From the NCBI RefSeq assembly GCF_016756535.1, contig NZ_AP023247.1:992001-1056000 (forward strand): 64,000 nucleotides of DNA, in the 5' to 3' direction. Of this stretch, positions 1 through 64,000 are shown in pieces (within the stretch, counting starts at the first letter, position 1; each line of letters starts with the position of its first letter). This stretch comes from Mesorhizobium sp. 131-2-1 (GTDB taxonomy: Bacteria > Pseudomonadota > Alphaproteobacteria > Rhizobiales > Rhizobiaceae). The notes under the pieces are model-generated. The model saw only the letters and a list, made by a program, of their open reading frames with translations. It had not been told where the DNA came from and searched no databases. Position numbers and translations under genes: made by a program.

Positions 1-314
1 AGCGCGTGTTCCCGGTCTACTCGCCGATGGTCGAAGGCGTCGAGATCGTGCGCCGCGGCAAGGTTCGCCGCGCCAAGCTCTATTACCTGCGCGATCGTCG
101 CGGCAAGTCGGCCCGCATCTCCGAGAACACCGGCGTGCGCGCCCGCAAGCTGAACGACGAGGAGCGTGATGCGCTGAACGCCGAGAAGGCGCGCATCGAG
201 GCCGAGAAGGTCGCCGCCGCCGAGGCGCTGGCCGTCGAGAAGGCCGCGCAGGACGCCGCCGAGAAGAAGGCCGCCGCCGAGGCCGCCAAGGCCGCGGAAG
301 CCGCCGCCGAATAA
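1..314 (+). CDS. rplS: 50S ribosomal protein L19 (C-terminal part)
   Basis: Large-subunit ribosomal protein L19, cut by the window start; the visible part begins at the second complete codon (position 3). The text [20 protein letters not shown] followed by [18 protein letters not shown] is the conserved C-terminal half of L19, which lies at the 30S-50S interface. After it comes an extension of about 55 residues rich in Ala, Lys and Glu (repeats of EKAA and AEAAKAAE), longer than in Escherichia coli and typical of rhizobial L19. The stop codon TAA is followed at once by a strong terminator. The genes usually upstream (trmD, rimM) would lie outside the window. Confidence 0.95.
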
Positions 315-337
315 GCTTCTCAACCAATCGTTTTCGG

Positions 338-362
338 AAAAGGCGGCTTCGGCCGCCTTTTT
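338..362 (+). terminator. Rho-independent terminator after rplS
   Basis: A perfect hairpin, AAGGCGGC-TTCG-GCCGCCTT, with a stable TTCG tetraloop followed by a T run, 25 bases after the rplS stop codon. Confidence 0.9.
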
Positions 363-424
363 CGTTTCCTCGATGCGCTCACGGAGCCGTGAAGGCCTTT
401 CGCCCGAAAATCTGGCTACGGGGT

Positions 425-478
425 GTTGACGGCGAATTATCTTGTACACTAAATAATCGTGTACAAAATAACAGGAGA
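425..478 (+). promoter_or_regulatory. ohr promoter with candidate OhrR operator
   Basis: A perfect 8-bp inverted repeat, TTGTACAC (442-449) and GTGTACAA (459-466), separated by 9 A/T-rich bases, lies just before the ohr ribosome binding site AGGAG (473-477). A TTGAC hexamer starts at 425 and could be the -35 element, so the palindrome would cover the -10 region. The position suits repression by the OhrR protein encoded in the same operon. That OhrR binds here is inferred from position and symmetry. Confidence 0.65.
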
Positions 479-484
479 CCACAC

Positions 485-919
485 ATGTCCGCACTCTACA
501 CCACCCAGGCTCGCGTCACCGGCGGCCGCGCCGGCCACGCCGAAACCATCGATGGATTGCTCAAGGTCGATCTGGCGATGCCGAAAGAGCTGGGCGGGCA
601 GGGTGGCGCCACCAATCCGGAGCAGCTTTTCGCCGCCGGCTACGCCGCCTGCTTCGAAAGCGCGATCCGCTTCGTCGCACGCAAGCAGAAGCTGCCGCTC
701 GAGGACGCCGCGGTGACCGCCACCGTCAGCCTCCATCCCAACGACCAGGGCGGGTTCCGGCTCGGTGTGTCGCTGGCGGCGGAAACGAAAGGCCTTGATC
801 AGGCAACCTCGGAGGCGCTTGTATCGGAAGCGCACAAGATCTGCCCCTATTCCAACGCCATCAGGGGCAATATCGAGGTGGCGCTTTCGACCGAGGCGCT
901 TGCGGCAAAGGCAGCATGA
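485..919 (+). CDS. ohr: Organic hydroperoxide resistance protein Ohr
   Basis: Thiol peroxidase of the Ohr/OsmC family (144 aa) that reduces organic hydroperoxides and fatty acid peroxides in the cytoplasm, normally with lipoylated proteins as reductant. Both catalytic cysteines are visible in their usual settings, GYAACFESA near residue 60 and [13 protein letters not shown] near residue 122. An open frame continues upstream, but ATG 485 is chosen because AGGAG sits eight bases before it and the protein then starts MSALYTTQA as in the family. The gene overlaps ohrR by ATGA, so the two are translationally coupled. A palindromic operator precedes it. Confidence 0.93.
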
Positions 920-1410
920 CGACCAAGACGACGATCAGATCCGGAGAAACCCCGGCGGCTTCCGCCGGGGTGGCAAGGCTCGACCAGCAGCTTTGCTTCG
1001 CGCTCTATTCGGCGAGCGGGCTGATGACCAAGCTCTACCGGCCGCTGCTCGATCCGCTCGGCCTCACCTATCCGCAATATCTGGCGATGCTGGTGCTGTG
1101 GGAGCGCGCGCCGAGCACGGTGGGCGCGCTCGGCGAGGCGCTGGGCCTGGATTCGGCGACGCTGACGCCGCTGCTCAAGCGGCTGGAGGCGGGCGGCCTG
1201 GTCAGCCGTCGGCGCGATGCCGCCGACGAGCGCCGGGTGTTGGTCGAGCCGACCGCCAAAGGCCAGGCCCTGCGCGAGAAGGCGGCCGGGGTGCCTTCCG
1301 CGCTCGCCTGCCAGGTGCCGCTCGAGGCCGGCGAGCTGCGATCCCTGCACGGCGTGCTCACCCGCTTTGTCGCCGAGATGCGCAAGGCGAGCTCGGAGGC
1401 GGCGGAATAG
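916..1410 (+). CDS. ohrR: Peroxide-sensing MarR-family repressor OhrR
   Basis: MarR-family repressor (164 aa) controlling ohr. The sensing cysteine is C27 in [13 protein letters not shown], the OhrR signature. A second cysteine, C132 in ALACQVPL, lies at the spacing expected for the two-cysteine class (Xanthomonas C22/C127), so oxidation probably ends in an intersubunit disulfide. The winged helix covers about residues 55-115 ([12 protein letters not shown] through [12 protein letters not shown]). It is the second gene of the ohr operon and probably autoregulated, an inference from the arrangement. Family membership is clear from the cysteine context. Confidence 0.92.
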
Positions 1411-1586
1411 TCGCCCCACCCCGATACATTCCAAAACCGCGTCGTCAAGAGCACGGGATTCCGCTTTGGCGCCCATCCGCGCAGCGGATCGGCTTGCAAG
1501 GCGCTTGCGGAAAGCTAAAGTCGGCGCCGGATTTTCCTGCAAGCCCCGCACATTCGTGGGGCGTTTCAAGTTTCTGGGAGCGTGTC

Positions 1587-2384
1587 ATGACCAAATCGAA
1601 ACTGCTGCTGGCAGCCCTGCTGGCCTGCCTTCTCGCGCCTGTCGCCGCATTGGCCGACACGCTGCCCGACCTCGCCGGCAAGAAGGTGGTGGTGGTGACG
1701 GAGAATGCCTATCCGCCGCTGCAGTTCATCGATTCCAAGACCGGCAAGCAGATCGGCTGGGAATATGACGCGATGGACGAGATCGCCAAGCGGCTGAACT
1801 TCAAGGTCGAGTACCAGAACACCTCCTGGGACGCGATGATCCAGGCGGTTTCCGACAACCAGTACAACATCGGCATGACCGGCATCACCATCAAGGACGA
1901 CCGCAAGGAGAAGGTCGATTTCTCCGACCCCTATATGCGCTCGGAGCAGTTCATGCTGGTGCGCGGCGACGAAAGCCGCTTCACGGATGCCAAGAGCTTC
2001 GGCGCCTTCAAGGACGGGCTGATCGGCGCGCAGCCGGGCACGACGCCCTTCTACACCGCCGTCTACAGCGTGCTCGACGGCAATGAGCAGAACCCGCGCA
2101 TCAAACTGTTCGAGACGTTCGGCGCCACCGTGCAGGCGCTGAAGTCCGGCGACGTCGATGTCGTCCTGACCGACGGCACCGCCGGCAAGGGCTATGTCGA
2201 CGCTTCCGAAGGCAAGCTGAAGCTGATCGGCGGGCCGCTCGGCACCGAGGATTTCGGCTTCATCTTCCCGAAGGGATCCGACCTGGTGAAGCCGGTTAAC
2301 GCCGCGATCGCCTCGCTCAAGGCCGACGGCACGCTCGATGCGCTGAACAAGAAGTGGTTCCTTGACTACAAGATGGGGCAATAG
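1587..2384 (+). CDS. Amino-acid ABC transporter substrate-binding protein
   Basis: Periplasmic binding protein of the polar amino-acid family (family 3 solute-binding fold, 265 aa). The first 23 residues are a signal peptide (Lys, a run of Leu/Ala, then VAALA before DTLPD). Typical family stretches follow: [44 protein letters not shown] and the C-terminal LNKKWF. ATG 1587 has GGGAG seven bases upstream; an open frame further upstream lacks a signal sequence. Its permease follows after a 339-base repeat-containing gap. The substrate cannot be read from sequence; glutamine, histidine or a related amino acid is plausible. No ATPase gene is nearby. Confidence 0.9.
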
Positions 2385-2441
2385 GCTTATCTTGCCGACG
2401 ACAGTGCCCGTGCAGAAAGTCGCGCTGACTTGGCACTTGAG

Positions 2442-2680
2442 CACCCCCCTCTGTCCTTCCGGACCCGGCCCTTCGCTGTCGCTCCGGGCGTTCGTCGTTC
2501 GAAAAGCCAAGCAATTGGCTTTTCGTCCGCTACGCGGACCTCTCCTCACCCCCCTCAAGGGGGGAGATTGGCAGTTTCAGCCGCAGCGCCTTTCCTCCGG
2601 CATTGGAGATTGGCGAAAGCAGAGACGACATCTGATCTCCCCCCTTGCTGGGGAGATGCCCGGTAGGGCAGAGGGGGGTG
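2442..2680 (+). repeat. MITE-like palindromic intergenic element
   Basis: Fills most of the 339-base gap between binding protein and permease. The ends are near-perfect 14-bp inverted repeats (CACCCCCCTCTGTC at 2442, GGCAGAGGGGGGTG ending at 2680, 13 of 14 paired). Inside are further palindromes: AAAAGCCAAGCAATTGGCTTTT around 2500-2521, and two facing copies of a CTCCCC...GGGGAGAT hairpin near 2553-2570 and 2635-2655. There is no coding frame of note. It could act as an mRNA processing or stabilising structure within the operon. A short element made of nearly the same two ends lies at 15493-15524. Confidence 0.7.
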
Positions 2681-2723
2681 TGCCGGAACGCTGCCTCCGC
2701 AACTATCTTACCGGCACTGCCTG

Positions 2724-3539
2724 ATGGCAACGCCCGCATCGTCCTCCCCCAAATCCGAATTCCCCTGGTGGCTGGCCGCGGCGCTTGTGCTGGCGCTGGC
2801 GGCGGCTCTCTCCATCGCGTCCAGCGACCTCTATGCGCAGGTCTTCGCCACCGTTGCCAAGGGCATCGGCATTACCGTCTTCGTCACCGTGGTCGCCTTC
2901 GCGCTTGCCTCGGCGATCGGGCTGGGCATCGCGCTGATGGGGTTGTCGAGCTCGCGGCTGCTTCGCCAGGTCGCGCGCTTCTATGTCGAGATCATCCGCG
3001 GCGTGCCGATCCTGGTGCTGTTGTTCTGGATCGCCTTTGCCGGCGCGCCGGCCTTCGTCGCTGCATGGAACGCGCTGACCGCGCCGCTACAGAGCGCCGG
3101 CTATCTCGGCGAGCTGCTGGTGCGCGACGTCTCGCTGCTATGGCGCGCCATCATGGCGCTCACCATCGGCTATTCGGCCTTCATCTCGGAAGTGTTCCGG
3201 GCCGGCATCCAGTCGGTGGAGAAGGGCCAGATCGAGGCGGCCAAGGCGCTGGGGCTGACGCGCGCGCAGCGCTTCCGGCTGATCGTCTTTCCGCAGGCGA
3301 TCCGCACCATCCTGCCGCCGCTCGGCAACGACTTCGTCGCCATGGTCAAGGATTCCTCGCTGGTCTCGGTGCTCGGCGTCGCCGACATCACCCAGATGGG
3401 CAAGGTCTATGCCGCCGGCTCGTTCCGCTTCTTCGAGACCTATTCCATCGTCGCCTATATCTATCTGATCCTCACAGTCGGGCTGTCACTGGCGCTGAGG
3501 GCGATGGAACAGCGGCTGCGCCGCCAGCATCAGGAATAG
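2724..3539 (+). CDS. Amino-acid ABC transporter permease
   Basis: Inner-membrane permease of the HisM/GlnP type (271 aa). An N-terminal membrane segment (WWLAAALVLALAAALSIA) is followed by the permease core: VEIIRGVPILVLLFW near residue 92, then the EAA loop EAAKALGLTRAQRFRLIVFP near residue 172, which docks the ATPase, and PLGNDFVAMVKDSSL. These are hallmarks of polar amino-acid permeases. It presumably works with the binding protein upstream. Only one permease gene is present, so a homodimer is likely, and the ATPase must be encoded elsewhere. Confidence 0.9.
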   Translation: MATPASSSPKSEFPWWLAAALVLALAAALSIASSDLYAQVFATVAKGIGITVFVTVVAFALASAIGLGIALMGLSSSRLLRQVARFYVEIIRGVPILVLLFWIAFAGAPAFVAAWNALTAPLQSAGYLGELLVRDVSLLWRAIMALTIGYSAFISEVFRAGIQSVEKGQIEAAKALGLTRAQRFRLIVFPQAIRTILPPLGNDFVAMVKDSSLVSVLGVADITQMGKVYAAGSFRFFETYSIVAYIYLILTVGLSLALRAMEQRLRRQHQE

Positions 3540-3597
3540 CCGCCCACCAAAGACCGCGCTACGATCCTTCGCGCCCGGCAGCGGAGGAGGACATTTG

Positions 3598-4233
3598 ATG
3601 AATCTCGACAAGGCCAATGAAGCGCTGGACTCCGTCTATTCGGCCGACACGCCGGAAGCGCTCGCCAAGGCCTACGCCGAATGGAACGCGACCTATGACA
3701 GCGAGACCGCCTCGCTCGGTTATTTGCTCCCCTTCATGATCACTGCCTGGGTGGCGCGCCATGTGCCAGCAGGCGAAGGCCCGCTGCTCGACGCCGGCTG
3801 CGGCACTGGCCTCTCCGGCCCGTCGCTGAAGGCGCTGGGCTACGGCGACATCGCCGGCCTTGATCTCTCCGACGACATGCTGAAGCTCGCCGGTAGCCGC
3901 AACGCCTACAATGAGCTGAAGAAGGCGATGCTCGGCGGACCTCTGCCCTGGCCGGACGGCCATTTCCGCGCCTTCTTCTCGACCGGTGTGTTCACCATCG
4001 GCCATGCGCCGGCTTCCGGCCTCAACGAGCTGGTGCGCATCACCAGGAGCGGCGGCCACGCCATCTTCACCGTCCGCGACCAGGTTTTCGAAAGCGGCGG
4101 ATTTCAAGCGGTGTTCGACGAGCTCACGCAGGCGAGGAAGTGGCGCCTGGTCGAGCAGAGCCCGTGGTTCCGCTGCTACGCGATCGGCGATCCGGAAGCG
4201 CTGGTAAAGACGTTCGTGTTTGAAGTGATGTGA
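3598..4233 (+). CDS. Class I SAM-dependent methyltransferase
   Basis: Probable S-adenosylmethionine-dependent methyltransferase (211 aa). Motif I is LLDAGCGTGLSGPSLKALGY (about residues 64-83), followed by the acidic motif AGLDLSDDMLKLA; both are standard for the Rossmann-like fold that binds SAM. ATG 3598 follows GGAGGAGGA with good spacing; a TTG one codon earlier is less likely. The substrate is unknown. The N-terminal stretch ADTPEALAKAYAEWNATYDS resembles proteins annotated as Williams-Beuren-type methyltransferases, but I would not assign a reaction. Confidence 0.8.
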   Translation: MNLDKANEALDSVYSADTPEALAKAYAEWNATYDSETASLGYLLPFMITAWVARHVPAGEGPLLDAGCGTGLSGPSLKALGYGDIAGLDLSDDMLKLAGSRNAYNELKKAMLGGPLPWPDGHFRAFFSTGVFTIGHAPASGLNELVRITRSGGHAIFTVRDQVFESGGFQAVFDELTQARKWRLVEQSPWFRCYAIGDPEALVKTFVFEVM

Positions 4234-4262
4234 GCGGCGAGTTCGCCGGCCTTGGCTCCCTT

Positions 4263-4473
4263 CCTCTCCCTCCGAAGGGGGGAGAGGTGGCGCTGCGAAG
4301 CAGCGACGGAGTGGGGGAAGCCGGTCCTCAAATGCGCTGCCGCTGACAACTCGCCACAGCGCCCCGATCAAGCCGAGGCATTGCCGGGCTTGAAACAGCA
4401 ATGACCGGGCCAGGTCGACCCCCACTCCGTCGAGCTTCGCTCGACACCTCTCCCCCGATCGACGGGGGAGAGG
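4263..4473. repeat. Composite palindromic repeat with two facing 55-bp arms
   Basis: Two related blocks face each other: 4263-4317 reads CCTCTCCC then a short loop, GGGGGAGAGGTG, a GCTGCGAAGCAGC hairpin and GACGGAGTGGGGG; 4419-4473 is the same order in reverse complement. About 100 bases separate them. Flanking text (TTCGCCGGCCTTGG at 4241 and TTCGCCGGCTTTGG at 4485) is in the same orientation on both sides. Each arm also folds on itself. This is the pattern of a rhizobial palindromic repeat inserted twice or carrying long inverted ends. Confidence 0.7.
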
Positions 4474-4571
4474 AAAGGCGCGAGTTCGCCGGCTTTGGTG
4501 CCTTTCCTCCCGCTAGGTACCCAAGTCGTGCACGGCCACGCCGCTAATTGCCGAAAAGCCAAAACATTGAT

Positions 4572-4700
4572 ATGAGCAGCGCCATGGAAGAGCTTTTCGG
4601 CGATCCGGCCTACAAGGGTTTCGTGCTGCAGGACAGAAAGCGCCTGCCGTCGCGATTTGCCGCGCGCGTCTGCGGCGCGCTCACCAGCCGACTTAGCTAG
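4572..4700 (+). CDS. Possible 42-residue protein upstream of leuC
   Basis: A short open frame beginning MSSAMEELFGDPAYKGFVLQ and ending CGALTSRLS, in the 551-base stretch between the methyltransferase and leuC. It has a sensible amino-acid mix but no clear ribosome binding site (AACATTGAT precedes the ATG), and I recognise no family. It is not obviously an attenuation leader: it has only a few leucines. It may be chance. The rest of this stretch (4234-4571) is repeat, and 4701-4784 shows nothing I can name. Confidence 0.2.
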   Translation: MSSAMEELFGDPAYKGFVLQDRKRLPSRFAARVCGALTSRLS

Positions 4701-4784
4701 GCCGACTTCGCCTCGTCGCCCTTGCCGGGCTTGCATGGTCCGGCACCGGCCTCTTCTCCTTTTCATATCGACGGATTTACGCAC

Positions 4785-6194
4785 ATGAGCGCACCGCGCA
4801 CCCTCTACGACAAGATCTTCGACGACCATCTGGTCGACCGCCAGGACGACGGCACCTGCCTGCTCTACATCGACCGCCACCTCGTCCACGAAGTGACCAG
4901 CCCGCAGGCCTTCGAAGGCCTGCGAATGAGCGGCAGAAAAGTCCGGCATCCGGAAAAGACGCTGGCCGTGGTCGACCACAACGTGCCGACCTCGCCCGAG
5001 CGCAAGTTCGGCATCAAGAACGAGGAAAGCCGCATCCAGGTCGAGGCGCTGGCCAGGAACGCCAAGGATTTCGGCATCGAGTATTATTCCGAGAACGATA
5101 TCCGCCAGGGCATCGTCCACATCATCGGGCCGGAGCAGGGTTTCACCCTGCCGGGCATGACCATCGTCTGCGGCGACAGCCACACTTCCACGCATGGCGC
5201 CTTCGGCGCGCTGGCGCATGGCATCGGCACGTCGGAAGTCGAGCATGTGCTGGCCACCCAGACGCTGATCCAGCGCAAGGCCAAGAACATGCTGGTGCGC
5301 GTCGACGGTACGCTGCCCGCAGGCGTCACCGCCAAGGACATCATCCTTGCCATCATCGGCGAGATCGGCACCGCCGGCGGCACCGGCTATGTCATCGAAT
5401 ATGCCGGCGAGGCGATCCGCGCGCTGTCGATGGAAGGCCGCATGACGATCTGCAACATGTCGATCGAGGGCGGCGCTCGCGCCGGCCTGATCGCGCCGGA
5501 CGAGACGACCTTCGCCTATGTCAAGGACAAGCCGCGCGCGCCGAAGGGCGCGGCGTGGGACGCTGCCCTTGCCTACTGGAAGACGCTGCATTCGGATGAA
5601 GGCGCGCATTTCGACAAGGTGGTGGTGCTCGACGCGCAGAAGCTGCCGCCGATCGTCTCCTGGGGGTCCTCGCCGGAGGATGTCGTCTCGGTGCAAGGCT
5701 TTGTGCCCAATCCGGAAGAGATCACCGATGAGAACAAGCGCTCCTCGAAGCTGCGCGCGCTCGACTATATGGGGCTGACGCCCGGCACCAGGATCACCGA
5801 CATCCAGCTCGACCGCGTGTTCATCGGTTCCTGCACCAATGGCCGCATCGAGGATCTGCGCGCGGCCGCCAAGGTGGTCGAGGGCAGAAAAGTCAATCCG
5901 CGCGTCAACGCCATGATCGTGCCGGGCTCCGGCCTGGTCAAGGAACAGGCGGAGGCCGAGGGTCTCGACAAGATCTTCCTCGCCGCCGGTTTCGACTGGC
6001 GCGAGCCGGGCTGCTCGATGTGTCTCGCCATGAACGACGACCGGCTGAAGCCGCACGAGCGCTGCGCCTCGACCTCGAACCGCAATTTCGAGGGCCGGCA
6101 GGGCTTCAAGGGCCGCACCCATCTGGTGTCGCCGGCCATGGCGGCAGCGGCGGCGATCGCCGGCCATTTCGTCGACATCCGCGACTGGAAATAG
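4785..6194 (+). CDS. leuC: 3-isopropylmalate dehydratase large subunit LeuC
   Basis: Large subunit of isopropylmalate isomerase (469 aa), which with LeuD converts 2-isopropylmalate to 3-isopropylmalate in leucine synthesis. Aconitase-family hallmarks are present: [12 protein letters not shown] at the start, [20 protein letters not shown], and the three iron-sulfur cysteines in [16 protein letters not shown] and [16 protein letters not shown] 4785 gives the normal length; an upstream in-frame ATG at 4722 would add 21 atypical residues. The ribosome binding site is weak. leuD is not adjacent, so leuC stands alone, as often in rhizobia. A terminator follows. Confidence 0.96.
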
Positions 6195-6227
6195 GCCGGC
6201 CGCGGCATTCCGCATACGGCCTCGATC

Positions 6228-6258
6228 AAACCCGGACCATTGATGGTTCGGGGTTTTT
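6228..6258 (+). terminator. Terminator after leuC
   Basis: An imperfect hairpin, AAACCCGGACCA paired with TGGTTCGGGGTTT around a short loop, ends in a T run about 35 bases after the leuC stop. Confidence 0.75.
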
Positions 6259-6370
6259 CGTTGCCCGCGGGCGGCGGCTTTTTTCTTTGCAGCAGCCTTT
6301 GCTTAACCGCTTGTTTGGGCTTGCGCATTAGCATCTTTCCCTGACGTAAGCGGGGAAAGTCACAAGTCGT

Positions 6371-7567
6371 TTGGACACGGGTCTGCTCATAGCGCTGCTC
6401 AACCCGACGATCGCGCTGGCGCTTGGCGCGGCGTTCCTCGTGCTGTGGTTCTATCAGCGCCATCGCCCCTATCTGGCGGTGCTGGCCGCGAGCTACTGCC
6501 TCTCGGCCCCTGGCTTCCTTCTCCAATATTTCAAGCTGCCGGTCGGGATGGTGCTCACCAAGCTCATCTCCAACCTATGCTTCACGGCGGCGGGCTGCTG
6601 CCTGGCCAGCGCAATCGTCGCGCGTTACGGGCGGCGCGTCCCCTATGTCGGAATCGCGATCACCACCGGCGGCGGGCTCGCCGCCTTTTCATGGTTCATG
6701 TTCGTGCAGCCGGATCTCACCTGGCGCATCCTGTCGATGAATTTCGGCTTCGGCGCCCTCAGCCTGCTGGTCGCCGCCGAGTTGCGTACCGTGCGCGGCA
6801 ACGGTCCGACGGAAAAGATCCTGTTCGTGCTGTCGCTGCTTTCAGGATTGAACTTCGTCGTCCGCACCCTGATCGTCGTCATCGCGCACGGGCCATTCCC
6901 GAGCTATGACGGGTTCTACGGCTCGTCCTACTGGACGACGGCGCTCTTATCGCATGCGCTGCTGTCGCTGCTGATCGCGCTTTCCCTGTTTTCGGCCGCC
7001 GCGCTCGACGTGATGAAGGCGCTGAAGGCCGAGACCCACACCGACCCGCTGTCCGGCCTGCTCAACCGCCGCGGCTTCGAGGAACGGGCGGCGCTGCTGC
7101 TCGACCAGTGCGCCAAGGCGAAATTCCCCGTCGCCATGGTGCTTGCCGACCTCGACCACTTCAAGGCGCTGAACGACCAGCACGGGCACGCGGTGGGCGA
7201 CAGGGTCATCGCCGATTTCGCCGCCAAGCTGAGCTTCGCCACCGGCACCAGGGGTGCCGCCGGCCGCATCGGCGGCGAGGAGTTCGCCGTGCTCCTGCCG
7301 CTGTGCGATCTCGCTTCGGCGCGGCTGTTCGCCGAGGCGATCCGCTCGCTCTATTCGTCAGGCGGTGTCGCCAGCCTGCCGCGAGGCGTCAGGGTGACGG
7401 CAAGTTTCGGCGTCGCCGCCCGTTCCGGCGACGAAGGTCTGGCGCCGCTGATGCGCCGCGCCGACGATGCGCTCTACAAGGCCAAGAAGAACGGCCGCGA
7501 CAGCGTGCGCCTGTCCTATGAGCGGCCGGAAACGGTGTTCGTGCCGGAGTCGGCCGGCGTCGGCTGA
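6371..7567 (+). CDS. Membrane diguanylate cyclase (GGDEF) 1
   Basis: Probable diguanylate cyclase (398 aa) making cyclic di-GMP. The N-terminal half (to about residue 215) has about six hydrophobic segments and no recognised sensor fold. The GGDEF domain follows: THTDPLSGLLNRRGFEE, the metal/GTP loop LADLDHFKALNDQHGHAVGD near residue 255, and the active-site loop GRIGGEEFAVLLP near residue 300. The GGEEF form is normally active. I see no RxxD inhibitory site just before the loop and no EAL domain. The start is TTG 6371; no better start precedes the first membrane segment. A paralogue of the same architecture follows after 94 bases. Confidence 0.88.
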   Translation: MDTGLLIALLNPTIALALGAAFLVLWFYQRHRPYLAVLAASYCLSAPGFLLQYFKLPVGMVLTKLISNLCFTAAGCCLASAIVARYGRRVPYVGIAITTGGGLAAFSWFMFVQPDLTWRILSMNFGFGALSLLVAAELRTVRGNGPTEKILFVLSLLSGLNFVVRTLIVVIAHGPFPSYDGFYGSSYWTTALLSHALLSLLIALSLFSAAALDVMKALKAETHTDPLSGLLNRRGFEERAALLLDQCAKAKFPVAMVLADLDHFKALNDQHGHAVGDRVIADFAAKLSFATGTRGAAGRIGGEEFAVLLPLCDLASARLFAEAIRSLYSSGGVASLPRGVRVTASFGVAARSGDEGLAPLMRRADDALYKAKKNGRDSVRLSYERPETVFVPESAGVG

Positions 7568-7661
7568 GGGTGAACGGTCCGCCATCCGCCCGCCCATGAC
7601 CCCACGTTAACGTCTTTTTCGCCCGTCGATGCTTTGCTGTCGGCGGGGGTCTTTTTGAACG

Positions 7662-8864
7662 ATGGGCAGTGCGGACGTCATCCTTGTGATCAACCTGTTC
7701 GTCGCCGGACTGCTGGCGGCGGCCTTCATGACGATCGCCATCTACGATCAAAGCCGGGTGTCGGCGCGCTGGCTGGCCTTCGGCTACATGATTGGCATGG
7801 TCTATTTCGCCCTCGAGTTCATCATCCCAGCTTTCGACAATGCTCGGCTCCCGGTCGTCGTCGCCTTTGCCGTCTTCCTCGGCGCCACCATCGTCTTCAA
7901 TGGCGGCCTTGCCCACAAATACGGCGTGGCACCGCCATGGTGGCCGATGCTGCTCTTCCTGGCCATCGCTTCCGTAGGGGTCTATCTGGTGCAGGAACTG
8001 CCGCGTCAGTCCTTCACCGCAATGATGGCCTACCAGCTTCCCTACGCTGTCATGCAGTTCACCGCGCTCGGCATCGTCTGGTCGTCGAGGCAAAGGCGCG
8101 GTCGGCTCGACACCATACTGATGGCCGTGCTGACGGCCAGCGCGCTGCAGTTCGCCTCGAAGCCCTTCATCGCCCATGCGCTGGGCGGCCGCGGCGCCGA
8201 TCCGCAGTCCTACGTGCAGACCAGCTACGCGCTGGTGTCGCAGTCGCTCGGCACCGTGTTCGGCCTGGCGCTGGCGCTGCTTGCGCTGGCGATCCTGGTG
8301 CGCGACGTGCTGGCCGAGGCGACGTCGAAATCGGAAACCGACGCGCTGTCCAGGCTGCTCAATCGCGGCGGCTTCGAGCGCCATGCCGAAATCACCCTGA
8401 GGGAAGCCGCGCGCCGGGGCGTTCCGGTGGCGCTGGTGATCGCCGACCTCGACCATTTCAAGGGCATCAACGACAATTTCGGTCACGCTTGCGGTGACCG
8501 GGTGATCGAGACCTTCGCCGGCTTCCTGCGCGAGGCCGCGGCCGATCATCATGTCGCGGGGCGCATCGGTGGTGAGGAGTTCGCTATCATCCTGCCGGGC
8601 ACCAATCTGGCGGCCGCGCGGCTGTTCGCCGAAGGCGCTCGCAGCGCGTTCGGCACACTGCCCATCGACAGCCTGCCGGCCGAGCATCGCTGCAGCGCCA
8701 GCTTCGGCGTTGCCGAGCTTGGCGCGGGCGAGGACTTTTCCGATCTTCTGCGGCGCGCCGACGAAGCGCTCTATCAGGCCAAGGGCGGCGGCCGCGACTG
8801 CGTGCGCGTCTCGGCCGGCCCGGGCGGACGGCAGGCGTCCGCTGCGTTCAACGGCAGGGGCTGA
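7662..8864 (+). CDS. Membrane diguanylate cyclase (GGDEF) 2
   Basis: Second membrane-bound diguanylate cyclase (400 aa), a paralogue of the gene before it. It starts MGSADVILVINLFVAG and has about six membrane segments to residue 215, then SETDALSRLLNRGGFER, IADLDHFKGINDNFGHACGD and GRIGGEEFAIILP (loop near residue 303). The catalytic residues match an active cyclase. The similarity is strongest in the GGDEF half; the membrane halves share topology more than sequence, so the two may sense different cues. Its 3' end overlaps the convergent gene on the other strand by 17 bases. Confidence 0.88.
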   Translation: MGSADVILVINLFVAGLLAAAFMTIAIYDQSRVSARWLAFGYMIGMVYFALEFIIPAFDNARLPVVVAFAVFLGATIVFNGGLAHKYGVAPPWWPMLLFLAIASVGVYLVQELPRQSFTAMMAYQLPYAVMQFTALGIVWSSRQRRGRLDTILMAVLTASALQFASKPFIAHALGGRGADPQSYVQTSYALVSQSLGTVFGLALALLALAILVRDVLAEATSKSETDALSRLLNRGGFERHAEITLREAARRGVPVALVIADLDHFKGINDNFGHACGDRVIETFAGFLREAAADHHVAGRIGGEEFAIILPGTNLAAARLFAEGARSAFGTLPIDSLPAEHRCSASFGVAELGAGEDFSDLLRRADEALYQAKGGGRDCVRVSAGPGGRQASAAFNGRG

Positions 8865-9201
8865 GGTTCGGCATCTCGCCGTCGGAGAGGCCGTACATAT
8901 AGGAGCGGCCCTTGATGAAGACCGGCGGCTGGTAGCAGCCGCGGCCGACATCCGACTCGTTCTCGTAGATCACGTCGGGCTGGCCGGCACCGGTAAAGTT
9001 CGAGAGTTCCTTGGCGTGCCTGCCTTCGCCGACGATGATGCGCTTGTAGCCGGCGGCGCTGTCGATCACGAGATTGCCGAAGGAATCGGCATAGACGCGG
9101 TCGTGGTGGCGCAGCCCGGCGAAGGCCGGCGCCGTGAAGCCGGCGGAAAGCACCGCCAGCGCGAGCGCCGCAAGGCGCAGTCTGCCCGAATTCGAACCCA
9201 T
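8848..9201 (-). CDS. Small secreted protein of unknown function
   Basis: A 117-residue protein with a clear signal peptide (basic start MGSNSGRLR, hydrophobic core, cleavage after PAFA before GLRHHDRVYA). The mature part contains GLRHHDRVYADSFGNLVIDS and two cysteines (GRGCYQPP and LSPCR) that could form a disulfide in the periplasm. GGAGGG lies five bases before the ATG, supporting the start. I recognise no family. A CtrA-like box (9268-9283) lies 67-82 bases upstream of the start. Confidence 0.65.
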   Translation of the reverse strand: MGSNSGRLRLAALALAVLSAGFTAPAFAGLRHHDRVYADSFGNLVIDSAAGYKRIIVGEGRHAKELSNFTGAGQPDVIYENESDVGRGCYQPPVFIKGRSYMYGLSDGEMPNLSPCR

Positions 9202-9267
9202 GGCATCCCTCCGTTTGTTCGACCTTCACCGAAAACCGGTCGGTCTGGAGCCTGTTCGAATCGGAAA

Positions 9268-9283
9268 TTAACCTTTTCTTAAC
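9268..9283. promoter_or_regulatory. Candidate CtrA binding site
   Basis: TTAA-CCTTTTC-TTAAC matches the full alphaproteobacterial CtrA box TTAA-N7-TTAAC exactly. A third half-site (GTTAAGG) follows at 9289. It lies between the minus-strand secreted protein and the plus-strand lipoprotein and could serve either. Function is inferred from the consensus only. Confidence 0.5.
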
Positions 9284-9472
9284 CTTTGTTAAGGGCGTGA
9301 TCGCCTTGGCGGCCGGACTTTAACAAACATGGTTAATTTCCGTCGGTGGAGCGGCCATCTTTCGGCCATGCTCGCCCGCACCATCGCGCCACCTCAATCG
9401 GCCGTTCGAGCCGGTTGAGCTTGATCAGGAACGACATCGTGGCTAGCGTGCCGCGCACAGGAGGGGCAGCAC

Positions 9473-9913
9473 ATGGCCTTGCGCCGTTTGGTTCGGGTAT
9501 TGCTCGTTGCTCCGCTACTCGCTGCAGCCACGGCCTGCGTGCCGCAGGATGGCGCGCCTAAGGCGGCATCGGCTGCGATCTCTCCTGCTCCGGCTCTGCA
9601 ATCCACCGCACCCGCGGCGCCTCCGGCGCCTGCAACGGCACCAGCAACCAAGATCACCACCGACCTCACTATGCCGCGATCGAGTATCGGCATGGCCACC
9701 TACAGATGCAGTGGCGGCATGATTTCCATCCAAAATCTCGGCACGTCGCTGCGTGTGGCAGGGCCGGATGGCTGGACCGAGGAGTTTGCGGCGTCGCCCG
9801 CCAACCAGAGCAGCCGCTATCAAGCGGCGACGACGCATGACGCAGTTGTGATCGACGGACGCGAGGCGCTGCTGATGAAGAAGGGGTCGACGCCGCTGAC
9901 TTGCAGAAGGTAG
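9473..9913 (+). CDS. Lipoprotein with MliC-like domain
   Basis: A 146-residue probable lipoprotein: hydrophobic start LRRLVRVLLVAPLLAAATAC with a lipobox-like ATAC, an Ala/Pro-rich linker of about 35 residues, then a compact domain with YRCSGG near residue 77, SSRYQ, and EALLMKKGSTPLTC at the end. The pattern of an early cysteine, a central SxRY, an EA-L-KG strand and a last cysteine resembles MliC-type inhibitors of C-type lysozyme. That would make it an envelope protein, but the resemblance is modest. ATG 9473 follows AGGAGGGGC. It stands alone and in the opposite direction to the gene before. Confidence 0.6.
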   Translation: MALRRLVRVLLVAPLLAAATACVPQDGAPKAASAAISPAPALQSTAPAAPPAPATAPATKITTDLTMPRSSIGMATYRCSGGMISIQNLGTSLRVAGPDGWTEEFAASPANQSSRYQAATTHDAVVIDGREALLMKKGSTPLTCRR

Positions 9914-9952
9914 CAATCTTCATCGGCATGCCGCACTGCAGCGAAGCATTGC

Positions 9953-10001
9953 GCCGGCTTTCGGCCGCACCCTAATCGATTGAAGCAAAAGCCGGCCTTT
10001 T
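9953..10001 (+). terminator. Possible terminator before the sdh operon
   Basis: A 9-bp perfect stem, GCCGGCTTT (9953-9961) with AAAGCCGGC (9988-9996), has a 26-base loop and is followed by CTTTTTG. The long loop makes it a weaker candidate. It lies 40 bases after the lipoprotein stop. Confidence 0.45.
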
Positions 10002-10149
10002 TGTCAGACTAAATGACGTTTCCAAAACGATTTTCCGGCTTTGACGCGGTGCAAAAAGAGCATTAGAAACCGGCTGTCCGAAGTCGCAACCGGAAGCGGC
10101 AATGCCGCTTTGCCGCTGGGGCTCCAGGGACCGTCGAACTGGGGGAGCC

Positions 10150-10569
10150 ATGAGCAAATCACCAGCCACCCGCGAACTTGCCAGACGTGAGCGGCCGCTT
10201 TCGCCGCACCTGACCGTGTACCGGCCGCCGATCACCATGACGATGTCGATCATCCATCGCATCACCGGTGGCGCGCTCTATTTCGGCACGCTGCTGGTGG
10301 CGCTCTGGCTGATGGCGGCGGCGAGCTCCGAGGCCACCTTCGATTGGGTCAACTGGGCCTTCGGCTCGTGGCTGGGGCGGCTGGTGCTGTTCGGCTACAC
10401 CTGGGCGCTGATGCACCACATGCTGGGCGGCATAAGGCACCTGGTCTGGGACACCGGCGCCGGGCTCGAGAAGCACACCGCCTCGAAGATCGCCTGGGCG
10501 ACGCTGGCCGGCTCGATCGCGCTCACGCTGCTGATCTGGATCGCCGGCTACATGGCGCGGGGAGCCTGA
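10150..10569 (+). CDS. sdhC: Succinate dehydrogenase cytochrome b556 subunit SdhC
   Basis: Membrane anchor of succinate dehydrogenase (139 aa), binding heme b and ubiquinone with SdhD. Signatures are [33 protein letters not shown] (quinone-site region) and [13 protein letters not shown], which carries the heme-ligand histidine. Three membrane helices are evident. ATG 10150 has GGGGGAG just upstream; a longer frame from 10102 lacks family similarity. First gene of sdhCDA-DUF3052-sdhB. Confidence 0.94.
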
Positions 10570-10571
10570 CC

Positions 10572-10967
10572 ATGAGCGGCAAGAACACCGACATGCGCAC
10601 GCCGCTGGCCAAGGTGCGCGGCCTCGGCTCCGCCCGCGAGGGCACCGAGCATTTCTGGCGTCAGCGGCTGACGGCGATCGCCAACATCCCGCTGATCCTG
10701 TTCTTCGTCGGCTTCCTGATCGCGCTCAACGGTCACGGCTACGCCGAGGTGCGGGCGGCGCTTGCCAATCCGTTCGTGGCGCTGGTGCTGGCGCTGGTGC
10801 TGATTTCCGGCCTCTACCATATGCGGCTCGGCATGCAGGTGATCATCGAGGATTACGTGCATGGCGAAGGCATGAAGCTGGCGCTGATCGCGCTCAACAC
10901 ATTCTTTTCGGTAGCGGTCGGCGTCGCCTCGCTCTTCGCCCTGCTCAAACTGGCATTCGGAGGCTGA
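10572..10967 (+). CDS. sdhD: Succinate dehydrogenase membrane anchor SdhD
   Basis: Second hydrophobic anchor of complex II (131 aa). [20 protein letters not shown] is the alphaproteobacterial SdhD opening, and [19 protein letters not shown] holds the heme-proximal histidine and the quinone-site acidic/Tyr region. Three hydrophobic helices follow the usual spacing. ATG 10572 lies two bases after the sdhC stop; an in-frame upstream extension overlaps sdhC and is not real. Confidence 0.94.
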
Positions 10968-10971
10968 CATT

Positions 10972-12804
10972 TTGGCCAAGGACGCGAAATCAGCCAATTC
11001 CGCCTACACGTTCGTCGACCACAAGTTCGACGTGGTGATCGTCGGCGCCGGCGGCGCCGGCCTGCGCGCCACGCTCGGCATGGCCGAGCAGGGCCTGCGC
11101 ACCGCCTGCATCACCAAGGTGTTCCCGACGCGCTCGCATACGGTGGCGGCGCAAGGCGGCATCGCCGCCTCGCTCTCCAACATGGGCCCGGATTCCTGGC
11201 AGTGGCACATGTACGACACCGTCAAGGGCTCCGACTGGCTGGGCGACGTCGACGCCATGGAATACATGGTGCGCGAGGCGCCGGCCGCGGTCTACGAGCT
11301 CGAGCATTACGGCGTGCCGTTCTCGCGCACCGAGGAAGGCAAGATCTACCAGCGGCCGTTCGGCGGCCACATGATGAATTACGGCGACGGCCCGCCGGTG
11401 CAGCGCACCTGTGCTGCCGCCGACCGTACCGGCCACGCCATCCTGCACACGCTCTACGGCCAGTCGCTGAAGAACAACGCGCAGTTCTTCATCGAGTATT
11501 TCGCGCTCGACCTGATCATGGAGCCGGACGGCACCTGCACCGGCGTCGTCGCCTGGAACCTCGACGACGGCACCATCCACCGCTTCTCGGCCAAGATGGT
11601 GGTACTGGCGACCGGCGGCTACGGCCGTGCCTATTTCTCGGCCACCTCGGCGCACACCTGCACCGGCGACGGCGGCGGCATGGCCGCACGCGCCGGGCTG
11701 CCACTGCAGGACATGGAGTTCGTGCAGTTCCATCCGACCGGCATCTACGGCGCCGGCTGCCTGATCACCGAGGGCGCGCGCGGCGAGGGCGGCTATCTGG
11801 TCAATTCGGAGGGCGAGCGCTTCATGGAGCGCTACGCGCCGTCGGCCAAGGACCTTGCCTCGCGCGACGTCGTCTCGCGCTGCATGACGCTGGAGATCCG
11901 CGAGGGCCGCGGCGTCGGCAAGAACAAGGACCACATCTTCCTGCATCTCGACCATCTCGATCCGGCGGTGCTGCACGAGCGGCTGCCCGGCATTTCGGAG
12001 TCGGCGAAGATCTTTGCCGGCGTCGACCTCACCAAGGATCCGATCCCGGTGTTGCCGACGGTGCACTACAATATGGGCGGCGTGCCGACCAACTACTGGG
12101 GCGAGGCGCTCAACCCGACGGCCAAGAGCCCGGACAAGGTGTCGCCCGGGCTGATGGCGGTGGGCGAGGCCGGCTGCGCCTCGGTGCACGGCGCCAACCG
12201 GCTTGGCTCCAACTCGCTGATCGACCTCGTCGTGTTCGGCCGCGCCGCGGCAATCCGGGCCGGCCAGGTGATCGACCGCAAGTCGGCGATCCCTTCACCC
12301 AACGAAGCCTCGGTTGAGAAGATCATGGACCGCTTCGACCGGCTGCGCCACGCCAACGGCTCGACGCCGACGGCGGTGCTTCGCGAGAAGATGCAGAAGG
12401 CGATGCAGGAAGACGCGGCGGTGTTCCGCACGCAGGAATCGCTCGAGAACGGCTGCAAGCGCATCTCGCAGATATGGGGCGAGCTGAAGGACATCAAGGT
12501 GTACGACCGCTCGATGATCTGGAACTCCGACCTGGTCGAGACGCTGGAGCTGGAAAACCTGATGGCCAATGCCATCACCACGGTCCATGGCGCCGAGGCG
12601 CGCAAGGAGAGCCGCGGCGCGCATGCGCGGGAGGACTTCTCGGCCCGCGACGACGCCAACTGGCGCAAGCACACGCTGGCCCGCCTCGGCGAGGACGGCA
12701 AGGTGACGCTCACCTATCGTCCGGTGCATACCGAGCCGCTGTTGTCCGAGAAGGACGGCGGCATCAGCCTCGCCAAGATCGCGCCGAAGGCGAGGGTCTA
12801 CTGA
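10972..12804 (+). CDS. sdhA: Succinate dehydrogenase flavoprotein subunit SdhA
   Basis: Catalytic flavoprotein of complex II (610 aa) oxidising succinate to fumarate. [20 protein letters not shown] binds [17 protein letters not shown] (residues 55-68) holds the histidine that carries covalent [23 protein letters not shown] and [12 protein letters not shown] are active-site and FAD segments. The start is TTG 10972, four bases after sdhD and preceded by GGAGG at 10960-10964; no ATG gives the right N terminus. A rare TTG may lower translation relative to the anchors. Confidence 0.97.
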
Positions 12805-12806
12805 CG

Positions 12807-13241
12807 ATGGCGCTGGCGGCCGCTGGATATTCCGGCACACCCCTTCCGGCCAAGCTTGGCCTGAAGGACGGGATGGTCGCCGCCTTCATCGCGCTGCCGC
12901 CGGAGCTCGACGACCTGACCGGAGCAGTGGCGTTTGCCGGGGTCGACCGGCTGCCTGACTGGTCGGCGATTTCGGGCAATCGGAAATACGATGCCGTGCA
13001 TGCCTTCACCCGGCAGCGCGCCGAGATCGAGGACGGCCTGGCCGGCATCGAGACGGCGATCAAGCGCGACGGCATGGTCTGGGTGTCGTGGCCGAAAAAG
13101 GCATCGAAGGTGGCGACCGACGTCACCGAAGACGTGATCCGCGCCGAGGCGCTCAAGCGCGACCTCGTCGACGTCAAGGTCGCCGCCGTCAACGAGATCT
13201 GGTCCGGGCTGAAGCTCGTCATCCGAAAGGACCGCAGGTAA
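12807..13241 (+). CDS. DUF3052-family protein inside the sdh operon
   Basis: A 144-residue protein lying between sdhA and sdh[20 protein letters not shown] at the start, [17 protein letters not shown] in the middle, then [19 protein letters not shown] and [20 protein letters not shown] are the conserved blocks of DUF3052, a small cytoplasmic family without an assigned reaction. It starts two bases after the sdhA stop and overlaps sdhB by one base (TAATG), so it is tightly coupled to complex II expression. Whether it acts on succinate dehydrogenase is unknown; the location is the only hint. Confidence 0.82.
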
Positions 13242-14020
13242 TGGTCGAACTCACGCTTCCCAAGAATTCGCAGATCAAGCAGGGCAAGACCTGGCCGAAG
13301 CTGGAGGGGGCCACCAATCTTCGCGAATATCGCATCTACCGCTGGTCGCCGGACGACGGTGAGAACCCGCACATGGACACCTATTTCGTCGACATGGACG
13401 ATTGCGGGCCGATGGTGCTCGACGCGCTGCTCTATATCAAGAACAAGATCGACCCAACGCTGACGCTGCGCCGTTCCTGCCGCGAGGGCATTTGCGGCTC
13501 CTGCGCCATGAACATCGACGGCTCCAACACGCTCGCCTGCACCAAGGGCTGCGACGACATTTCCGGCGCGGTGAAAATCTATCCGCTGCCGCATCTGCCA
13601 GTGATCAAGGACCTAGTGCCCGACCTCACCAATTTCTATGCCCAGCACGCCTCGATCGAGCCGTGGCTGAAGACGGTGTCGCCGGAGCCGGCCAAGGAAT
13701 GGCTGCAGAGCCATGAGGATCGTGAGAAGCTCGACGGGCTCTATGAATGCATCCTGTGCGCCTGCTGCTCGACGTCGTGCCCGAGCTACTGGTGGAACGG
13801 CGACCGCTATCTTGGCCCGGCCGTGCTCTTGCAGGCCTATCGCTGGCTGATCGACAGCCGCGACGAAGCCAAGGGCGAGCGGCTCGACAATCTCGAGGAT
13901 CCGTTCCGGCTCTATCGCTGCCACACCATCATGAACTGCGCGCAGACCTGCCCCAAGGGCCTCAACCCGGCCAAGGCGATCGCGGAGATCAAGAAGATGA
14001 TGGTGGAGCGGCGGGTTTAG
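13241..14020 (+). CDS. sdhB: Succinate dehydrogenase iron-sulfur subunit SdhB
   Basis: Electron-transfer subunit of complex II (259 aa). The 2Fe-2S cluster motif is [18 protein letters not shown] with LACTKG; the 4Fe-4S and 3Fe-4S motifs are [17 protein letters not shown] and [23 protein letters not shown] 13241 overlaps the preceding stop. The order C-D-A-x-B rather than C-D-A-B is the only departure from the textbook operon. Confidence 0.97.
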
Positions 14021-14027
14021 CCTGCGA

Positions 14028-14840
14028 ATGAAGCCGCTGCCTGCCGATTTCGCGCCGGAAGCGGTTACGGCGATCCGTGCGCGGCTGGAAATGGCCCGCG
14101 CGCAAGGGGTCAGCATCCTTTTCGCCATTGAGAGCGGTAGCCGCGCCTGGGGCTTTCCGTCGCCGGACAGCGACTATGATTGCCGTTTCGTCTATGTCCG
14201 CCCGGTCGCCGACCATCTCGTGCTGGAGCAGGCGCGCGACGTGATCGAGTTCCCCATCGAGGGCGAGATCGACGCCGGCGGCTGGGATTTACGCAAGGCG
14301 CTGCTCCTGGCCCTCGGCGGCAACGCTGTCATCGTCGAATGGGCAAAATCGCCGATCCTCTATGAGGAAGTTTCGGGCTTCCGACAGCGCCTTCTCGACC
14401 TGCTTGCCGAGATCGTCGATCCGGTGAAAGTGTCGCGGCATTATCTCGGCCTCGCGCGCTCGCATGTCGCCAAGATCGGCAGCTTCGCCGGCGAGGTGAA
14501 GCTCAAGAAGCTGTTCTACTTCATCCGTCCTATCGTCGCTCTCGACTGGATGGAGCAGCGCGGCTTTGCCAGCCTGCCGCCGATGAACATGGTCGACTGC
14601 CTGGCCGAGACGGAGATCCCGACAAAAGCGGGCGGGGAGATCCGCCAGCTAATCGACAGGAAGCGTGAGACGCGCGAGCTGGGGACCGGCCCCATCCCGG
14701 TCGAGATCGCGCGCTATCTCGAAGCGCGCTATGGTCATCACGAAATGAACTTGGCCGGTTCGCTCCGGGATGAGGCTCGGCAGGCCTACAACCGCGCCTT
14801 GGCAACCGCCTTTTATCGTCGGGAGGCAGAACGGCAATGA
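14028..14840 (+). CDS. Predicted nucleotidyltransferase (RlaP-like)
   Basis: A 270-residue protein with the nucleotidyltransferase signature [20 protein letters not shown] near residues 37-56, where G-S and D-x-D are the nucleotide and metal residues. Downstream blocks [20 protein letters not shown] and [20 protein letters not shown] match the RlaP-type family (named for proteins near RNA-ligase-like genes). The substrate is unknown. It starts eight bases after sdhB and overlaps the next gene by ATGA, so it may share the sdh transcript. No RNA ligase gene is adjacent. Confidence 0.75.
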
Positions 14841-15466
14841 GCGAAGACCTTCCCATCCTCAATCCCACCGAAGCCCGCGTCCTCGGCTGCCTGATCGAAA
14901 AGAAGGAGCTGACGCCGGATGTCTATCCGCTGACGCTCAATGCAGCACTTGCCGCCGCCAACCAGAAGACGGCGCGCGAGCCGGTGATGGCACTGGAACA
15001 GACCGAGGTGCATCGGGCCCTGAAACTGCTTGAGCAGAAGGGGCTGGTGCGGCAGATGTTCGGTTCGCGCGTGGAGCGCTATGAGCATCAGATGGCGCAG
15101 CGATTCTCGCTGACCACGCCGCAGGCGGCCTTGGTCGGGCTGCTCCTGTTGCGCGGGCCACAGACCGCATATGAGCTGTTGGCGCGAAGCGAGCGCATGG
15201 CGCGGTTTTCGTCGATCGAGGATCTGCGCGGTGAACTCGACATGCTGATCGGCCGCCGACCGCCGCTCGTTCAGGAAATACCGCGCGGGCCAGGCCAGCG
15301 CGAGGATCGCTATGTGCATCTGCTCGGCGGGCCGGTGGACGTTGCAGCCCTAACGGTGCAACGCAGTGCGCCGGCCATGCCTGCGTCCGATCTGGAAGCG
15401 AGATTGGAGGCATTGGAGCAGGAAGTCGCGGCACTTCGTGCCCGGCTCGACGCGTTGGGCGCCTAG
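14837..15466 (+). CDS. YceH-type protein (UPF0502/DUF480)
   Basis: A 209-residue protein of the YceH family, built of two winged-helix domains. [20 protein letters not shown], followed by [20 protein letters not shown], is the family signature. The second half has [20 protein letters not shown] and [11 protein letters not shown], and a short coiled coil ([20 protein letters not shown]) ends the chain. The role is not established; a DNA-related or regulatory job is suggested by the fold. Its start overlaps the preceding stop. Confidence 0.85.
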
Positions 15467-15492
15467 CAAGCGCCGGAAACGCTGGCGGGACG

Positions 15493-15524
15493 GCACCCCC
15501 CCTCTGTCCGGCAGAGGAGGGTGC
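15493..15524. repeat. Short palindrome related to the 2.4-kb element
   Basis: GCACCCCCCCTCTG, a TCCGG loop and CAGAGGAGGGTGC form a hairpin between the convergent yceH-type and osmC genes. The arms are nearly the terminal repeats of the element at 2442-2680 with the interior missing. It could also end transcription, though no T run follows. Confidence 0.55.
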
Positions 15525-15538
15525 GAAGGATCGCTACC

Positions 15539-15964
15539 TCACCCCAGTTTCGCGTCAAGCGATACGTTTATAGCCCCCAGCGCCTTCGACACCGGGCAGC
15601 CGGCCTTGGCCTTCTCTGCCAGTTCCTGGAACTTGGCGGCATCGATGCCCGGCACCTTGCCGACCACCGTCAGGGCGCTGCCGGTGATGCCGGTGCCGGG
15701 CACCAGCGTCACCACCGCCTTGGCGTCGAGCTCGGCGGCGGGCGTGCCGTTCTCGGCCAGGAAGTGCGAGAACTGCATGGCGAAGCAGCCGGCGTGCGCC
15801 GCTGCAATCAGCTCTTCCGGATTGGTGCCGGATTTGCCGCTCTCATCCTCGAAACGCGCCTTGAACGAATAGGGCGTGCCCTTCAAGGTCCCGCTCTGCG
15901 TGTCGAGCGTGCCCTTGCCTTCCTTCAGATTGCCTTTCCAGACGGCGTTTGCGGTGCGGTCCAT
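15539..15964 (-). CDS. osmC: OsmC family peroxiredoxin
   Basis: Stress-induced thiol peroxidase of the OsmC subgroup (141 aa), acting on organic hydroperoxides. RTANAVWKGNLKEGKGTLDT at the start, the first catalytic cysteine in AAHAGCFAMQFSHFL and the second in AKAGCPVSKALGAI define it. It is distinct from Ohr at 485. The ATG (complement of 15962-15964) has AAGGAGG five bases upstream; the longer frame beyond it is not supported. Confidence 0.9.
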   Translation of the reverse strand: MDRTANAVWKGNLKEGKGTLDTQSGTLKGTPYSFKARFEDESGKSGTNPEELIAAAHAGCFAMQFSHFLAENGTPAAELDAKAVVTLVPGTGITGSALTVVGKVPGIDAAKFQELAEKAKAGCPVSKALGAINVSLDAKLG

Positions 15965-16178
15965 GAAGTCCTCCTTGATTGTCGTGGCTGCGCAGGCAGA
16001 ACGCCAGCGTTCCCAACGACTATAGCGCGGCCGCGCCGGAAGGCCACCGCACTCCTGACCGGCTTTGACGATGCCGCTCGAAAATTTCTCGAAAAAAGCG
16101 CGTGCAAAAATGTCGACTTCCATCGGCCCCGACCGTCCTGCGAGCGACCACGGCTTCGTGGCCGGATTGGAGGTTCCC

Positions 16179-16400
16179 ATGGACGGTTTGTTTTTCGCGC
16201 TGTGGCAATGCCCGGGCTGCAAGGCCGGACGGCCTGAAGATTTCTGGCTCGATCCGCCGGCCTCCGGGCTGGGCCGGCTGCTGGCGGCGGTCGCAATCAT
16301 CGGGATCGCGGCATGCCTTCTCGATCATGCGGCGGCGGTCGAAGGCACGGCTGACAGCGTCACCACCGCATCCTATGGTTCATCACAACACGGGAGATAG
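16179..16400 (+). CDS. Possible small membrane protein with a CPGC motif
   Basis: A 73-residue frame in the 438-base gap between osmC and the DGPF gene. It starts MDGLFFALWQCPGCKAGRPE, with a zinc-ribbon-like cysteine pair, then has one hydrophobic segment (GLGRLLAAVAIIGIAACLL). GAGG lies six bases before the ATG, and it ends two bases before the next start. Third-position GC is lower than in neighbours, so this is uncertain. The rest of the gap shows nothing I can name. Confidence 0.35.
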   Translation: MDGLFFALWQCPGCKAGRPEDFWLDPPASGLGRLLAAVAIIGIAACLLDHAAAVEGTADSVTTASYGSSQHGR

Positions 16401-16402
16401 AG

Positions 16403-16759
16403 ATGAAATATGTCTGCCTGGTCTATGGCGAGGAGAAGGATCTTTTCGCGCTGAGCCCGGAAGGAGCGACTAAGCTCGATGCCGATTCACTGGCCTATGA
16501 CAGATCGCTCGACCAGCAGGGCAAGCTGATCATCGCGCAGGCGCTGCAACCGGTGAAGACGTCGAAGAGCGTGCGGCGGCGCAAGGGCAAGCAGCTGGTC
16601 ACCGACGGCCCCTTCGCCGAAACCAAGGAACAGTTGCTCGGCTTCGTCATGATCGAGGCCGCGAGCCTCGACGAGGCGCTGGCGATCGCCGGGAACATTC
16701 CGCTGGCCGAACTCGGCACCATCGAGGTCAGGGCTATCTACACCATTCCGGGGTCATAG
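16403..16759 (+). CDS. YCII/DGPF-domain protein
   Basis: A 118-residue protein of the YCII-related family. KYVCLVYGEEKDLFAL opens the fold, and TDGPFAETKEQLLGFVMIEA is the DGPF signature. Such proteins often sit beside ECF sigma factors of the SigJ/ECF41 type, but none is adjacent here. Function is not established. GGGAGATAGAG precedes the ATG. Confidence 0.85.
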   Translation: MKYVCLVYGEEKDLFALSPEGATKLDADSLAYDRSLDQQGKLIIAQALQPVKTSKSVRRRKGKQLVTDGPFAETKEQLLGFVMIEAASLDEALAIAGNIPLAELGTIEVRAIYTIPGS

Positions 16760-16888
16760 TTGGTTTGCGGCAGGGCTGAATTTGCCTCCGGTTGAAACAT
16801 CCCGGTCTTCTTCGCCTGTCGTAACTGTTGCGTGTTGAAGCGATGCTGCTCTTCTTTTATCGTCGCGGGGATTTCGGGGGATTTCAAT

Positions 16889-17419
16889 ATGCCTTTCCTG
16901 CTTGCTATCCTTGGCGTGTTGGGAGCGGCCGCGTTCTGGTGGTACCGGATGAAGGCCATGAACGAGGCCACGCGCGAGGTCGCCGACGTCGTCGGCCGCG
17001 TTCAGGGCAACATCCGCCGCAAGAAGCTGCGCAAGCAGGCGGCGCTGTCGCCGCTGACGGCGATCGACGATCCGGTGGTGGCGGCGGCGACGCTGATCAC
17101 CGCCATCGTTTCCGAAGACGGCCCGGTGCTGCCGGCGCGGGAAGCCGTCATCCGTTCGGTGATTTCTGAGATCGCCGACAGCAAGAAGAAGACGGACGAG
17201 GCGGTGGTCTACGCCAAATGGGCGGCGTCACAGATCGACGACACCACGATCGTCATCGACAAGCTGGCGCCGTTCCTGCGTGAACGTCTCGATGTGAACG
17301 AAAGAAACGATCTGCTGCAGATGCTGAACCGCGTCGCGCAAGGCGGCGAGAAAAGCCTGCAGATAGCCGACCAGCGGATTTTGCGGTTGCGACAGAAGCT
17401 TGGCTTTGAAGTGAACTAA
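16889..17419 (+). CDS. TerB-like protein with N-terminal membrane anchor
   Basis: A 176-residue protein: one membrane segment (MPFLLAILGVLGAAAFWWYR), then an all-helical domain with DDPVVAAATLITAIVSEDGP and ERNDLLQMLNRVAQ, similar in layout to TerB/DjlA-type helical bundles, with acidic positions that bind metal in TerB. I infer a cytosol-facing anchored TerB-like domain. Function is unknown. ATG 16889 has GGGGG at 16876-16880; the upstream open frame lacks a start with a binding site. Confidence 0.65.
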   Translation: MPFLLAILGVLGAAAFWWYRMKAMNEATREVADVVGRVQGNIRRKKLRKQAALSPLTAIDDPVVAAATLITAIVSEDGPVLPAREAVIRSVISEIADSKKKTDEAVVYAKWAASQIDDTTIVIDKLAPFLRERLDVNERNDLLQMLNRVAQGGEKSLQIADQRILRLRQKLGFEVN

Positions 17420-17479
17420 GCCGGAGCGGCGACGACCGGATCGGCCTGCCTTGGCGATTGGTCGAAGCGCATCTCACAT

Positions 17480-17661
17480 CGTCATTCTATGGCGGAGCAA
17501 AGAGCGAAGCGACGCGGCGCAGACCATAGAATCCATGCCGTGACCTCAAGGCGCTGCAATGGTGCAGAATTCTGCTCCGCTGCACCTTGCGATTAAAGTA
17601 GCGGCATGGATCCTCGGGTCTGCGCGTCCGCTTCGCTCCCGCTCCGCCCGTGGATGACGAC
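17480..17661. repeat. Inverted-repeat element with about 60-bp arms
   Basis: The left arm 17480-17540 (CGTCATTC, GGCGGAGC, GAGCGAAGC, GCAGACC, GATCCATGCCG-like text) and right arm 17602-17661 are imperfect reverse complements. The roughly 60-base middle contains GGTGCAGAATTCTGC. It lies between convergent genes and may form a hairpin in both transcripts. There is no coding frame. Confidence 0.7.
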
Positions 17662-17690
17662 ATTGAAGGCTTACGCCAATCGGCAAGCGT

Positions 17691-18953
17691 TCAGATAGCT
17701 TCCCCCTTCAATAGCCGCGGCGTGTCGCCGGACAGTCCCGAGGCCTGGCGGATGAAGAACTCCTTCAGCCGGGGCATGCGCTCGACGAGGCCGAGGCCGA
17801 TGTCGCGCGCGGCGCGCAGCGGGCCGATGTCGTTGGAGAACAGCCGGTTCAGTACGTCGGTGGTGACGCCCATCTGCACGGTGTCGAAGCGCCGCCATTG
17901 CTGGTAGAGCTCGAGCACGTCGAGCGCGCCGATGTCCTGGCCGAGCCGGTCGGCCTCGACCACCACTTCGGCCAGCGCCGCGACGTCCTTGAAGCCGAGA
18001 TTGAGGCCCTGGCCGGCAATCGGATGGATGCCGTGCGCGGCATCGCCGGCAAGCGCGATGCGGGGCGCGACGAAGGCGCGGGCAAGGGTCAGCCCGAGTG
18101 GCCAGGCGCGCGGCTTGTCGGCGGCGTGGATCTCGCCCAGCTTGAGGCCGAAATGCAGCTCCAGCTCGTGTTCGAAGACGAGGTCGTCGCCCTCGACCAG
18201 TTTCTGCGCATCCTCGGTCCGTTCGACCCAGACGATGGAGGAGCGGTTGCGGCCATCCTTGTCGGGCTTCAGCGGCAATGTGGCGAAGGGGCCGGCGGGC
18301 AGGAAATGCTCCTCGGCGCGGCCATTGTGCGGCCGCTCATGCACCACCGTGCAGACGATGCCGGATTGGCCGTATTCCCACTTCACCGTCTTGATGCCGG
18401 CCATGTCGCGCAGCTTCGAGTTGACGCCGTCGGCGGCGACCAGCAGCCGCGCCTTCAATGTCGCGCCGTCGGCCAGATGCACGGTGATGCCGGCGCCGTC
18501 CGTCTCGAAGGCGCTGACGGCGAGGCCTTCGATGATGTCGATGCCAAGTTTTTCGGCGCGCCGGCGCAGCGCGCCGTTCAGCTCCCTGTTGGCGACCATG
18601 TGGGCGAAGGGCTCGCCGGGCGCCACTTCGCCGTCGAAGGTCAGGAACACCGGGCGCACCGGGTCGGCGGCGCGCGAATCGGTGATGATCATCTCGGTGA
18701 TCGCCTGCGCCTCCGGCGCGATCTCGCTCCAGACGCCGAGCTGCTCCAGCATGCGGCAGGCGGCGGCGGCGATCGCCGAGGCGCGGCCGTCCTTTTGCCA
18801 GACGCCGGCGGGCGCCGCGTCGACGACGGCGACGGCGAGGCTGGGGCGCGCCTGCTTCAGCGAAACCGCGCTGGCCAGGCCGACATAGCCGGCACCGGCG
18901 ACCAGCACATCGAGCGAGGCCCGCGATCCCGCATCCGCCTTACGGTCAACCAT
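17691..18953 (-). CDS. UbiH/Coq6-type FAD-dependent monooxygenase
   Basis: Flavoprotein hydroxylase (420 aa) of the ubiquinone-biosynthesis group. LVAGAGYVGLASAVSL binds the ADP part of FAD; RASAIAAAACRMLEQLGVW is the UbiH/F-type early block; the DG motif is AADGVNSKLRDMAGI; ALAGDAAHGIHPIAGQGLNL near residue 300 is the second FAD motif with the HP-AGQG signature. It probably hydroxylates the ubiquinone ring precursor; which position (UbiH, UbiF, UbiL type) cannot be told from sequence. It is divergent from tesB. Confidence 0.88.
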   Translation of the reverse strand: MVDRKADAGSRASLDVLVAGAGYVGLASAVSLKQARPSLAVAVVDAAPAGVWQKDGRASAIAAAACRMLEQLGVWSEIAPEAQAITEMIITDSRAADPVRPVFLTFDGEVAPGEPFAHMVANRELNGALRRRAEKLGIDIIEGLAVSAFETDGAGITVHLADGATLKARLLVAADGVNSKLRDMAGIKTVKWEYGQSGIVCTVVHERPHNGRAEEHFLPAGPFATLPLKPDKDGRNRSSIVWVERTEDAQKLVEGDDLVFEHELELHFGLKLGEIHAADKPRAWPLGLTLARAFVAPRIALAGDAAHGIHPIAGQGLNLGFKDVAALAEVVVEADRLGQDIGALDVLELYQQWRRFDTVQMGVTTDVLNRLFSNDIGPLRAARDIGLGLVERMPRLKEFFIRQASGLSGDTPRLLKGEAI

Positions 18954-19122
18954 GGCAATTCCCTTTCACGGCTTTGTCTTACGCATGTCGTTGTCCCAAA
19001 GCCGCTGCCCACTTTTGGGCGACATGCGCTGGTCCGCCGGCCCGCCGCACCACGGCGGCCTTGACTGCCCGCCCTTCCTGTCCGAAACCGCCATAACATC
19101 TTTTGCGGCTGGAGCGCGAAAC

Positions 19123-19986
19123 ATGACGGCAGCCATGGACGAGCTTCTCGACATTCTCGACCTCGAGCAGCTCGAACACAATCTGTATCGTGGTCGCAGC
19201 CCCAAGCTCGACTGGCAGCGGGTCTTCGGCGGCCAGACGATCGCCCAGGCGCTGGTCGCCGCCCAGCGCACAGTCGAGCCGGAGCGCCACGTGCATTCGC
19301 TGCATGGCTATTTCATGCGGCCGGGCGACACCAAGGTGCCGATCATCTACGAGGTCGACCGCATCCGCGACGGCGGCTCCTTCACCACGCGCCGCGTGGT
19401 GGCGATCCAGCACGGCCAGGCGATCTTCTCGCTGGAGGCTTCGTTCCAGCAGGACGAGATCGGCCTCGAGCACCAGGTGCCGATGCCGCAGGACGTGCCG
19501 GCGCCCGACAATCTGCTCAGCCAGCGCGAACTGCTCGGCAAGTTCGGCGAAGCGGTCCCCGAAGGCATCAAGCGCTACTGGGAGCGCGACCGGCCGATCG
19601 AGATGAAGCCGGTGATGCTGAAGCACTACACCAGCCGCGAAAAGCTGGAGCCGAAGCAGAACATCTGGATCCGTACCACCGGCCCGGTGCCCGAGGACCG
19701 CGCCACGCAGGCGGCGGTGCTCGCCTATCTCTCCGACATGACGCTGCTCGACACCTCGACTTTCGCGCATGGCCGCGCCATCTTCGATCGCGACATTCAG
19801 GCGGCGAGCCTCGACCACGCGATGTGGTTCCATCGCAGCCATCCGCTCGACGACTGGATCCTCTACACGCAGGACAGCCCCTCGACGCAAGGCTCGCGCG
19901 GCTTCACGCGCGGCTCGCTGTTTGCCCGCGACGGCACGTTGATCGCTTCGGTTGCCCAGGAAGGCCTCATCCGGCTGAAGCGCTGA
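19123..19986 (+). CDS. tesB: Acyl-CoA thioesterase II
   Basis: Double-hotdog thioesterase (287 aa) that hydrolyses acyl-CoA to free acid and CoA. LNRG-type start DLEQLEHNLYRGRSP, FGGQTIAQALVAAQRTV, HSLHGYFMRPGD and the second hotdog block LAYLSDMTLLDTS with LDHAMWFHR are TesB signatures. ATG 19123 has GGAG eight bases upstream; an ATG four codons later is possible. A strong terminator follows, separating it from glnK. Confidence 0.93.
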   Translation: MTAAMDELLDILDLEQLEHNLYRGRSPKLDWQRVFGGQTIAQALVAAQRTVEPERHVHSLHGYFMRPGDTKVPIIYEVDRIRDGGSFTTRRVVAIQHGQAIFSLEASFQQDEIGLEHQVPMPQDVPAPDNLLSQRELLGKFGEAVPEGIKRYWERDRPIEMKPVMLKHYTSREKLEPKQNIWIRTTGPVPEDRATQAAVLAYLSDMTLLDTSTFAHGRAIFDRDIQAASLDHAMWFHRSHPLDDWILYTQDSPSTQGSRGFTRGSLFARDGTLIASVAQEGLIRLKR

Positions 19987-20018
19987 GCAAATAGCCGGCT
20001 TCCCGCCAAAGCCCGCCA

Positions 20019-20050
20019 AATAGGCAAATTTGAAAATTTGCCTATTTTTT
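20019..20050 (+). terminator. Rho-independent terminator after tesB
   Basis: A perfect 13-bp stem, AATAGGCAAATTT with AAATTTGCCTATT, followed by a T run, 33 bases after the tesB stop. It is unusually A/T-rich for this genome. Confidence 0.85.
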
Positions 20051-20142
20051 AATCACGTGCACTGCTGAGATAGTGAACAGGCGGTTGTGCGGCCTCGCCA
20101 AAACTCTTTGTTTACAACAGGTTAACGGGATGCTTCGGCAAT

Positions 20143-20158
20143 TGGCACGGAGCTTGAA
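20143..20158 (+). promoter_or_regulatory. Sigma-54 promoter of glnK-amtB
   Basis: TGGCACG-GAGC-TTGAA matches the RpoN -24/-12 consensus TGGCACG-N4-TTGC(A/T), with the GG and TG at the required spacing. It lies 85 bases before the glnK start. Nitrogen-limitation control through NtrC and RpoN is well established for glnK-amtB; no NtrC site was resolved. Confidence 0.85.
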
Positions 20159-20236
20159 TCCTGTCGGGCACTTTCCGGCTCTCTTTGGGATCGGTGAAGG
20201 TGTGCAAACGCGGGGGACCGCAACAGCAAAGGGTGA

Positions 20237-20581
<345 letters not shown>

Positions 20582-20612
20582 GCGGCGATCCCCCATTCCA
20601 ACGGAGAGTTCA

Positions 20613-21968
20613 ATGAATATTCCTTCCACCTTGAAGACGACGGGGCGCGCGGCCGCTCTCGGCGCGCTTGCCCTGGCAGCCTTGGGCAGCGTGGCCGCTT
20701 TCGCGCAGGAAGCGGCTCCCGCAGCCGCCGCTGCGGCACCGGCCGCTGCGCCGACACCGGTGCTCGATACCGGCAACACCGCCTGGATGCTGACCTCGAC
20801 AGCGCTGGTCCTGATGATGACCATCCCGGGCCTGGCCCTGTTCTACGGCGGCATGGTGCGCAAGAAGAACGTGCTCGCCACCATCATGCAGAGCTTCGCC
20901 ATCACCTGCCTGGTGACGGTGCTGTGGTTCATGTTCGGCTATTCGCTGGCCTTCTCCGACGGCGGCAGCACCAATGCCTATGTCGGCGGCTTCTCCAAGT
21001 TCTTCCACCATGGCATCACCACCTCGACGCTGTGGCTGCCGGGCGTGGCGAACATTCCTGAATTCGTCTTCTCGATGTTCCAGCTCACCTTCGCCATCAT
21101 CACCCCGGCGCTGATCGCCGGCGCCTTCGCCGAGCGCATGAAATTCTCGGCCCTGCTCATCTTCATGGGCCTGTGGCTGGTGTTCGTCTATGCGCCGATC
21201 GCGCACTGGGTGTGGGGCGGCGGCTTCCTCGGCACGGCCGGCGTTCTCGACTTCGCCGGCGGCACGGTCGTCCACATCAACGCCGGTGTCGCGGGCCTCG
21301 TCTGCGCGCTCGTTCTCGGCAAGCGTGAGGGCTACGGCACCGCCAACATGGCGCCGCACAACCTCGTCTATTCGGTCATCGGCGCTTCGCTGCTGTGGGT
21401 CGGCTGGTTCGGCTTCAACGCCGGTTCGGAACTGGCCGCCGACGGCCTCGCCGGCGCGGCGATGCTGAACACCCAGGTCGCCACCGCCGCGGCGGCGCTC
21501 GCCTGGATGTTCGCCGAATGGATCATCGCCAAGAAGCCCTCGGTACTCGGCATCATCTCGGGCGCCGTCGCAGGCCTCGTCGCGGTGACGCCGGCTTCCG
21601 GCTTCGTCAACCCGACCGGCGCCTTCATCATCGGCATCGTCGCCGGCGTCGTCTGCTACATCTCGGCGGTCAAGGTTAAGCACATGCTCGGCTACGACGA
21701 CTCGCTCGATGCGTTCGGCGTGCACGGCGTCGGCGGCATCATCGGCGCGCTGCTCACCGGTGCGCTCGCCGATCCCGAGATCAACGCGCTCGGCAAGGGC
21801 GCCTCGGTCGGCACCCAGATCTACGGCATCGTCTTCACCATCCTGTGGACGGCGATCGCTACCTTCGTGATCCTCTACATCGTCAAGGCGCTGGTCGGCC
21901 TGCGTCCGAGCACCCAGGAAGAGATCGAAGGCCTCGACATCAGCCAGCACGGCGAAGTGGTGCCGTAA
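20613..21968 (+). CDS. amtB: Ammonium transporter AmtB
   Basis: Trimeric ammonium channel of the inner membrane (451 aa) with a signal-like hydrophobic start and an Ala/Pro-rich linker before the first channel helix. NTAWMLTSTALVLMMTIPGL, FYGGMVRKKNVL, DFAGGTVVHINAGVAGL (the first pore histidine) and DAFGVHGVGGIIGALLTGAL (second histidine) are Amt signatures. Eleven helices are expected. ATG 20613 follows GGAGAG. Under low ammonium it imports NH4+; GlnK blocks it when nitrogen is plentiful. Confidence 0.96.
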   Translation: MNIPSTLKTTGRAAALGALALAALGSVAAFAQEAAPAAAAAAPAAAPTPVLDTGNTAWMLTSTALVLMMTIPGLALFYGGMVRKKNVLATIMQSFAITCLVTVLWFMFGYSLAFSDGGSTNAYVGGFSKFFHHGITTSTLWLPGVANIPEFVFSMFQLTFAIITPALIAGAFAERMKFSALLIFMGLWLVFVYAPIAHWVWGGGFLGTAGVLDFAGGTVVHINAGVAGLVCALVLGKREGYGTANMAPHNLVYSVIGASLLWVGWFGFNAGSELAADGLAGAAMLNTQVATAAAALAWMFAEWIIAKKPSVLGIISGAVAGLVAVTPASGFVNPTGAFIIGIVAGVVCYISAVKVKHMLGYDDSLDAFGVHGVGGIIGALLTGALADPEINALGKGASVGTQIYGIVFTILWTAIATFVILYIVKALVGLRPSTQEEIEGLDISQHGEVVP

Positions 21969-22052
21969 GACCATCGACCATCCGGCGCCGGCATCCTCCC
22001 GCCGGCGTTGAGAAGATCCCGTCGTGACGCTCCCGAAAGGAGCTCACGCATT

Positions 22053-22086
22053 GAGGCCCGGAAGTATCTTCCGGGCCTCTTTTTTT
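22053..22086 (+). terminator. Rho-independent terminator after amtB
   Basis: A perfect 12-bp GC-rich stem, GAGGCCCGGAAG with CTTCCGGGCCTC, around a TAT loop, followed by seven or more T residues. Confidence 0.92.
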
Positions 22087-22247
22087 GGAAAATCGTGCGC
22101 CTCGAAAAGGTGAAAGGGAATCGTTTTTCGACTCGATCACGTTCGCGTGATGCGCCGGCGCGAAGAAACACCAGGCTTTCCGGCTCCGTACTGGGGTAGC
22201 GGCCGCCGTTTTGGCGATCGCTAAGACAACAGGGAAGGAACCAACCG

Positions 22248-22523
22248 ATGAACATGAAGAACATCGTCCTGGGAGCATTGGCTCTGTCGATGGTCGGCGG
22301 TGTTGCACTTGCTGGCGCGCTCGACGAGCCGGACAATATGGCCCCGTTCTTCACCGATGCCGGCATGAAGACCATGAAGTCGGAAGCTGACTTCAAGGCG
22401 GCCTGGGCTGCAACGGCCAAGGACAAGCAGGACATGATGATGAAGGAGTGCCAGGACGCCGCGATGAGCAAGCCTCACACCGAATTCTGCGCCAACCTGA
22501 TGATGTATGCCGGTCACAAGTGA
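22248..22523 (+). CDS. Small secreted protein of unknown function
   Basis: A 91-residue protein with a signal peptide (MNMKNIVLGALALSMVGGVALA, cut before GALDEPDN). The mature part is rich in Met, Asp and Lys (MAPFFTDAGMKTMKSEADF, DKQDMMMKECQDAAMSK) and has two cysteines, KECQD and FCANL, that could pair. AGGGAAGGA precedes the ATG. I recognise no family. It has its own region after the amtB terminator. Confidence 0.7.
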   Translation: MNMKNIVLGALALSMVGGVALAGALDEPDNMAPFFTDAGMKTMKSEADFKAAWAATAKDKQDMMMKECQDAAMSKPHTEFCANLMMYAGHK

Positions 22524-22797
22524 TTGCGACAGATCGGGTTCAATCCCGGTCGTTTCGCGAAAGGTGGCGGACCGCTGGCCCGCCACGTCGCCGAACCGGG
22601 AAAGCCGGCTTCAATCCCGCGCGCACGGACCCGGGCATGCCATGTCATCGCGAGCGACCGCTAGACCCGGCGGGAGCATCAAGCGATCGTGATTCAGTGT
22701 GATTCACCGCCGACCGGGTTCGTCGGCTAGTCTTCCCGCGATCCCACCCCCGGATCATCGGAGGGCCAAATCCCACTTTAGCCCTCCTCAAGGAAAG
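22524..22797. other. Intergenic stretch before ftsK, nothing recognised
   Basis: First part of the 504-base gap between the small secreted protein and ftsK. A GGGTTCAATCCC text resembles a tRNA T arm, but no acceptor, D or anticodon stem surrounds it. I see no convincing gene. Confidence 0.5.
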
Positions 22798-22828
22798 GCC
22801 TCGCTGGCTCCGGCTCGCGAGGCTTTTT
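22798..22828 (+). terminator. Possible terminator between small secreted protein and ftsK
   Basis: A 7-bp stem, GCCTCGC with GCGAGGC, a 12-base loop, and five T residues. It is 275 bases after the preceding stop, so it may end a longer or unrecognised transcript. Confidence 0.6.
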
Positions 22829-22931
22829 CGCATCCGCGTGCGATCGGGCAAGGGCAGTCCATGGGACACGAAAGGGAACGGCGCGGCGCAACCGTCGGTC
22901 CATGCATCCTTGCCGCCTCAACCTCTTATAG

Positions 22932-22947
22932 TTAATGCGCCCTTAAC
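22932..22947 (+). promoter_or_regulatory. Candidate CtrA binding site upstream of ftsK
   Basis: TTAA-TGCGCCC-TTAAC is an exact match to the CtrA consensus TTAA-N7-TTAAC, 81-96 bases before the ftsK start. Cell-cycle control of ftsK by CtrA is inferred, not shown. Confidence 0.6.
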
Positions 22948-23027
22948 CTTCCCGCCGATAGTCTGTCATCCGAATCTGCCGGCGTGCGTCATGCGTCCGG
23001 CGAGGCACTCACAGACGGGGAAGAGGC

Positions 23028-25694
23028 ATGCGTTCAGGCGCTTCAGCACCGCTCGCGCTGACCGATACGGGGCACGGCATCCAGGCATTCGCGCGGCGTC
23101 AGCTTGGGCGGCTGGTCGGCGCCGGCCTGTTCGTGTTCGTCGCCTTCGGCGTTGCCGGCCTCGCCACCTGGAACGTCGCCGATCCGAGCTTCTCGCACGC
23201 CACCGACAACATCGTCACCAATGCGATGGGTTATGCGGGGGCGGTGTTCTCCGACCTTGCCATGCAGTTCTTCGGCCTTGCCGCGGTCGCGGCGCTGGTG
23301 CCGGCGGTGATCTGGGGCTTCCTGCTGTTTTCGGCGCGCGGCGTCGACCGGCTGCCGAAGCGCGGGCTCGCCTGGTTCGGCTTCGCGCTGCTCGCGGCGG
23401 CGATGGCCGGCTGCGTGACGCCGCCGAAGACATGGCCGCTGCCGACCGGCCTTGGCGGCGTGTTCGGTGATATGGTGCTGAAGATTCCCGGCATCGCCGT
23501 CGGCGGCTATCCGAAGGGCCTGTTCGCCAGCATCGTCGCGGTCGTTCTCGCCGCGCCGGCGCTGTGGCTGTTCGCCTATGGCTCGGCGCTGATTGCCCGC
23601 AAGAACGGCTTTGCCGTCATGGAGCGCGCCGAGCCCGATCCGCGCGAACAGGACGAGGTGCTCTTCGACGAGGATGATGACGAGGGCGACGAAGGCATAC
23701 TGGCGCTTGGCGCCATCACCCATTGGTGGCTGTCGTTCAGGGCCTGGATGCACCGCCGCGCCTTGCGCCGCCAGCAGGAGCGCGACGAGTATGAGCCGGA
23801 GATGGAGCCGCGCGCCAGTGCGTGGCGCCGTGCCGCCGAGCGTGTCGAATCGGCCGAATACGCCGAGGCGCGGATGAGCCCCGGCGGCCGCGCCCGCGTC
23901 GAGCCGGAATTCTTCGCCGCCATGGTCAACGACCGCAGCGTCTCGGTCGATCCTGATGATGATGATGTTTTCGACACCGAAGAGGACGAAGACATCGATC
24001 TCGACGATGACGAACCTGTCCGGCGCCGCGGTGCCCCGACCGCCAATGTGCGGAATTTCCGCTCCGATGCGGCGACCCGCGTCGAGGCGCCGGCGCCGCG
24101 TCCGGCGCCGGGCGCGCGCGTCCAGCGCGAGGCGCAGACCTCGCTGATCGGCTCGGACACGTTCGAGATGCCGTCGCTGCATTTCCTGTCGGAGCCGAAG
24201 AACGTCGCCAAGGACCCAAGCCTGTCGAAGGACGCGCTGGAGCAGAATGCGCGGCTGCTCGAGGGCGTGCTGGAGGATTTCGGCGTCAAGGGCGAGATCA
24301 TCCACGTCCGTCCCGGCCCGGTCGTCACGCTCTACGAGCTCGAGCCGGCGCCCGGCATCAAGTCCTCCCGCGTCATCGGCCTGTCCGACGATATCGCCCG
24401 CTCGATGAGCGCGATCGCCTGCCGCGTCGCTGTCGTCCCCGGCCGCAACGCCATCGGCATCGAATTGCCCAACGCCAAGCGCGAGACAGTCTATCTGCGC
24501 GAGATCATGGCCAGCCGCGATTTCGAGACCACCAAGGCAAAGCTGGCGCTGGCGCTCGGCAAGACCATCAATGGCGAGGCGGTCATCGTCGACATCGCCA
24601 AGATGCCGCACGTTCTGGTCGCCGGCACCACCGGCTCGGGCAAGTCGGTCGCCATCAACACCATGATCCTGTCGCTGCTCTACCGGCTGACGCCGCAGGA
24701 ATGCCGGCTGATCATGATCGACCCGAAGATGCTCGAACTCTCCGTCTATGACGGCATCCCGCATCTTTTGACGCCGGTCGTCACCGATCCGAAGAAGGCT
24801 GTGGTGGCGCTGAAATGGACCGTGCGCGAGATGGAGGACCGCTACCGCAAGATGTCCAAGGTCGGCGTGCGCAACATCGACGGTTTCAACGCGCGCGTCC
24901 AGCAGGCGGAGAAGAAGGGCGAGAAGATCTCGCGCACCGTGCAGACCGGCTTCGACCGCCAGACGGGCGAGGCGATCTACGAGACCGAGGATCTCGACCT
25001 CGAGCCGATGCCGTATATCGTCGTCATCATCGACGAGATGGCCGACCTGATGATGGTCGCCGGCAAGGACATCGAAGGTGCCGTGCAGCGCCTGGCGCAG
25101 ATGGCGCGCGCCGCCGGCATCCATGTCATCATGGCCACGCAACGCCCCTCGGTCGACGTCATCACCGGCACGATCAAGGCCAACTTCCCGACCCGCATCT
25201 CCTTCCAGGTGACGTCAAAGATCGACAGCCGCACCATCCTGGGCGAACAGGGCGCTGAACAGCTGCTCGGCATGGGCGACATGCTCTACATGGCCGGCGG
25301 CGGCCGCATCCAGCGCGTGCACGGCCCCTTCGTCTCCGACGACGAGGTCGAGAGGATCGTCGGGCACCTCAAGCTGCAGGGCGTGCCGGAATATCTCGAC
25401 GCCATCACCGAGGACGACGACGAGGACGAGGAGGAGTCCTCCGGCAAGGGCGGTTCCGGCGGCGGTGGTGGCGGCGGCAATTTCGAGGATTCCGACGACC
25501 CCTACGACCAGGCGGTGGCGGTGGTGCTGCGCGACGGCAAGGCCTCGACCAGCTACATCCAGCGCCGGCTCGGCATCGGCTACAACCGCGCCGCCTCGAT
25601 CATCGAGAAGATGGAGAAGGAAGGCATTGTCGGTCCGGCCAATCACGCTGGAAAACGCGAAATCCTGGTGCCGACGGAGGAGGACAAGTTCTAG
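23028..25694 (+). CDS. ftsK: DNA translocase FtsK
   Basis: Septum-bound DNA pump (888 aa) that clears chromosome ends and activates XerCD at dif. Domains in order: four membrane helices (residues about 20-195), an acidic, Arg- and Pro-containing linker (200-375), the alpha/beta motor with Walker [13 protein letters not shown] near residue 535 and Walker [15 protein letters not shown] near 665, then the gamma winged helix [14 protein letters not shown] and [18 protein letters not shown] near 825-870. A flexible acid/glycine stretch ([20 protein letters not shown]) joins motor and gamma. ATG 23028 follows GGGAAGAGG. A CtrA-like box lies upstream. Confidence 0.96.
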
Positions 25695-25835
25695 GGTCTA
25701 TTGATATTCAGGTGATGCCGGCCTGCAAACGGCGGCTTCCTGCGCTTCCGGTGCTCGCGTACGTTAAGTACGCTCCGCTCCGGTTCTCGGAACCCACCAT
25801 TTTCGGCTCTGCCTGACCTGAGTCTCAACAGACCC
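25694..25835. repeat. Dispersed 140-bp palindromic repeat, copy 1
   Basis: Starts on the last base of the ftsK stop codon with GGGTCTATTGATATTCAGGT and ends ACCTGAGTCTCAACAGACCC, so the ends are imperfect inverted repeats of about 20 bp. The interior (CTGCGCTTCCGGTGCTCGCG, TACGCTCCGCTCCGGTTCTC) matches the copy at 36461-36600 closely. It has no coding capacity. It may form the ftsK transcript end. Confidence 0.85.
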
Positions 25836-25979
25836 TTAGTCTCGCGACCGATCCGGTCGGGCTGGCAACCTTGAACCTTTCGGCGCGTTGAAGCGACGGA
25901 GCGTCACTGGAACCGCCAAACTTCAGCCCAACTGGGGGCCCAGAGACTGCGACACCATTCGAATCAGAAAGTGACCGGC

Positions 25980-26645
25980 ATGAAAAACGCACCTTTCGCC
26001 CCGAACCGCCGCCAGGCGCTTGGCCTCGGCCTCGTGCTTGCCGGCGCGGCAAGCGTCAATGTCGTCCCCGGCTTCCAGCTCCTGGCGTCGGCGCAAGCGG
26101 CGATTCCGCCGGCGGCGCAGAAGATCGCCGACCACTTCTCCTCGGTCAAATCGATGAGCGGCGAGTTCGTCCAGTTCGGGCCCAAGGGCGAGCAGACCGG
26201 CGGCAAGTTCTTCCTGGAACGGCCGGGCAAGATCCGCTTCAACTATGACGGATCGTCGAATTTCCGGGTCATCTCCGACGGCAAGTCGGTGGTCATCCTC
26301 AACAAGAAGCTCAACACCTCCGACCTCTATCCGCTGTCGAAGACGCCGCTGAAGCTTCTGCTCGACGACCGGATCGATCTGTCAGGCGGGCGAGTGAAAA
26401 GCGTCAAGGAAGAGGACGACCTCACCACCATCCAGCTCTCCGACAAGTCGGTGTTCGGCAATGCCAGGATCACCATGATGTTCGATCCGAAGTCCTATGA
26501 ACTGCGGCAGTGGACCATCACCGACGCGCAGGGCAAGGACACGACGGTGATGATCTTCAACGTCAAGGAAGGCGTCAGCTTCGCCCCCGACACCTTTGCC
26601 ATCGACTATACGGCGAACCGCGAGCTGAATACGAAGACCAGGTAG
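25980..26645 (+). CDS. lolA: Outer-membrane lipoprotein carrier protein LolA
   Basis: Periplasmic chaperone (221 aa) that ferries lipoproteins to the outer membrane. After an export signal (NRRQALGLGLVLAGAA, with a twin-arginine-like RR) come the LolA blocks IADHFSSVKSMSGEFVQFGP, GGKFFLERPGKIRFNYD and TITDAQGKDTTVMIFNVKEG. ATG 25980 is chosen over GTG 25971. LolB is commonly missing in alphaproteobacteria, so LolA may act with an unrelated receptor. The order ftsK-lolA-xth is common in rhizobia. Confidence 0.92.
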   Translation: MKNAPFAPNRRQALGLGLVLAGAASVNVVPGFQLLASAQAAIPPAAQKIADHFSSVKSMSGEFVQFGPKGEQTGGKFFLERPGKIRFNYDGSSNFRVISDGKSVVILNKKLNTSDLYPLSKTPLKLLLDDRIDLSGGRVKSVKEEDDLTTIQLSDKSVFGNARITMMFDPKSYELRQWTITDAQGKDTTVMIFNVKEGVSFAPDTFAIDYTANRELNTKTR

Positions 26646-26753
26646 TTCTTCGGAGGGCCTTGCCGGGCAGAGCCGCCATCAACGATTGGCATCCGGCTTG
26701 TTTTTGCGGCGTGCGGCTGGCAGTAGTTTGCGGAACTGTCCCGGACCAGCCGC

Positions 26754-27560
26754 ATGCCCTTTTCCATCGCCACCTGGAACATCAACTCGGTGCGGCTGCG
26801 CATGCCGATCGTCGAGCGCCTGCTTCTGGAATACGCGCCCGATGTGCTGTGCCTGCAGGAAACCAAGGTTCCGGACGAGCTGTTTCCGGAAAAGGCCTTC
26901 CGCAAGCTCGGTTACGAGCACATCGCCTTCCACGGCCAGAAGGGCTATCACGGCGTGGCCACGGTGGCGCGGCGGCCGATCGAGCTGGTCGAAAAGCGCC
27001 GCTTCTGCGAGATCGACGACAGCCGGCACCTGTCGGTCAGGGTAAGCGCCGGCGGCAAGTCGATCCTGCTGCACAATTTCTATGTGCCGGCCGGCGGCGA
27101 CGAGCCCGACCCGGAGATCAACCGCAAGTTCAGGCACAAGCTGGATTTCGTCGCCGAGATGAATGCCATCCGAGCCGAGCACAATGAGGTGTCCGGCTCG
27201 GTCCTGGTCGGCGACCTCAACATTGCGCCGCTGGAACATGATGTCTGGTCGCACAAGCAGCTGCTCAACGTCGTCAGCCACACGCCGGTGGAGACCGAAA
27301 GCTTCGAGGCGATGCGGCGCGCCGGCGACTGGGTCGACCTGATGCGGCTCAACGTACCTGCCGAGCAGAAGCTCTACACCTGGTGGAGCTACCGCGCGCA
27401 GGACTGGGAAGCGTCGGATCGCGGCCGGCGGCTCGACCATGTCTGGTCGTCGCCGAACCTGGCCGAGCGCTTCACCGGCTACGAGATCCTGCGTCCGGCG
27501 CGCGGCTGGGAGCGGCCGTCGGACCACGTGCCGGTGATTGCGCGGTTCGATCTGGATTGA
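26754..27560 (+). CDS. xth: Exodeoxyribonuclease III
   Basis: AP endonuclease and 3'-exonuclease of base-excision repair (268 aa). Catalytic residues appear in ATWNINSVRLR (Asn), LCLQETKVPD (metal Glu), VGDLNIAPLEHDVW (Asp and Asn), RRLDHVWSS (Asp) and the final SDHVPVIARF (Asp-His). Length and order match the ExoIII family. ATG 26754 gives the exact family start. Confidence 0.93.
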   Translation: MPFSIATWNINSVRLRMPIVERLLLEYAPDVLCLQETKVPDELFPEKAFRKLGYEHIAFHGQKGYHGVATVARRPIELVEKRRFCEIDDSRHLSVRVSAGGKSILLHNFYVPAGGDEPDPEINRKFRHKLDFVAEMNAIRAEHNEVSGSVLVGDLNIAPLEHDVWSHKQLLNVVSHTPVETESFEAMRRAGDWVDLMRLNVPAEQKLYTWWSYRAQDWEASDRGRRLDHVWSSPNLAERFTGYEILRPARGWERPSDHVPVIARFDLD

Positions 27561-27627
27561 GGTCCGGCTCAGCCGGACGGTTTCAAACGCGGCGCTTGAA
27601 GCCCTTGGGGCGCGCCGTCCTGGAACG

Positions 27628-28674
27628 CTATGCGGACAGAGCCTCTTTCTTGTCCGCATGGCCCATCAGGCAGGGATGATCCCGGCGGCGCGTCGCCAAC
27701 ATCCGCCTGGCGGCTTCGATGATTTTCGGTGCCGGGACATTGGCGACCAGGCCGGTCGGGCTTTCATGGCGCGCCTCCACCACGTCCACGCTGTTCGAAA
27801 GCGGCCGCCAGCGAACCATGTTGGCACCGCTATTGACGATGACCATCGGCGTCATCACCGTGGCCATGAGATGCGCAGTGCCGCCTTCGGCGCCAATGTA
27901 AAGATCGGCGAGTTCGCCGAGTGCCAGCAGGATGTCGCCGACAGGGATATCCTGCGCCGCGCCTGGCTCGATAAGCTGCAATTTCGGCACGCGTTGAGCC
28001 AGCTCGGTCATGTCCGGGCCGACGCCCGGTGTTTTGACATAGATTAGGTTTGCGCCATCGCTGATCATGCTGTCGGATATCGCGACAACCTGATCCGCCG
28101 TCATCCGTTTGTTGCCGTCACCATGGGCCGCGATGACGACCAACGGCGCATGCTTGCCGCCTGCCAGGCGCCCGGCCGCCGCACGCGCGGCCGGAGTCGG
28201 CTCCAGCCGGTGGTCGAAGGGCAACCGCCTCCCCGCAAGGCGTTCGACAAGGCGGTGGTAGCGCCATGCATTGTGCCCGGGTCGTGCCTCCGGTCCATGG
28301 CCAGGGGGCCAGGACAGAGCGAAAGCCGGAAAGTTTGCTTCGTAGACGATGCCGCGGCCGAGCAGCGACACCCAGGTTTGAACCAGCCAGGGCGCCACGA
28401 TGCGGAAATCGACGATGGCCAGCCGCTCCTTGCCCTTGCGGTGGTTGGCGACCAGATGCGCCAAGGGCGTCTGCGCCCTTATCGTATCGACCAGGTGGTG
28501 GACATGGTCATTGACCGCGTGTTCGAGGCTGCACGTCTGGGTGGTCCCGTAAACGATCAGACTGTCGGGAAATGCGGTTCTCGCCGCTCGCAAGGCCGGG
28601 ATCCGCAGCAAGCCGTCGCCGAACGCGTCTTTGCGTGAGTACAAGATAATCGTCTCGTAACGCGCTGGCAGCAT
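27628..28674 (-). CDS. Glycosyltransferase family 9 (heptosyltransferase-like)
   Basis: A 348-residue protein with the GT9 layout: N-terminal YSRKDAFGDGLLRIPALRAA (sugar-acceptor domain opening, normally GD-L) and C-terminal AEGGTAHLMATVMTPMVIV, which matches the GxxHLA-type donor site. The family moves heptose or related sugars to lipopolysaccharide core. GGTAHLMA replaces the usual SGPLHLAAA, so the donor may differ. The acceptor is unknown. It is not in a recognisable LPS cluster; neighbours are a cyclic-nucleotide-binding protein and CenR. Confidence 0.75.
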   Translation of the reverse strand: MLPARYETIILYSRKDAFGDGLLRIPALRAARTAFPDSLIVYGTTQTCSLEHAVNDHVHHLVDTIRAQTPLAHLVANHRKGKERLAIVDFRIVAPWLVQTWVSLLGRGIVYEANFPAFALSWPPGHGPEARPGHNAWRYHRLVERLAGRRLPFDHRLEPTPAARAAAGRLAGGKHAPLVVIAAHGDGNKRMTADQVVAISDSMISDGANLIYVKTPGVGPDMTELAQRVPKLQLIEPGAAQDIPVGDILLALGELADLYIGAEGGTAHLMATVMTPMVIVNSGANMVRWRPLSNSVDVVEARHESPTGLVANVPAPKIIEAARRMLATRRRDHPCLMGHADKKEALSA

Positions 28675-28810
28675 GCCGCTCCCCCCAGGAGCTCGGTGGT
28701 GTCGGTGCCTGCTACGCGGCCCGCCCTACAGGTCCTGTAGGATCTCACCTTTTGCCTGTCAACGGAACCTCGCCCCTCGGGTCCGGATGATCAACACCGG
28801 TGCTGTTGGT

Positions 28811-29266
28811 CTACCCGTTGAACCGCGGCCCCAGTTTTTCGATGCGGCTGACCATCTGCTGGAATTCTTCCAGGATGCGCTCGTGCAACAGCACCGCAAT
28901 CTCCGGATATTCTTCCAGGATGCGACGGAACATCTTGCGGCTGAGCCGGATCACCTCCGAGTCGACCGCGGCCGATGCGCTGGTCAGCCGGTTGGTGTCG
29001 GCAATCAGCGCCAGCTCGCTGAGCATGGTGCCGGGGCCGGCGCTGCCAATCGGGACGCGCTCGCCATTCTGCTCGCGATAGAGCGCGATGCGGCCGCTGA
29101 CCACGATATAGGCCGAGTCAGCCACGTCATCCTCGCGGTAGAGCTTGTGGTCCGCCTGAAGCAACGTGGTTTCGGCGCCGAAGGCGAGCAGGCGCAGCTG
29201 CTCCTGCGTGAAGCCCTCGAAGAGCTTCACAGCGGACAGGATGCGGATGTCGTCATCCAGCGCCAT
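28811..29266 (-). CDS. Stand-alone cyclic nucleotide-binding domain protein
   Basis: A 151-residue protein made of a single CNB (Crp/Fnr-type) beta-barrel and a C-terminal helix, without a DNA-binding domain. VSGRIALYREQNGERV is the barrel core; GTMLSELALIADTNRLTSAS is the phosphate-binding cassette, keeping the Glu (SEL) and Arg (NRLT) that contact cyclic nucleotide. It probably binds cAMP or cGMP and signals through a partner protein. It lies 222 bases downstream of cenR on the same strand. Two adenylate cyclases are encoded 16-23 kb away. Confidence 0.85.
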   Translation of the reverse strand: MALDDDIRILSAVKLFEGFTQEQLRLLAFGAETTLLQADHKLYREDDVADSAYIVVSGRIALYREQNGERVPIGSAGPGTMLSELALIADTNRLTSASAAVDSEVIRLSRKMFRRILEEYPEIAVLLHERILEEFQQMVSRIEKLGPRFNG

Positions 29267-29488
29267 CTAGCTATGTCCCCGAGCGGTCAGTCCAGTCCCT
29301 CCCTTGGAGCGCCGCGTCCCCTGGACACGCAAAGGACGCTCCAACATCCTTGAGTCTATGCATCGTGCCCGCCAAAAATCGATTCCGATTTTTGGCCGAT
29401 GCGCTTCGGAGCCGATCCAACCACCCTCCAGCACCAGGATCGCTTCCGAAGCGGCCCCGCCCTGACCGCTCAATAGATCATGAAAAGT

Positions 29489-30172
29489 TTAAGGAACCAG
29501 CTTGTAGCCGCCGCTTTCTGTCACAAGAATTTCGGCATTGGAAGGATCACGCTCGATCTTCTGGCGCAGCCGGTAGACATGGGTTTCCAGCGTATGCGTC
29601 GTGACTCCGGAATTGTAACCCCAGACTTCTTCCAGAAGCACGTCGCGCGTCACCACCTTCTGCTCGGCGCGATAAAGGTATTTGATGATCGAGGCCTCCT
29701 TTTCGGTCAGCCGCACCTTGGCGCCGCGCTGGTCGATCAGCAGCTTCTGGCTGGGCTTGAAGGTGTAGGGACCGACCGAGAAGGTGGCGTCCTCGCTCTG
29801 CTCGTGCTGGCGCAATTGCGCGCGGATGCGGGCAAGCAGCACGGCGAAGCGGAACGGCTTGGTCACATAGTCGTTGGCACCGGCCTCGAGGCCGAGGATC
29901 GTGTCGGAATCGGTGTCGTGGCCGGTCAGCATGATGATCGGCGCCTTGTAGCCGCCCTTGCGCAGGATTTTCACCGCCTCGCGGCCGTCCATGTCGGGCA
30001 GGCCGACATCCATGATCAGGAGGTCGACGAGGCCGCCGCGCGCCGCGGCGACGCCTTTCGCGGCCGTCGCTTCCTGCTGGACGTCGAACTCTTCGTAGAG
30101 GGCCAGTTGCTCGACGAGCGTGCCGCGCAGGTCATCGTCGTCGTCAACGATCAGTATGGTGCGTGAGGTCAT
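29489..30172 (-). CDS. cenR: OmpR-family response regulator, CenR type
   Basis: Two-component regulator (227 aa): receiver with acidic pocket ILIVDDDDDLRGTL, phospho-Asp in LIMDVGLPDMDGRE (about residue 55), Thr in MLTGHDTDSD and Lys in VTKPFRF; then a winged helix with VRLTEKEASIIKYLYRAEQK and TTHTLETHVYRLRQKIE. RIRAQLRQHEQSEDATFSVG and VTESGGYKLVP at the end match the Caulobacter CenR group, which controls cell-envelope integrity. The partner kinase CenK is not adjacent. The subgroup assignment is from memory of the family. Confidence 0.8.
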   Translation of the reverse strand: MTSRTILIVDDDDDLRGTLVEQLALYEEFDVQQEATAAKGVAAARGGLVDLLIMDVGLPDMDGREAVKILRKGGYKAPIIMLTGHDTDSDTILGLEAGANDYVTKPFRFAVLLARIRAQLRQHEQSEDATFSVGPYTFKPSQKLLIDQRGAKVRLTEKEASIIKYLYRAEQKVVTRDVLLEEVWGYNSGVTTHTLETHVYRLRQKIERDPSNAEILVTESGGYKLVP

Positions 30173-30256
30173 GGATCAATCCGTTGTTTTAAAAAGAATA
30201 TTCAGTTGACCGTCCCCCATTTATGCGGAAGCTGACCGACACAACAGCCGATCACA

Positions 30257-30930
<674 letters not shown>

Positions 30931-30934
30931 TCCC

Positions 30935-31189
30935 TTACCTTCTCGGCTGCTGCCAGCCTGTGCCGAGCAGCCCGATTTCGCGGAGTTGCCGATCCACCGC
31001 CTTGGCCACGTCGCGGCGCTCGGCGCCGATGTCACGCAGCAGCGCGTCGGAGAGATCCTCGACGGATTCGTGGGGAACCTGGGCAGCGACCCGCGCCTGG
31101 CGCAGCCAATCGATCGCAGCGCGCAGCCAGTCGGCGATGCCGGAGCGGGATTTCAGAGCGGTGTGGGACTTCAGAACGATCTCGGTCAT
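30935..31189 (-). CDS. DUF1127 small protein
   Basis: An 84-residue protein. The C-terminal half carries the DUF1127 signature ESVEDLSDALLRDIGAERRD, an Arg-rich helical segment of about 40 residues; the N-terminal half includes ADWLRAAIDWLRQARVAAQV. Small DUF1127 proteins in Agrobacterium and related bacteria affect RNA turnover and phosphate metabolism; longer forms like this are less studied. It is divergent from the LysR gene, with two palindromes in between. Confidence 0.85.
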   Translation of the reverse strand: MTEIVLKSHTALKSRSGIADWLRAAIDWLRQARVAAQVPHESVEDLSDALLRDIGAERRDVAKAVDRQLREIGLLGTGWQQPRR

Positions 31190-31194
31190 GGCTC

Positions 31195-31230
31195 TATCCG
31201 GTTTCTCCGGATATCAAATCCGGTTTGATA
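31195..31230. promoter_or_regulatory. Two adjacent 7-5-7 palindromes in a divergent promoter
   Basis: TATCCGG-TTTCT-CCGGATA (31195-31213) and TATCAAA-TCCGG-TTTGATA (31212-31230) are both perfect, share two bases, and have centres 17 bp apart. They sit 6-41 bases upstream of the DUF1127 start and 90-125 upstream of the LysR start. The second has the T-N11-A form of LysR-type sites. Binding by the adjacent regulator is inferred. Confidence 0.6.
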
Positions 31231-31319
31231 GTGTTTCGATGCTGTCATCATGCTGGATTGAAAAATAAACGGGAAACGAGTAGTTCTTGTCCAATTATCA
31301 AGTTTTATTTGGAGATCGA

Positions 31320-32270
31320 ATGGCTCGCCTGCTGCCCGGAACGCGCGCGCTGAGGACGTTCGAAGCGGCGGCCAGGCATCTCAACTTCACCCGCGCCGCC
31401 GACGAGCTCGGCCTGACGCCGGCCGCGGTCAGCCATCAGATCAAGGAAATCGAGGATCAGCTCGACCTGGTGCTGTTCACCCGCACCAGCCGCACGATCC
31501 GGCTGACGGAAGCAGGAAACGTGCTGTTCGAGGCCTCGATCGATGCGCTGGACCTGCTCAACCGGGCGGTGTCCCGCGCGCGCAAGATGACGCGCGGCAC
31601 GGCGCTGCTGAAGGTGACGCTCGACGCGCAGTTCGCGACAAAGTGGCTGATGCGGCGCGTCGACGATTTCCGTCGGCAGAAGCCGGGCATCGAGCTGCGT
31701 TTCGACATCACCTACGATGTCAGGGACTTCGAGCGCGACGACGTCGACATCGGCGTTCGGTTCGGCGCCGGGAAATATCCGGGGCTTTGCGCGCACCGGC
31801 TGTTCGAAAACATCATCATTCCGGTGTGCAGCCCGGCCTTGTTGCGGTCCGGTCCGCCGCTGAAGGAGCCACGCGACCTGTTCCAGCATACGCTTGCACA
31901 TATCGAATGGTCGCGGCAGGGCGTCACCTGGCCGAACTGGAGCATGTGGATGCAGGCGGCCGGCGTCGACGATTTCGACGACAGCCGCACGCTCGTGTTC
32001 GGATCCTCGACCGATGCCACGCAGGCGGCGATCGACGGCAATGCGGTGGCGCTGGCCGATTTCGCGATGGTGGCCGGCGACCTTTCGGAAGGCAGGCTGG
32101 TCCGTCCCTTCGCGCTGGGCATCAAGGTGGCGCCCGAATTCGCCTACTTCCTGGTCTATCCGCAAAAATCGGCCGACGACGCCAGGATCGTTGCCTTCAA
32201 GGAGTGGATACTCAACGAGGTCCACACGCCGCAGCCAGATCCGACACACCGAAGCTGGGACGAGCTCTAG
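31320..32270 (+). CDS. LysR-family regulator, GcvA type
   Basis: Transcription factor of 316 residues. The helix-turn-helix is TRALRTFEAAARHLNFTRAA with LGLTPAAVSHQIKEIED, a GcvA/AmpR-like subgroup; the co-inducer domain follows (DVRDFERDDVDIGVRFGAGK, STDATQAAIDGNAVALADF). ATG 31320 has TTTGGAGA upstream and fits the family start; a TTG at 31287 is in frame but unlikely. The effector is unknown. It probably regulates itself and the divergent DUF1127 gene. Confidence 0.88.
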   Translation: MARLLPGTRALRTFEAAARHLNFTRAADELGLTPAAVSHQIKEIEDQLDLVLFTRTSRTIRLTEAGNVLFEASIDALDLLNRAVSRARKMTRGTALLKVTLDAQFATKWLMRRVDDFRRQKPGIELRFDITYDVRDFERDDVDIGVRFGAGKYPGLCAHRLFENIIIPVCSPALLRSGPPLKEPRDLFQHTLAHIEWSRQGVTWPNWSMWMQAAGVDDFDDSRTLVFGSSTDATQAAIDGNAVALADFAMVAGDLSEGRLVRPFALGIKVAPEFAYFLVYPQKSADDARIVAFKEWILNEVHTPQPDPTHRSWDEL

Positions 32271-32274
32271 ACGA

Positions 32275-32375
32275 CAGCAATTCCAGGAAAACTGTGAAGC
32301 GGTTTTCCGTCCGGATTTGCGTCAAGACAAGAAGATAGAGCGGTTCTGCTTTCCCATGAAACGATGAACCGCTCT
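32275..32375. repeat. Intergenic hairpins between convergent genes
   Basis: Two hairpins: GAAAAC-TGTGAAGCG-GTTTTC (about 32286-32307) and a perfect 10-bp stem AGAGCGGTTC (32337-32346) with GAACCGCTCT (32366-32375). The text GCAATTCCAGGAAAA with CGGTTTTCCGTCCGGATTTG resembles a repeat I associate with rhizobial intergenic regions; only this copy is in the window. It may end transcription from both sides. Confidence 0.5.
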
Positions 32376-32384
32376 GGAACCGGC

Positions 32385-32807
32385 TCAGCCGGCGACCGCC
32401 GGCGCGCCGAACCAGCCGATGACCGCGCCGATGAGGAGCAGCACGCCCAGCCAGTGGCCGGCATCGATCAGCGTCAGGTCCCAGCCGAAGCCTTCATAGC
32501 GGTGGTTGACGGACAGCGTGGTGGCGACGAACCCCAGCCAGAGCACGAAGCCGAAGATCAACCCGGCGACCAGGCTCGGCTCGCCGCCGGTCATCGCGCC
32601 CACGACCAGGCTCAGCACGAACGCCATGATCAGTTCGGCGACGAAGGAGATGATGAAGGGCAACGCCGAGCGTTTCATCGTCGCCGGGTCAAGCTTGGCC
32701 GCCTTGAGCCACGGCTTGCTGAGCGTCGTGTACCAGGCGGCGCCGAACAGCCACGCCACCGCGGCGGCAACGATCACCGCCAGCCAGTTCACCGCTGAAA
32801 AATCCAT
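32385..32807 (-). CDS. DUF1761 membrane protein
   Basis: A 140-residue integral membrane protein with four hydrophobic segments (NWLAVIVAAAVAWLFGAAWY, ALPFIISFVAELIMAFVLS, LVAGLIFGFVLWLGFVAT, TLIDAGHWLGVLLLIGAVIG). WLFGAAWYTTLSKPWLKA and SVNHRYEGFGWDLTLID are DUF1761 features. Function is unknown. The ATG (complement of 32805-32807) follows GGGAGGGGGAA. It is downstream of the tsaD-gpsA cluster on the same strand, after an 80-base gap. Confidence 0.82.
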   Translation of the reverse strand: MDFSAVNWLAVIVAAAVAWLFGAAWYTTLSKPWLKAAKLDPATMKRSALPFIISFVAELIMAFVLSLVVGAMTGGEPSLVAGLIFGFVLWLGFVATTLSVNHRYEGFGWDLTLIDAGHWLGVLLLIGAVIGWFGAPAVAG

Positions 32808-32887
32808 GCTTCCCCCTCCCAATGCATGTCGTCCAAACACGCATCCTTTTGAAATCGCGGCGATGGAACGCCTGTTCGGCGCCGCCG

Positions 32888-33544
32888 TCAAGCAAGGCGC
32901 CAGACGGTGGTGCGCTTGACCTCGGCATCCTCCAGCGCGCGCGTCACCGGCACCTGGTAGACGGCAAGCCGCTCCAGGCCCGTCTTCGGCAGATAGGCGC
33001 GACCGGGATCGCCGACGAGGATCTCGGCGCCGCGCGCCTTTAGCGCCGCGAACCAAGGCAGCAGCCTGTCGGCGAAGGGCTTGTCATAGAAGACGTCGCC
33101 GGCCAGCACGACATCCCAGCCCCCGTCGGTGCCGACGCAATCCTCGCCGAGGAATTCCGCCTCGACCTGGTTGGCCTCCAGATTAAGCGCGATCGCCGTC
33201 TCGCAAAACGGGTCGATGTCGGCGGCGGTCACCGCTGCGGCGCCGGCCTTCGCCGCCGCGATGGCAACCAGGCCGGAACCGGAGGCGAAGTCGAGCACGC
33301 TCTTTCCGCGCACGTTCGCCGGATGGTCGAGCACATGGCGGGCAAGGCCCTGGCCGCCGGCCCAGGCGAAGGCCCAGAAGGGCGGCGGCAGGCCGATCGC
33401 GGCGAGTTCGTCCTCGGTGCGCAGCCACAAATCATGCGCCTCGTCGGCGAGATGCAAGAGCACTTCCGGCACATGCGGCGGCGCCATCAGCGCCGTGTTG
33501 TCGAGAATGAATTTCTTCGCGTTTTTCGGCGTGAGCCTGGTCAC
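32888..33544 (-). CDS. Class I methyltransferase, ETFB/Nnt1-like
   Basis: A 218-residue methyltransferase. PPFWAFAWAGGQGLARHVLD is the block found in lysine methyltransferases of the METTL20/Nnt1 kind; motif I is VLDFASGSGLVAIAAAKAGA, then VTAADIDPF and VVLAGDVFYDKPFAD. Alphaproteobacterial homologues methylate the beta subunit of electron-transfer flavoprotein, so that is the best guess. The start is GTG, overlapping the stop of the EVE gene by GTGA; the open frame upstream overlaps that gene and is not coding. Confidence 0.78.
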   Translation of the reverse strand: MTRLTPKNAKKFILDNTALMAPPHVPEVLLHLADEAHDLWLRTEDELAAIGLPPPFWAFAWAGGQGLARHVLDHPANVRGKSVLDFASGSGLVAIAAAKAGAAAVTAADIDPFCETAIALNLEANQVEAEFLGEDCVGTDGGWDVVLAGDVFYDKPFADRLLPWFAALKARGAEILVGDPGRAYLPKTGLERLAVYQVPVTRALEDAEVKRTTVWRLA

Positions 33545-33966
33545 GGAACCGGCGAGAGATCGGCCATGCGGCAGACCTCTTTCCACTCGGCCGGGGTCAC
33601 CGGCTGCACGGAAAGCCGTCCGAGCCGCACCAGCGCCATTTCGGCGAGCTCGGGATTGGCCTTGACCTGTTCCAGCGTCACCGGGGTCGGCACATCCTTG
33701 AAGGCGCGGATGTCGACACATTCCCAGCGCGGGTCGTCGCTGGTGGTGTCGGGATGGGCGAGCGCGCAGACCTCGGCGATGCCGACGATGTTGAGCCCTT
33801 CATTGGAATGGTAGAAGAAGCCGAGATCGCCGATCTGCATCGCCTTCATGTTGTTGCGGGCGGCGTAGTTGCGCACGCCGTCCCACTGCGTCCCGGCCTT
33901 GCCCTTGGCCTTCAGCGCCTCGAAGGAGAAGACCGAGGGTTCGGATTTGAACAGCCAGTAGTTCAT
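33541..33966 (-). CDS. EVE-domain protein
   Basis: A 141-residue single-domain protein of the EVE family (PUA-like fold; thymocyte nuclear protein 1 group). MNYWLFKSEPSVFSFEAL, TQWDGVRNYAARNNMKAMQI, GDLGFFYHSNEG and GIAEV are the signature blocks, forming an aromatic pocket that recognises modified bases. In bacteria, EVE proteins are linked to modified-DNA restriction or to tRNA metabolism; here the tsaD neighbourhood favours a housekeeping role. The ATG follows GGAGGGACC. It is coupled to the methyltransferase gene. Confidence 0.88.
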   Translation of the reverse strand: MNYWLFKSEPSVFSFEALKAKGKAGTQWDGVRNYAARNNMKAMQIGDLGFFYHSNEGLNIVGIAEVCALAHPDTTSDDPRWECVDIRAFKDVPTPVTLEQVKANPELAEMALVRLGRLSVQPVTPAEWKEVCRMADLSPVP

Positions 33967-33997
33967 TTTTGGTCCCTCCTGCGTGCGCGCCTGCGGG

Positions 33998-34294
33998 TTA
34001 ACTAGCCGCCGGTTTGTTGAAGGTCCAGTTCCACTGGCGGATTTCGACGCTCTCGAACAGGCCGGCCTTGGCGTAGGGGTCGGCCGCCGACAGTGCCTCG
34101 GCGCCGGCCAGGTCCGGCGCCTCGACGACGACCAGGCTGCCGTTCGGCGTGCCATCGGCGTCGAGGAAGGGGCCGGCGAAGGCGAGCTTCTTCTCGGCAT
34201 TCAGCCCCTCGAGGAAGGCGATATGCGCGGGCCGCGTATCGAGGCGCACCTGCAGGCTGCCCGGCTTGTCCTTGCAAATCAACGCAAACAGCAT
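33998..34294 (-). CDS. YCII-family protein
   Basis: A 98-residue YciI-like protein. MLFALICKDKPGSLQVRLDT, RPAHIAFLEGL and LAFAGPFLDADGTPNGSLVV fit the family, including the conserved His in the active-site-like pocket and the DP pair in SAADPYAKAGLFESVEI. The reaction is not established. It lies between gpsA and the EVE gene in the same direction, an arrangement seen in many alphaproteobacteria. Confidence 0.87.
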   Translation of the reverse strand: MLFALICKDKPGSLQVRLDTRPAHIAFLEGLNAEKKLAFAGPFLDADGTPNGSLVVVEAPDLAGAEALSAADPYAKAGLFESVEIRQWNWTFNKPAAS

Positions 34295-34322
34295 GTTTCT
34301 CCAGCTCCGGTTTGTTCGGGAA

Positions 34323-35342
34323 TCAGATGTCGGTTTCGGTCTTCAGCGGTCGGGTCATCAACGCCGTCACCGCCTCGCGGATGGTGATCGCGCCGTCCAG
34401 AATGGCAGCGACCGCCGTGATGATCGGCGCATCGATGCCGCGCTCCCTGGCAATGCGGGCGGCGATCGCCGCCGTCGGCACGCCTTCGGCGAGCGGCAGG
34501 CCAGACAGTGGCTTGCCCTGGCCAAGAGCCAGCCCATAGGCGAAATTGCGCGACTGCGCCGACGAACAGGTGAGCAGCAAATCGCCGAGGCCGGACAGTC
34601 CCATCAGCGTCTCCGGCCGGGCGCCGAAGGCGGCGCCGATGCGGCGCAGTTCGACGAAGCCGCGCGTCACCATGGCGGCCTGGGCGCTGGCGCCGAGCTT
34701 GGCGCCGGTGACGGCGCCGGCGGCGATGGCAAAGACATTCTTCAGCGCGCCGCCGATCTCGACCCCGACGAGGTCGTCGCTGGAGTAGCAGCGCAGATTC
34801 TCGGCCGAGAAGCGGGCGGCAAGGTCTGCCGCCAGCTCCGCCTCGCGGGCGGCGACCACCACCGCCGTCGGCAGGCCGCGGGCGACGTCGGTGGCGAAGC
34901 TCGGGCCGGACAGGGCGGCAACCGGGTTCTCCGGCAAAACCTCCTCGACGATCGCCGACAGCAGCGCGCCGGTGTCGCGCTCGATGCCCTTGGCGCAGAG
35001 AACCAGCGGGATGCCTGGCGGGACGTGCCGCTTCGCGGTCGCCAGCATGGCGCGCAGCGCCTGCGCCGGCGCCACCGCCAGCACGCAGTCGGCGCCGTCG
35101 AGCGCCGCGGCGATGTCGGTCGTCGCCACGATGCCGGCCTGCAGCGCGATGCCCGGCAGGTAGCGCGGGTTCTCGCCACGGTCGATCGCGGCGACGGTTT
35201 CTGGGTCGCGTGCATAGAGACGGACGAAGTGGCCGGCGCGCAGCATGGCGAGCGCCAGCGCCGTGCCCCAGGCGCCACCGCCAAGCACGGCGACACGCCA
35301 GCCGCTCGGCGCCTCGCCACCGCTCGTGACCACCTCAGTCAT
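34323..35342 (-). CDS. gpsA: Glycerol-3-phosphate dehydrogenase [NAD(P)+]
   Basis: Makes glycerol-3-phosphate from dihydroxyacetone phosphate for phospholipid synthesis (339 aa). [18 protein letters not shown] binds NAD(P); then [32 protein letters not shown] and the substrate-site [19 protein letters not shown] with the catalytic Lys. The ATG (complement of 35340-35342) overlaps the tsaD stop by ATGA. A much longer open frame running back over tsaD is only an out-of-frame reading. Confidence 0.95.
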
Positions 35343-36427
35343 GCCTTGGCACCGCGCCGGCCGGAACCGACCATCGGGGTGGAGACGCTGTCGAGCGGCC
35401 AGCGCGAGCGTGGCACGAAATCGGCGGCGTTCTCGTCCGCCATTCCGGCGCGCAGCCGCTCGATGCCGGCCCAGGCGATCATCGCCGCATTGTCGGTGCA
35501 GAGTTCTTGCGGCGGCGCGACGAAGTCGAAGCCGGCCTCGGCGCAGAGCGCTTCCAGCGTCGCCTTGACCGTGCGGTTGGCGGCGACACCGCCGGCGACG
35601 ACCAGCGCCGGCTTCGCCTTGTCGGGGAATTCGTGGCGGAAGCGGGCGAGCGCGCGCGCGACGCGATCGCCCAGAGCATCCGCCACCGCCGCCTGGAAGG
35701 AGGCGCAGATATCGGCGACATCCCGGTCGCTCAACGGCGCAATGGCGGTCGCGGCCTGGCGCACGGCCGTCTTCAGGCCGGAGAAGGAGAAATCGGGCTG
35801 CGCCGAACCTTTCATCGGGCGCGGGAAGGCAAAGCGGCTCGCATCGCCCGACATTGCCGCCTTCTCGACATTGGGGCCGCCCGGATAGGGCAGGCCGAGC
35901 ATCTTGGCCGTCTTGTCGAAGGCTTCGCCGAGCGCATCGTCGATGGTGGTCGCCCAGCGCTGGTAGTCGCCGACGCCGCGCACGGCGACGATCTGGGTGT
36001 GGCCACCGGAAACCAGCAGCAGCAGGTAGGGGAAGTCGAGCCCGTCGGTCAGCCGCGCCGTCAGCGCATGGCCTTCGAGATGGTTGATGGCGATGAGCGG
36101 CTTGTCGGCGGCGGCGGCGATCGCCTTCGCCGTCATCAGTCCGACGATCAGCCCGCCGACAAGGCCGGGACCTGCGGTCGCGGCGATCGCGTCGACCTCG
36201 TCGAGCGCCACGCCCGAATCGGCAAGGGCCGCCTCGACGATGCCGTCCAGCGCCTCGACATGGGCGCGCGCGGCGATCTCCGGCACGACGCCGCCGAAAG
36301 CGGCATGCTCCTCGATCTGGCTGAGCACGATGTTGGACAGGATTTTTGGCGCGGAGGTGCCATCCAGCGCCACCACGCTGGCCGCCGTCTCGTCGCAACT
36401 CGTCTCAATGCCCAGAACGCGGATCAA
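35339..36427 (-). CDS. tsaD: tRNA N6-adenosine threonylcarbamoyltransferase
   Basis: Universal enzyme (362 aa) that transfers threonylcarbamoyl to A37 of ANN-decoding tRNAs, with TsaB and Tsa[21 protein letters not shown] is the nucleotide-site opening; [18 protein letters not shown] holds the family HxxxxH-type metal ligands together with [33 protein letters not shown] and [13 protein letters not shown] complete the ASKHA core. It is divergent from hemC with a dispersed repeat in between, and is the first gene of a minus-strand unit. Confidence 0.95.
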
Positions 36428-36460
36428 TTGGTCGCTGTCCTCGAAGATTGTGTCGCCGAA

Positions 36461-36600
36461 GGTCTGTCGATATTCAGGTGATGCCGGCCTGCAAATGGCG
36501 GGTTCCTGCGCTTCCGGTGCTCACGTACTTCAAGTACGCTCCGCTCCGGTTCTCGGAACCCACAATTTTCGACCCGGCCTGACCTGAATCTCGGCAGACC
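36461..36600. repeat. Dispersed 140-bp palindromic repeat, copy 2
   Basis: Begins GGTCTGTCGATATTCAGGTG and ends CCTGAATCTCGGCAGACC, with 18-bp imperfect inverted ends, in the divergent tsaD-hemC interval. The interior matches copy 1 at 25694-25835 (ATGCCGGCCTGCAAA, TTCCTGCGCTTCCGGTGCTC, AAGTACGCTCCGCTCCGGTT). It lies within the space where both promoters must be, ending 34 bases before hemC. Confidence 0.85.
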
Positions 36601-36634
36601 TCAGTTTTCCGGGGGTTATCACGGACCGCGCGCC

Positions 36635-37561
36635 ATGCAAACAACCTTGAAAATCGGAACACGCGGCAGCCCGTTGGCGCTAGCCCAGGCGCATGAGACG
36701 CGCGCGCGGCTGATGGCGGCGCATGGCCTGCCGGAGCAGGCGTTCGAGATTGCCGTCATCTCGACCAGCGGCGACCGCATCCAGGACCGTCCGTTGTCCG
36801 AGGCCGGCGGCAAGGGCCTGTTCACCAAGGAGATCGAGGAGGCGATGCTGGCGCGCCGCATCGACATTGCCGTGCATTCCTCGAAGGACATGCCGACGGT
36901 TTTGCCCGATGGGCTCGAACTCTCCGCCTTCCTGCTGCGTGAGGATGCGCGCGACGCCTTCATCGGCAAGGCGGCGAGAAGCATCGCCGAATTGCCCCGG
37001 GGCGCCAGGGTCGGCTCGTCGTCGCTACGGCGCCAGGCGCTGATCAGGCGGATGCGGCCGGATCTCGACGTGGTGATGTTCCGCGGCAATGTGCAGACCA
37101 GGCTGCGCAAGCTGGACGAGGGCGTCGCCGACGGCACCATCCTTGCCTATGCCGGGCTGAAGCGGCTCGGACTGGAGCAAGTCGTCACCGACCTGATGCC
37201 GCTTGAAAAATTTCCGCCGGCGCCGGGGCAGGGCGCGATCTGCATCGAAAGCCGCATCGGCGATGCCGATGTCGAAAGGATGCTGGCGGCGATCCATGAC
37301 GCGCCGACCGGCCAGGCGCTGGCCTGCGAGCGCGCCTTCCTTGCGGCGCTCGACGGTTCCTGCCGCACGCCGATCGCCGGCCATGCGACGATTTCGGGCG
37401 ACAAGCTCTCCTTCGCCGGGCTGATCATCTCGCCCGATGGCACGCAGTCGCATGAAGTCAGGCTGGATGGGCCGGCCAGCGATGCCGCCCGGATCGGCGC
37501 GGAAGCCGCCAGGGCGGTGCGGGCCAAGGCCGGCGAAACCTTCTTCGACGGCTGGGCCTGA
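36635..37561 (+). CDS. hemC: Porphobilinogen deaminase
   Basis: Joins four porphobilinogens into hydroxymethylbilane (308 aa), the third step of the shared tetrapyrrole path. [20 protein letters not shown], the substrate loop [37 protein letters not shown] and the cofactor-attachment cysteine in [15 protein letters not shown] are all present. The ATG is 34 bases after a repeat. hemD starts one base after the stop codon. Confidence 0.96.
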
Positions 37562-37562
37562 G

Positions 37563-38279
37563 ATGCTCCGCGTTCTGGTGACGCGGCCGGAACCGGGCGC
37601 CTCGCGCACCATGCGGCGGCTCGAGGAGATGGGTTTTAGGCCCATCCTGTTGCCGCTGACCGAGACCGTGGCGCTGCCGGCCGATGCGGAAGCGGTTCCC
37701 TCGGATGCGACAGCGGTCGCCGTCACCAGCGCCAATGCGGTGCGCCATGCCTCGCGGGACCTTATCGCCGCGCTCGCCGCTCTGCCTTGCCATGCGGTCG
37801 GCAAAAGGACGGCGGAAGCGGCGCGCAAGGCAGGGTTTTCATCGGTCAGAGAAGGCCCGGGCGATGCGGTGGCGCTGGCCGATGTTGTCATTGAAGGGGC
37901 TTCGGCAGAGACGCTGGTCTATCTTTGCGGCCGTGTGCGCTTTCCTTCCTTCGAGCAGCGCCTTTCGGCCGGCGGCATCCCGATCCGTGCCATCGAGACC
38001 TACGACACGATTGCGCAGGGCTATTCCGACTCGGATCTGGTCGCACGTCTATCAGGCGGGGCAATCGAGGCCGTCCTGCTTTACTCGGCCAAGGCGGCCG
38101 CGGCGATGCAGGCCCTGATCCGGCGGCCGGCGCTCGGCGATGTTTTTGAAAAGACCAGATTTTTCGTGCTGTCTGGACGTATCGCCGCGGCCCTCGACGG
38201 CGTCGCCCCCGAGAGGGTTCGCGTCGCCGGAGAGCCACAGGAAGACGCGCTGCTCGCGCTATTGCAGACCGTGCCCTAG
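37563..38279 (+). CDS. hemD: Uroporphyrinogen-III synthase
   Basis: Closes hydroxymethylbilane to uroporphyrinogen III with D-ring inversion (238 aa). The sequence is poorly conserved, as usual for HemD, but RVLVTRPEPGASRTMRRLEE at the start, VTSANAVRH and HAVGKRTAEAARKAGF in the first domain, and AVLLYSAKAAAAM with FFVLSGRIAAAL in the second match the family. Position directly after hemC makes the assignment firm. ATG 37563; an open frame upstream overlaps hemC. Confidence 0.92.
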   Translation: MLRVLVTRPEPGASRTMRRLEEMGFRPILLPLTETVALPADAEAVPSDATAVAVTSANAVRHASRDLIAALAALPCHAVGKRTAEAARKAGFSSVREGPGDAVALADVVIEGASAETLVYLCGRVRFPSFEQRLSAGGIPIRAIETYDTIAQGYSDSDLVARLSGGAIEAVLLYSAKAAAAMQALIRRPALGDVFEKTRFFVLSGRIAAALDGVAPERVRVAGEPQEDALLALLQTVP

Positions 38280-38384
38280 GTCTGTGTCATCACGCCGCCC
38301 CTTTTCACCGCTTGGTGATGTGCTAGAGCATCCTGAGCTCTAGACCCTTTGAACCATCCCAAGCCAAATTTGCGGAGCCCAAGC

Positions 38385-39842
38385 ATGGTCAAGACGCCGA
38401 AGATGCGACATTCGAAAAGCCGCCGCGAGCCGGTGACGATCGAACTCGAACCCGGCGCCGTCTCGCGCATCGTCGAGGAGGATGCGGCGAAGACCGCCGA
38501 GGCCAAGGCAGAGGAAGCCGCGAGCGCTGCGCAGCCCGAGTCTCCCGAGGAGCCGGTGCATGCCGACCAGGTCGATCATGAGCCGTGGGAGCATAGCGAC
38601 GCCGTGGCACAGGCCGGAACGGAAGATGCCAGCGCCAAAGGCGCGGACGAGGCGGAGCGCCCCTATCCGGCAGGTTCCGGCGCGCCGCCGAATCAGACGC
38701 ACGCTTCCGACTACAATTTCGAGGATGCTTCCTCCAAGGCGGCGGCTGCCGACGCGGCGCCGAAAACAACACGCGTGAGGGAAGACTATATGGCGCCGCA
38801 GCCGAAACGCGGCGGCCTTAACGGCATTGCCGCCGGGGTCATCGGCGGCGTCATGGCGCTGGCCGCCGCCGGCGGGCTGCAGTTCGCCGGCCTGCTCGGC
38901 GCGCCCGGATCGGGCGGCGGCTCGCTCGACGGTGTCAACAGTGAGATCGCTGCGCTGAAGAGCGAGATCGCGGGCCTGAAGCAAGCAGGCGGCAATGGCG
39001 ATGCCTCGGCCAAGGTCGACGGGCTGTCGTCGACGCTGGACCAGGTCAAGTCGGACGTCGCGGCGTTGAAATCGGCGGTCGAACAAGGCGGCGCCGGCGA
39101 TGCCGCAGGAGTTGCGGCGCTGGGCGACAAGCTCAAGCAGGTCGAGGCGGCGATTGCCGACCTGCAGAAGGCCGGCAGTGCCGCGCCGGTCGATCTCGGG
39201 CCGCTCAATGAGAAGCTGGCCGGGCTCGATGCGCTGGTGAAGTCGGCCGGCGAGGCGGCGAAGGCGCAGGATGGCCGGCTGGCCACGCTGGAGCAGTCGG
39301 TGTCGCAGCTCTCCGGCAAGGTCGAGGCGCAGGCCTCGCAGCCGAAGATCGCGCTCGCCATCGCGGCGTCGGCACTGAAGTCGGCGCTCGACCGCGGCGC
39401 ACCGTTCGCCGCCGAGCTCGAGACCTTCGCGGCGATTTCGCCCGATGCGCCGGAGATCGCGACGCTGCGCGCCTATGCCGAGAAGGGTGTCTCGACCCGG
39501 ACGGACATCGCCGCCGAGGTTGATGCCGCCGCCAACGCCATGGTCGCCGCCGCGACGCCCGTCGACGAGAATGCAGGCTTCCTGCAGAACCTGATGTCGA
39601 GCGCCGAATCGCTGGTCAAGGTCCGGCCGATCGGCGCCGTCGAGGGCAAGGGCGCACCGGAAACCGTGGCGCGCATGGAGGTGGCGGTCAACCGGGGCGA
39701 CTATGCCAAGGCGCTCAGCGAATACGACACGCTGCCGGAAGCGGCGAAGGCCGCCGGCGCGGATTTTGCCGGCAAACTGAAGGCGCGGCTGGAGGTCGAA
39801 AAGCTGATCGATTCGCTGATTGCCGGCGCAATGAAGGCGTGA
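38385..39842 (+). CDS. Mic60/mitofilin-family membrane protein
   Basis: A 485-residue protein: an acidic, Ala/Glu/Pro-rich cytoplasmic part (residues 1-140), one membrane helix (GIAAGVIGGVMALAAAGGLQ), a periplasmic coiled coil (IAALKSEIAGLKQAG, LDQVKSDVAALKSAVEQ, LATLEQSVSQLSGKVEAQ), and a C-terminal helical domain (AIAASALKSALDRG, RMEVAVNRGDYAKALSEYD) typical of mitofilin. Alphaproteobacterial Mic60 shapes intracytoplasmic membranes and is known to sit beside heme genes, as here between hemD and hemY. ATG 38385 follows GCGGAGC; TTG 38349 is an alternative. The gene is often annotated only as hypothetical. Confidence 0.85.
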   Translation: MVKTPKMRHSKSRREPVTIELEPGAVSRIVEEDAAKTAEAKAEEAASAAQPESPEEPVHADQVDHEPWEHSDAVAQAGTEDASAKGADEAERPYPAGSGAPPNQTHASDYNFEDASSKAAAADAAPKTTRVREDYMAPQPKRGGLNGIAAGVIGGVMALAAAGGLQFAGLLGAPGSGGGSLDGVNSEIAALKSEIAGLKQAGGNGDASAKVDGLSSTLDQVKSDVAALKSAVEQGGAGDAAGVAALGDKLKQVEAAIADLQKAGSAAPVDLGPLNEKLAGLDALVKSAGEAAKAQDGRLATLEQSVSQLSGKVEAQASQPKIALAIAASALKSALDRGAPFAAELETFAAISPDAPEIATLRAYAEKGVSTRTDIAAEVDAAANAMVAAATPVDENAGFLQNLMSSAESLVKVRPIGAVEGKGAPETVARMEVAVNRGDYAKALSEYDTLPEAAKAAGADFAGKLKARLEVEKLIDSLIAGAMKA

Positions 39843-39852
39843 GGAAACCCAG

Positions 39853-41439
39853 ATGATCCGCATCCTCATCTTCCTAGCCGTCGTCTTCGCGCTTGGGCTC
39901 GGTTTCGCCTGGCTGGCCGATCGTCCCGGCGACATGGTCATCACCTTCAACGGCTATCAGTATCAGGTCAGCCTGATGGTGGCGGCGGTGGCGGTGGTCG
40001 CGGTCGTCGCCGCGGTGATGATCCTGTGGTGGCTGGTGAAGTCGTTGTGGAACAGCCCCTACACCATTTCGCGCTATTTCCGCGTGCGCCGTCGCGACCG
40101 CGGTTACCAGGCGCTGTCGACTGGCATGATCGCGGCCGGCGCCGGCGATGGCGTGCTGGCGCGCAAGAAGACCAAGGAAGCGGCGAAGCTGATCCGCTCC
40201 GACCAGGAACCGCTGATCCATCTTTTGGAGGCGCAGGCCTCGCTGCTCGAAGGCGACCATGAAGGCGCGCGCGAGAAGTTCGAGGCGATGCTCGACGATC
40301 CCGAGATGCGGCTGCTCGGCCTGCGCGGGCTCTATCTGGAGGCCGAGCGCCTCGGCGACCGCAACGCCGCCAGGCACTATGCCGGGCGCGCCGCGGCCGT
40401 GGCGCCGCAGCTTGCCTGGGCCGCCGAATCGACGCTCGAGGAACTGACCGGGCGCGGCGACTGGGATGGCGCGCTGAAGCTGGTCGAGGCGCAGAAGTCG
40501 ACACGGCAGATCGAACGCGACGCCGCCAACCGGCGCCGGGCCGTGCTGCTCACCGCCAAGGCTGAGGCGCTGCTCGACACCGACGCCAACGCGGCAAGGA
40601 CCGCTGCGCTCGAAGCCAACAAGCTGGTGCCCGAATTCGTGCCGGCGGCAGTCGCGGCCGCGAAGCTGCTGTTCCGTCAGAACGATGTGCGCAAGGGTTC
40701 CAAGATCCTCGAAACAGCGTGGCGGGCCGAGCCGCATCCGGAAATCGCCGAGCTCTACACCCATGCCCGTCCGGGCGACGCCGTGGGCGACCGGCTGAAC
40801 CGGGCGAAGAAGCTGCAGGACCTGAAGAAGAACCATGCGGAGTCCTCGATGGCGGTGGCGCGCGCTGCGCTCGACGCGCAGGATTTCGCCACCGCCCGGC
40901 GCGAGGCGGATGCGGCCATCCGCATGGACCGGCGCGAAGGCGCCTATCTGCTTTTGGCCGATATCGAGGAGGCCGAGACCGGCGACCAGGGCAAGGTCAG
41001 GCAGTTGCTGTCCAAGGCGGTCAGGGCGCCGCGCGATCCGGCCTGGGTCGCCGACGGCGTCATCTCCGAACACTGGGTGCCGGTGTCGCCGGTCACCGGC
41101 AAGCTCGACGCGTTCGAATGGCGGGCGCCGATGGAGCGTCTCGGCCATCTCATCGACAGCCATGAGGAGGCTGCGGAGACCGTCGTGCCGGCGATCACCG
41201 TGTCTTCCGCGCCGGCGAAGGAAAAGACCATTGACGCCGTTTCGGCGGATGGGTCGGCCACGCCCGCGGCGTCCGATGCGGATCAAGTGAAGCCGGTCAC
41301 CGCTGCCGCCTTTGCCGCCGTTCCCGCCGACGCCGAAGCGGTCGAGCCGGCGGAGGAGCTGGCACGGCTGCCCGACGACCCCGGCGTCGACCCGGACGAC
41401 GAGGCGGAAAAAGCGCCGCGTCGGTTTCGTTTGTTTTGA
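39853..41439 (+). CDS. hemY: HemY-domain TPR membrane protein
   Basis: A 528-residue inner-membrane protein with the HemY N-terminal domain: two membrane helices (residues 1-20 and 40-62) around ADRPGDMVITFNGYQYQVSL, then NSPYTISRYFRVRRRDRGYQ, and a long tetratricopeptide-type helical array (EALLDTDANAARTAALEANK, ARAALDAQDFATARREADAA). The C terminus is an Ala/Pro/acidic tail. It is annotated in heme synthesis because of its location with hemC and hemD; the biochemical role is uncertain and it is not protoporphyrinogen oxidase. It starts 10 bases after the mic60 gene. Confidence 0.9.
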   Translation: MIRILIFLAVVFALGLGFAWLADRPGDMVITFNGYQYQVSLMVAAVAVVAVVAAVMILWWLVKSLWNSPYTISRYFRVRRRDRGYQALSTGMIAAGAGDGVLARKKTKEAAKLIRSDQEPLIHLLEAQASLLEGDHEGAREKFEAMLDDPEMRLLGLRGLYLEAERLGDRNAARHYAGRAAAVAPQLAWAAESTLEELTGRGDWDGALKLVEAQKSTRQIERDAANRRRAVLLTAKAEALLDTDANAARTAALEANKLVPEFVPAAVAAAKLLFRQNDVRKGSKILETAWRAEPHPEIAELYTHARPGDAVGDRLNRAKKLQDLKKNHAESSMAVARAALDAQDFATARREADAAIRMDRREGAYLLLADIEEAETGDQGKVRQLLSKAVRAPRDPAWVADGVISEHWVPVSPVTGKLDAFEWRAPMERLGHLIDSHEEAAETVVPAITVSSAPAKEKTIDAVSADGSATPAASDADQVKPVTAAAFAAVPADAEAVEPAEELARLPDDPGVDPDDEAEKAPRRFRLF

Positions 41440-41475
41440 GGCCGGGATCGGTCCCGCTCCTATGGGAATGAAGTG

Positions 41476-41955
41476 ATGTTCGAACGCGTCTTGTCCTTCT
41501 TAAGGGATCTACCGGGCGGAGCCGCCGCGCGCGCCAACGCGGACGATCCGCGCGTCGCCGCGTCGGCGCTGCTCTATCACGTGATGAACGCCGACGGCGT
41601 GCGCCAGGATGTCGAGTGGGAACGGTTCAAGGCGGTGCTGGCGCAGACTTATTCGATTGGCGGCGAGGAGCTCGACGCGCTGGCCGCGGCCGGCGAGCGC
41701 GCCGACAATGAGGCGATCGACCTCTATGCCTTCACCAGCGTGTTGAAGCGCCATCTCGACGCCGAGGCGCGCAAGGCCTTCGTCGGCCTGATGTGGGAGA
41801 TCGTCTATGCCGACGGCGAATTGCACGAACTGGAGGACAACACCGTGTGGCGCGTCGCCGAGCTGATCGGCGTCGAACGCCGCGACCGCGTCGAGGCGCG
41901 CCAGAAGGCGGCAGCCCGGGCGCCAGGCGCCCGCGGAACCTCAAGTGATGAATAG
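41476..41955 (+). CDS. TerB-family protein
   Basis: A 159-residue TerB-like helical protein. ASALLYHVMNADGVRQDVEW and LMWEIVYADGELHELEDNTV are the paired TerB metal-binding helices (NADG and YADGELHE). Many alphaproteobacteria carry such a gene after hemY. Function is unknown; tellurite resistance is unlikely without terC/terD. ATG 41476 is preferred over GTG 41473. The stop codon falls in a 16-bp tandem repeat. Confidence 0.85.
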   Translation: MFERVLSFLRDLPGGAAARANADDPRVAASALLYHVMNADGVRQDVEWERFKAVLAQTYSIGGEELDALAAAGERADNEAIDLYAFTSVLKRHLDAEARKAFVGLMWEIVYADGELHELEDNTVWRVAELIGVERRDRVEARQKAAARAPGARGTSSDE

Positions 41956-41994
41956 TCTGGGCGATGAATAGTCTGGGCGACGAATAGACAGGGT
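41947..41994 (+). repeat. 16-bp tandem repeat at the terB stop
   Basis: GATGAATAGTCTGGGC occurs twice exactly (41947-41962, 41963-41978) and a third time with changes (41979-41994). Each unit holds an in-frame-like ATGAATAG, so expansion would duplicate a start-stop pair. Confidence 0.85.
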
Positions 41995-42005
41995 CCCGCC
42001 TTCCG

Positions 42006-42722
42006 ATGCCTCCCAGACCGCGTTCGAAACCAAAGATCCTGATCGTGTTGCATCAGGAGAGTTCGAGCCCCGGCCGCGTCGGCCACATGCTTCTGGAAGA
42101 AGGCTTCGATCTCGACATCCGCCGGCCACCGCTCGGCGACGAACTGCCGGGCACGCTGGGCGGCCATGCCGGGGCCGTGGTGTTCGGCGGGCCGATGAGC
42201 GCCAATGACGAGGACGAGTTCGTCCGCCGCGAGACCAACTGGCTCAACATTCCGCTGAGGGAGAACCGGCCGTTGCTCGGCATCTGCCTCGGCGCGCAGA
42301 TGCTGGTCAACCATCTCGGTGGCAGGGTCGAGGGTCACGGCGAGGGGTTGGTCGAGATCGGCTGGTATCCGCTGAAGGCGACCGAAGCCGGCAAGAAGCT
42401 GATGCACTGGCCGGAGATGGTCTACCAGTTCCATCGCGAGGGCTTTTCGCTGCCCAAGGATGCGACGCTTTTGGCAACGGCTGAGACCTATCCCAACCAG
42501 GCCTTCCGCTATGGCGACAACGCCTGGGGCATCCAGTTCCACGGCGAACTGACACGGGCGATGATGCAGCGCTGGGTGGTGCGCGGCGCGCATCGTTTCG
42601 AACTGCCCGGCGCGCAGCCTGGCCGCGACCATCTCGGCGGCCGGCTGATCTGGGACATGCACCTGAAGCGCTGGCTCGGCGAATTCTTGGGGCGGATCTT
42701 CGGTAAGCCGACTGAGGGATAG
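42006..42722 (+). CDS. Class I glutamine amidotransferase-like protein
   Basis: A 238-residue class I amidotransferase domain. The nucleophile elbow is LLGICLGAQMLVNHLGGRV (Cys near residue 94); the His-Glu pair is GIQFHGEL near residue 178, where G replaces the usual P in FHPE. HAGAVVFGGPMSANDEDEF is the first conserved block. Stand-alone proteins of this kind are often annotated as GMP-synthase-like; the acceptor is unknown. There is no synthase domain next door. A decayed copy of its 3' end lies at 44018-44092. Confidence 0.85.
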   Translation: MPPRPRSKPKILIVLHQESSSPGRVGHMLLEEGFDLDIRRPPLGDELPGTLGGHAGAVVFGGPMSANDEDEFVRRETNWLNIPLRENRPLLGICLGAQMLVNHLGGRVEGHGEGLVEIGWYPLKATEAGKKLMHWPEMVYQFHREGFSLPKDATLLATAETYPNQAFRYGDNAWGIQFHGELTRAMMQRWVVRGAHRFELPGAQPGRDHLGGRLIWDMHLKRWLGEFLGRIFGKPTEG

Positions 42723-42799
42723 AGCAAAAGCCAATTGCCCTGAACGGCCGAGCTTGCGGACATTTGCACGGCCATTCCGTCATGGCTCGCCGGTCAGTC

Positions 42800-43825
42800 T
42801 TACGAACCGGCGACGTCAAGAACGGCCTGGACGAAGGCCTTCGGCGCCTCCTGAGGGAGGTTGTGCCCGACACCTCCCTCGATCTGCCGATGCTCATACT
42901 TGCCAGTGAACATCTTGGCGTATGAACTCGGCGCTGGGTGCGGCGCGCCGTTGGCGTCGCCCTCCAGCGTGATGGTCGGGACACCGATCGTCGGGGCGGT
43001 GGCCAGTCGTTTCTCCATTTCGGCGTACTCGGCCTCGCCTTCGGCCAGACCGAGCCGCCAGCGGTAGTTGTGGACCACGACGTCGACGTGATCAGGGTTG
43101 TCGAAGGCCGCCGCACTGCGCGCGTAGGTGGCGTCATCGAATGCCCATTTCGGCGAAGCGAGATGCCAGATCAGCTTGTTGAAATCGCGCCGGTTTTTCT
43201 CGTAGCCAAGACGGCCGCGTTCTGTCGCGAGGTAGAACTGGTACCACCACTCGAACTCGGCCTGCGGCGGCAGGGGCATCTTGCCGGCCTCCTGGCTACC
43301 GATCAGATAGCCACTGACAGCAACCAGCGCCTTGACGCGCTCGGGCCAGAGCGCGGCGACGATGTCGGCTGTCCGGGCGCCCCAGTCGAAGCCCGCCAGG
43401 ACCGCGGTTTTGATCTTGAGACTATCCATGAAGGCTGTGAGATCGACGGCGAGCGCCGCTGGCTCGCCGTTGCGAAATGTCCCGGCGGAACGAAAGAGCG
43501 TTCCCCCATAGCCGCGCAGGTAGGGTACCAGCACGCGATGCCCCGCCGATGCAAGCATCGGTGCGACGTCGACGAAGCTGTGAATGTCGTACGGCCAACC
43601 ATGCAAGAGCACGACCGGCGGGCCATCGGACGGGCCCGCCTCGGCATACTCGATTTTGAGCACGCCGGCATCGACCTGCTTCAGCGGGCCGAAGCACGCG
43701 TCCGGTTGTCCGGTCGCCTGCGCTCCGGCCACGACCGGCATGCCGAACTGGCCGGCGGCGGCAAGTGCGGCCAGGCCGAGCAAGCGGCGGCGCTGACGGT
43801 CGACCTCTTCGCGATCTGTGCTCAT
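42800..43825 (-). CDS. Exported alpha/beta hydrolase, epoxide hydrolase-like
   Basis: A 341-residue alpha/beta hydrolase with a twin-arginine-type signal (RQRRRLLGLAALAAAGQ, cut near VAGAQA). VVLLHGWPYDIHSF supplies the HGxP oxyanion motif; the nucleophile is Asp in LAGFDWGARTADIVA, which points to epoxide hydrolase or haloalkane dehalogenase rather than a serine esterase; the C-terminal GGVGHNLPQEAP carries the catalytic His. The ATG (complement of 43823-43825) follows AGGAGGCC. It is on the opposite strand to its neighbours and lies between an intact gene and its decayed partial copy. Confidence 0.82.
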   Translation of the reverse strand: MSTDREEVDRQRRRLLGLAALAAAGQFGMPVVAGAQATGQPDACFGPLKQVDAGVLKIEYAEAGPSDGPPVVLLHGWPYDIHSFVDVAPMLASAGHRVLVPYLRGYGGTLFRSAGTFRNGEPAALAVDLTAFMDSLKIKTAVLAGFDWGARTADIVAALWPERVKALVAVSGYLIGSQEAGKMPLPPQAEFEWWYQFYLATERGRLGYEKNRRDFNKLIWHLASPKWAFDDATYARSAAAFDNPDHVDVVVHNYRWRLGLAEGEAEYAEMEKRLATAPTIGVPTITLEGDANGAPHPAPSSYAKMFTGKYEHRQIEGGVGHNLPQEAPKAFVQAVLDVAGS

Positions 43826-44017
43826 GCCCGGCCTCCTGTCCTTGCGGCGCAAGCTGATCGCTGCGCAGGCTTGGCGGGGATTATGCGCTGGGCCGAAACG
43901 CCACGCCAGTCAGAACGCACCGATCTGGTCACGCTGACGGTGCGAAGGGTGGCGCGGTGCCATGCGAGGTCGCACCGGCTCGTGCTGATCGAGCCCGTTG
44001 ACGAGGAACGAGCCGCA

Positions 44018-44092
44018 GCGCTGGCTCGGCGGGTTCCTGGGCCTGATCTTCGGCAAGCCGGCGAGGAATAGAGCAAAAGCCAATTGCCTTGA
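44018..44092 (+). pseudogene. Remnant of the glutamine amidotransferase 3' end
   Basis: About 75 bases match 42668-42743 at roughly 85 percent, covering the last codons (RWLGxFLGxIFGKP) and the following AGAGCAAAAGCCAATTGCC text. A one-base loss near the stop shifts the frame. Upstream, similarity fades. It is a leftover of a duplicated amidotransferase gene. Confidence 0.75.
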
Positions 44093-44167
44093 GTGCAGCC
44101 TCATCGGTCTCGGCGGCGCCGCGAATCTGTGGTAAGCCGCCGCTCCACCAACCAAAGGACGACACCT

Positions 44168-44398
44168 GTGAGCGAACCTACCGTGGCCGAGGCGACCGAG
44201 AGTATCTATGCGTCGCTGCAGGCCAACAATGCCGACATCGATGCGCATATCGCGACGCTCAAGGCGGCGCTGGCACGAGAAGGGCTAAAACAGGCGGTGT
44301 TCAATCCGACCAGGTTGGTGCAGAACAACCGCTCGGGCCGCAAGTTGATGCAGGCCTATTTCCGGCAGCGCGGCGTGAGCGTGAGCTTTTCGGAGTAG
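44168..44398 (+). CDS. Small conserved-looking protein of unknown function
   Basis: A 76-residue soluble protein starting VSEPTVAEATESIYASLQAN (GTG) and ending GRKLMQAYFRQRGVSVSFSE, largely helical and Lys/Arg/Gln-rich. Codon use is normal for the genome. AAAGGA lies eight bases before the GTG. I recognise no family. An upstream in-frame extension to 44093 is Arg/Ser-rich and unlikely. Confidence 0.6.
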   Translation: MSEPTVAEATESIYASLQANNADIDAHIATLKAALAREGLKQAVFNPTRLVQNNRSGRKLMQAYFRQRGVSVSFSE

Positions 44399-44492
44399 CG
44401 CCGCACGCATTGCGGACGTGGCGTGCAGGCAATCTTGGGGACTATGCTGTAAGATCAGCTTCCGATTGCCAGCTAGCCGATCGCGAAACCCA

Positions 44493-45422
44493 ATGCACCC
44501 ATCTGAACGGCTCAGATTTTGGAGCGAGCGGCTTCCTGACGATGGTTCGCCTCGTAGCATGCTCGCCAATATCTCCGACGATGCGAACAAGCGCCTTGTC
44601 GCATTGCGAGCGGCCATGCGCGCCTTCCCTGGAATCGCACGCATTGGCGATGGGCCGTGGGGATTAGGGCGCGAAATAGACCTTCCCATTCGCCTGCATT
44701 CAATCCGGGCAATCTTCGTAACGTGGAGCGAATTCGTTTTCGATGGTGTTCGCAATGATGCCCGGCGTGAGGCGTTCGACGCCCTTGCGACGCCGCTGGC
44801 CAAACTCGATGAGGCCCTTCCCGACTTCTACGAGCGCAATATCATAAGCAGCGACTATGCTGTTGCCGCCTGGCAGGACGCAACCGAAGCTGCTCGAAGG
44901 GGAGTTTCGCTTGTCGAGGCGATTGCGGCACTGGAATTTCGTGACCTCGCATTCGATCGGAACCGCTCCTATCGGGACTTCCTCGACACGCTCAGCATAT
45001 ACGGTCCGACCGGACGCGATGACATGGCCAGATGGCGGGCAGCGCAACGCGTCGCCATAGGGGCGGATTGCGCTGTCTTGGGAGAAGGCGAGATGACAAG
45101 GGCGGGCCTTGCGCTTGCCCCGCTTTGGCCTGATGCGACCAGCGCCGCACTGGAAACCAATCTCACGATGCGCCTGAGCTTCAAGAACAGCCAAGATCTA
45201 GGATATGACATTGAGAAGTGGCTACGCGAGCGCAAGGACGGATCCCTGATCCTCGGCATGGGCGTTGAGCAAGCACGAGAGCGTGTCGTCCGGACCGCGA
45301 ATCTCGCGGCTTCATTCTGGGAAACCCGACCCGCTGCCGACACGTGCCATGCTTTCGACTATTGCCTGCACGGAGATTTGCAGAACCCGGCCTGGGGCAG
45401 CGAGACAAGCCGCCGACCCTGA
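44493..45422 (+). CDS. Protein of unknown function
   Basis: A 309-residue soluble protein starting MHPSERLRFWSERLPDDGSP. It contains DGPWGLGREIDLPIRLHSIR, ANKRLVALRAAMRAFPGIAR, RREAFDALATPLAKLDEALP and AALEFRDLAFDRNRSYRDFL, with no motif I can place and no signal or membrane segment. Third-position GC is lower and codon use more mixed than in neighbours, which suggests recent arrival. No strong ribosome binding site is seen. It lies in the accessory stretch between the amidotransferase remnant and an adenylate cyclase. Confidence 0.55.
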   Translation: MHPSERLRFWSERLPDDGSPRSMLANISDDANKRLVALRAAMRAFPGIARIGDGPWGLGREIDLPIRLHSIRAIFVTWSEFVFDGVRNDARREAFDALATPLAKLDEALPDFYERNIISSDYAVAAWQDATEAARRGVSLVEAIAALEFRDLAFDRNRSYRDFLDTLSIYGPTGRDDMARWRAAQRVAIGADCAVLGEGEMTRAGLALAPLWPDATSAALETNLTMRLSFKNSQDLGYDIEKWLRERKDGSLILGMGVEQARERVVRTANLAASFWETRPAADTCHAFDYCLHGDLQNPAWGSETSRRP

Positions 45423-45730
45423 CGTGCCGAAAGTGCGCAATCAGTTGCGGCCGGCACGGCGCGCGGTGCGGCGCTATGCAGTTGATAAGTATAGTTGCTA
45501 ACCCAGCGATAGAACGAGCGGAAGGTGTCCCGTTCGAGCGCGACGCTTCTGCGCCGTGCGGTGCCACGGGGAAATCGACAACGCATTCCCGCACACGTCT
45601 CGCAGTAAATTTGGTATGCATATGCGAGGGAGAGGGGGGAAACAGATGAAACACGATCCTGGCTTGCCGTCCGACGCGACGCCGACGTTTCTGTTTCCGA
45701 AGACCTGATGCAAAAACAAAGTCAGATCTC
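45423..45730. other. Intergenic stretch before the adenylate cyclase, nothing recognised
   Basis: 308 bases with no supported gene; short frames on both strands lack start signals. It contains a purine-rich block GGGAGAGGGGGGAAAC near 45626-45643. The promoter of the following cyclase gene must lie here but I cannot point to it. Confidence 0.4.
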
Positions 45731-47863
45731 ATGTCTTCTTCAGATGTGACCGGCTCATCCAACCCCGCGGGCTGGGGATTGGCCGCAAAGCTGTTTGCAA
45801 CCCTTGTCCTTCTTGGCGCGATCGCGGTCATGGTCACCGGGGCGCTCGGTTACTTCCGCGCCCGCGATGCTCTCGAAAAGGCAGTCTTCGACCAACTCAC
45901 GGCCGCCCGTCAGACCAAGACGCGCCAGGTTGAAAACTACTTCCGCACGATCCAGGCGGAACTGCGCCTGCTTGCCACTTCCAAGATGGTGGTCGATGCG
46001 ACACGCGAGTTCCGGACCGCGGTCGACCAACTCGACCGGGCAGGCGCGCCGCCTGAGCTGCGGCAGAGGGTCGGCGATTGGTACGCTGGGAACTTCATCC
46101 CCGGAATGACCCGCACCCTGGGCAGGGAACCAGCCCTGTCGGACTACCTGCCGGTCAGTGGTGCCCCCTACTATCTGCAGTATCACTACATTGTGGAAAA
46201 TCCCAACCCCGCGGAACGGCGCAAGCTTCTCGACGACGCCGGCGACGGAAGCGAATACTCCAGACTGCATGCCATATATCATCCATTGATGCGCGCTGCG
46301 GCTACCACGGTCGGCTTTTTCGATCTCATGATTGCCGACCCCAAATCAGGTCGCCTGATCTATACGGTCGAGAAGCAGGTGGATTTCACCACGTCTCTTC
46401 AGTTGGGTCCGTACCGCAGCGCCAACGTCGCGGCCGCCGTCGCCCGCTGCTCGCAGGTCGCAGACCCGTCAGCCATCTGCCTCGTAGATTTCGCCTCCTA
46501 TGCGCCATCAGGCGGCGCGCCGATCGCCTTCATGGCAGCACCGGTGATTGCCCAGGGCGTCGTCATCGGCGTGCTGGTCGCGAAACTTTCGAATGATGAG
46601 ATCGACAACGTTGTCACCGGTAACCGCCGCTGGCGACAGGAAGGGTTCGGCGACACGGGTGGGGCCTATCTCGTCGGACCCGATTATCTGGCGCGCTCTG
46701 GCCCGCGGGCATTCTACGAGAACCGGGATAACTTCTTCGCCGACCTCAAGTCCGTCGGCGCCTCGGAAGAGGAGATCGCCGCCATTCAGCGTTACGGGAC
46801 ACCAGTGCTGCATCAGCGCATCGACACCGAGGCCTCCCGTGCCGCGCTCGCCGGCGTCGAGGGCACGGGCGAGATCATCGGATACCGTGGCGTCCCGACG
46901 CTCGCTTCATGGGGCCCGCTCGCGATTTCCGATCTCAAGTGGGCTCTCGTCGCCAAGGTCGACAGCGCCGAGGCCTTTGCACCGATCGCCGAACTCCGCC
47001 GGGATCTGTTGCTCGTCGGAGGACTGGCGATGCTCGTGGTCGCGGCCACCGCCGCCTGGCTTTCGCGCGCGCTGCTCGGACCGCTCCGCGATCTCACTGC
47101 CGGGGTCAAACGCTTCTCTGCCGGCGACTATGCGACCAGCGTGCCGGTCCGCACGCGCGACGAGATTGGCGAACTCTGCTCGGCCTTCAATGGCATGGTT
47201 GAGGATCTGCACCAGAAGAATGTCGTGATCGAGAACAAGAATCGCGAGAACGAGCAACTGCTGCTCAACGTCCTGCCGGCACCGATCGCCAATCGGCTGC
47301 GCGCCGGCGAGGAGAGGATCGCCGACGGCTTTGCCGAGGTCACGGTCGCCTTCGCAGATCTGGTCGGGTTCACGGCGCTGACATCGGAAATGCCGCCGCA
47401 CGATGTGGTGATGTTTCTCAACGGACTCTTCACGCGCTTCGACGTTGCCGCCAACGATCTCGGCATCGAGAAGATCAAGACGGTGGGCGACTCCTATATG
47501 GCGGTGTGCGGCCTACCCGTTCCGGTGGCCAACCACGCCGAGCGCATGGTCCGCATGGCCATCCGCATGGTCCACATTACCCGTGAGCACGCAATGGAAC
47601 ACAACGTCTCGATGAAGCTCAGGGTTGGCGTCAACAGCGGGCCAGTGGTCGCCGGCGTCATTGGGAAGAGTAAGTACATCTATGATCTATGGGGTGACAC
47701 AGTGAACCTGGCGAGCCGCATGGAGTCTGGCGGAGTTCCCGACTCTGTTCAGGTGACGCGCCCCGTCTACGAACAGCTCAAGGACCAATTCGTCTTCGAG
47801 CCGCGCGGCGCTATCGAAGTCAAAGGCAAGGGAAAAGTGGAAGCCTGGGTGTTGAGATTCTAG
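45731..47863 (+). CDS. Membrane adenylate cyclase with extracytoplasmic sensor and HAMP
   Basis: A 710-residue class III cyclase. Layout: first membrane helix (residues 18-42), a large periplasmic Cache-like sensor (43-420), second helix (LLLVGGLAMLVVAATAAW, about 424-446), HAMP (447-500) and the cyclase domain (530-705). Metal aspartates are in VAFADLVGFTAL and KTVGDSYMAVCG; the adenine-choosing Lys is in EKIKTVGD and Asp in YDLWGDTVNLASRM, with the transition-state Asn and Arg in the same block. All catalytic residues are kept, so it should make cAMP. No ribosome binding site is obvious at ATG 45731. Confidence 0.9.
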   Translation: MSSSDVTGSSNPAGWGLAAKLFATLVLLGAIAVMVTGALGYFRARDALEKAVFDQLTAARQTKTRQVENYFRTIQAELRLLATSKMVVDATREFRTAVDQLDRAGAPPELRQRVGDWYAGNFIPGMTRTLGREPALSDYLPVSGAPYYLQYHYIVENPNPAERRKLLDDAGDGSEYSRLHAIYHPLMRAAATTVGFFDLMIADPKSGRLIYTVEKQVDFTTSLQLGPYRSANVAAAVARCSQVADPSAICLVDFASYAPSGGAPIAFMAAPVIAQGVVIGVLVAKLSNDEIDNVVTGNRRWRQEGFGDTGGAYLVGPDYLARSGPRAFYENRDNFFADLKSVGASEEEIAAIQRYGTPVLHQRIDTEASRAALAGVEGTGEIIGYRGVPTLASWGPLAISDLKWALVAKVDSAEAFAPIAELRRDLLLVGGLAMLVVAATAAWLSRALLGPLRDLTAGVKRFSAGDYATSVPVRTRDEIGELCSAFNGMVEDLHQKNVVIENKNRENEQLLLNVLPAPIANRLRAGEERIADGFAEVTVAFADLVGFTALTSEMPPHDVVMFLNGLFTRFDVAANDLGIEKIKTVGDSYMAVCGLPVPVANHAERMVRMAIRMVHITREHAMEHNVSMKLRVGVNSGPVVAGVIGKSKYIYDLWGDTVNLASRMESGGVPDSVQVTRPVYEQLKDQFVFEPRGAIEVKGKGKVEAWVLRF

Positions 47864-48119
47864 TCGCGGGGGGCAGCGCCGATGGCGTTCATGCGTGCAA
47901 TGAGCCGATCCAAGATCAAGCAATAAATGGCAAAGTGGCTGCTTTGGGGACGCGGCGGAAATGTTTCCGACGACCGGGATGAGGTCCGAAGTCGAATGGC
48001 TTGTCGCGCTCACCCCCCAAAGCGGACTGACGGCTTCCGGCTAACCGCGGCATTTTCCACTTTGAGGCGAAATAATTCTCAACTATGGTTCGCCAGACTA
48101 AAGGCATGGGGGATTGCCG

Positions 48120-48779
48120 ATGGTTTTTTCACGCAGGGGTGTTGTGACCGGCGGCCTGGCACTGGTCGCGGTCGGTGCAGCCGGCAATATTGTTCAAGCC
48201 GCGGCGTCAAAATCCTATTTCGCCGGTACCGCCATCGACAACAATTTTGTCTATCGCAAGACCAACTTCGCCAAGATCGACAAGAGATGGCATCGCCAGA
48301 TCGTCAAGTATTTCAGCAGCGAGTCGGTCGGCACCGTCGTGGTCGATACCCGCCACCACTTTCTCTACCTCATCATGGAAAACAAGACCGCCATCCGCTA
48401 CGGCGTCGGCGTCGGCAAGGAGGGCTTCAAATGGTACGGCCGCGCGACGATCGACCGCCGCGCGCTGTGGCCGCAATGGGTCCCGCCCCCCGAAATGCTT
48501 AAGCGCAGGCCGGAGCTTCCGCCCATGATCGCTGGCGGCGCGCCCAACAATCCGCTCGGGCCGCGCGCGCTCTATCTGTACCGCGACGGCGCCGACATCG
48601 GCTACCGCCTGCATGGCACGCTGGAGCCATGGAGCATCGGCACCGACGCTTCCAGCGGCTGCATCCGCATGTTCCCGGAAGACATCATCGACCTCTACCA
48701 ACGGTGCCCGATCGGCACCGCGGTGGAGGTCCTGCCGCACATCGCCGACCAGGCGCCCGCTTCCACCACTGTCGAATGA
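48120..48779 (+). CDS. L,D-transpeptidase (ErfK/YbiS type)
   Basis: A 219-residue exported L,D-transpeptidase. A signal sequence with SRRGVVTGGLALVAVGA (twin-arginine-like) precedes the YkuD domain: VGTVVVDTRHHFLYLIMENK, IRYGVGVGKEGFKW, and the catalytic run YRLHGTLEPWSIGTDASSGC with IRM after it (His, then Ser-Gly-Cys). It makes 3-3 cross-links or anchors proteins to peptidoglycan. ATG 48120. The OmpA-type lipoprotein gene starts 10 bases downstream, so the two likely form an operon. Confidence 0.9.
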   Translation: MVFSRRGVVTGGLALVAVGAAGNIVQAAASKSYFAGTAIDNNFVYRKTNFAKIDKRWHRQIVKYFSSESVGTVVVDTRHHFLYLIMENKTAIRYGVGVGKEGFKWYGRATIDRRALWPQWVPPPEMLKRRPELPPMIAGGAPNNPLGPRALYLYRDGADIGYRLHGTLEPWSIGTDASSGCIRMFPEDIIDLYQRCPIGTAVEVLPHIADQAPASTTVE

Positions 48780-48789
48780 TTGGCGCATC

Positions 48790-49302
48790 ATGAACCGCAT
48801 GATTGAAAACACGCGCCGGCTGCTCGCAGCGGGCCTGCTGGTGCTGGCCGCATCCTGCTCGACCAGCAACACGCTGGCCCCTTCCACGCCCGACGTCACC
48901 AACGCCGAGATTGCCGGCTTCCAGACCGTGCAGCCGGGCAGCGAGGAGGATTTTATCCTCAATGTCGGCCGCCGCACCTATTTCACGAAAGGTTCGGCCG
49001 CGCTCGATTCTGTCGCCAAGACCACCCTCGACACCCAGATCGCCTGGTTGTCAAAGTATCCGCGCTGGCTGCTCAAGCTGCAGGGTTTCGCCGACGATCC
49101 CGGCGCAAGCGAAACAGCGCTGTCGCAGCAGCGCGCCGATGCAGTGATGGACTACCTCGCCGCGGGTGGCATAGACCGCAACCGCATGTGGGCCAAGGGC
49201 TACGGCAAGGACAGGCTCGTCCGCGACTGCCCCGACAACGCCTGCAGGTCGCAGAACCGCCGCGTTGTGTCCAATCTGCGCGATGAGAGGGACGACTCGT
49301 AG
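48790..49302 (+). CDS. OmpA-family (Pal-like) lipoprotein
   Basis: A 170-residue lipoprotein: signal with lipobox LAASC, a short linker, then an OmpA-C-type peptidoglycan-binding domain (YFTKGSAALDSVAKTTLDTQ, LQGFADDPGASETALSQQRA, YGKDRLV, SQNRRVVSNL). The diaminopimelate-binding Asp and Arg are in GFADD and QNRRV. RDCPDNACRSQ adds two cysteines. It probably tethers outer membrane to wall and pairs with the L,D-transpeptidase just upstream. The true pal gene of a Tol-Pal cluster would be elsewhere. Confidence 0.87.
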   Translation: MNRMIENTRRLLAAGLLVLAASCSTSNTLAPSTPDVTNAEIAGFQTVQPGSEEDFILNVGRRTYFTKGSAALDSVAKTTLDTQIAWLSKYPRWLLKLQGFADDPGASETALSQQRADAVMDYLAAGGIDRNRMWAKGYGKDRLVRDCPDNACRSQNRRVVSNLRDERDDS

Positions 49303-49376
49303 GGGGCTGCTGTTTTGCTGTCACCAAATCAGAGCCTCACAACGCGGCGGAATTTACCCGTCTCTTCCTGCCTGTA

Positions 49377-50171
49377 TCATCCGCCGCCGCCCGCCTTGGC
49401 TTCCGGCATAACTTGCAGCAACGGTTGCGGTGATACTGCGATCTCTCCCGTGAAGGGCCGATCGTGGGCGAGAATTAACAGAACGGATGCCGCCACGCCG
49501 GTCGCAAAACTTCCAAGAGCGATCGCCGATGCCATTCGGTTATCACTATGAACGATCGCGATCGCGAGAAGAGCACAGAAGGCTTGCAGGATCAGGCAGG
49601 CCCACTTCGTGGGATTGACTTGTGCCGAGCTGACGAGAATCCGTTGGCGACGCGCCTCGAAGGCGTCTTCAAGCCACCTCGTCATCTCGCGCTGCGCGAT
49701 CTCCTGGCCGGGATTGCCTGGCGCCAAAGCCAGCGTCGTCCGCAGCGCCTCGTTAAGCGCAGGTGGGATTATGGTGAGGGTCGCCGCGCTCTCGGCCATC
49801 AGCGGCCACTCCTGGCTCGTCGTTTCCTCGATATAGCTGCGAACCAGCGTCCGTAGGCGCGCCTCGGGCTCCCCGGGAAAGCTGCTCGCCAGAACCACGA
49901 CCGACCGCAACGCACTGGCCTCGCGATTGACTGCCGCACTGGCGCGATCGCTGTCGCTCCAGACCTGAGCCGCGGTGAACGCCACAAACAAGCCAAAGAT
50001 GATGCCGAGCGGCGGCAACATGCCAGGCGAAAGCGCCTTGAATGACCGCGCCGTGGAGCCCGCAGAAAGAGCGGCGATGCCTTGGTGCAAGATGAACGCG
50101 ACGATATAGGTGGCCCCGAACACTACGAGAGCCATCCAAGCCAGTGGAAGAGTATGCAACCAGCCACTCAT
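49377..50171 (-). CDS. DUF4239 (bestrophin-like) membrane protein
   Basis: A 264-residue membrane protein with two N-terminal helices (LAWMALVVFGATYIVAFIL, LPPLGIIFGLFVAFTAAQVW), a central cytoplasmic helical part (NREASALRSVVVLASSFPGE, IAQREMTRWLEDAFEARRQR) and two C-terminal helices. AAQVWSDSDRASAAVNREAS is the DUF4239 signature. The role is unknown; distant similarity to bestrophin channels has been proposed for the family. The start is placed at ATG 50171 (MSGWLHTLPLAW); the frame upstream is Arg-rich and unlikely. Confidence 0.8.
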   Translation of the reverse strand: MSGWLHTLPLAWMALVVFGATYIVAFILHQGIAALSAGSTARSFKALSPGMLPPLGIIFGLFVAFTAAQVWSDSDRASAAVNREASALRSVVVLASSFPGEPEARLRTLVRSYIEETTSQEWPLMAESAATLTIIPPALNEALRTTLALAPGNPGQEIAQREMTRWLEDAFEARRQRILVSSAQVNPTKWACLILQAFCALLAIAIVHSDNRMASAIALGSFATGVAASVLLILAHDRPFTGEIAVSPQPLLQVMPEAKAGGGG

Positions 50172-50516
50172 AGTACCACCCGCCCTATCCTGAGAATTCG
50201 TCGGCAGGCGTTTGTAGGGCCGTAGTTCCACTCGTGGCAATGCCACCGTGTTCCATCGTGTCAACAATCTCTACGTACGGCTACCAGCGCCGGTCGAAAG
50301 ACCTGCTTTATCAATCCGTAACCACCCGGTGACAGGTCGAGGCCTAAACGTTGATGTGGCACGGCGAAACGCCGGCCTAAAGCAGAGATCGGTTGACCTT
50401 AAGCGAGTGTCAGCTTTGCGCCTCATGTCGGCCGTTGAGGGCACCTTTGCCAACTCGTGAAAGCAGACATTGCCGGCGACGAGGCTTGGCGGTCGCGGTC
50501 GCGACTGGCGCAAAGA
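50172..50516. other. Intergenic stretch, nothing recognised
   Basis: 345 bases between the start of the DUF4239 gene and the end of the receiver-cyclase gene. Short frames on both strands have no start signals. It contains TAAGCGAGTGTCAGCTTTGCG-like text without a clear hairpin. I see no repeat or gene. Confidence 0.4.
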
Positions 50517-51770
50517 TCAGTCGAGGCTGATCCGCGTTCCCTTGGCGCCGTTGAGCAGCCGCTTGAGATGGAAGCTGGCGAGCTGGTCGTCCGGACATTT
50601 GCCGATCTGCGCGGCGAAAGCCGTAAGCGCGTTTGCATCGCCGGCCTCCAATCTGCCGAAGGCTTCAAGATAGCTGGCCGTCGAAGGATCATCATACTGC
50701 TTTGACGACAAAGGCTCGAACGCGCGCAGCGCCTCGGCCCTGCCGCGCAGCATCAGATCGCCGACCGGCCGTCCGCGGAAGCCGTCGACCCTTGCAGCGG
50801 CGCTCGCGCTGACGCAGATACGCGTGCCCAGCTGCTTGTTGGCGCTTTCCAGCCGCGCCGCTATATTGATGGTGTCGCCATAGGCCGTGTAGTCGAAGAA
50901 GCGGCCTCCGCCGAAATTTCCGACCAGCGCCGGACCTGCATGGACACCGATGCGGGTCGTACCGACCGCGACGCCCTTGTCGCGCCAGCTATCGCGGAAC
51001 GATTGCGACAGCGCGTCGAGCTCGAGCGCGCAGGCAACCGCACGCGCCGCATGGTCCTGCTGCTCGCCAGGCGCGCCGAACAGCACATGCAGCGCATCGC
51101 CGACGATCTTGGCGACGGTGCCTTCATGCGCGAACACGACGTTGGTCATGCTGGCCAAATAGTCGTTGAGGAGCGCGCCTAGCGTGGCAGGGTCGATCGT
51201 TTCCACCAGCGTGGTGAAGCTGGTAATGTCGGTGAACAGCGAGGCGACCTCACGCCACTGCCCGGCTAGCGCCGACCCGTCGGCGTCGCCGGCCAGCCGC
51301 TCGGCCAGATTGGGCGAGAAGTAGCGCGACAGCGATGCATGAGCGCGCTCCGCGACCGCTTGCCGCCTATGCGCCTCGTGCAGCACCTCGCGATGCTTCA
51401 AGGTCTTGGCGATCGTGGTCTCCAGGTCGGCAAAGTCGATCGGCTTAGTAATGAAGTCGAAGGCGCCGCGGTTCATCGCAGTGCGGATGTTGGCCATGTC
51501 ACCGTAAGCGGAGACGATGACCGTCGAAAGCTGCTGCCCCTCGGCCTGCTGCAGCTTCTCCAGCAGCGAAAGGCCGTCCATACGGGGCATGTTGATGTCG
51601 CACAGCACCATGTCGATGTCGCTGTTGCCGTCGATGACGGACAGGGCGTCCACACCATCGCTGGCAAACAGGAAAATGACCGCGCCGTCACGGATCTGAC
51701 GCCGGAACTTCTGGACGATCAAGACCTCAAGGTCGGGCTCGTCGTCGACCACGAGGATGCGCGCCGTCAC
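50517..51770 (-). CDS. Response regulator with adenylate cyclase output
   Basis: A 417-residue two-domain protein. The receiver (1-125) has the acidic pair in ILVVDDEPDLE, phospho-Asp D58 in LCDINMPRMDG, Ser/Ala in VSAYGDM and Lys in ITKPIDF. A linker helix leads to a class III cyclase (about 170-400): metal Asp residues in SLFTDITSFTTL and AKIVGDALHVLFG, and FFDYTAYGDTINIAARLES with the Asn/Arg catalytic pair; Lys and Thr at the base-choosing positions suggest ATP. The GTG start overlaps the stop of the receiver gene (GTGA). It is the output of the kinase cassette. Confidence 0.88.
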   Translation of the reverse strand: MTARILVVDDEPDLEVLIVQKFRRQIRDGAVIFLFASDGVDALSVIDGNSDIDMVLCDINMPRMDGLSLLEKLQQAEGQQLSTVIVSAYGDMANIRTAMNRGAFDFITKPIDFADLETTIAKTLKHREVLHEAHRRQAVAERAHASLSRYFSPNLAERLAGDADGSALAGQWREVASLFTDITSFTTLVETIDPATLGALLNDYLASMTNVVFAHEGTVAKIVGDALHVLFGAPGEQQDHAARAVACALELDALSQSFRDSWRDKGVAVGTTRIGVHAGPALVGNFGGGRFFDYTAYGDTINIAARLESANKQLGTRICVSASAAARVDGFRGRPVGDLMLRGRAEALRAFEPLSSKQYDDPSTASYLEAFGRLEAGDANALTAFAAQIGKCPDDQLASFHLKRLLNGAKGTRISLD

Positions 51771-52156
51771 GCTACCATTCCCAGCCGCGTTTCGATCTGT
51801 TGCCTGAGCGCCGCAAAGTCGATCGGCTTGGTCAGCAGTGCTTCGGCGCCGTCCTCCAACACCTTGCGCTTGGTTTCGGCGTCGCCATAAGCGGTGATCA
51901 TGATGACCGGGACGTCCGGCCGCTGCACCTTGATCTTCGGCAGGAGCTCGAGCCCGCTCATGCCGGGCATGTTGATGTCGGACAGCACCAGGATCAGTGT
52001 CACCCCTTCGGCGTGGTCTATCTGCTCCAACGCATCTACCGCCGATTGCGCGAACTCCATGGTGAAGCGGCTGGCTCGGATGTCGCGGCGGAACTGCTGG
52101 CGAAACAGCGGCTCGACGTCGGGCTCGTCGTCGACGACCAGGATGAGGAGGCTCAT
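51767..52156 (-). CDS. Single-domain response regulator
   Basis: A 129-residue stand-alone receiver. LILVVDDEPDVEPLF gives the acidic pocket, D60 in VLSDINMPGMSG is the phosphorylation site, and MITAYGD and LTKPIDF carry the switch Thr and the Lys. It is 50 percent or more alike to the receiver of the next gene by eye (both have DINMP, AYGD, KPIDFA). It overlaps the kinase gene upstream (ATGA) and the receiver-cyclase downstream (GTGA). It may compete for phosphate or shuttle it. Confidence 0.92.
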   Translation of the reverse strand: MSLLILVVDDEPDVEPLFRQQFRRDIRASRFTMEFAQSAVDALEQIDHAEGVTLILVLSDINMPGMSGLELLPKIKVQRPDVPVIMITAYGDAETKRKVLEDGAEALLTKPIDFAALRQQIETRLGMVA

Positions 52157-55100
52157 TCTTCACCTCCCGATTTTGCGAGCGAAGCCGCAGCGCGCGGCAG
52201 CACAATCCGAAACTCGGTGAACTCGCCTGGCTGGCTGATGACGTCGATCGTGCCAGCATGCTGTTTGACGACGATGTCGTGGCTGAGCGACAGGCCGAGC
52301 CCAGTACCCTCGCCGGCTGGCTTGGTCGTGAAGAATGGATTGAACATCTTCTCCTTCACCTCCGGCGGAATGCCGGTGCCGTTGTCGCGGATCCTGATTT
52401 CGACACGGTCGCCGAGACTCATGGTGGTGGCGCAGAGCGTCGGCTCATAGCCCGCGCCATTCGCCGCGGCGCCGCGCTTGGCTGTTGCATAAAAGCCGTT
52501 GGAGATGAGGTTGAGAAGCACCCGCGTGATCTCCTGCGGGTAGAGATCGACATCCCCCGCCTGCGGGTCGAAATTCCGCGTCAGCGTGACGTTGAATCCC
52601 GGCTTTTCGGCGCGCGCCCCGTGATAGGCAAGGTTCAGGCTCTCCTCCACGACGGCATTGATCTCGATCGGACGATGCTCTCCTGAACCCGCGCGCGAAT
52701 GCAGGAGCATGTTCCTGACGATGGAATCGGCCCGCTTGCCGTGCTGGCCCACCTTGTCGAGATTGCTCTTGAGCATGGCTGTCAGCTCGGCGACCTCTTC
52801 GCGCACGGATGCCTCCAAAGGCGCTCCGTCCAGCACACTGCTCAAATCATCGATGAGTTCGCTGGAGAGCGCTGAGAAGTTGTTGACGAAGTTGAGCGGG
52901 TTCTTGATCTCGTGGGCGATACCGGCGGTCAACTGGCCGAGTGAGGCGAGCTTCTCCGTTTGCACGAGGCGGTCCTGCGCGGTCCTCAGATCGTCGAGCG
53001 AGCGTGACAATTCGCGGGTACGCGCCTGCACCTCGTCGAACAGCCGTACGTTCTCGATCGCTATGCCGGACTGGTCGGCAAACGTCTCGACAAGCTCGAT
53101 CTGCCTCGGCGTGAAGTCCCGCACCTGTGACCGCGTCAGCGCGAACACTCCGACCGGCGCGCCTTCGCGTAAGATCGGAACGCATAGAATGGTTCGGTAG
53201 CCGCCGAGCTTCTGGAGCTGCGTTGCCCCGTAGTCCGGGTCGGCGAGCACGTCCGAAACGTGGACGGCGCGGGCTTCGAGGGCCACCCTTCCGGTGACGC
53301 TGTCGCGACCGGCGGCGAAGGGATTGGCTTTGGCGAAAGCCGCGGCTTCAGGCAAATTGCCGTAGTTGGCCGACCATCGGTAGAGATCGCCGTCGCGCTT
53401 GAAGATGACGCTCGTGTCCGCGTCGCACAGCTTGGCCGCTGATTCTGCCAGCGTGTCGAGAACCGGCTGCAGGTCGAATGTGGAACGGCTGATCGCCTTC
53501 AGAACATCCGCCGTTGCCGTCTGCTGCTGCAGCGACTCGCTCAATTCCGCCGTGCGGGCCTGTACCTCGTCGAACAAGCGGACATTTTCGATGGCGATCA
53601 CTGCCTGGTCGGCAAAGGTTTCGACGAGTTCGATCTGCCTTTCGGTGAAGGGCCGCACCGTCGAGCGGGTGAGTGAGAAAACGCCGATTGGAACCCCCTC
53701 GCGCAGCAACGGCACGGCCAGCACCGTGCGGTATCCGCCGAGCCGCTGTCCTTCCCACAGCGTGTAGTCGGCGTCAGCCAGCACGTCCGGAATCTGGACG
53801 GCCTTGCCTTCGAGCAGGACTCGGCCGACCCCGGTGCCGCGCCCCGGGACGTGCACAAAGCCGCTGAAATATTCCTCGAGCTCGGCCGGATAGCCGTAAC
53901 TCGCAGCCTCGACGAATTTGCCGTCCGTCTCACGCACGATCGAGGCGTTGTCCGCTTCGCACAGCCGGGTCACCGATTCGGCCAGAGCGTCGAGCACTGC
54001 CCGTAGGTCGAACGTCGAGCGGCTGATCGCTTTCAGGACGTCGGCCGTCGCCGTCTGCTGCTGCAATGCTTCGCCAAGCTCGGCGGTGCGCGCCTGCACC
54101 TCCTCGAAGAGCCGCACATTGCCGATTGCGATGACGGCCTGGTTGGCGAAAGTCTTAAGGAGGCCGATTTGGTTGTCGCTAAAGGGCCGCGCCTCGATGC
54201 GCCGGATCATAAGCGCTCCGATTGCTTTTCCTTCCTGCAACAGCGGAGTGGCGAGAATCGCACGAAAACCAAGAAGTTGAGCCATCATTCGGGCAGTTGC
54301 AAACTCCTCTCCAGCGATGGTCAAGTCCGTAACGTGGACCGGCACCCGATCCAATACGGCGCGGCCGGTAACGACGTCGCGCGCGACCGGCAAGCCAGTG
54401 CCGTCAATCGGAATCGGTCCGTGATGCGCTCCCACAGCCAGCCTGTCGGAGCGCAGCAGATAGATCGTTGCGTCATAGGCGTCGCAGAGCCGAGCGGCTC
54501 TTTCAGCGACGGCGTCCAGCACAGGCTGAATGTCCGTAGGAGACCCGGCGATCACTTGCAAAATCGCGCCGGTGGCCATCTGCTGTTCCAGCGACTCGGC
54601 TAGGTCGCGGTTGCGGGTCTCCACCTCTTCGAACAGCCGCACGTTCTCGATCGCGATGACCGCCTGATCCGAAAATGTCTGCACCAGTTCGATTTCGCGC
54701 GTACTGAACGGCGAGACCGACGAGCGGGCGAGGACGAAGACGCCGGTCACGGCGCCGTCACGCATCAGCGGAACGCCCAGCAGGGTGCGGAAGCCGCCGA
54801 GCCGTTGGCCTTCGATGTTGGTATACTCCGGATCGTCGAGAACGTCGGCAATCTGCTCTACGGACCCGCTCTGGGCAACACGGGCGGCGATGCTGCCCCG
54901 GCCCGGCGTGACCGGGAGGTTGTTCATGTGGTCCTGGAATTCTTGGCTCCATCCGATCTGTACCGTCGGCTGCAACACGTCGCCCTGGCGCAGATAGATG
55001 TAGCCCATCCCGGAATGACAGAGGTCGGACGCGGACTTCACAAGCGTATGCAGCACGGAATCGAGATCGAACACCGAACTGCTGATCGTCTTCAACACTT

Positions 55101-56292
55101 CGGCCGTCGCCGTCTGCTGATCCAGCGCCTCGGCCAGTTCACGATTGTGCCCCTCGACTTTCTCGATCAGCCGGGCATTCTCGATGGCGATCACCGCCTG
55201 GTCGGCGAAGCTCTCGACCAGTTCGACTTGACGCGGTGAAAATAGCCCGATCGTCCGACGCCCCATGCCGAATACGCCGATGGTCTCCTGACCCCGCTTC
55301 AGCGGAACAGCAAGTACTCCGCGGAAACTGCCCATGATTGCCGCTTCCGGCCTTTCGTATTCTGGGTCTTCGAGCGCGTCCGCCACGTGGATCGTCAATC
55401 CCTCCAGCGCGGCGCGGCCCTGGAACGTCCCTCGTCCCACGACATGTGGGTTGGCTCGTTCGTAGGCATGCAGCTCGGCAGCCTGCCCGCCGCCTGCCAT
55501 GAACCGCAGCGTATCGCCAACGCGCAATGTGATTGCGCCCATGTCCGCCCCAGCCAGGCGTATTGCCGAGTCGACCAGCGTCTGCAGTACCGGTTGAAGA
55601 TCGAAGGCCGACCGGCTGATTGCCTTGAGCACATCGGCGGTCGCGGTCTGCTGCTCCAGCGCCTCGCCGAGATCGCGCGTGCGCGCCTGCACCTCCTCGA
55701 AGAGGCGGACATTTTCGATGGCGATGACGGCCTGGTCGGCGAAGGTTTTGAGTAGCTCGACTTGTTTTTCGCTGAACGGTCTGACCTCCGTTCGGCGAAT
55801 GACGAGCGCTCCAATGGCCTCGTCCTCACGCAGCAAAGGGGTGGCGAGAATTGTCCGGTGACCAAGCCGCAGCGCCATCGATCGGCCTGCAGGGAACTCG
55901 CCCTCCAGCGCGAGCAGATCATGCACGTGGATCGGCCTGCGATCGATCACGGCGCGGCCGGTGACCCACTCCCGCGTGATCGGAAAAGTGGCGAAGTCGA
56001 TGGGGATCGGCCCGTGGTGTGCGCCAATGGCCAGCGATTCCCCTTGCCGCAGAAAGATCGCCGCGTCATAGGCGTCGCAGAGTTGTGCGGCGTTTTCGGC
56101 GACCGCATTCAGGACCGGTTGGATGTCGGTCGGCGATGCAGCGATCACCCTGAGGATCGCACTCGTCGCAGACTGCTGTTCAAGGAGATTGGCGACCTCC
56201 GCGGTGCGCATCTGATTTTCTTCGCGCGCGGCTGTCAACTCGGTTCGGAGCGAGCTGATAGTCATCTCAGAGTCGGAGTCGGGCCCTCCCAC
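52153..56292 (-). CDS. Soluble histidine kinase with six GAF domains
   Basis: A 1379-residue kinase without membrane segments. After a short coiled coil (residues 10-40), six GAF modules of about 175 residues follow, each opened by a helix of the type QQTATADVLKAISRSTFDLQ or EQQSATSAILRVIAASPTDI and closed by FADQAVIAIENVRLFEEVQ. Then the dimerisation helix with phospho-His in LGQLTAGIAHEIKNPLNFVN (about residue 1126) and the ATPase domain: RVLLNLISNGFYATAKR, IRDNGTGIPPEV and EGTGLGLSLSHDIVV. The start is GTG 56292; ATG at residue 10 is an alternative. It is coupled by overlaps to two receiver genes. Ligands are unknown. Confidence 0.93.
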   Translation of the reverse strand: MGGPDSDSEMTISSLRTELTAAREENQMRTAEVANLLEQQSATSAILRVIAASPTDIQPVLNAVAENAAQLCDAYDAAIFLRQGESLAIGAHHGPIPIDFATFPITREWVTGRAVIDRRPIHVHDLLALEGEFPAGRSMALRLGHRTILATPLLREDEAIGALVIRRTEVRPFSEKQVELLKTFADQAVIAIENVRLFEEVQARTRDLGEALEQQTATADVLKAISRSAFDLQPVLQTLVDSAIRLAGADMGAITLRVGDTLRFMAGGGQAAELHAYERANPHVVGRGTFQGRAALEGLTIHVADALEDPEYERPEAAIMGSFRGVLAVPLKRGQETIGVFGMGRRTIGLFSPRQVELVESFADQAVIAIENARLIEKVEGHNRELAEALDQQTATAEVLKTISSSVFDLDSVLHTLVKSASDLCHSGMGYIYLRQGDVLQPTVQIGWSQEFQDHMNNLPVTPGRGSIAARVAQSGSVEQIADVLDDPEYTNIEGQRLGGFRTLLGVPLMRDGAVTGVFVLARSSVSPFSTREIELVQTFSDQAVIAIENVRLFEEVETRNRDLAESLEQQMATGAILQVIAGSPTDIQPVLDAVAERAARLCDAYDATIYLLRSDRLAVGAHHGPIPIDGTGLPVARDVVTGRAVLDRVPVHVTDLTIAGEEFATARMMAQLLGFRAILATPLLQEGKAIGALMIRRIEARPFSDNQIGLLKTFANQAVIAIGNVRLFEEVQARTAELGEALQQQTATADVLKAISRSTFDLRAVLDALAESVTRLCEADNASIVRETDGKFVEAASYGYPAELEEYFSGFVHVPGRGTGVGRVLLEGKAVQIPDVLADADYTLWEGQRLGGYRTVLAVPLLREGVPIGVFSLTRSTVRPFTERQIELVETFADQAVIAIENVRLFDEVQARTAELSESLQQQTATADVLKAISRSTFDLQPVLDTLAESAAKLCDADTSVIFKRDGDLYRWSANYGNLPEAAAFAKANPFAAGRDSVTGRVALEARAVHVSDVLADPDYGATQLQKLGGYRTILCVPILREGAPVGVFALTRSQVRDFTPRQIELVETFADQSGIAIENVRLFDEVQARTRELSRSLDDLRTAQDRLVQTEKLASLGQLTAGIAHEIKNPLNFVNNFSALSSELIDDLSSVLDGAPLEASVREEVAELTAMLKSNLDKVGQHGKRADSIVRNMLLHSRAGSGEHRPIEINAVVEESLNLAYHGARAEKPGFNVTLTRNFDPQAGDVDLYPQEITRVLLNLISNGFYATAKRGAAANGAGYEPTLCATTMSLGDRVEIRIRDNGTGIPPEVKEKMFNPFFTTKPAGEGTGLGLSLSHDIVVKQHAGTIDVISQPGEFTEFRIVLPRAAASLAKSGGEE

Positions 56293-56589
56293 TGAGGTGC
56301 TCCTGTCTTTCTCTGCTCAGTGTCGGCTTTGGCCAGCCTAGCGTCAAGTTTGGTGACCTGCAACGTCCGTTTGTGACGCAGCGCGGCCGCTTTGGTGATG
56401 CACCTGAGCGTCGGATTTCGGAGCTGTTGCAGACAGGGAATACGTCCGAGATGGGATCGTAGGCCGAGTGCCCGCTTCTTCGCACCTTGACCTAAAACCA
56501 GTCGGTCAGCCTCCGGCCCCATCTCAGCCATTATCGGCGCAAGCTGATTGGCGCGAGCGTCGGATCCAGCGGCTAAGATCCGGTGCTAA

Positions 56590-57828
56590 TCAATTCCGGC
56601 CGTTGAGGTGCCGTACCCGCCGCAGCGCCGGGAACAGCCACGCCCACAAGCCCGCAACCGCGACGGCGCCGATGCCGCCGATCACCACCGCCGGCACGGT
56701 GCCGATCAGCGCCGCCATGGTGCCGGCGCGGAATTCGCCGACCTCGTTGGAGGCACCGACGAAGACCTGGTTCACCGCATTGACGCGGCCGCGCACCTCG
56801 TCCGGCGTCCACAGCTGGATCAGCGTCTCGCGGATATAGACGCTGAACATGTCGGTGGCGCCGAGCAAGGCGAGGGCCAGGATCGACAGCCAGGTGATGG
56901 TTGAAACGCCGAACAGAACGGTGACAGCGCCGAACAGAGCGACGAAGCCCAGCATGATCTTGCCGGCATGGTCGCGGATCGGGTGGCCGGCGAGCCAGAC
57001 CGCGACGCAGATGGCGCCGATGCCTGGTGCCGAGCGGAGCAGGCCGAGGCCCCACGGGCCGAGCTCGAGGATGTCGCGCGCATAGACCGGCAGCAGCGCG
57101 GAGGCGCCCGACAGCAGCACGGCGAAAAGATCGAGCGAGATGGCGCCGAGCACGATCTTCTCGCTCCAGATGTAGCGGAAGCCGGCGAACAGCGTCTCCA
57201 TCGTCGGCTTGTCGGTGGCAGTCTGCTGGGCGGGCTTCGGAATGGTGAAGACCAGCACGGCGGCCACCAGCATCAGGAGGGCGGCGGTGATGTAGGCCGC
57301 CTCCGCCGAAAGCCCGTAGAGCAGGCCGCCGGCAACCGGGCCGACAATCGTCGCCGTTTGCCAGGCCGAAGAATTCCAGGCGATCGCGTTGGCGAAATCC
57401 TCCTGCGGCACCAGATTGGCGAACAGCGAGGACGAGGATGGTCCGTAGAAGGCGCGCGCGATGCCGAACATGGCGAGCACGACGAAGATCGGCAGCGGGC
57501 CGGCGAGGCCGCGCAACGTAAGCAGCAAGAGAGCAACCGCACAGCCCGCTTCGATCAGCGACGACAAGGTCATGATCAGGCGGCGGCCGAAGCGGTCGGC
57601 GACGACGCCGGTGACCAGCACCAGAAGCAGCGACGGCAGGAACTGGACGATGCCGACGATGCCGAGGTCGAAGGGATCGCGGGTGAGGTCGTAGACCTGC
57701 CAGCCGACGGCGACCGAGACGATCATGGTGGCGAAAGTGGTGAGGAAGCGCGCCGCCCAATAGCTGAGGAAGGGTCTGTGCCGGAACGCGGCATAGCGCT
57801 GGTCCGGCGATGTCTGCTCAACAGTCAT
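56590..57828 (-). CDS. MFS transporter, EntS-like exporter
   Basis: A 412-residue major facilitator with about 12 membrane segments. RHRPFLSYWAARFLTTFATM opens it; VTGVVADRFGRRLIMTLSSL is the motif-A loop; FYGPSSSSLFANLVPQEDFA and NAIAWNSSAWQTATIVGPVA match the enterobactin-exporter-like (EntS/MFS_3) group. The substrate is unknown. The start is placed at ATG 57828, though the bases before it (CCTTTCCTTCC) are pyrimidine-rich; upstream GTG or TTG starts in the same frame are possible. Confidence 0.83.
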   Translation of the reverse strand: MTVEQTSPDQRYAAFRHRPFLSYWAARFLTTFATMIVSVAVGWQVYDLTRDPFDLGIVGIVQFLPSLLLVLVTGVVADRFGRRLIMTLSSLIEAGCAVALLLLTLRGLAGPLPIFVVLAMFGIARAFYGPSSSSLFANLVPQEDFANAIAWNSSAWQTATIVGPVAGGLLYGLSAEAAYITAALLMLVAAVLVFTIPKPAQQTATDKPTMETLFAGFRYIWSEKIVLGAISLDLFAVLLSGASALLPVYARDILELGPWGLGLLRSAPGIGAICVAVWLAGHPIRDHAGKIMLGFVALFGAVTVLFGVSTITWLSILALALLGATDMFSVYIRETLIQLWTPDEVRGRVNAVNQVFVGASNEVGEFRAGTMAALIGTVPAVVIGGIGAVAVAGLWAWLFPALRRVRHLNGRN

Positions 57829-57990
57829 GGAAGGAAAGGCCCCATTGCGAAAGATGGCCGGCGGGGCAACTTCCACGATGGGCGCTGGTCCGGCCAGATG
57901 ACCTTCTAGCAAAGTTCGCGGCGGGATGCTTGGCAGAATCGGCGCTGGATCAAGAATTTTTCCGACCCAACGGACAGGAGGAACGGAAAA

Positions 57991-59091
57991 TCAGTCCCTC
58001 AGCGCGGCGGAAATGGCCTCGAGCCCACCGCGCAATTCGGCTTCCTTCGGCCAGCCGAAGCCGACGCGGAAGAAGCGCTTCGGAATCTCGAACCAGTGGC
58101 CGGGGCCGACATAGGTGCCGTGGTCGTCCAGAAGCCTGGTGTAGAAGCGGTCGAGGTCGAATTCGGCGCCGACATTGAGGCGAGGGAAGCCGACAACTCC
58201 GCCTTCCGGTCGCACCCAGTCGACCAGCGGCTCGCCGTCGACCCAGGCCTGGACGATGTCGCGGCGTCTCGCCATCTCCGGCAACAGTGTCTCGAGGAAT
58301 GCGTCGCGCCGCTCGAGCACGCCGCGCGCAATGCCTTCGTCGATGACGCTGCCGCAAATGCCGATCTGCTCCTTGGCGGCGAGGAATCTTTCCTGGAGCG
58401 CGGCATCGCGGGTGACCAGCCAGCCGACGCGGATACCCGGAATGCCGAAGGCCTTGGAGAGCGAGGAGACGCTGATGGCGCGCCGGCTGAGCGATGCGGC
58501 CGCCGGCAGGCGCTGTCCGTAGGACAGGTCGCGATAGGTCTCGTCGACCAGCAGATGGCATTGCCGGCTTTCGGCTAGCGCCACCAGCGCGTCGAGATCG
58601 GCGCGGCTCATCATCGTTCCGGTCGGATTGTGCGGGCAGGTGACGCTGATCAGCTTGGTATTGGGCCGCAGGCTGGCCTCGACCCGCGCGATGTCGACGG
58701 CAAAGCCTGCGTCGAAATCGAGGTCGACATAGGAGATGGCGCAGCCGATCGCCCTGGGCGTCTCGATGTTGGTGGCGTAGTTGGGCCGCACGACCACCAG
58801 ATGGTCGCTGGCCGAAAGAAGCGAAGTGGCGATGATGAACAGGGCACCGGCCGCGCCGGCGGTGACCAGCACGTCATCCGGCGTAAGGCCGTCATCCTGC
58901 GCGGCAACCAGCGCGCGCAATTCCCTGTCGCCGCGATGCTCGCCGTAGAACAGCGTCAGGTCGGGCAGCGACAGGCCGATGTCGGAGAGTTTCTGGTCGG
59001 CGATCGAGCTTTCGGAGAGATTGTAGCGGATGCGGTCGTAGCCGTATTCCTCCGGCGCTTCCTTCTCGATCACCATCCTGGCGTAGTTCAT
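57991..59091 (-). CDS. PLP-dependent class I/II aminotransferase
   Basis: A 366-residue fold-type I aminotransferase. VTCPHNPTGTMMSRADLDAL is the substrate/cofactor block, LLVDETYRDLSYG holds the PLP Asp and Tyr, the Schiff-base Lys is in VSSLSKAFGIPGIRVGWLV, and FFRVGFGW carries the carboxylate-binding Arg. The start MNYARMVIEKEAPEEYGYDR is distinct from AspC and HisC. The amino donor and acceptor cannot be told. It is downstream of mucR with a terminator between them. Confidence 0.88.
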   Translation of the reverse strand: MNYARMVIEKEAPEEYGYDRIRYNLSESSIADQKLSDIGLSLPDLTLFYGEHRGDRELRALVAAQDDGLTPDDVLVTAGAAGALFIIATSLLSASDHLVVVRPNYATNIETPRAIGCAISYVDLDFDAGFAVDIARVEASLRPNTKLISVTCPHNPTGTMMSRADLDALVALAESRQCHLLVDETYRDLSYGQRLPAAASLSRRAISVSSLSKAFGIPGIRVGWLVTRDAALQERFLAAKEQIGICGSVIDEGIARGVLERRDAFLETLLPEMARRRDIVQAWVDGEPLVDWVRPEGGVVGFPRLNVGAEFDLDRFYTRLLDDHGTYVGPGHWFEIPKRFFRVGFGWPKEAELRGGLEAISAALRD

Positions 59092-59139
59092 GGCTTCCCC
59101 CCAAACAGCCTGTCAGGGTTATCCAAGCCACAAAAGCAT

Positions 59140-59173
59140 GAAGCCTGCCAAGGCGGATTCGCCGGCAGGCTTC
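59140..59173 (-). terminator. Terminator after mucR
   Basis: A perfect 10-bp stem, GAAGCCTGCC with GGCAGGCTTC, around a 14-base loop in the interval between mucR and the aminotransferase gene on the minus strand. The T run after it (ATGCTTTTG) is short. Confidence 0.65.
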
Positions 59174-59215
59174 TGTTCCAGTCGTTGAAACTATTGGCTC
59201 AGGCGCCAGACCGCC

Positions 59216-59677
59216 TCAGGCGATCTTGGCCTTCCTGCCCCTGGTCTTGACCGGCGCCACTTCGGCGGCCTTGCGGCCGAGGCCGATCGACTTGGCCAGC
59301 TCGGAGCGCGAGGCGGCATAGTTGGGGGCGACCATCGGGTAGTCGGCCGGCAGGCCCCATTTGGTGCGGTAGGCTTCTGGCGTCAGCCCGAAATGGACGC
59401 CGAGATGGCGCTTCAGCGATTTGAACTTCTTGCCGTCCTCGAGGCAGATGATGTAGTCCGGCGTCACCGACCGCCTGGGATTGACCGCAGGCACGAGCGG
59501 CGCGGCCACCGGGGCCGGCGGCTGGCCGAGGCTGCTGATCGAGGCGCTGACGCTGGCGATGAGGTCGCTGAGGCCGGCGGCGGGCAAGCGGTTCTTCTCG
59601 ACGTAGGCGGACACGATGTGGGCGGTAAGCTCGAGCAGGTCGATTTCCTTGCGAGCGTCATTGCTGTCGTCGGCCAA
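59216..59677 (-). CDS. mucR: MucR/Ros family transcriptional regulator
   Basis: Prokaryotic zinc-finger-type regulator (153 aa) controlling exopolysaccharide, motility and cell-cycle genes in rhizobia. Helical oligomerisation region DLLELTAHIVSAYVEKNRLP; finger region DYIICLEDGKKFKSLKRHLG with VHFGLTPEAYRTKWGLPADY after it; basic tail RKAAEVAPVKTRGRKAKIA. The finger has Cys-Asp-His-His ligands (CLED where Ros has CLEC). The start is TTG 59677 with GGAGAC seven bases upstream; no ATG fits. The A/T-rich 59750-59795 upstream could be an autoregulatory site, since MucR binds A/T-rich DNA. Confidence 0.9.
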   Translation of the reverse strand: MADDSNDARKEIDLLELTAHIVSAYVEKNRLPAAGLSDLIASVSASISSLGQPPAPVAAPLVPAVNPRRSVTPDYIICLEDGKKFKSLKRHLGVHFGLTPEAYRTKWGLPADYPMVAPNYAASRSELAKSIGLGRKAAEVAPVKTRGRKAKIA

Positions 59678-59794
59678 TTTATGTCTCCGTCGGTAGGGGG
59701 GTGGCGCGACTCCTAGTCGGCAAATCTGGGCAAAGCAATGACTTCGCGCCACGATACACGTTATTTTGAACAACTATACTGAGATATAATACTA

Positions 59795-60499
59795 TCAGAC
59801 GATCAGCGCCTTGTCGCGCCATAGTCGAAAACCCCCCTCAAAAGCCCGCGTATTGTCGCCGCGCCTGGAATCCGCGGGCATTTCATCAAGCTTGTCGACA
59901 TTGCCGCCGCCGATGACGACGTAGTCCGGCTGCAGGGCGGCGCGAAGCCTGTCAACGACGTCGAAGACGGTTTTGCGCCACTTCTTCTTGCCGCGCTTCT
60001 CCAGCCCGCGCTCGCCGACATAGTCCTCGAAGCTGCCGCCCTTCTTGTAGGGAAGGTGGGCAAGCTCCATCGGCTGGGCGACATTGTCGACGATCATCGC
60101 GGCGCCGAGGCCGGTGCCGAGGCCGAGGAACAGCATGCGGCCGCCCTCGTAGCTGCCGATGGCCTGCATAAGCGCGTCATTGATGACCTTCACCGGCCTG
60201 TCGAACGCGGCGGCGAAGTCGAAGCCCGCCCAACCCTTGCCGAGATTGGCGGGGTCGGCGAAAGGCCTGTTGTGGGCGACCGGACCGGGATAGCCCATCG
60301 AGATCACGTCATAGGGCAGGCCATCGGCCAGCGTCTTCACCGAGGCGATCATCTGCTGCGGCGTCAGCCCCGGTCCGGACTCGGCGCGGCGCTCCTCGCC
60401 GCCGGCGCTGGTCAGGATCTTCACATGCGAGCCGCCTATGTCGATCGTCAGCACGATCTGTTCGCCGTTCGCCACGGTCGGCTTTGCCGTCTTGACCAT
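59795..60499 (-). CDS. ROK-family kinase, polyphosphate glucokinase-like
   Basis: A 234-residue sugar kinase of the ASKHA fold. VLTIDIGGSHVKILTSAGGE is the phosphate-1 motif, ISMGYPGPVAHNRPFADPAN the hinge, VINDALMQAIGSYEGGRMLF the catalytic Asp block and LGLGTGLGAAMIVD the phosphate-2 motif. It lacks the Cys-rich ROK zinc motif, as polyphosphate glucokinases do. It probably phosphorylates glucose, which fits zwf and glucoamylase alongside. Whether the donor is ATP or polyphosphate is not readable. It starts 10 bases after zwf. Confidence 0.8.
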   Translation of the reverse strand: MVKTAKPTVANGEQIVLTIDIGGSHVKILTSAGGEERRAESGPGLTPQQMIASVKTLADGLPYDVISMGYPGPVAHNRPFADPANLGKGWAGFDFAAAFDRPVKVINDALMQAIGSYEGGRMLFLGLGTGLGAAMIVDNVAQPMELAHLPYKKGGSFEDYVGERGLEKRGKKKWRKTVFDVVDRLRAALQPDYVVIGGGNVDKLDEMPADSRRGDNTRAFEGGFRLWRDKALIV

Positions 60500-60509
60500 G
60501 TCGTTGCCT

Positions 60510-61886
60510 TTATTTCGATGGGTTGATCCAGCCGTTCGGCGGTCCGAAGCCGTTCATGGCATCGGCCGGTCCCCAGGTCTTAGGCGCGTAGATATGCGGC
60601 GGCGTCGTGTCGCCAAGCACCGGGCCGACGATGCGCCAGGCAAGCTCGGCCGCGTCCTGACGGGTGAACAGCTGGCCATTGCCGTTCATGGCATCGCCGA
60701 TCAGCCGTTCATAGGGCGGCATGTCGCCCTTTGAGTCATCAAGCGCCGTCAGCTCCACCTGCTCGCCGACCATGTCGTCGCCGGCCATCTTGCGCTGGGC
60801 GCCGATCGAGATCGCCACCTGCGGGTCGATGCGGAAGCGGACATAGTTGGCATCATCGGGCTTGATCGGGTCGAAGACGTCGAGCGGCGGCCGCTTCAGC
60901 CGCACGATCACCTCGGTGGCGTGCACCGGCATGTTCTTGCCGGCACGGATGAAGAACGGCACGTCCTGCCAGCGCCATGTGTCGACGAAGAAGCGCACGG
61001 CGGCGAAGGTCTCGACCGGCGAATCGGGCTTCACGCCCGGCTCCGCCAGATAGCCGTCGAACTGGCCGCGCACGACGTCGTCCTTCGTCAAGGTGCGGAT
61101 GGCGCGAAGCACCTGCACCTTCTCGTCGATCAGATCGTGAGCGGAACGGCCGACCGGCGGTTCCATGGCGAGCAGCAGCAGGATGTTGAGCAGGTGGTTC
61201 TCGATGACGTCGCGGATGCAGCCGACATCGTCGTAGAATTTGCCGCGACCTTCGATGCCGAAATCCTCGGCCATGGTGATCTGCACGCTTTCGACGAAGT
61301 TGCGGTTCCAGATCGGCTCGAGGAAGGAATTGGCGAAGCGGAAATAGAGCAGGTTCTGGATCGCTTCCTTGCCGAGATAGTGGTCGATGCGGAAGATCGA
61401 CTGCTCGTCGAACACCAGGTGCAGCACCCGGTTCAGCCAGCGCGCCGACTGCAGGTCGTGGCCGAAGGGCTTCTCCACCATCAGCCGCGCGCCACGTGCG
61501 GTGCCGGACTGCTCCAGCCCCTGGACGACGGTCTCGAACATGGTCGGCGGCACCGCCATGTAGTGCAAGGGGCGCTGCGCGGAGCCGAGCGCCGTCTTCA
61601 GCTTTTCGAAGGTGGCGCCGTCACGATAGTCGCCGCTGACATAGCGCAGCAGCGAGGCGAGCTTGGCGAACACGTTCTCGTCGATGCTGCCCAGCGCGTT
61701 GACGATGCCGTCGTGGGCGCGCGCCTGCAGTTTGCCGATGTCCCAGGGGTCGAAGGCGACACCGATCACCGGCTCGGTGAGCGTCCCCTTGGCGACCATC
61801 TGGTAAAGCGCCGGAAATATCTTCTTGTGCGCGAGGTCGCCGGTCGCCCCGAAGAGCACCAGCGTGTCGGACCGTTCCTGGCTCAT
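60510..61886 (-). CDS. zwf: Glucose-6-phosphate 1-dehydrogenase
   Basis: First enzyme of the oxidative pentose phosphate and Entner-Doudoroff routes (458 aa). [20 protein letters not shown] binds [24 protein letters not shown] is the active-site signature with the catalytic His and Lys; [16 protein letters not shown] is a further family block. The ATG (complement of 61884-61886) follows GGGGAAG. It lies 16 bases after gnd. A longer open frame upstream overlaps gnd and is not used. Confidence 0.95.
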
Positions 61887-61902
61887 TATGTCTTCCCCGC
61901 TC

Positions 61903-62910
61903 TCAGGTCTTCGGCTTCTCGACATGGCCGCCGAAGGCATAGCGCATGGCGGAGAGCAGCTTGTCGGCGAATTCGGATTCGCCCTGCGAGGAGAAGCGGT
62001 CGAACAGCGCCGAGGACAGTACCGGCGCTGGCACGCCGGTGTCGATCGCCGCCTTCAGCGTCCAGCGGCCCTCGCCGGAGTCCGAAACGCGGCCGCCGAA
62101 CTGCGTAAGCGCCGGGTCGTTCTTCAGCGCCCCGGCGGTGAGATCGAGCAGCCAGGAACCGATGACGCTGCCATGCCGCCAGACCTCGGCGACCTGCGGC
62201 AGGTCGATGTCGAATTGGTAGTATTGCGGGTTTTCCAGCGGGCTGGTCTCGGCATCGGCGGTGCGCGCCCGCTTGCCGGCATTGGCCGATTTCAGGATGT
62301 TGATGCCTTCGGCATAGGCGGCCATGACGCCGTATTCGATGCCGTTGTGGACCATCTTGACGAAATGGCCGGCGCCGCTCGGCCCGCAATGCAGGTAGCC
62401 GTACGGCGCGGTGCCGGCGTCCTTGGGCGGGCTGCTGCCGGCATCGGCGCCGGGCGCCAGCGTGGCGAAGATCGGATCGAGATGGCGTACCGCCTCGTCC
62501 GGGCCGCCGATCATCAGGCAGTAGCCACGCTCGAGGCCCCAGACGCCGCCGCTGGTGCCGACATCGACATAGTTGATGCCCTTGGCCGCGAGCTCGGCGG
62601 CCTGGTCGACGGCGTCGTGATAGTAGGAATTGCCGCCGTCGATGATGATGTCGCCGGGCTCCATCAGCGCCGCCACCTGGTCGGCGATCCTGCCGGTGAT
62701 CGCCGCCGGCAGCATCAGCCAGGCGCTGCGCGGCTTCGAAAGCTTGCCGACGAATTCTTCCATCGAGGCGGCACCGATGGCGCCGTCCTTGACCAAAGCG
62801 GCGACGCTTGCCGGGTTGATGTCATAGACGACGCATTCATGGCCGTCGCGCATCAGGCGGCGCACCATGTTGGCGCCCATCCTGCCCAGTCCCATCATTC
62901 CGATTTGCAT
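61903..62910 (-). CDS. gnd: 6-phosphogluconate dehydrogenase, decarboxylating
   Basis: Short-form 6-phosphogluconate dehydrogenase (335 aa; classic Gnd is about 470). [20 protein letters not shown] binds the coenzyme; [20 protein letters not shown] and [17 protein letters not shown] carry substrate residues and the catalytic Lys. Short-form enzymes (GntZ/YqeC type) are often NAD-specific. Next to zwf it gives NADPH/NADH and ribulose-5-phosphate. No pgl gene for the lactonase step is in the cluster here. Confidence 0.93.
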
Positions 62911-62943
62911 GGTTCTATCCCAGTCGCTTGAGGAAGAAGAAAA

Positions 62944-64000
62944 CTATTGGCTATCTGGCCCTTCGACGCCGACGGTGAAGTCGACATTCTCCCAACGGCT
63001 GGTGTCGGGCCAGAAAAAAGTGAAGACGAGCGTGCTTCCCGGCTGCAGGTCGGCGACCTGCAAATCCACCAGATGGACGCCGAACGCGTTCTCGGTTGTC
63101 TTGCTGTCCACCACGGTCAGCCATTTGTCGCTGCTCCAGTGCACCACGCCGCGCGCCGCAAGCTCGACGCGCAGCATCTTGCCGGCGGGGATGGAACGGA
63201 TCTTGTTGTTGAAGCGCCATATCCTGCGCGGGCAGGTGGTCCTTGCCTTGACGTAGCGCTCGACGCCTTGCGGCGGCAAGTCGAAAACGGCGCCGTCGCG
63301 CAGCGAACGCAACAGCTTGATGTGCTCGGCGTGCGCCCAGACCAGCGGCATGGCGCTGCCCGAGGGTGCGCCGCGGCGCAATTCGCGCTCCGGAATGTCG
63401 GGACCGTCCCAGACCTGCTCCGGCAGCAGGCCGCCAGGTCCGGCGGATGCCTCGAGCGTCGCGAGCAGGCTCTCCGCCCTGTCGCCGCGGCCGGCGGCGA
63501 GCTCGTAATGGGCGCGCTCGCCCGCCAGCAGCGGCCACGGACGCCCCTGGCCGGTTCCGTCGAAGGGGGCGCCGTCCTCATGCTCGCCGTAGCCGTCGCC
63601 GGTGTAGCGGTACCAGAAAGGTCCTTGCGGCAGGTCGCAGCGCAGCCTGGCGTCGATGACCTTCAAAGTGTCGACGATGCGCGGATCATCCGGGGCTCTC
63701 AGACCAAAACGCACCAGCGCCAGCGCATCCGGGCTGACGATCGCTTCGGCCTGACGGTCGCTGTCGCCGGGCGGCCGGTTCTTGATGGCGACATAGCCAT
63801 CCTTGGGCGAGCCGGCGCCAGACGCATCCGGCGGCGCGATGCGGACGTAGTAGCCATTGACGCCCAGTTCGGCGCACAGCTCCGTCCCCGCGACATAGGT
63901 CCAGCGCTCGACCTGGTCGTTCCAGCAATCCGCGGTCTCGCGCATATAATTAGCCGGCTCGGCATTTCCCATGGCGTCGAATATGTCGGCGGCGGCCAGC
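62944..64000 (-). CDS. Glucoamylase, glycoside hydrolase family 15 (partial)
   Basis: C-terminal part of a GH15 glucan 1,4-alpha-glucosidase; the N terminus lies beyond the window and the frame stays open to base 64000. FWYRYTGDGYGEHEDGAPFD, GRPWPLLAGERAHYEL and SGSAMPLVWAHAEHIKLLRS are GH15 blocks, with LLPEQVWDG holding the general base Glu. After about residue 230 comes a beta-rich C-terminal domain (RIWRFNNKIRSIPAGKMLRV, VFTFFWPDTSRWENVDFTVG). It releases glucose from starch- or glycogen-like chains, or possibly from trehalose, as some GH15 members do. It is 33 bases upstream of gnd on the same strand. Confidence 0.9.
   Translation of the reverse strand, partial: LAAADIFDAMGNAEPANYMRETADCWNDQVERWTYVAGTELCAELGVNGYYVRIAPPDASGAGSPKDGYVAIKNRPPGDSDRQAEAIVSPDALALVRFGLRAPDDPRIVDTLKVIDARLRCDLPQGPFWYRYTGDGYGEHEDGAPFDGTGQGRPWPLLAGERAHYELAAGRGDRAESLLATLEASAGPGGLLPEQVWDGPDIPERELRRGAPSGSAMPLVWAHAEHIKLLRSLRDGAVFDLPPQGVERYVKARTTCPRRIWRFNNKIRSIPAGKMLRVELAARGVVHWSSDKWLTVVDSKTTENAFGVHLVDLQVADLQPGSTLVFTFFWPDTSRWENVDFTVGVEGPDSQ

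What the first reader, a model, noticed from the sequence alone, without database searches (positions are those of the whole stretch)
50517..56292. Six-GAF kinase, receiver and receiver-adenylate cyclase cassette
Three genes overlap start-to-stop (ATGA at 52153-52156, GTGA at 51767-51770), so they are translationally coupled: a 1379-aa soluble histidine kinase with six GAF modules, a lone receiver and a receiver joined to a class III cyclase. All phospho-acceptor and cyclase residues are kept. This reads as a complete cytosolic path from an unknown chemical signal to cAMP. Receiver-cyclase fusions and multi-GAF kinases are known separately; the coupled triple is, to my knowledge, little studied.
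Basis: partly seen in the sequence, partly recalled or inferred. Interest (0 to 1): 0.8.

Follow-up and report, generated by a model that had tools for sequence, protein, structure and literature searches.

The report
Roaming kinase-to-cAMP cassette with swappable sensors
Three overlapping genes form a compact relay that should turn sensed signals into the messenger cAMP; the relay is shared by many soil and root-nodule bacteria, but in Mesorhizobium it sits at a different genome site in each strain compared and its string of sensor modules varies by whole units.

Summary
Confirmed: a six-GAF histidine kinase, a lone receiver and a receiver-adenylate cyclase overlap by 4 nt each, with phospho-acceptor and cyclase residues intact. 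Of 102 loci read, 91 keep this order; 8 lack the lone receiver, so it looks accessory. Full-length receiver-cyclases appeared only in Alphaproteobacteria, patchily (13 of 297 genomes of the order). Inputs differ: Cache-HAMP membrane sensors in the Bradyrhizobium and Methylobacterium kinases examined, soluble GAF arrays in Mesorhizobium and on Rhizobiaceae plasmids. Twelve near-identical copies with readable flanks sit in different surroundings; cassette identity exceeds zwf in 36 of 36 genome pairs (means 96.8, 89.0%); 29 relatives fetched at each of two sites lack it there. Its GAF array varies by whole modules from a shared pool (15 arrays in 16 kinases; identity 93% within types, 40% between; no order conflict). 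Rhizobiaceae plasmids show a second pool. The own genome holds a second, kinase-truncated copy. Phosphotransfer, cAMP output, ligands and mobility mechanism are untested. New variant of a known kind.

The parts
52153..56292 (-). Soluble histidine kinase, 1379 aa: six GAF modules, HisKA (probable phospho-His H1127 in GIAHEIKNP), HATPase_c
55654..56178 (-). GAF module 1 (pool type F)
55120..55653 (-). GAF module 2 (type C)
54586..55119 (-). GAF module 3 (type D)
54061..54585 (-). GAF module 4 (type A)
53527..54060 (-). GAF module 5 (type E)
52993..53526 (-). GAF module 6 (type B), the only GAF module kept in the second genomic copy
51767..52156 (-). Lone receiver (129 aa, acceptor D60), overlaps the kinase by ATGA
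50517..51770 (-). Receiver (acceptor D58) fused to class III adenylate cyclase (D181, K221, D225, T295, N302, R306), overlaps the receiver by GTGA
56506..56520 (-). Left (5') edge of the DNA shared with other Mesorhizobium copies (approximate; pairwise ends of the copies with an intact left end scatter over about 56507-56531); GGGCCG-type motif followed by GCTGACCGACTGG
50401..50508 (-). Right-edge repeat (RE), ~108 bp, a dispersed intergenic repeat; shared cassette DNA mostly ends here at about 50411
44398..56546 (.). Insert relative to relatives: in 13 of the 29 relative loci fetched, window ~44398 lies within about 150 nt of the sequence matching window 56535-56589
45731..47863 (+). Neighbouring second class III cyclase (HAMP, sub-threshold dCache match) inside the same insert; not part of the cassette

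Best explanation
It is a two-component-to-cAMP output module (kinase core, lone receiver, receiver-cyclase) that evolution keeps constant while exchanging the kinase's input. Inferred working: GAF modules respond to cytosolic ligands or redox state, set autophosphorylation of H1127, and phosphate passes to D58 of the receiver-cyclase, which makes cAMP as a dimer; the lone receiver competes for phosphate at D60 (sink or tuning arm), since eight related loci do without it. In Mesorhizobium the whole ~6.1-kb unit is transferred between strains and re-inserted at new sites, and the GAF array changes by loss, gain or exchange of whole ~534-bp modules at the similar inter-module linkers. Shown by sequence: gene order, active residues, different surroundings, transfer signal, module presence/absence. 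Inferred: phosphoryl flow, cAMP output, sensing role, recombination as the cause.
For: Order kept in 84 of 94 loci (these include the window and the truncated second copy L117), plus L078 and 6 of 8 plasmid loci; 8 of the 102 lack the lone receiver; 2 contigs are too short; 1 (L083) shows no kinase. Invariant acceptor and catalytic residues. Of 35 Bradyrhizobium-named loci 32 share both flanks with at least 31 others, while no two of the 12 Mesorhizobium copies with readable flanks share 1 kb or more of same-side flank except L034/L184 on the right. In 8 relatives the cassette core is 95-98% identical to the window versus zwf 86-90% and the neighbouring MFS gene 82-89%; 36 of 36 genome pairs have cassette above zwf; third-position identity to the window 92-97% versus 72-79%. 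No cassette at the orthologous site in 29 of 29 fetched loci, at two sites, including genomes that carry it elsewhere (G034, G053 at the window site; G046, G065, G078 at the L184 site). Sixteen kinases carry 15 distinct arrays; 65 module-type pairs seen at least twice, 0 order conflicts versus mean 38.6, minimum 26, in 1000 shuffles. Linkers are more alike in DNA than cores in the 3 kinases measured. A second pool in six plasmids of Rhizobiaceae recorded as complete. Genomes in few contigs (G000 2, G031 3, G078 4) carry three different arrays, which speaks against draft-assembly collapse.
Against: No biochemistry. No ligand for any GAF type. No transposase or integrase inside the unit; the mobilising agent is unknown. 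Only two control genes (zwf, MFS) were compared, and cassette and zwf identities are weakly correlated (Spearman 0.32, Mantel p 0.08), so some vertical signal is not excluded. Flanks were read for only 2-10 kb, so an extra insertion beside a copy could hide a shared site. Modules are about as diverged as the rest of the cassette (median spread 2.6 points), so most variation could be module loss from a longer ancestor; evidence for exchange between alleles is modest (window F, C, B nearest L031; D, A, E nearest L035). Shuffles do not model shared ancestry. In the plasmid set one pair of types (a, b) occurs in both orders. Two Bradyrhizobium loci (L062, L080) share neither flank and L079 only the left, so different sites are not confined to Mesorhizobium.
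Confidence: 0.75

Rival explanations
1. Ordinary vertical two-component operon; site differences in Mesorhizobium reflect genome rearrangement and GAF number is neutral repeat drift.
For: 32 of 35 Bradyrhizobium loci do look vertical. Module presence varies without order conflict, as simple deletion would give. Weak positive correlation of cassette and zwf identity.
Against: Cassette core is more alike than zwf in 36 of 36 genome pairs, also at third codon positions against the window; only 10 of 98 other genus genomes in the sample carry it full-length; sites without it keep their flanks; homologues on plasmids, 12 of 20 matched records typed as conjugative.
Confidence: 0.12
2. The lone receiver is an obligatory intermediate (kinase to D60 to another protein to D58), a phosphorelay rather than a sink.
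For: Present in 91 of 102 loci; active site invariant in the 85 aligned.
Against: No histidine phosphotransferase domain among the three genes; eight loci have the kinase directly next to the receiver-cyclase with no lone receiver between.
Confidence: 0.2
3. The cassette is moved by a dedicated site-specific system acting on the dispersed repeats at its ends (integron-like or IS110-like).
For: Similar edges in most copies; right-edge repeat also found 3' of a neighbouring TPR-cyclase gene; four empty sites diverge right after a GGGCCG motif; an IS110-family transposase gene abuts the left edge in L031 and L036.
Against: Right ends of L034, L039 and L040 stop well short of the repeat's end, L117 and L184 slightly short; no recombinase inside; no attC-like fold (z -0.91); no consistent target duplication noticed by eye; homologous recombination at repeats explains the same facts.
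Confidence: 0.15
4. The GAF array differences are assembly artefacts of short-read drafts.
For: Many copies are in drafts; tandem ~534-bp repeats are hard to assemble.
Against: G000, G078 and G031, in 2-4 contigs, have three different arrays; L033 and L181, separate records with 99.8% identical DNA, agree; six plasmids recorded as complete show five arrays.
Confidence: 0.04

Closest known systems
CyaC of cyanobacteria (Anabaena, Spirulina)
   Same: Receiver and class III cyclase in one protein under histidine-kinase control; a review states that AphC purportedly phosphorylates and activates CyaC and that bicarbonate stimulates a cyanobacterial CyaC (PMC4284465, passages). Best PDB match of our cyclase is the 1wc0 group, from recall Spirulina CyaC.
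   Different: CyaC is recalled to carry a kinase in the same chain. Here kinase, lone receiver and receiver-cyclase are three overlapping genes, and the input varies.
Receiver-GGDEF enzymes such as PleD (PDB 1w25, listed)
   Same: Receiver-controlled nucleotide cyclase; the receiver regions are similar.
   Different: Output is c-di-GMP there (recalled); here a class III cyclase.
GAF-array sensor kinases in general (recalled)
   Same: Soluble kinases with tandem GAF domains.
   Different: Here the array is a subset of a shared pool of discrete module types, in a moving cassette coupled to a cyclase.
Integron gene cassettes and mobile insertion cassettes (recalled)
   Same: Gene unit without its own transposase, with repeats at its edges, at many sites.
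   Different: No attC fold found, three genes and 6.1 kb; no integrase inside.

Membership tests
Class III adenylate cyclase | Guanylate_cyc domain with two metal Asp, Lys/Thr(Asp) base pair, Asn and Arg | tested here: met
   (E 1.6e-22), residues; which residue does what is recalled
Class III adenylate cyclase | Makes cAMP from ATP | not testable with these tools
   no assay
Two-component system | HisKA and HATPase_c with H, N and G boxes | tested here: met
   box motifs recalled
Two-component system | Receiver acidic pocket, acceptor Asp, Thr/Ser and Lys in both receivers | tested here: met
   85 of 85 and 94 of 94
Two-component system | Phosphotransfer to the cognate receiver | not testable with these tools
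   -
CyaC-type (receiver, kinase, receiver, cyclase in one chain, recalled) | Kinase and cyclase in one polypeptide | tested here: not met
   separate genes
Integron cassette | attC imperfect hairpin at the 3' end | tested here: not met
   z-score -0.91, 34 of 200 shuffles fold as well; no GTTRRRY core seen by eye (recalled motif)
Integron cassette | Integron integrase in the genome | not tested
   -
Transposon or insertion sequence | Own transposase between the ends | tested here: not met
   the three signalling genes fill the space between the edges
Transposon or insertion sequence | Terminal inverted repeats and target duplication | tested here: inconclusive
   edges read by eye; nothing consistent seen, no systematic test

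The most novel reading that the evidence does not exclude
A travelling sensor cartridge: rhizobia share one fixed kinase-to-cAMP output and diversify its input by recombining a shared pool of discrete GAF modules (16 types in ordered arrays of 6-9 among the 13 near-identical Mesorhizobium copies), so that each lineage reads a different combination of chemical cues; dispersed intergenic repeats at the cassette edges and near other cyclase genes provide the landing sites.
Probability: 0.35. Interest if true: 0.8.

Novelty: new variant of a known kind. Interest (0 to 1): 0.6.

Why it matters
It gives a natural series of one output module with many inputs, so the ligand and contribution of single GAF modules can be tested by comparing alleles that differ by one module (for example window F-C-D-A-E-B against L181 F-C-D-A-G-E-B). 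It also suggests that sensory input in soil bacteria can vary within a genus by whole-module turnover on transferred DNA, and it offers a compact histidine-kinase-to-cAMP switch for biochemistry.

Tried and rejected
Integron attC: the right edge does not fold much better than shuffles. Rfam scan of 43900-57200: nothing at gathering score. A motif count of edge repeats in the window was uninformative (two patterns 0 hits; left-type 3 against 2.54 expected; right-type 1 against 0.00). Connected-component typing of GAF modules chained distinct types and was replaced by average linkage. A first synteny script read the wrong column and returned empty lists, redone; a module script crashed after printing the module coordinates, its typing was done. 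The apparent shared right flank of L035 with Bradyrhizobium is ABC-transporter ATPase genes at about 70%, about 8 kb away, read as paralogy; a similar one-sided match of L037 to L074 (2110 bp, 74%) was not followed. The idea that the window genes 44.4-50.4 kb belong to the cassette: rejected, the copies in L031-L040 match the window only over 50401-56531, and the neighbouring 48.2-50.3 kb genes occur elsewhere in other contexts. GAF arrays of other genera are not built from the Mesorhizobium pool (best match of each module 35-61% in the 13 loci with two or more modules).

Literature (search listings only, except passages of PMC4284465): searches listed no paper whose title or abstract start described this triple or pooled GAF arrays; one search listed none at all; subscription papers are mostly not held. 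I read no paper in full.

The genome search was used to its cap (12 of 12), so the left-edge repeat was not counted genome-wide. No structure was predicted. The genome draws overlap one another, and the loci counted are not phylogenetically independent (L117 is the second copy of the own genome; L033 and L181 are nearly identical; of 338 relatives only the best 80 were kept and read).
Full report
OBSERVATION. Pfam gives six GAF stretches, HisKA and HATPase_c for the kinase, one receiver for the middle gene, receiver plus Guanylate_cyc for the last. The kinase lacks a membrane segment by a simple hydropathy scan. The cyclase is closest by sequence in the PDB to the 1wc0 group; the Lys221/Thr295 pair together with that match is, from recalled knowledge, typical of the bicarbonate-responsive subclass IIIb, so bicarbonate could be a second input; this is inference.

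CONSERVATION OF THE TRIPLE. A genome scan for the receiver-cyclase found 338 relatives and kept the best 80. With own and related genomes, 94 loci with a full-length receiver-cyclase were read (window and its second copy included): 84 have kinase and lone receiver upstream on the same strand; kinase/receiver overlap is 4 nt in 77 and receiver/cyclase overlap 4 nt in 66. L078 proved to have the receiver too. Of 20 plasmid records matched, 14 over at least 80% of the query, 8 were fetched: 6 have the triple and 2 lack the lone receiver. In all: 91 of 102 triple, 8 two-gene (L079, L090, L267, L268, L270, L276, L317, L321), 2 contigs too short (L051, L064), 1 without a detected kinase (L083). Receiver D9, D10, D60, T88, K110 are invariant in 85 of 85; receiver-cyclase D9, D10, D58, S87, K109 and the cyclase residues in 94 of 94 (T295 93 of 94). 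The two-gene form argues that kinase to receiver-cyclase is the basic line and the lone receiver a modulator.

RANGE. Full-length matches: 13 of 297 genomes drawn from the order, 7 of 385 from the class at E 1e-90, 12 of 398 from the phylum at E 1e-60, all of the window's class; a thirteenth genome of that class matched residues 3-335 only, and outside the class only the cyclase part (residue 103 onward) matched. The draws overlap. On plasmids: Sinorhizobium, Rhizobium, Ensifer, Tardiphaga; six records (four S. medicae, one S. chiapasense, one R. tropici) match only 46-69% of the query.

INPUTS. Four kinases from Bradyrhizobium and Methylobacterium examined by Pfam are Cache-HAMP proteins with one GAF or none (L092, L079, L060, L054). 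Among 75 kinases outside the Mesorhizobium set, a model built from the window's own GAFs finds 0 in 29, 1 in 33, 2 in 7, 3 in 2, and 5, 6, 9, 11 in one each; the model may miss distant GAFs.

THE CASSETTE MOVES IN MESORHIZOBIUM. Of 98 other genus genomes sampled, 8 carry the core at 95-98% identity and 2 at 74-75%. Thirteen near-identical copies were compared (window, L031-L040, L181, L184); 12 have a readable flank (L033 none, L036 right only). Homology of L031-L040 to the window stops at the cassette edges, and no two copies share 1 kb or more of the same-side flank except L034 and L184 on the right, 1.77 kb holding a TPR-cyclase gene. One-sided matches of L035 and L037 to other genera passed the threshold; the L035 one is ABC-transporter paralogy, the L037 one was not followed. 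By contrast 32 of 35 Bradyrhizobium-named loci share both flanks with at least 31 others; L079 shares only the left, L062 and L080 neither. Controls: in the 8 genomes with the near-identical core zwf is 86-90% (88-89% in the 2 with the 74-75% core) and the MFS gene 82-89%; all 36 pairs among nine genomes have cassette above zwf (means 0.968, 0.890; Spearman 0.32, Mantel p 0.08); third-position identity to the window is 0.92-0.97 against 0.72-0.79. Empty sites: 97 of 99 genus genomes matched the window's MFS neighbour; the 29 best relatives fetched show no cassette in the ~1.5 kb beside it, and in 13 window ~44.4 kb follows within about 150 nt, so the window cassette lies in a ~12-kb insert; G034 and G053 among them carry the cassette elsewhere. 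At the L184 site 103 of 146 genomes matched; the 29 relatives fetched lack the cassette there (G046, G065, G078 among them carry it elsewhere), and two (L329, L347) show left flank followed within 0.46-0.69 kb by right flank beyond the TPR-cyclase. The own genome has a second copy 4.7 Mb away, 99.94% identical over 3137 bp, holding the last GAF module, kinase core, receiver and receiver-cyclase; its kinase is truncated at the 5' side and carries a one-base indel there.

THE GAF ARRAY IS MODULAR. Modules of 173-185 aa were typed by core identity (average linkage, 70%): 21 types in 17 kinases, within-type mean 0.93 (minimum 0.69), between-type mean 0.40 (maximum 0.68). Arrays: window F-C-D-A-E-B; L181 and L033 F-C-D-A-G-E-B; L184 H-F-C-D-A-Q-J-E-B; L031 F-C-D-A-G-I-B; L032 O-D-K-A-J-E-L-B; L034 F-C-D-A-G-I-M-B; L035 H-C-D-A-E-L-B; L036 O-D-K-A-J-B; L037 H-F-C-D-A-E-B; L038 H-C-D-K-A-G-P-L-B; L039 H-C-D-A-G-E-B; L040 H-C-D-A-G-I-M-B; and in the less alike group L044 N-C-A-R-S-I-P-T, L045 N-C-A-U-I-M-B, L049 N-C-A-I (the second own copy L117, B alone, was left out of the order test). 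65 type pairs occur in two or more arrays and none is in conflict; shuffling the 15 distinct arrays with the last module fixed gives 26 or more conflicts in each of 1000 trials. Linker DNA within one gene is more alike (means 0.68-0.74, up to 0.92, three kinases) than cores (0.59-0.61), which would favour homologous recombination between modules. Per-module identities between 12 copies are fairly even (median spread 2.6 points; up to 9 where type J is shared), with modest mosaicism: window modules F, C, B are nearest L031, D, A, E nearest L035. Six Rhizobiaceae plasmid loci show a separate pool: a-b-c-d-e (L322), a-c-d-e (L315), b-c-d-e (L319), b-a-d-e (L316, L318), a-d-e (L320); here one pair, a and b, is swapped (letters assigned by me from its identity table, members 75% alike or more to their nearest).

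EDGES. The left edge lies at about window 56506-56520, the right edge in a ~108-bp repeat at 50401-50508. A sequence model of that repeat has 9 hits below E 1e-5 in the own genome (150 of 7848 first-look candidates were scored): two are the cassette copies, 3 of the other 7 lie within 1.5 kb of a class III cyclase or TPR-cyclase gene; two of the 7, one of them near a cyclase, were in the model's training set. Other cyclase genes stand near the cassette in the window, L032, L034, L037, L184 and plasmids L315 and L318. Recombinase genes adjoin some copies: IS110 family at the left edge of L031 and L036, a tyrosine integrase in L038, an integrase-like fragment just below the Pfam cut-off in L035. 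At four of the 29 L184-type sites the conserved flank runs to a GGGCCG motif and then differs in every genome. These facts fit recombination at dispersed repeats but do not prove any mechanism.

VERDICT. A real, conserved kinase-to-cAMP module, working like CyaC by inference but not CyaC by architecture; the unexpected parts are its mobility in Mesorhizobium and the modular turnover of its sensor array.

Noticed in passing
window 45731-47863 (+): A second class III cyclase with HAMP and a sub-threshold Cache match sits about 2.5 kb from the cassette inside the same insert, with a weak right-edge repeat match at 47929-47995.
   Followed up: partly
window 48114-50267: L,D-transpeptidase, OmpA-family and Bestrophin-like genes form another accessory block; the Bestrophin-like gene matched in 10 other genomes of 145, with the block in a different order in L222.
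   Followed up: partly
own genome, 33 places: 33 class III cyclase matches in one 7.1-Mb genome.
   Followed up: no
L117:13617-16753: Second cassette copy; by eye its neighbours look like TspO and ECF sigma/anti-sigma genes (no family search). Kinase truncated to its last GAF, both receiver genes intact.
   Followed up: partly
L317, L321: Two-gene kinase/receiver-cyclase forms on plasmids of Tardiphaga and Rhizobium share annotated neighbours (mechanosensitive channel, MBL-fold and alpha/beta hydrolases).
   Followed up: no
L324, L325, L327, L328 near the L184-type site: Flank conserved up to a GGGCCG motif, then a different sequence in each genome: a possible insertion hot spot.
   Followed up: partly
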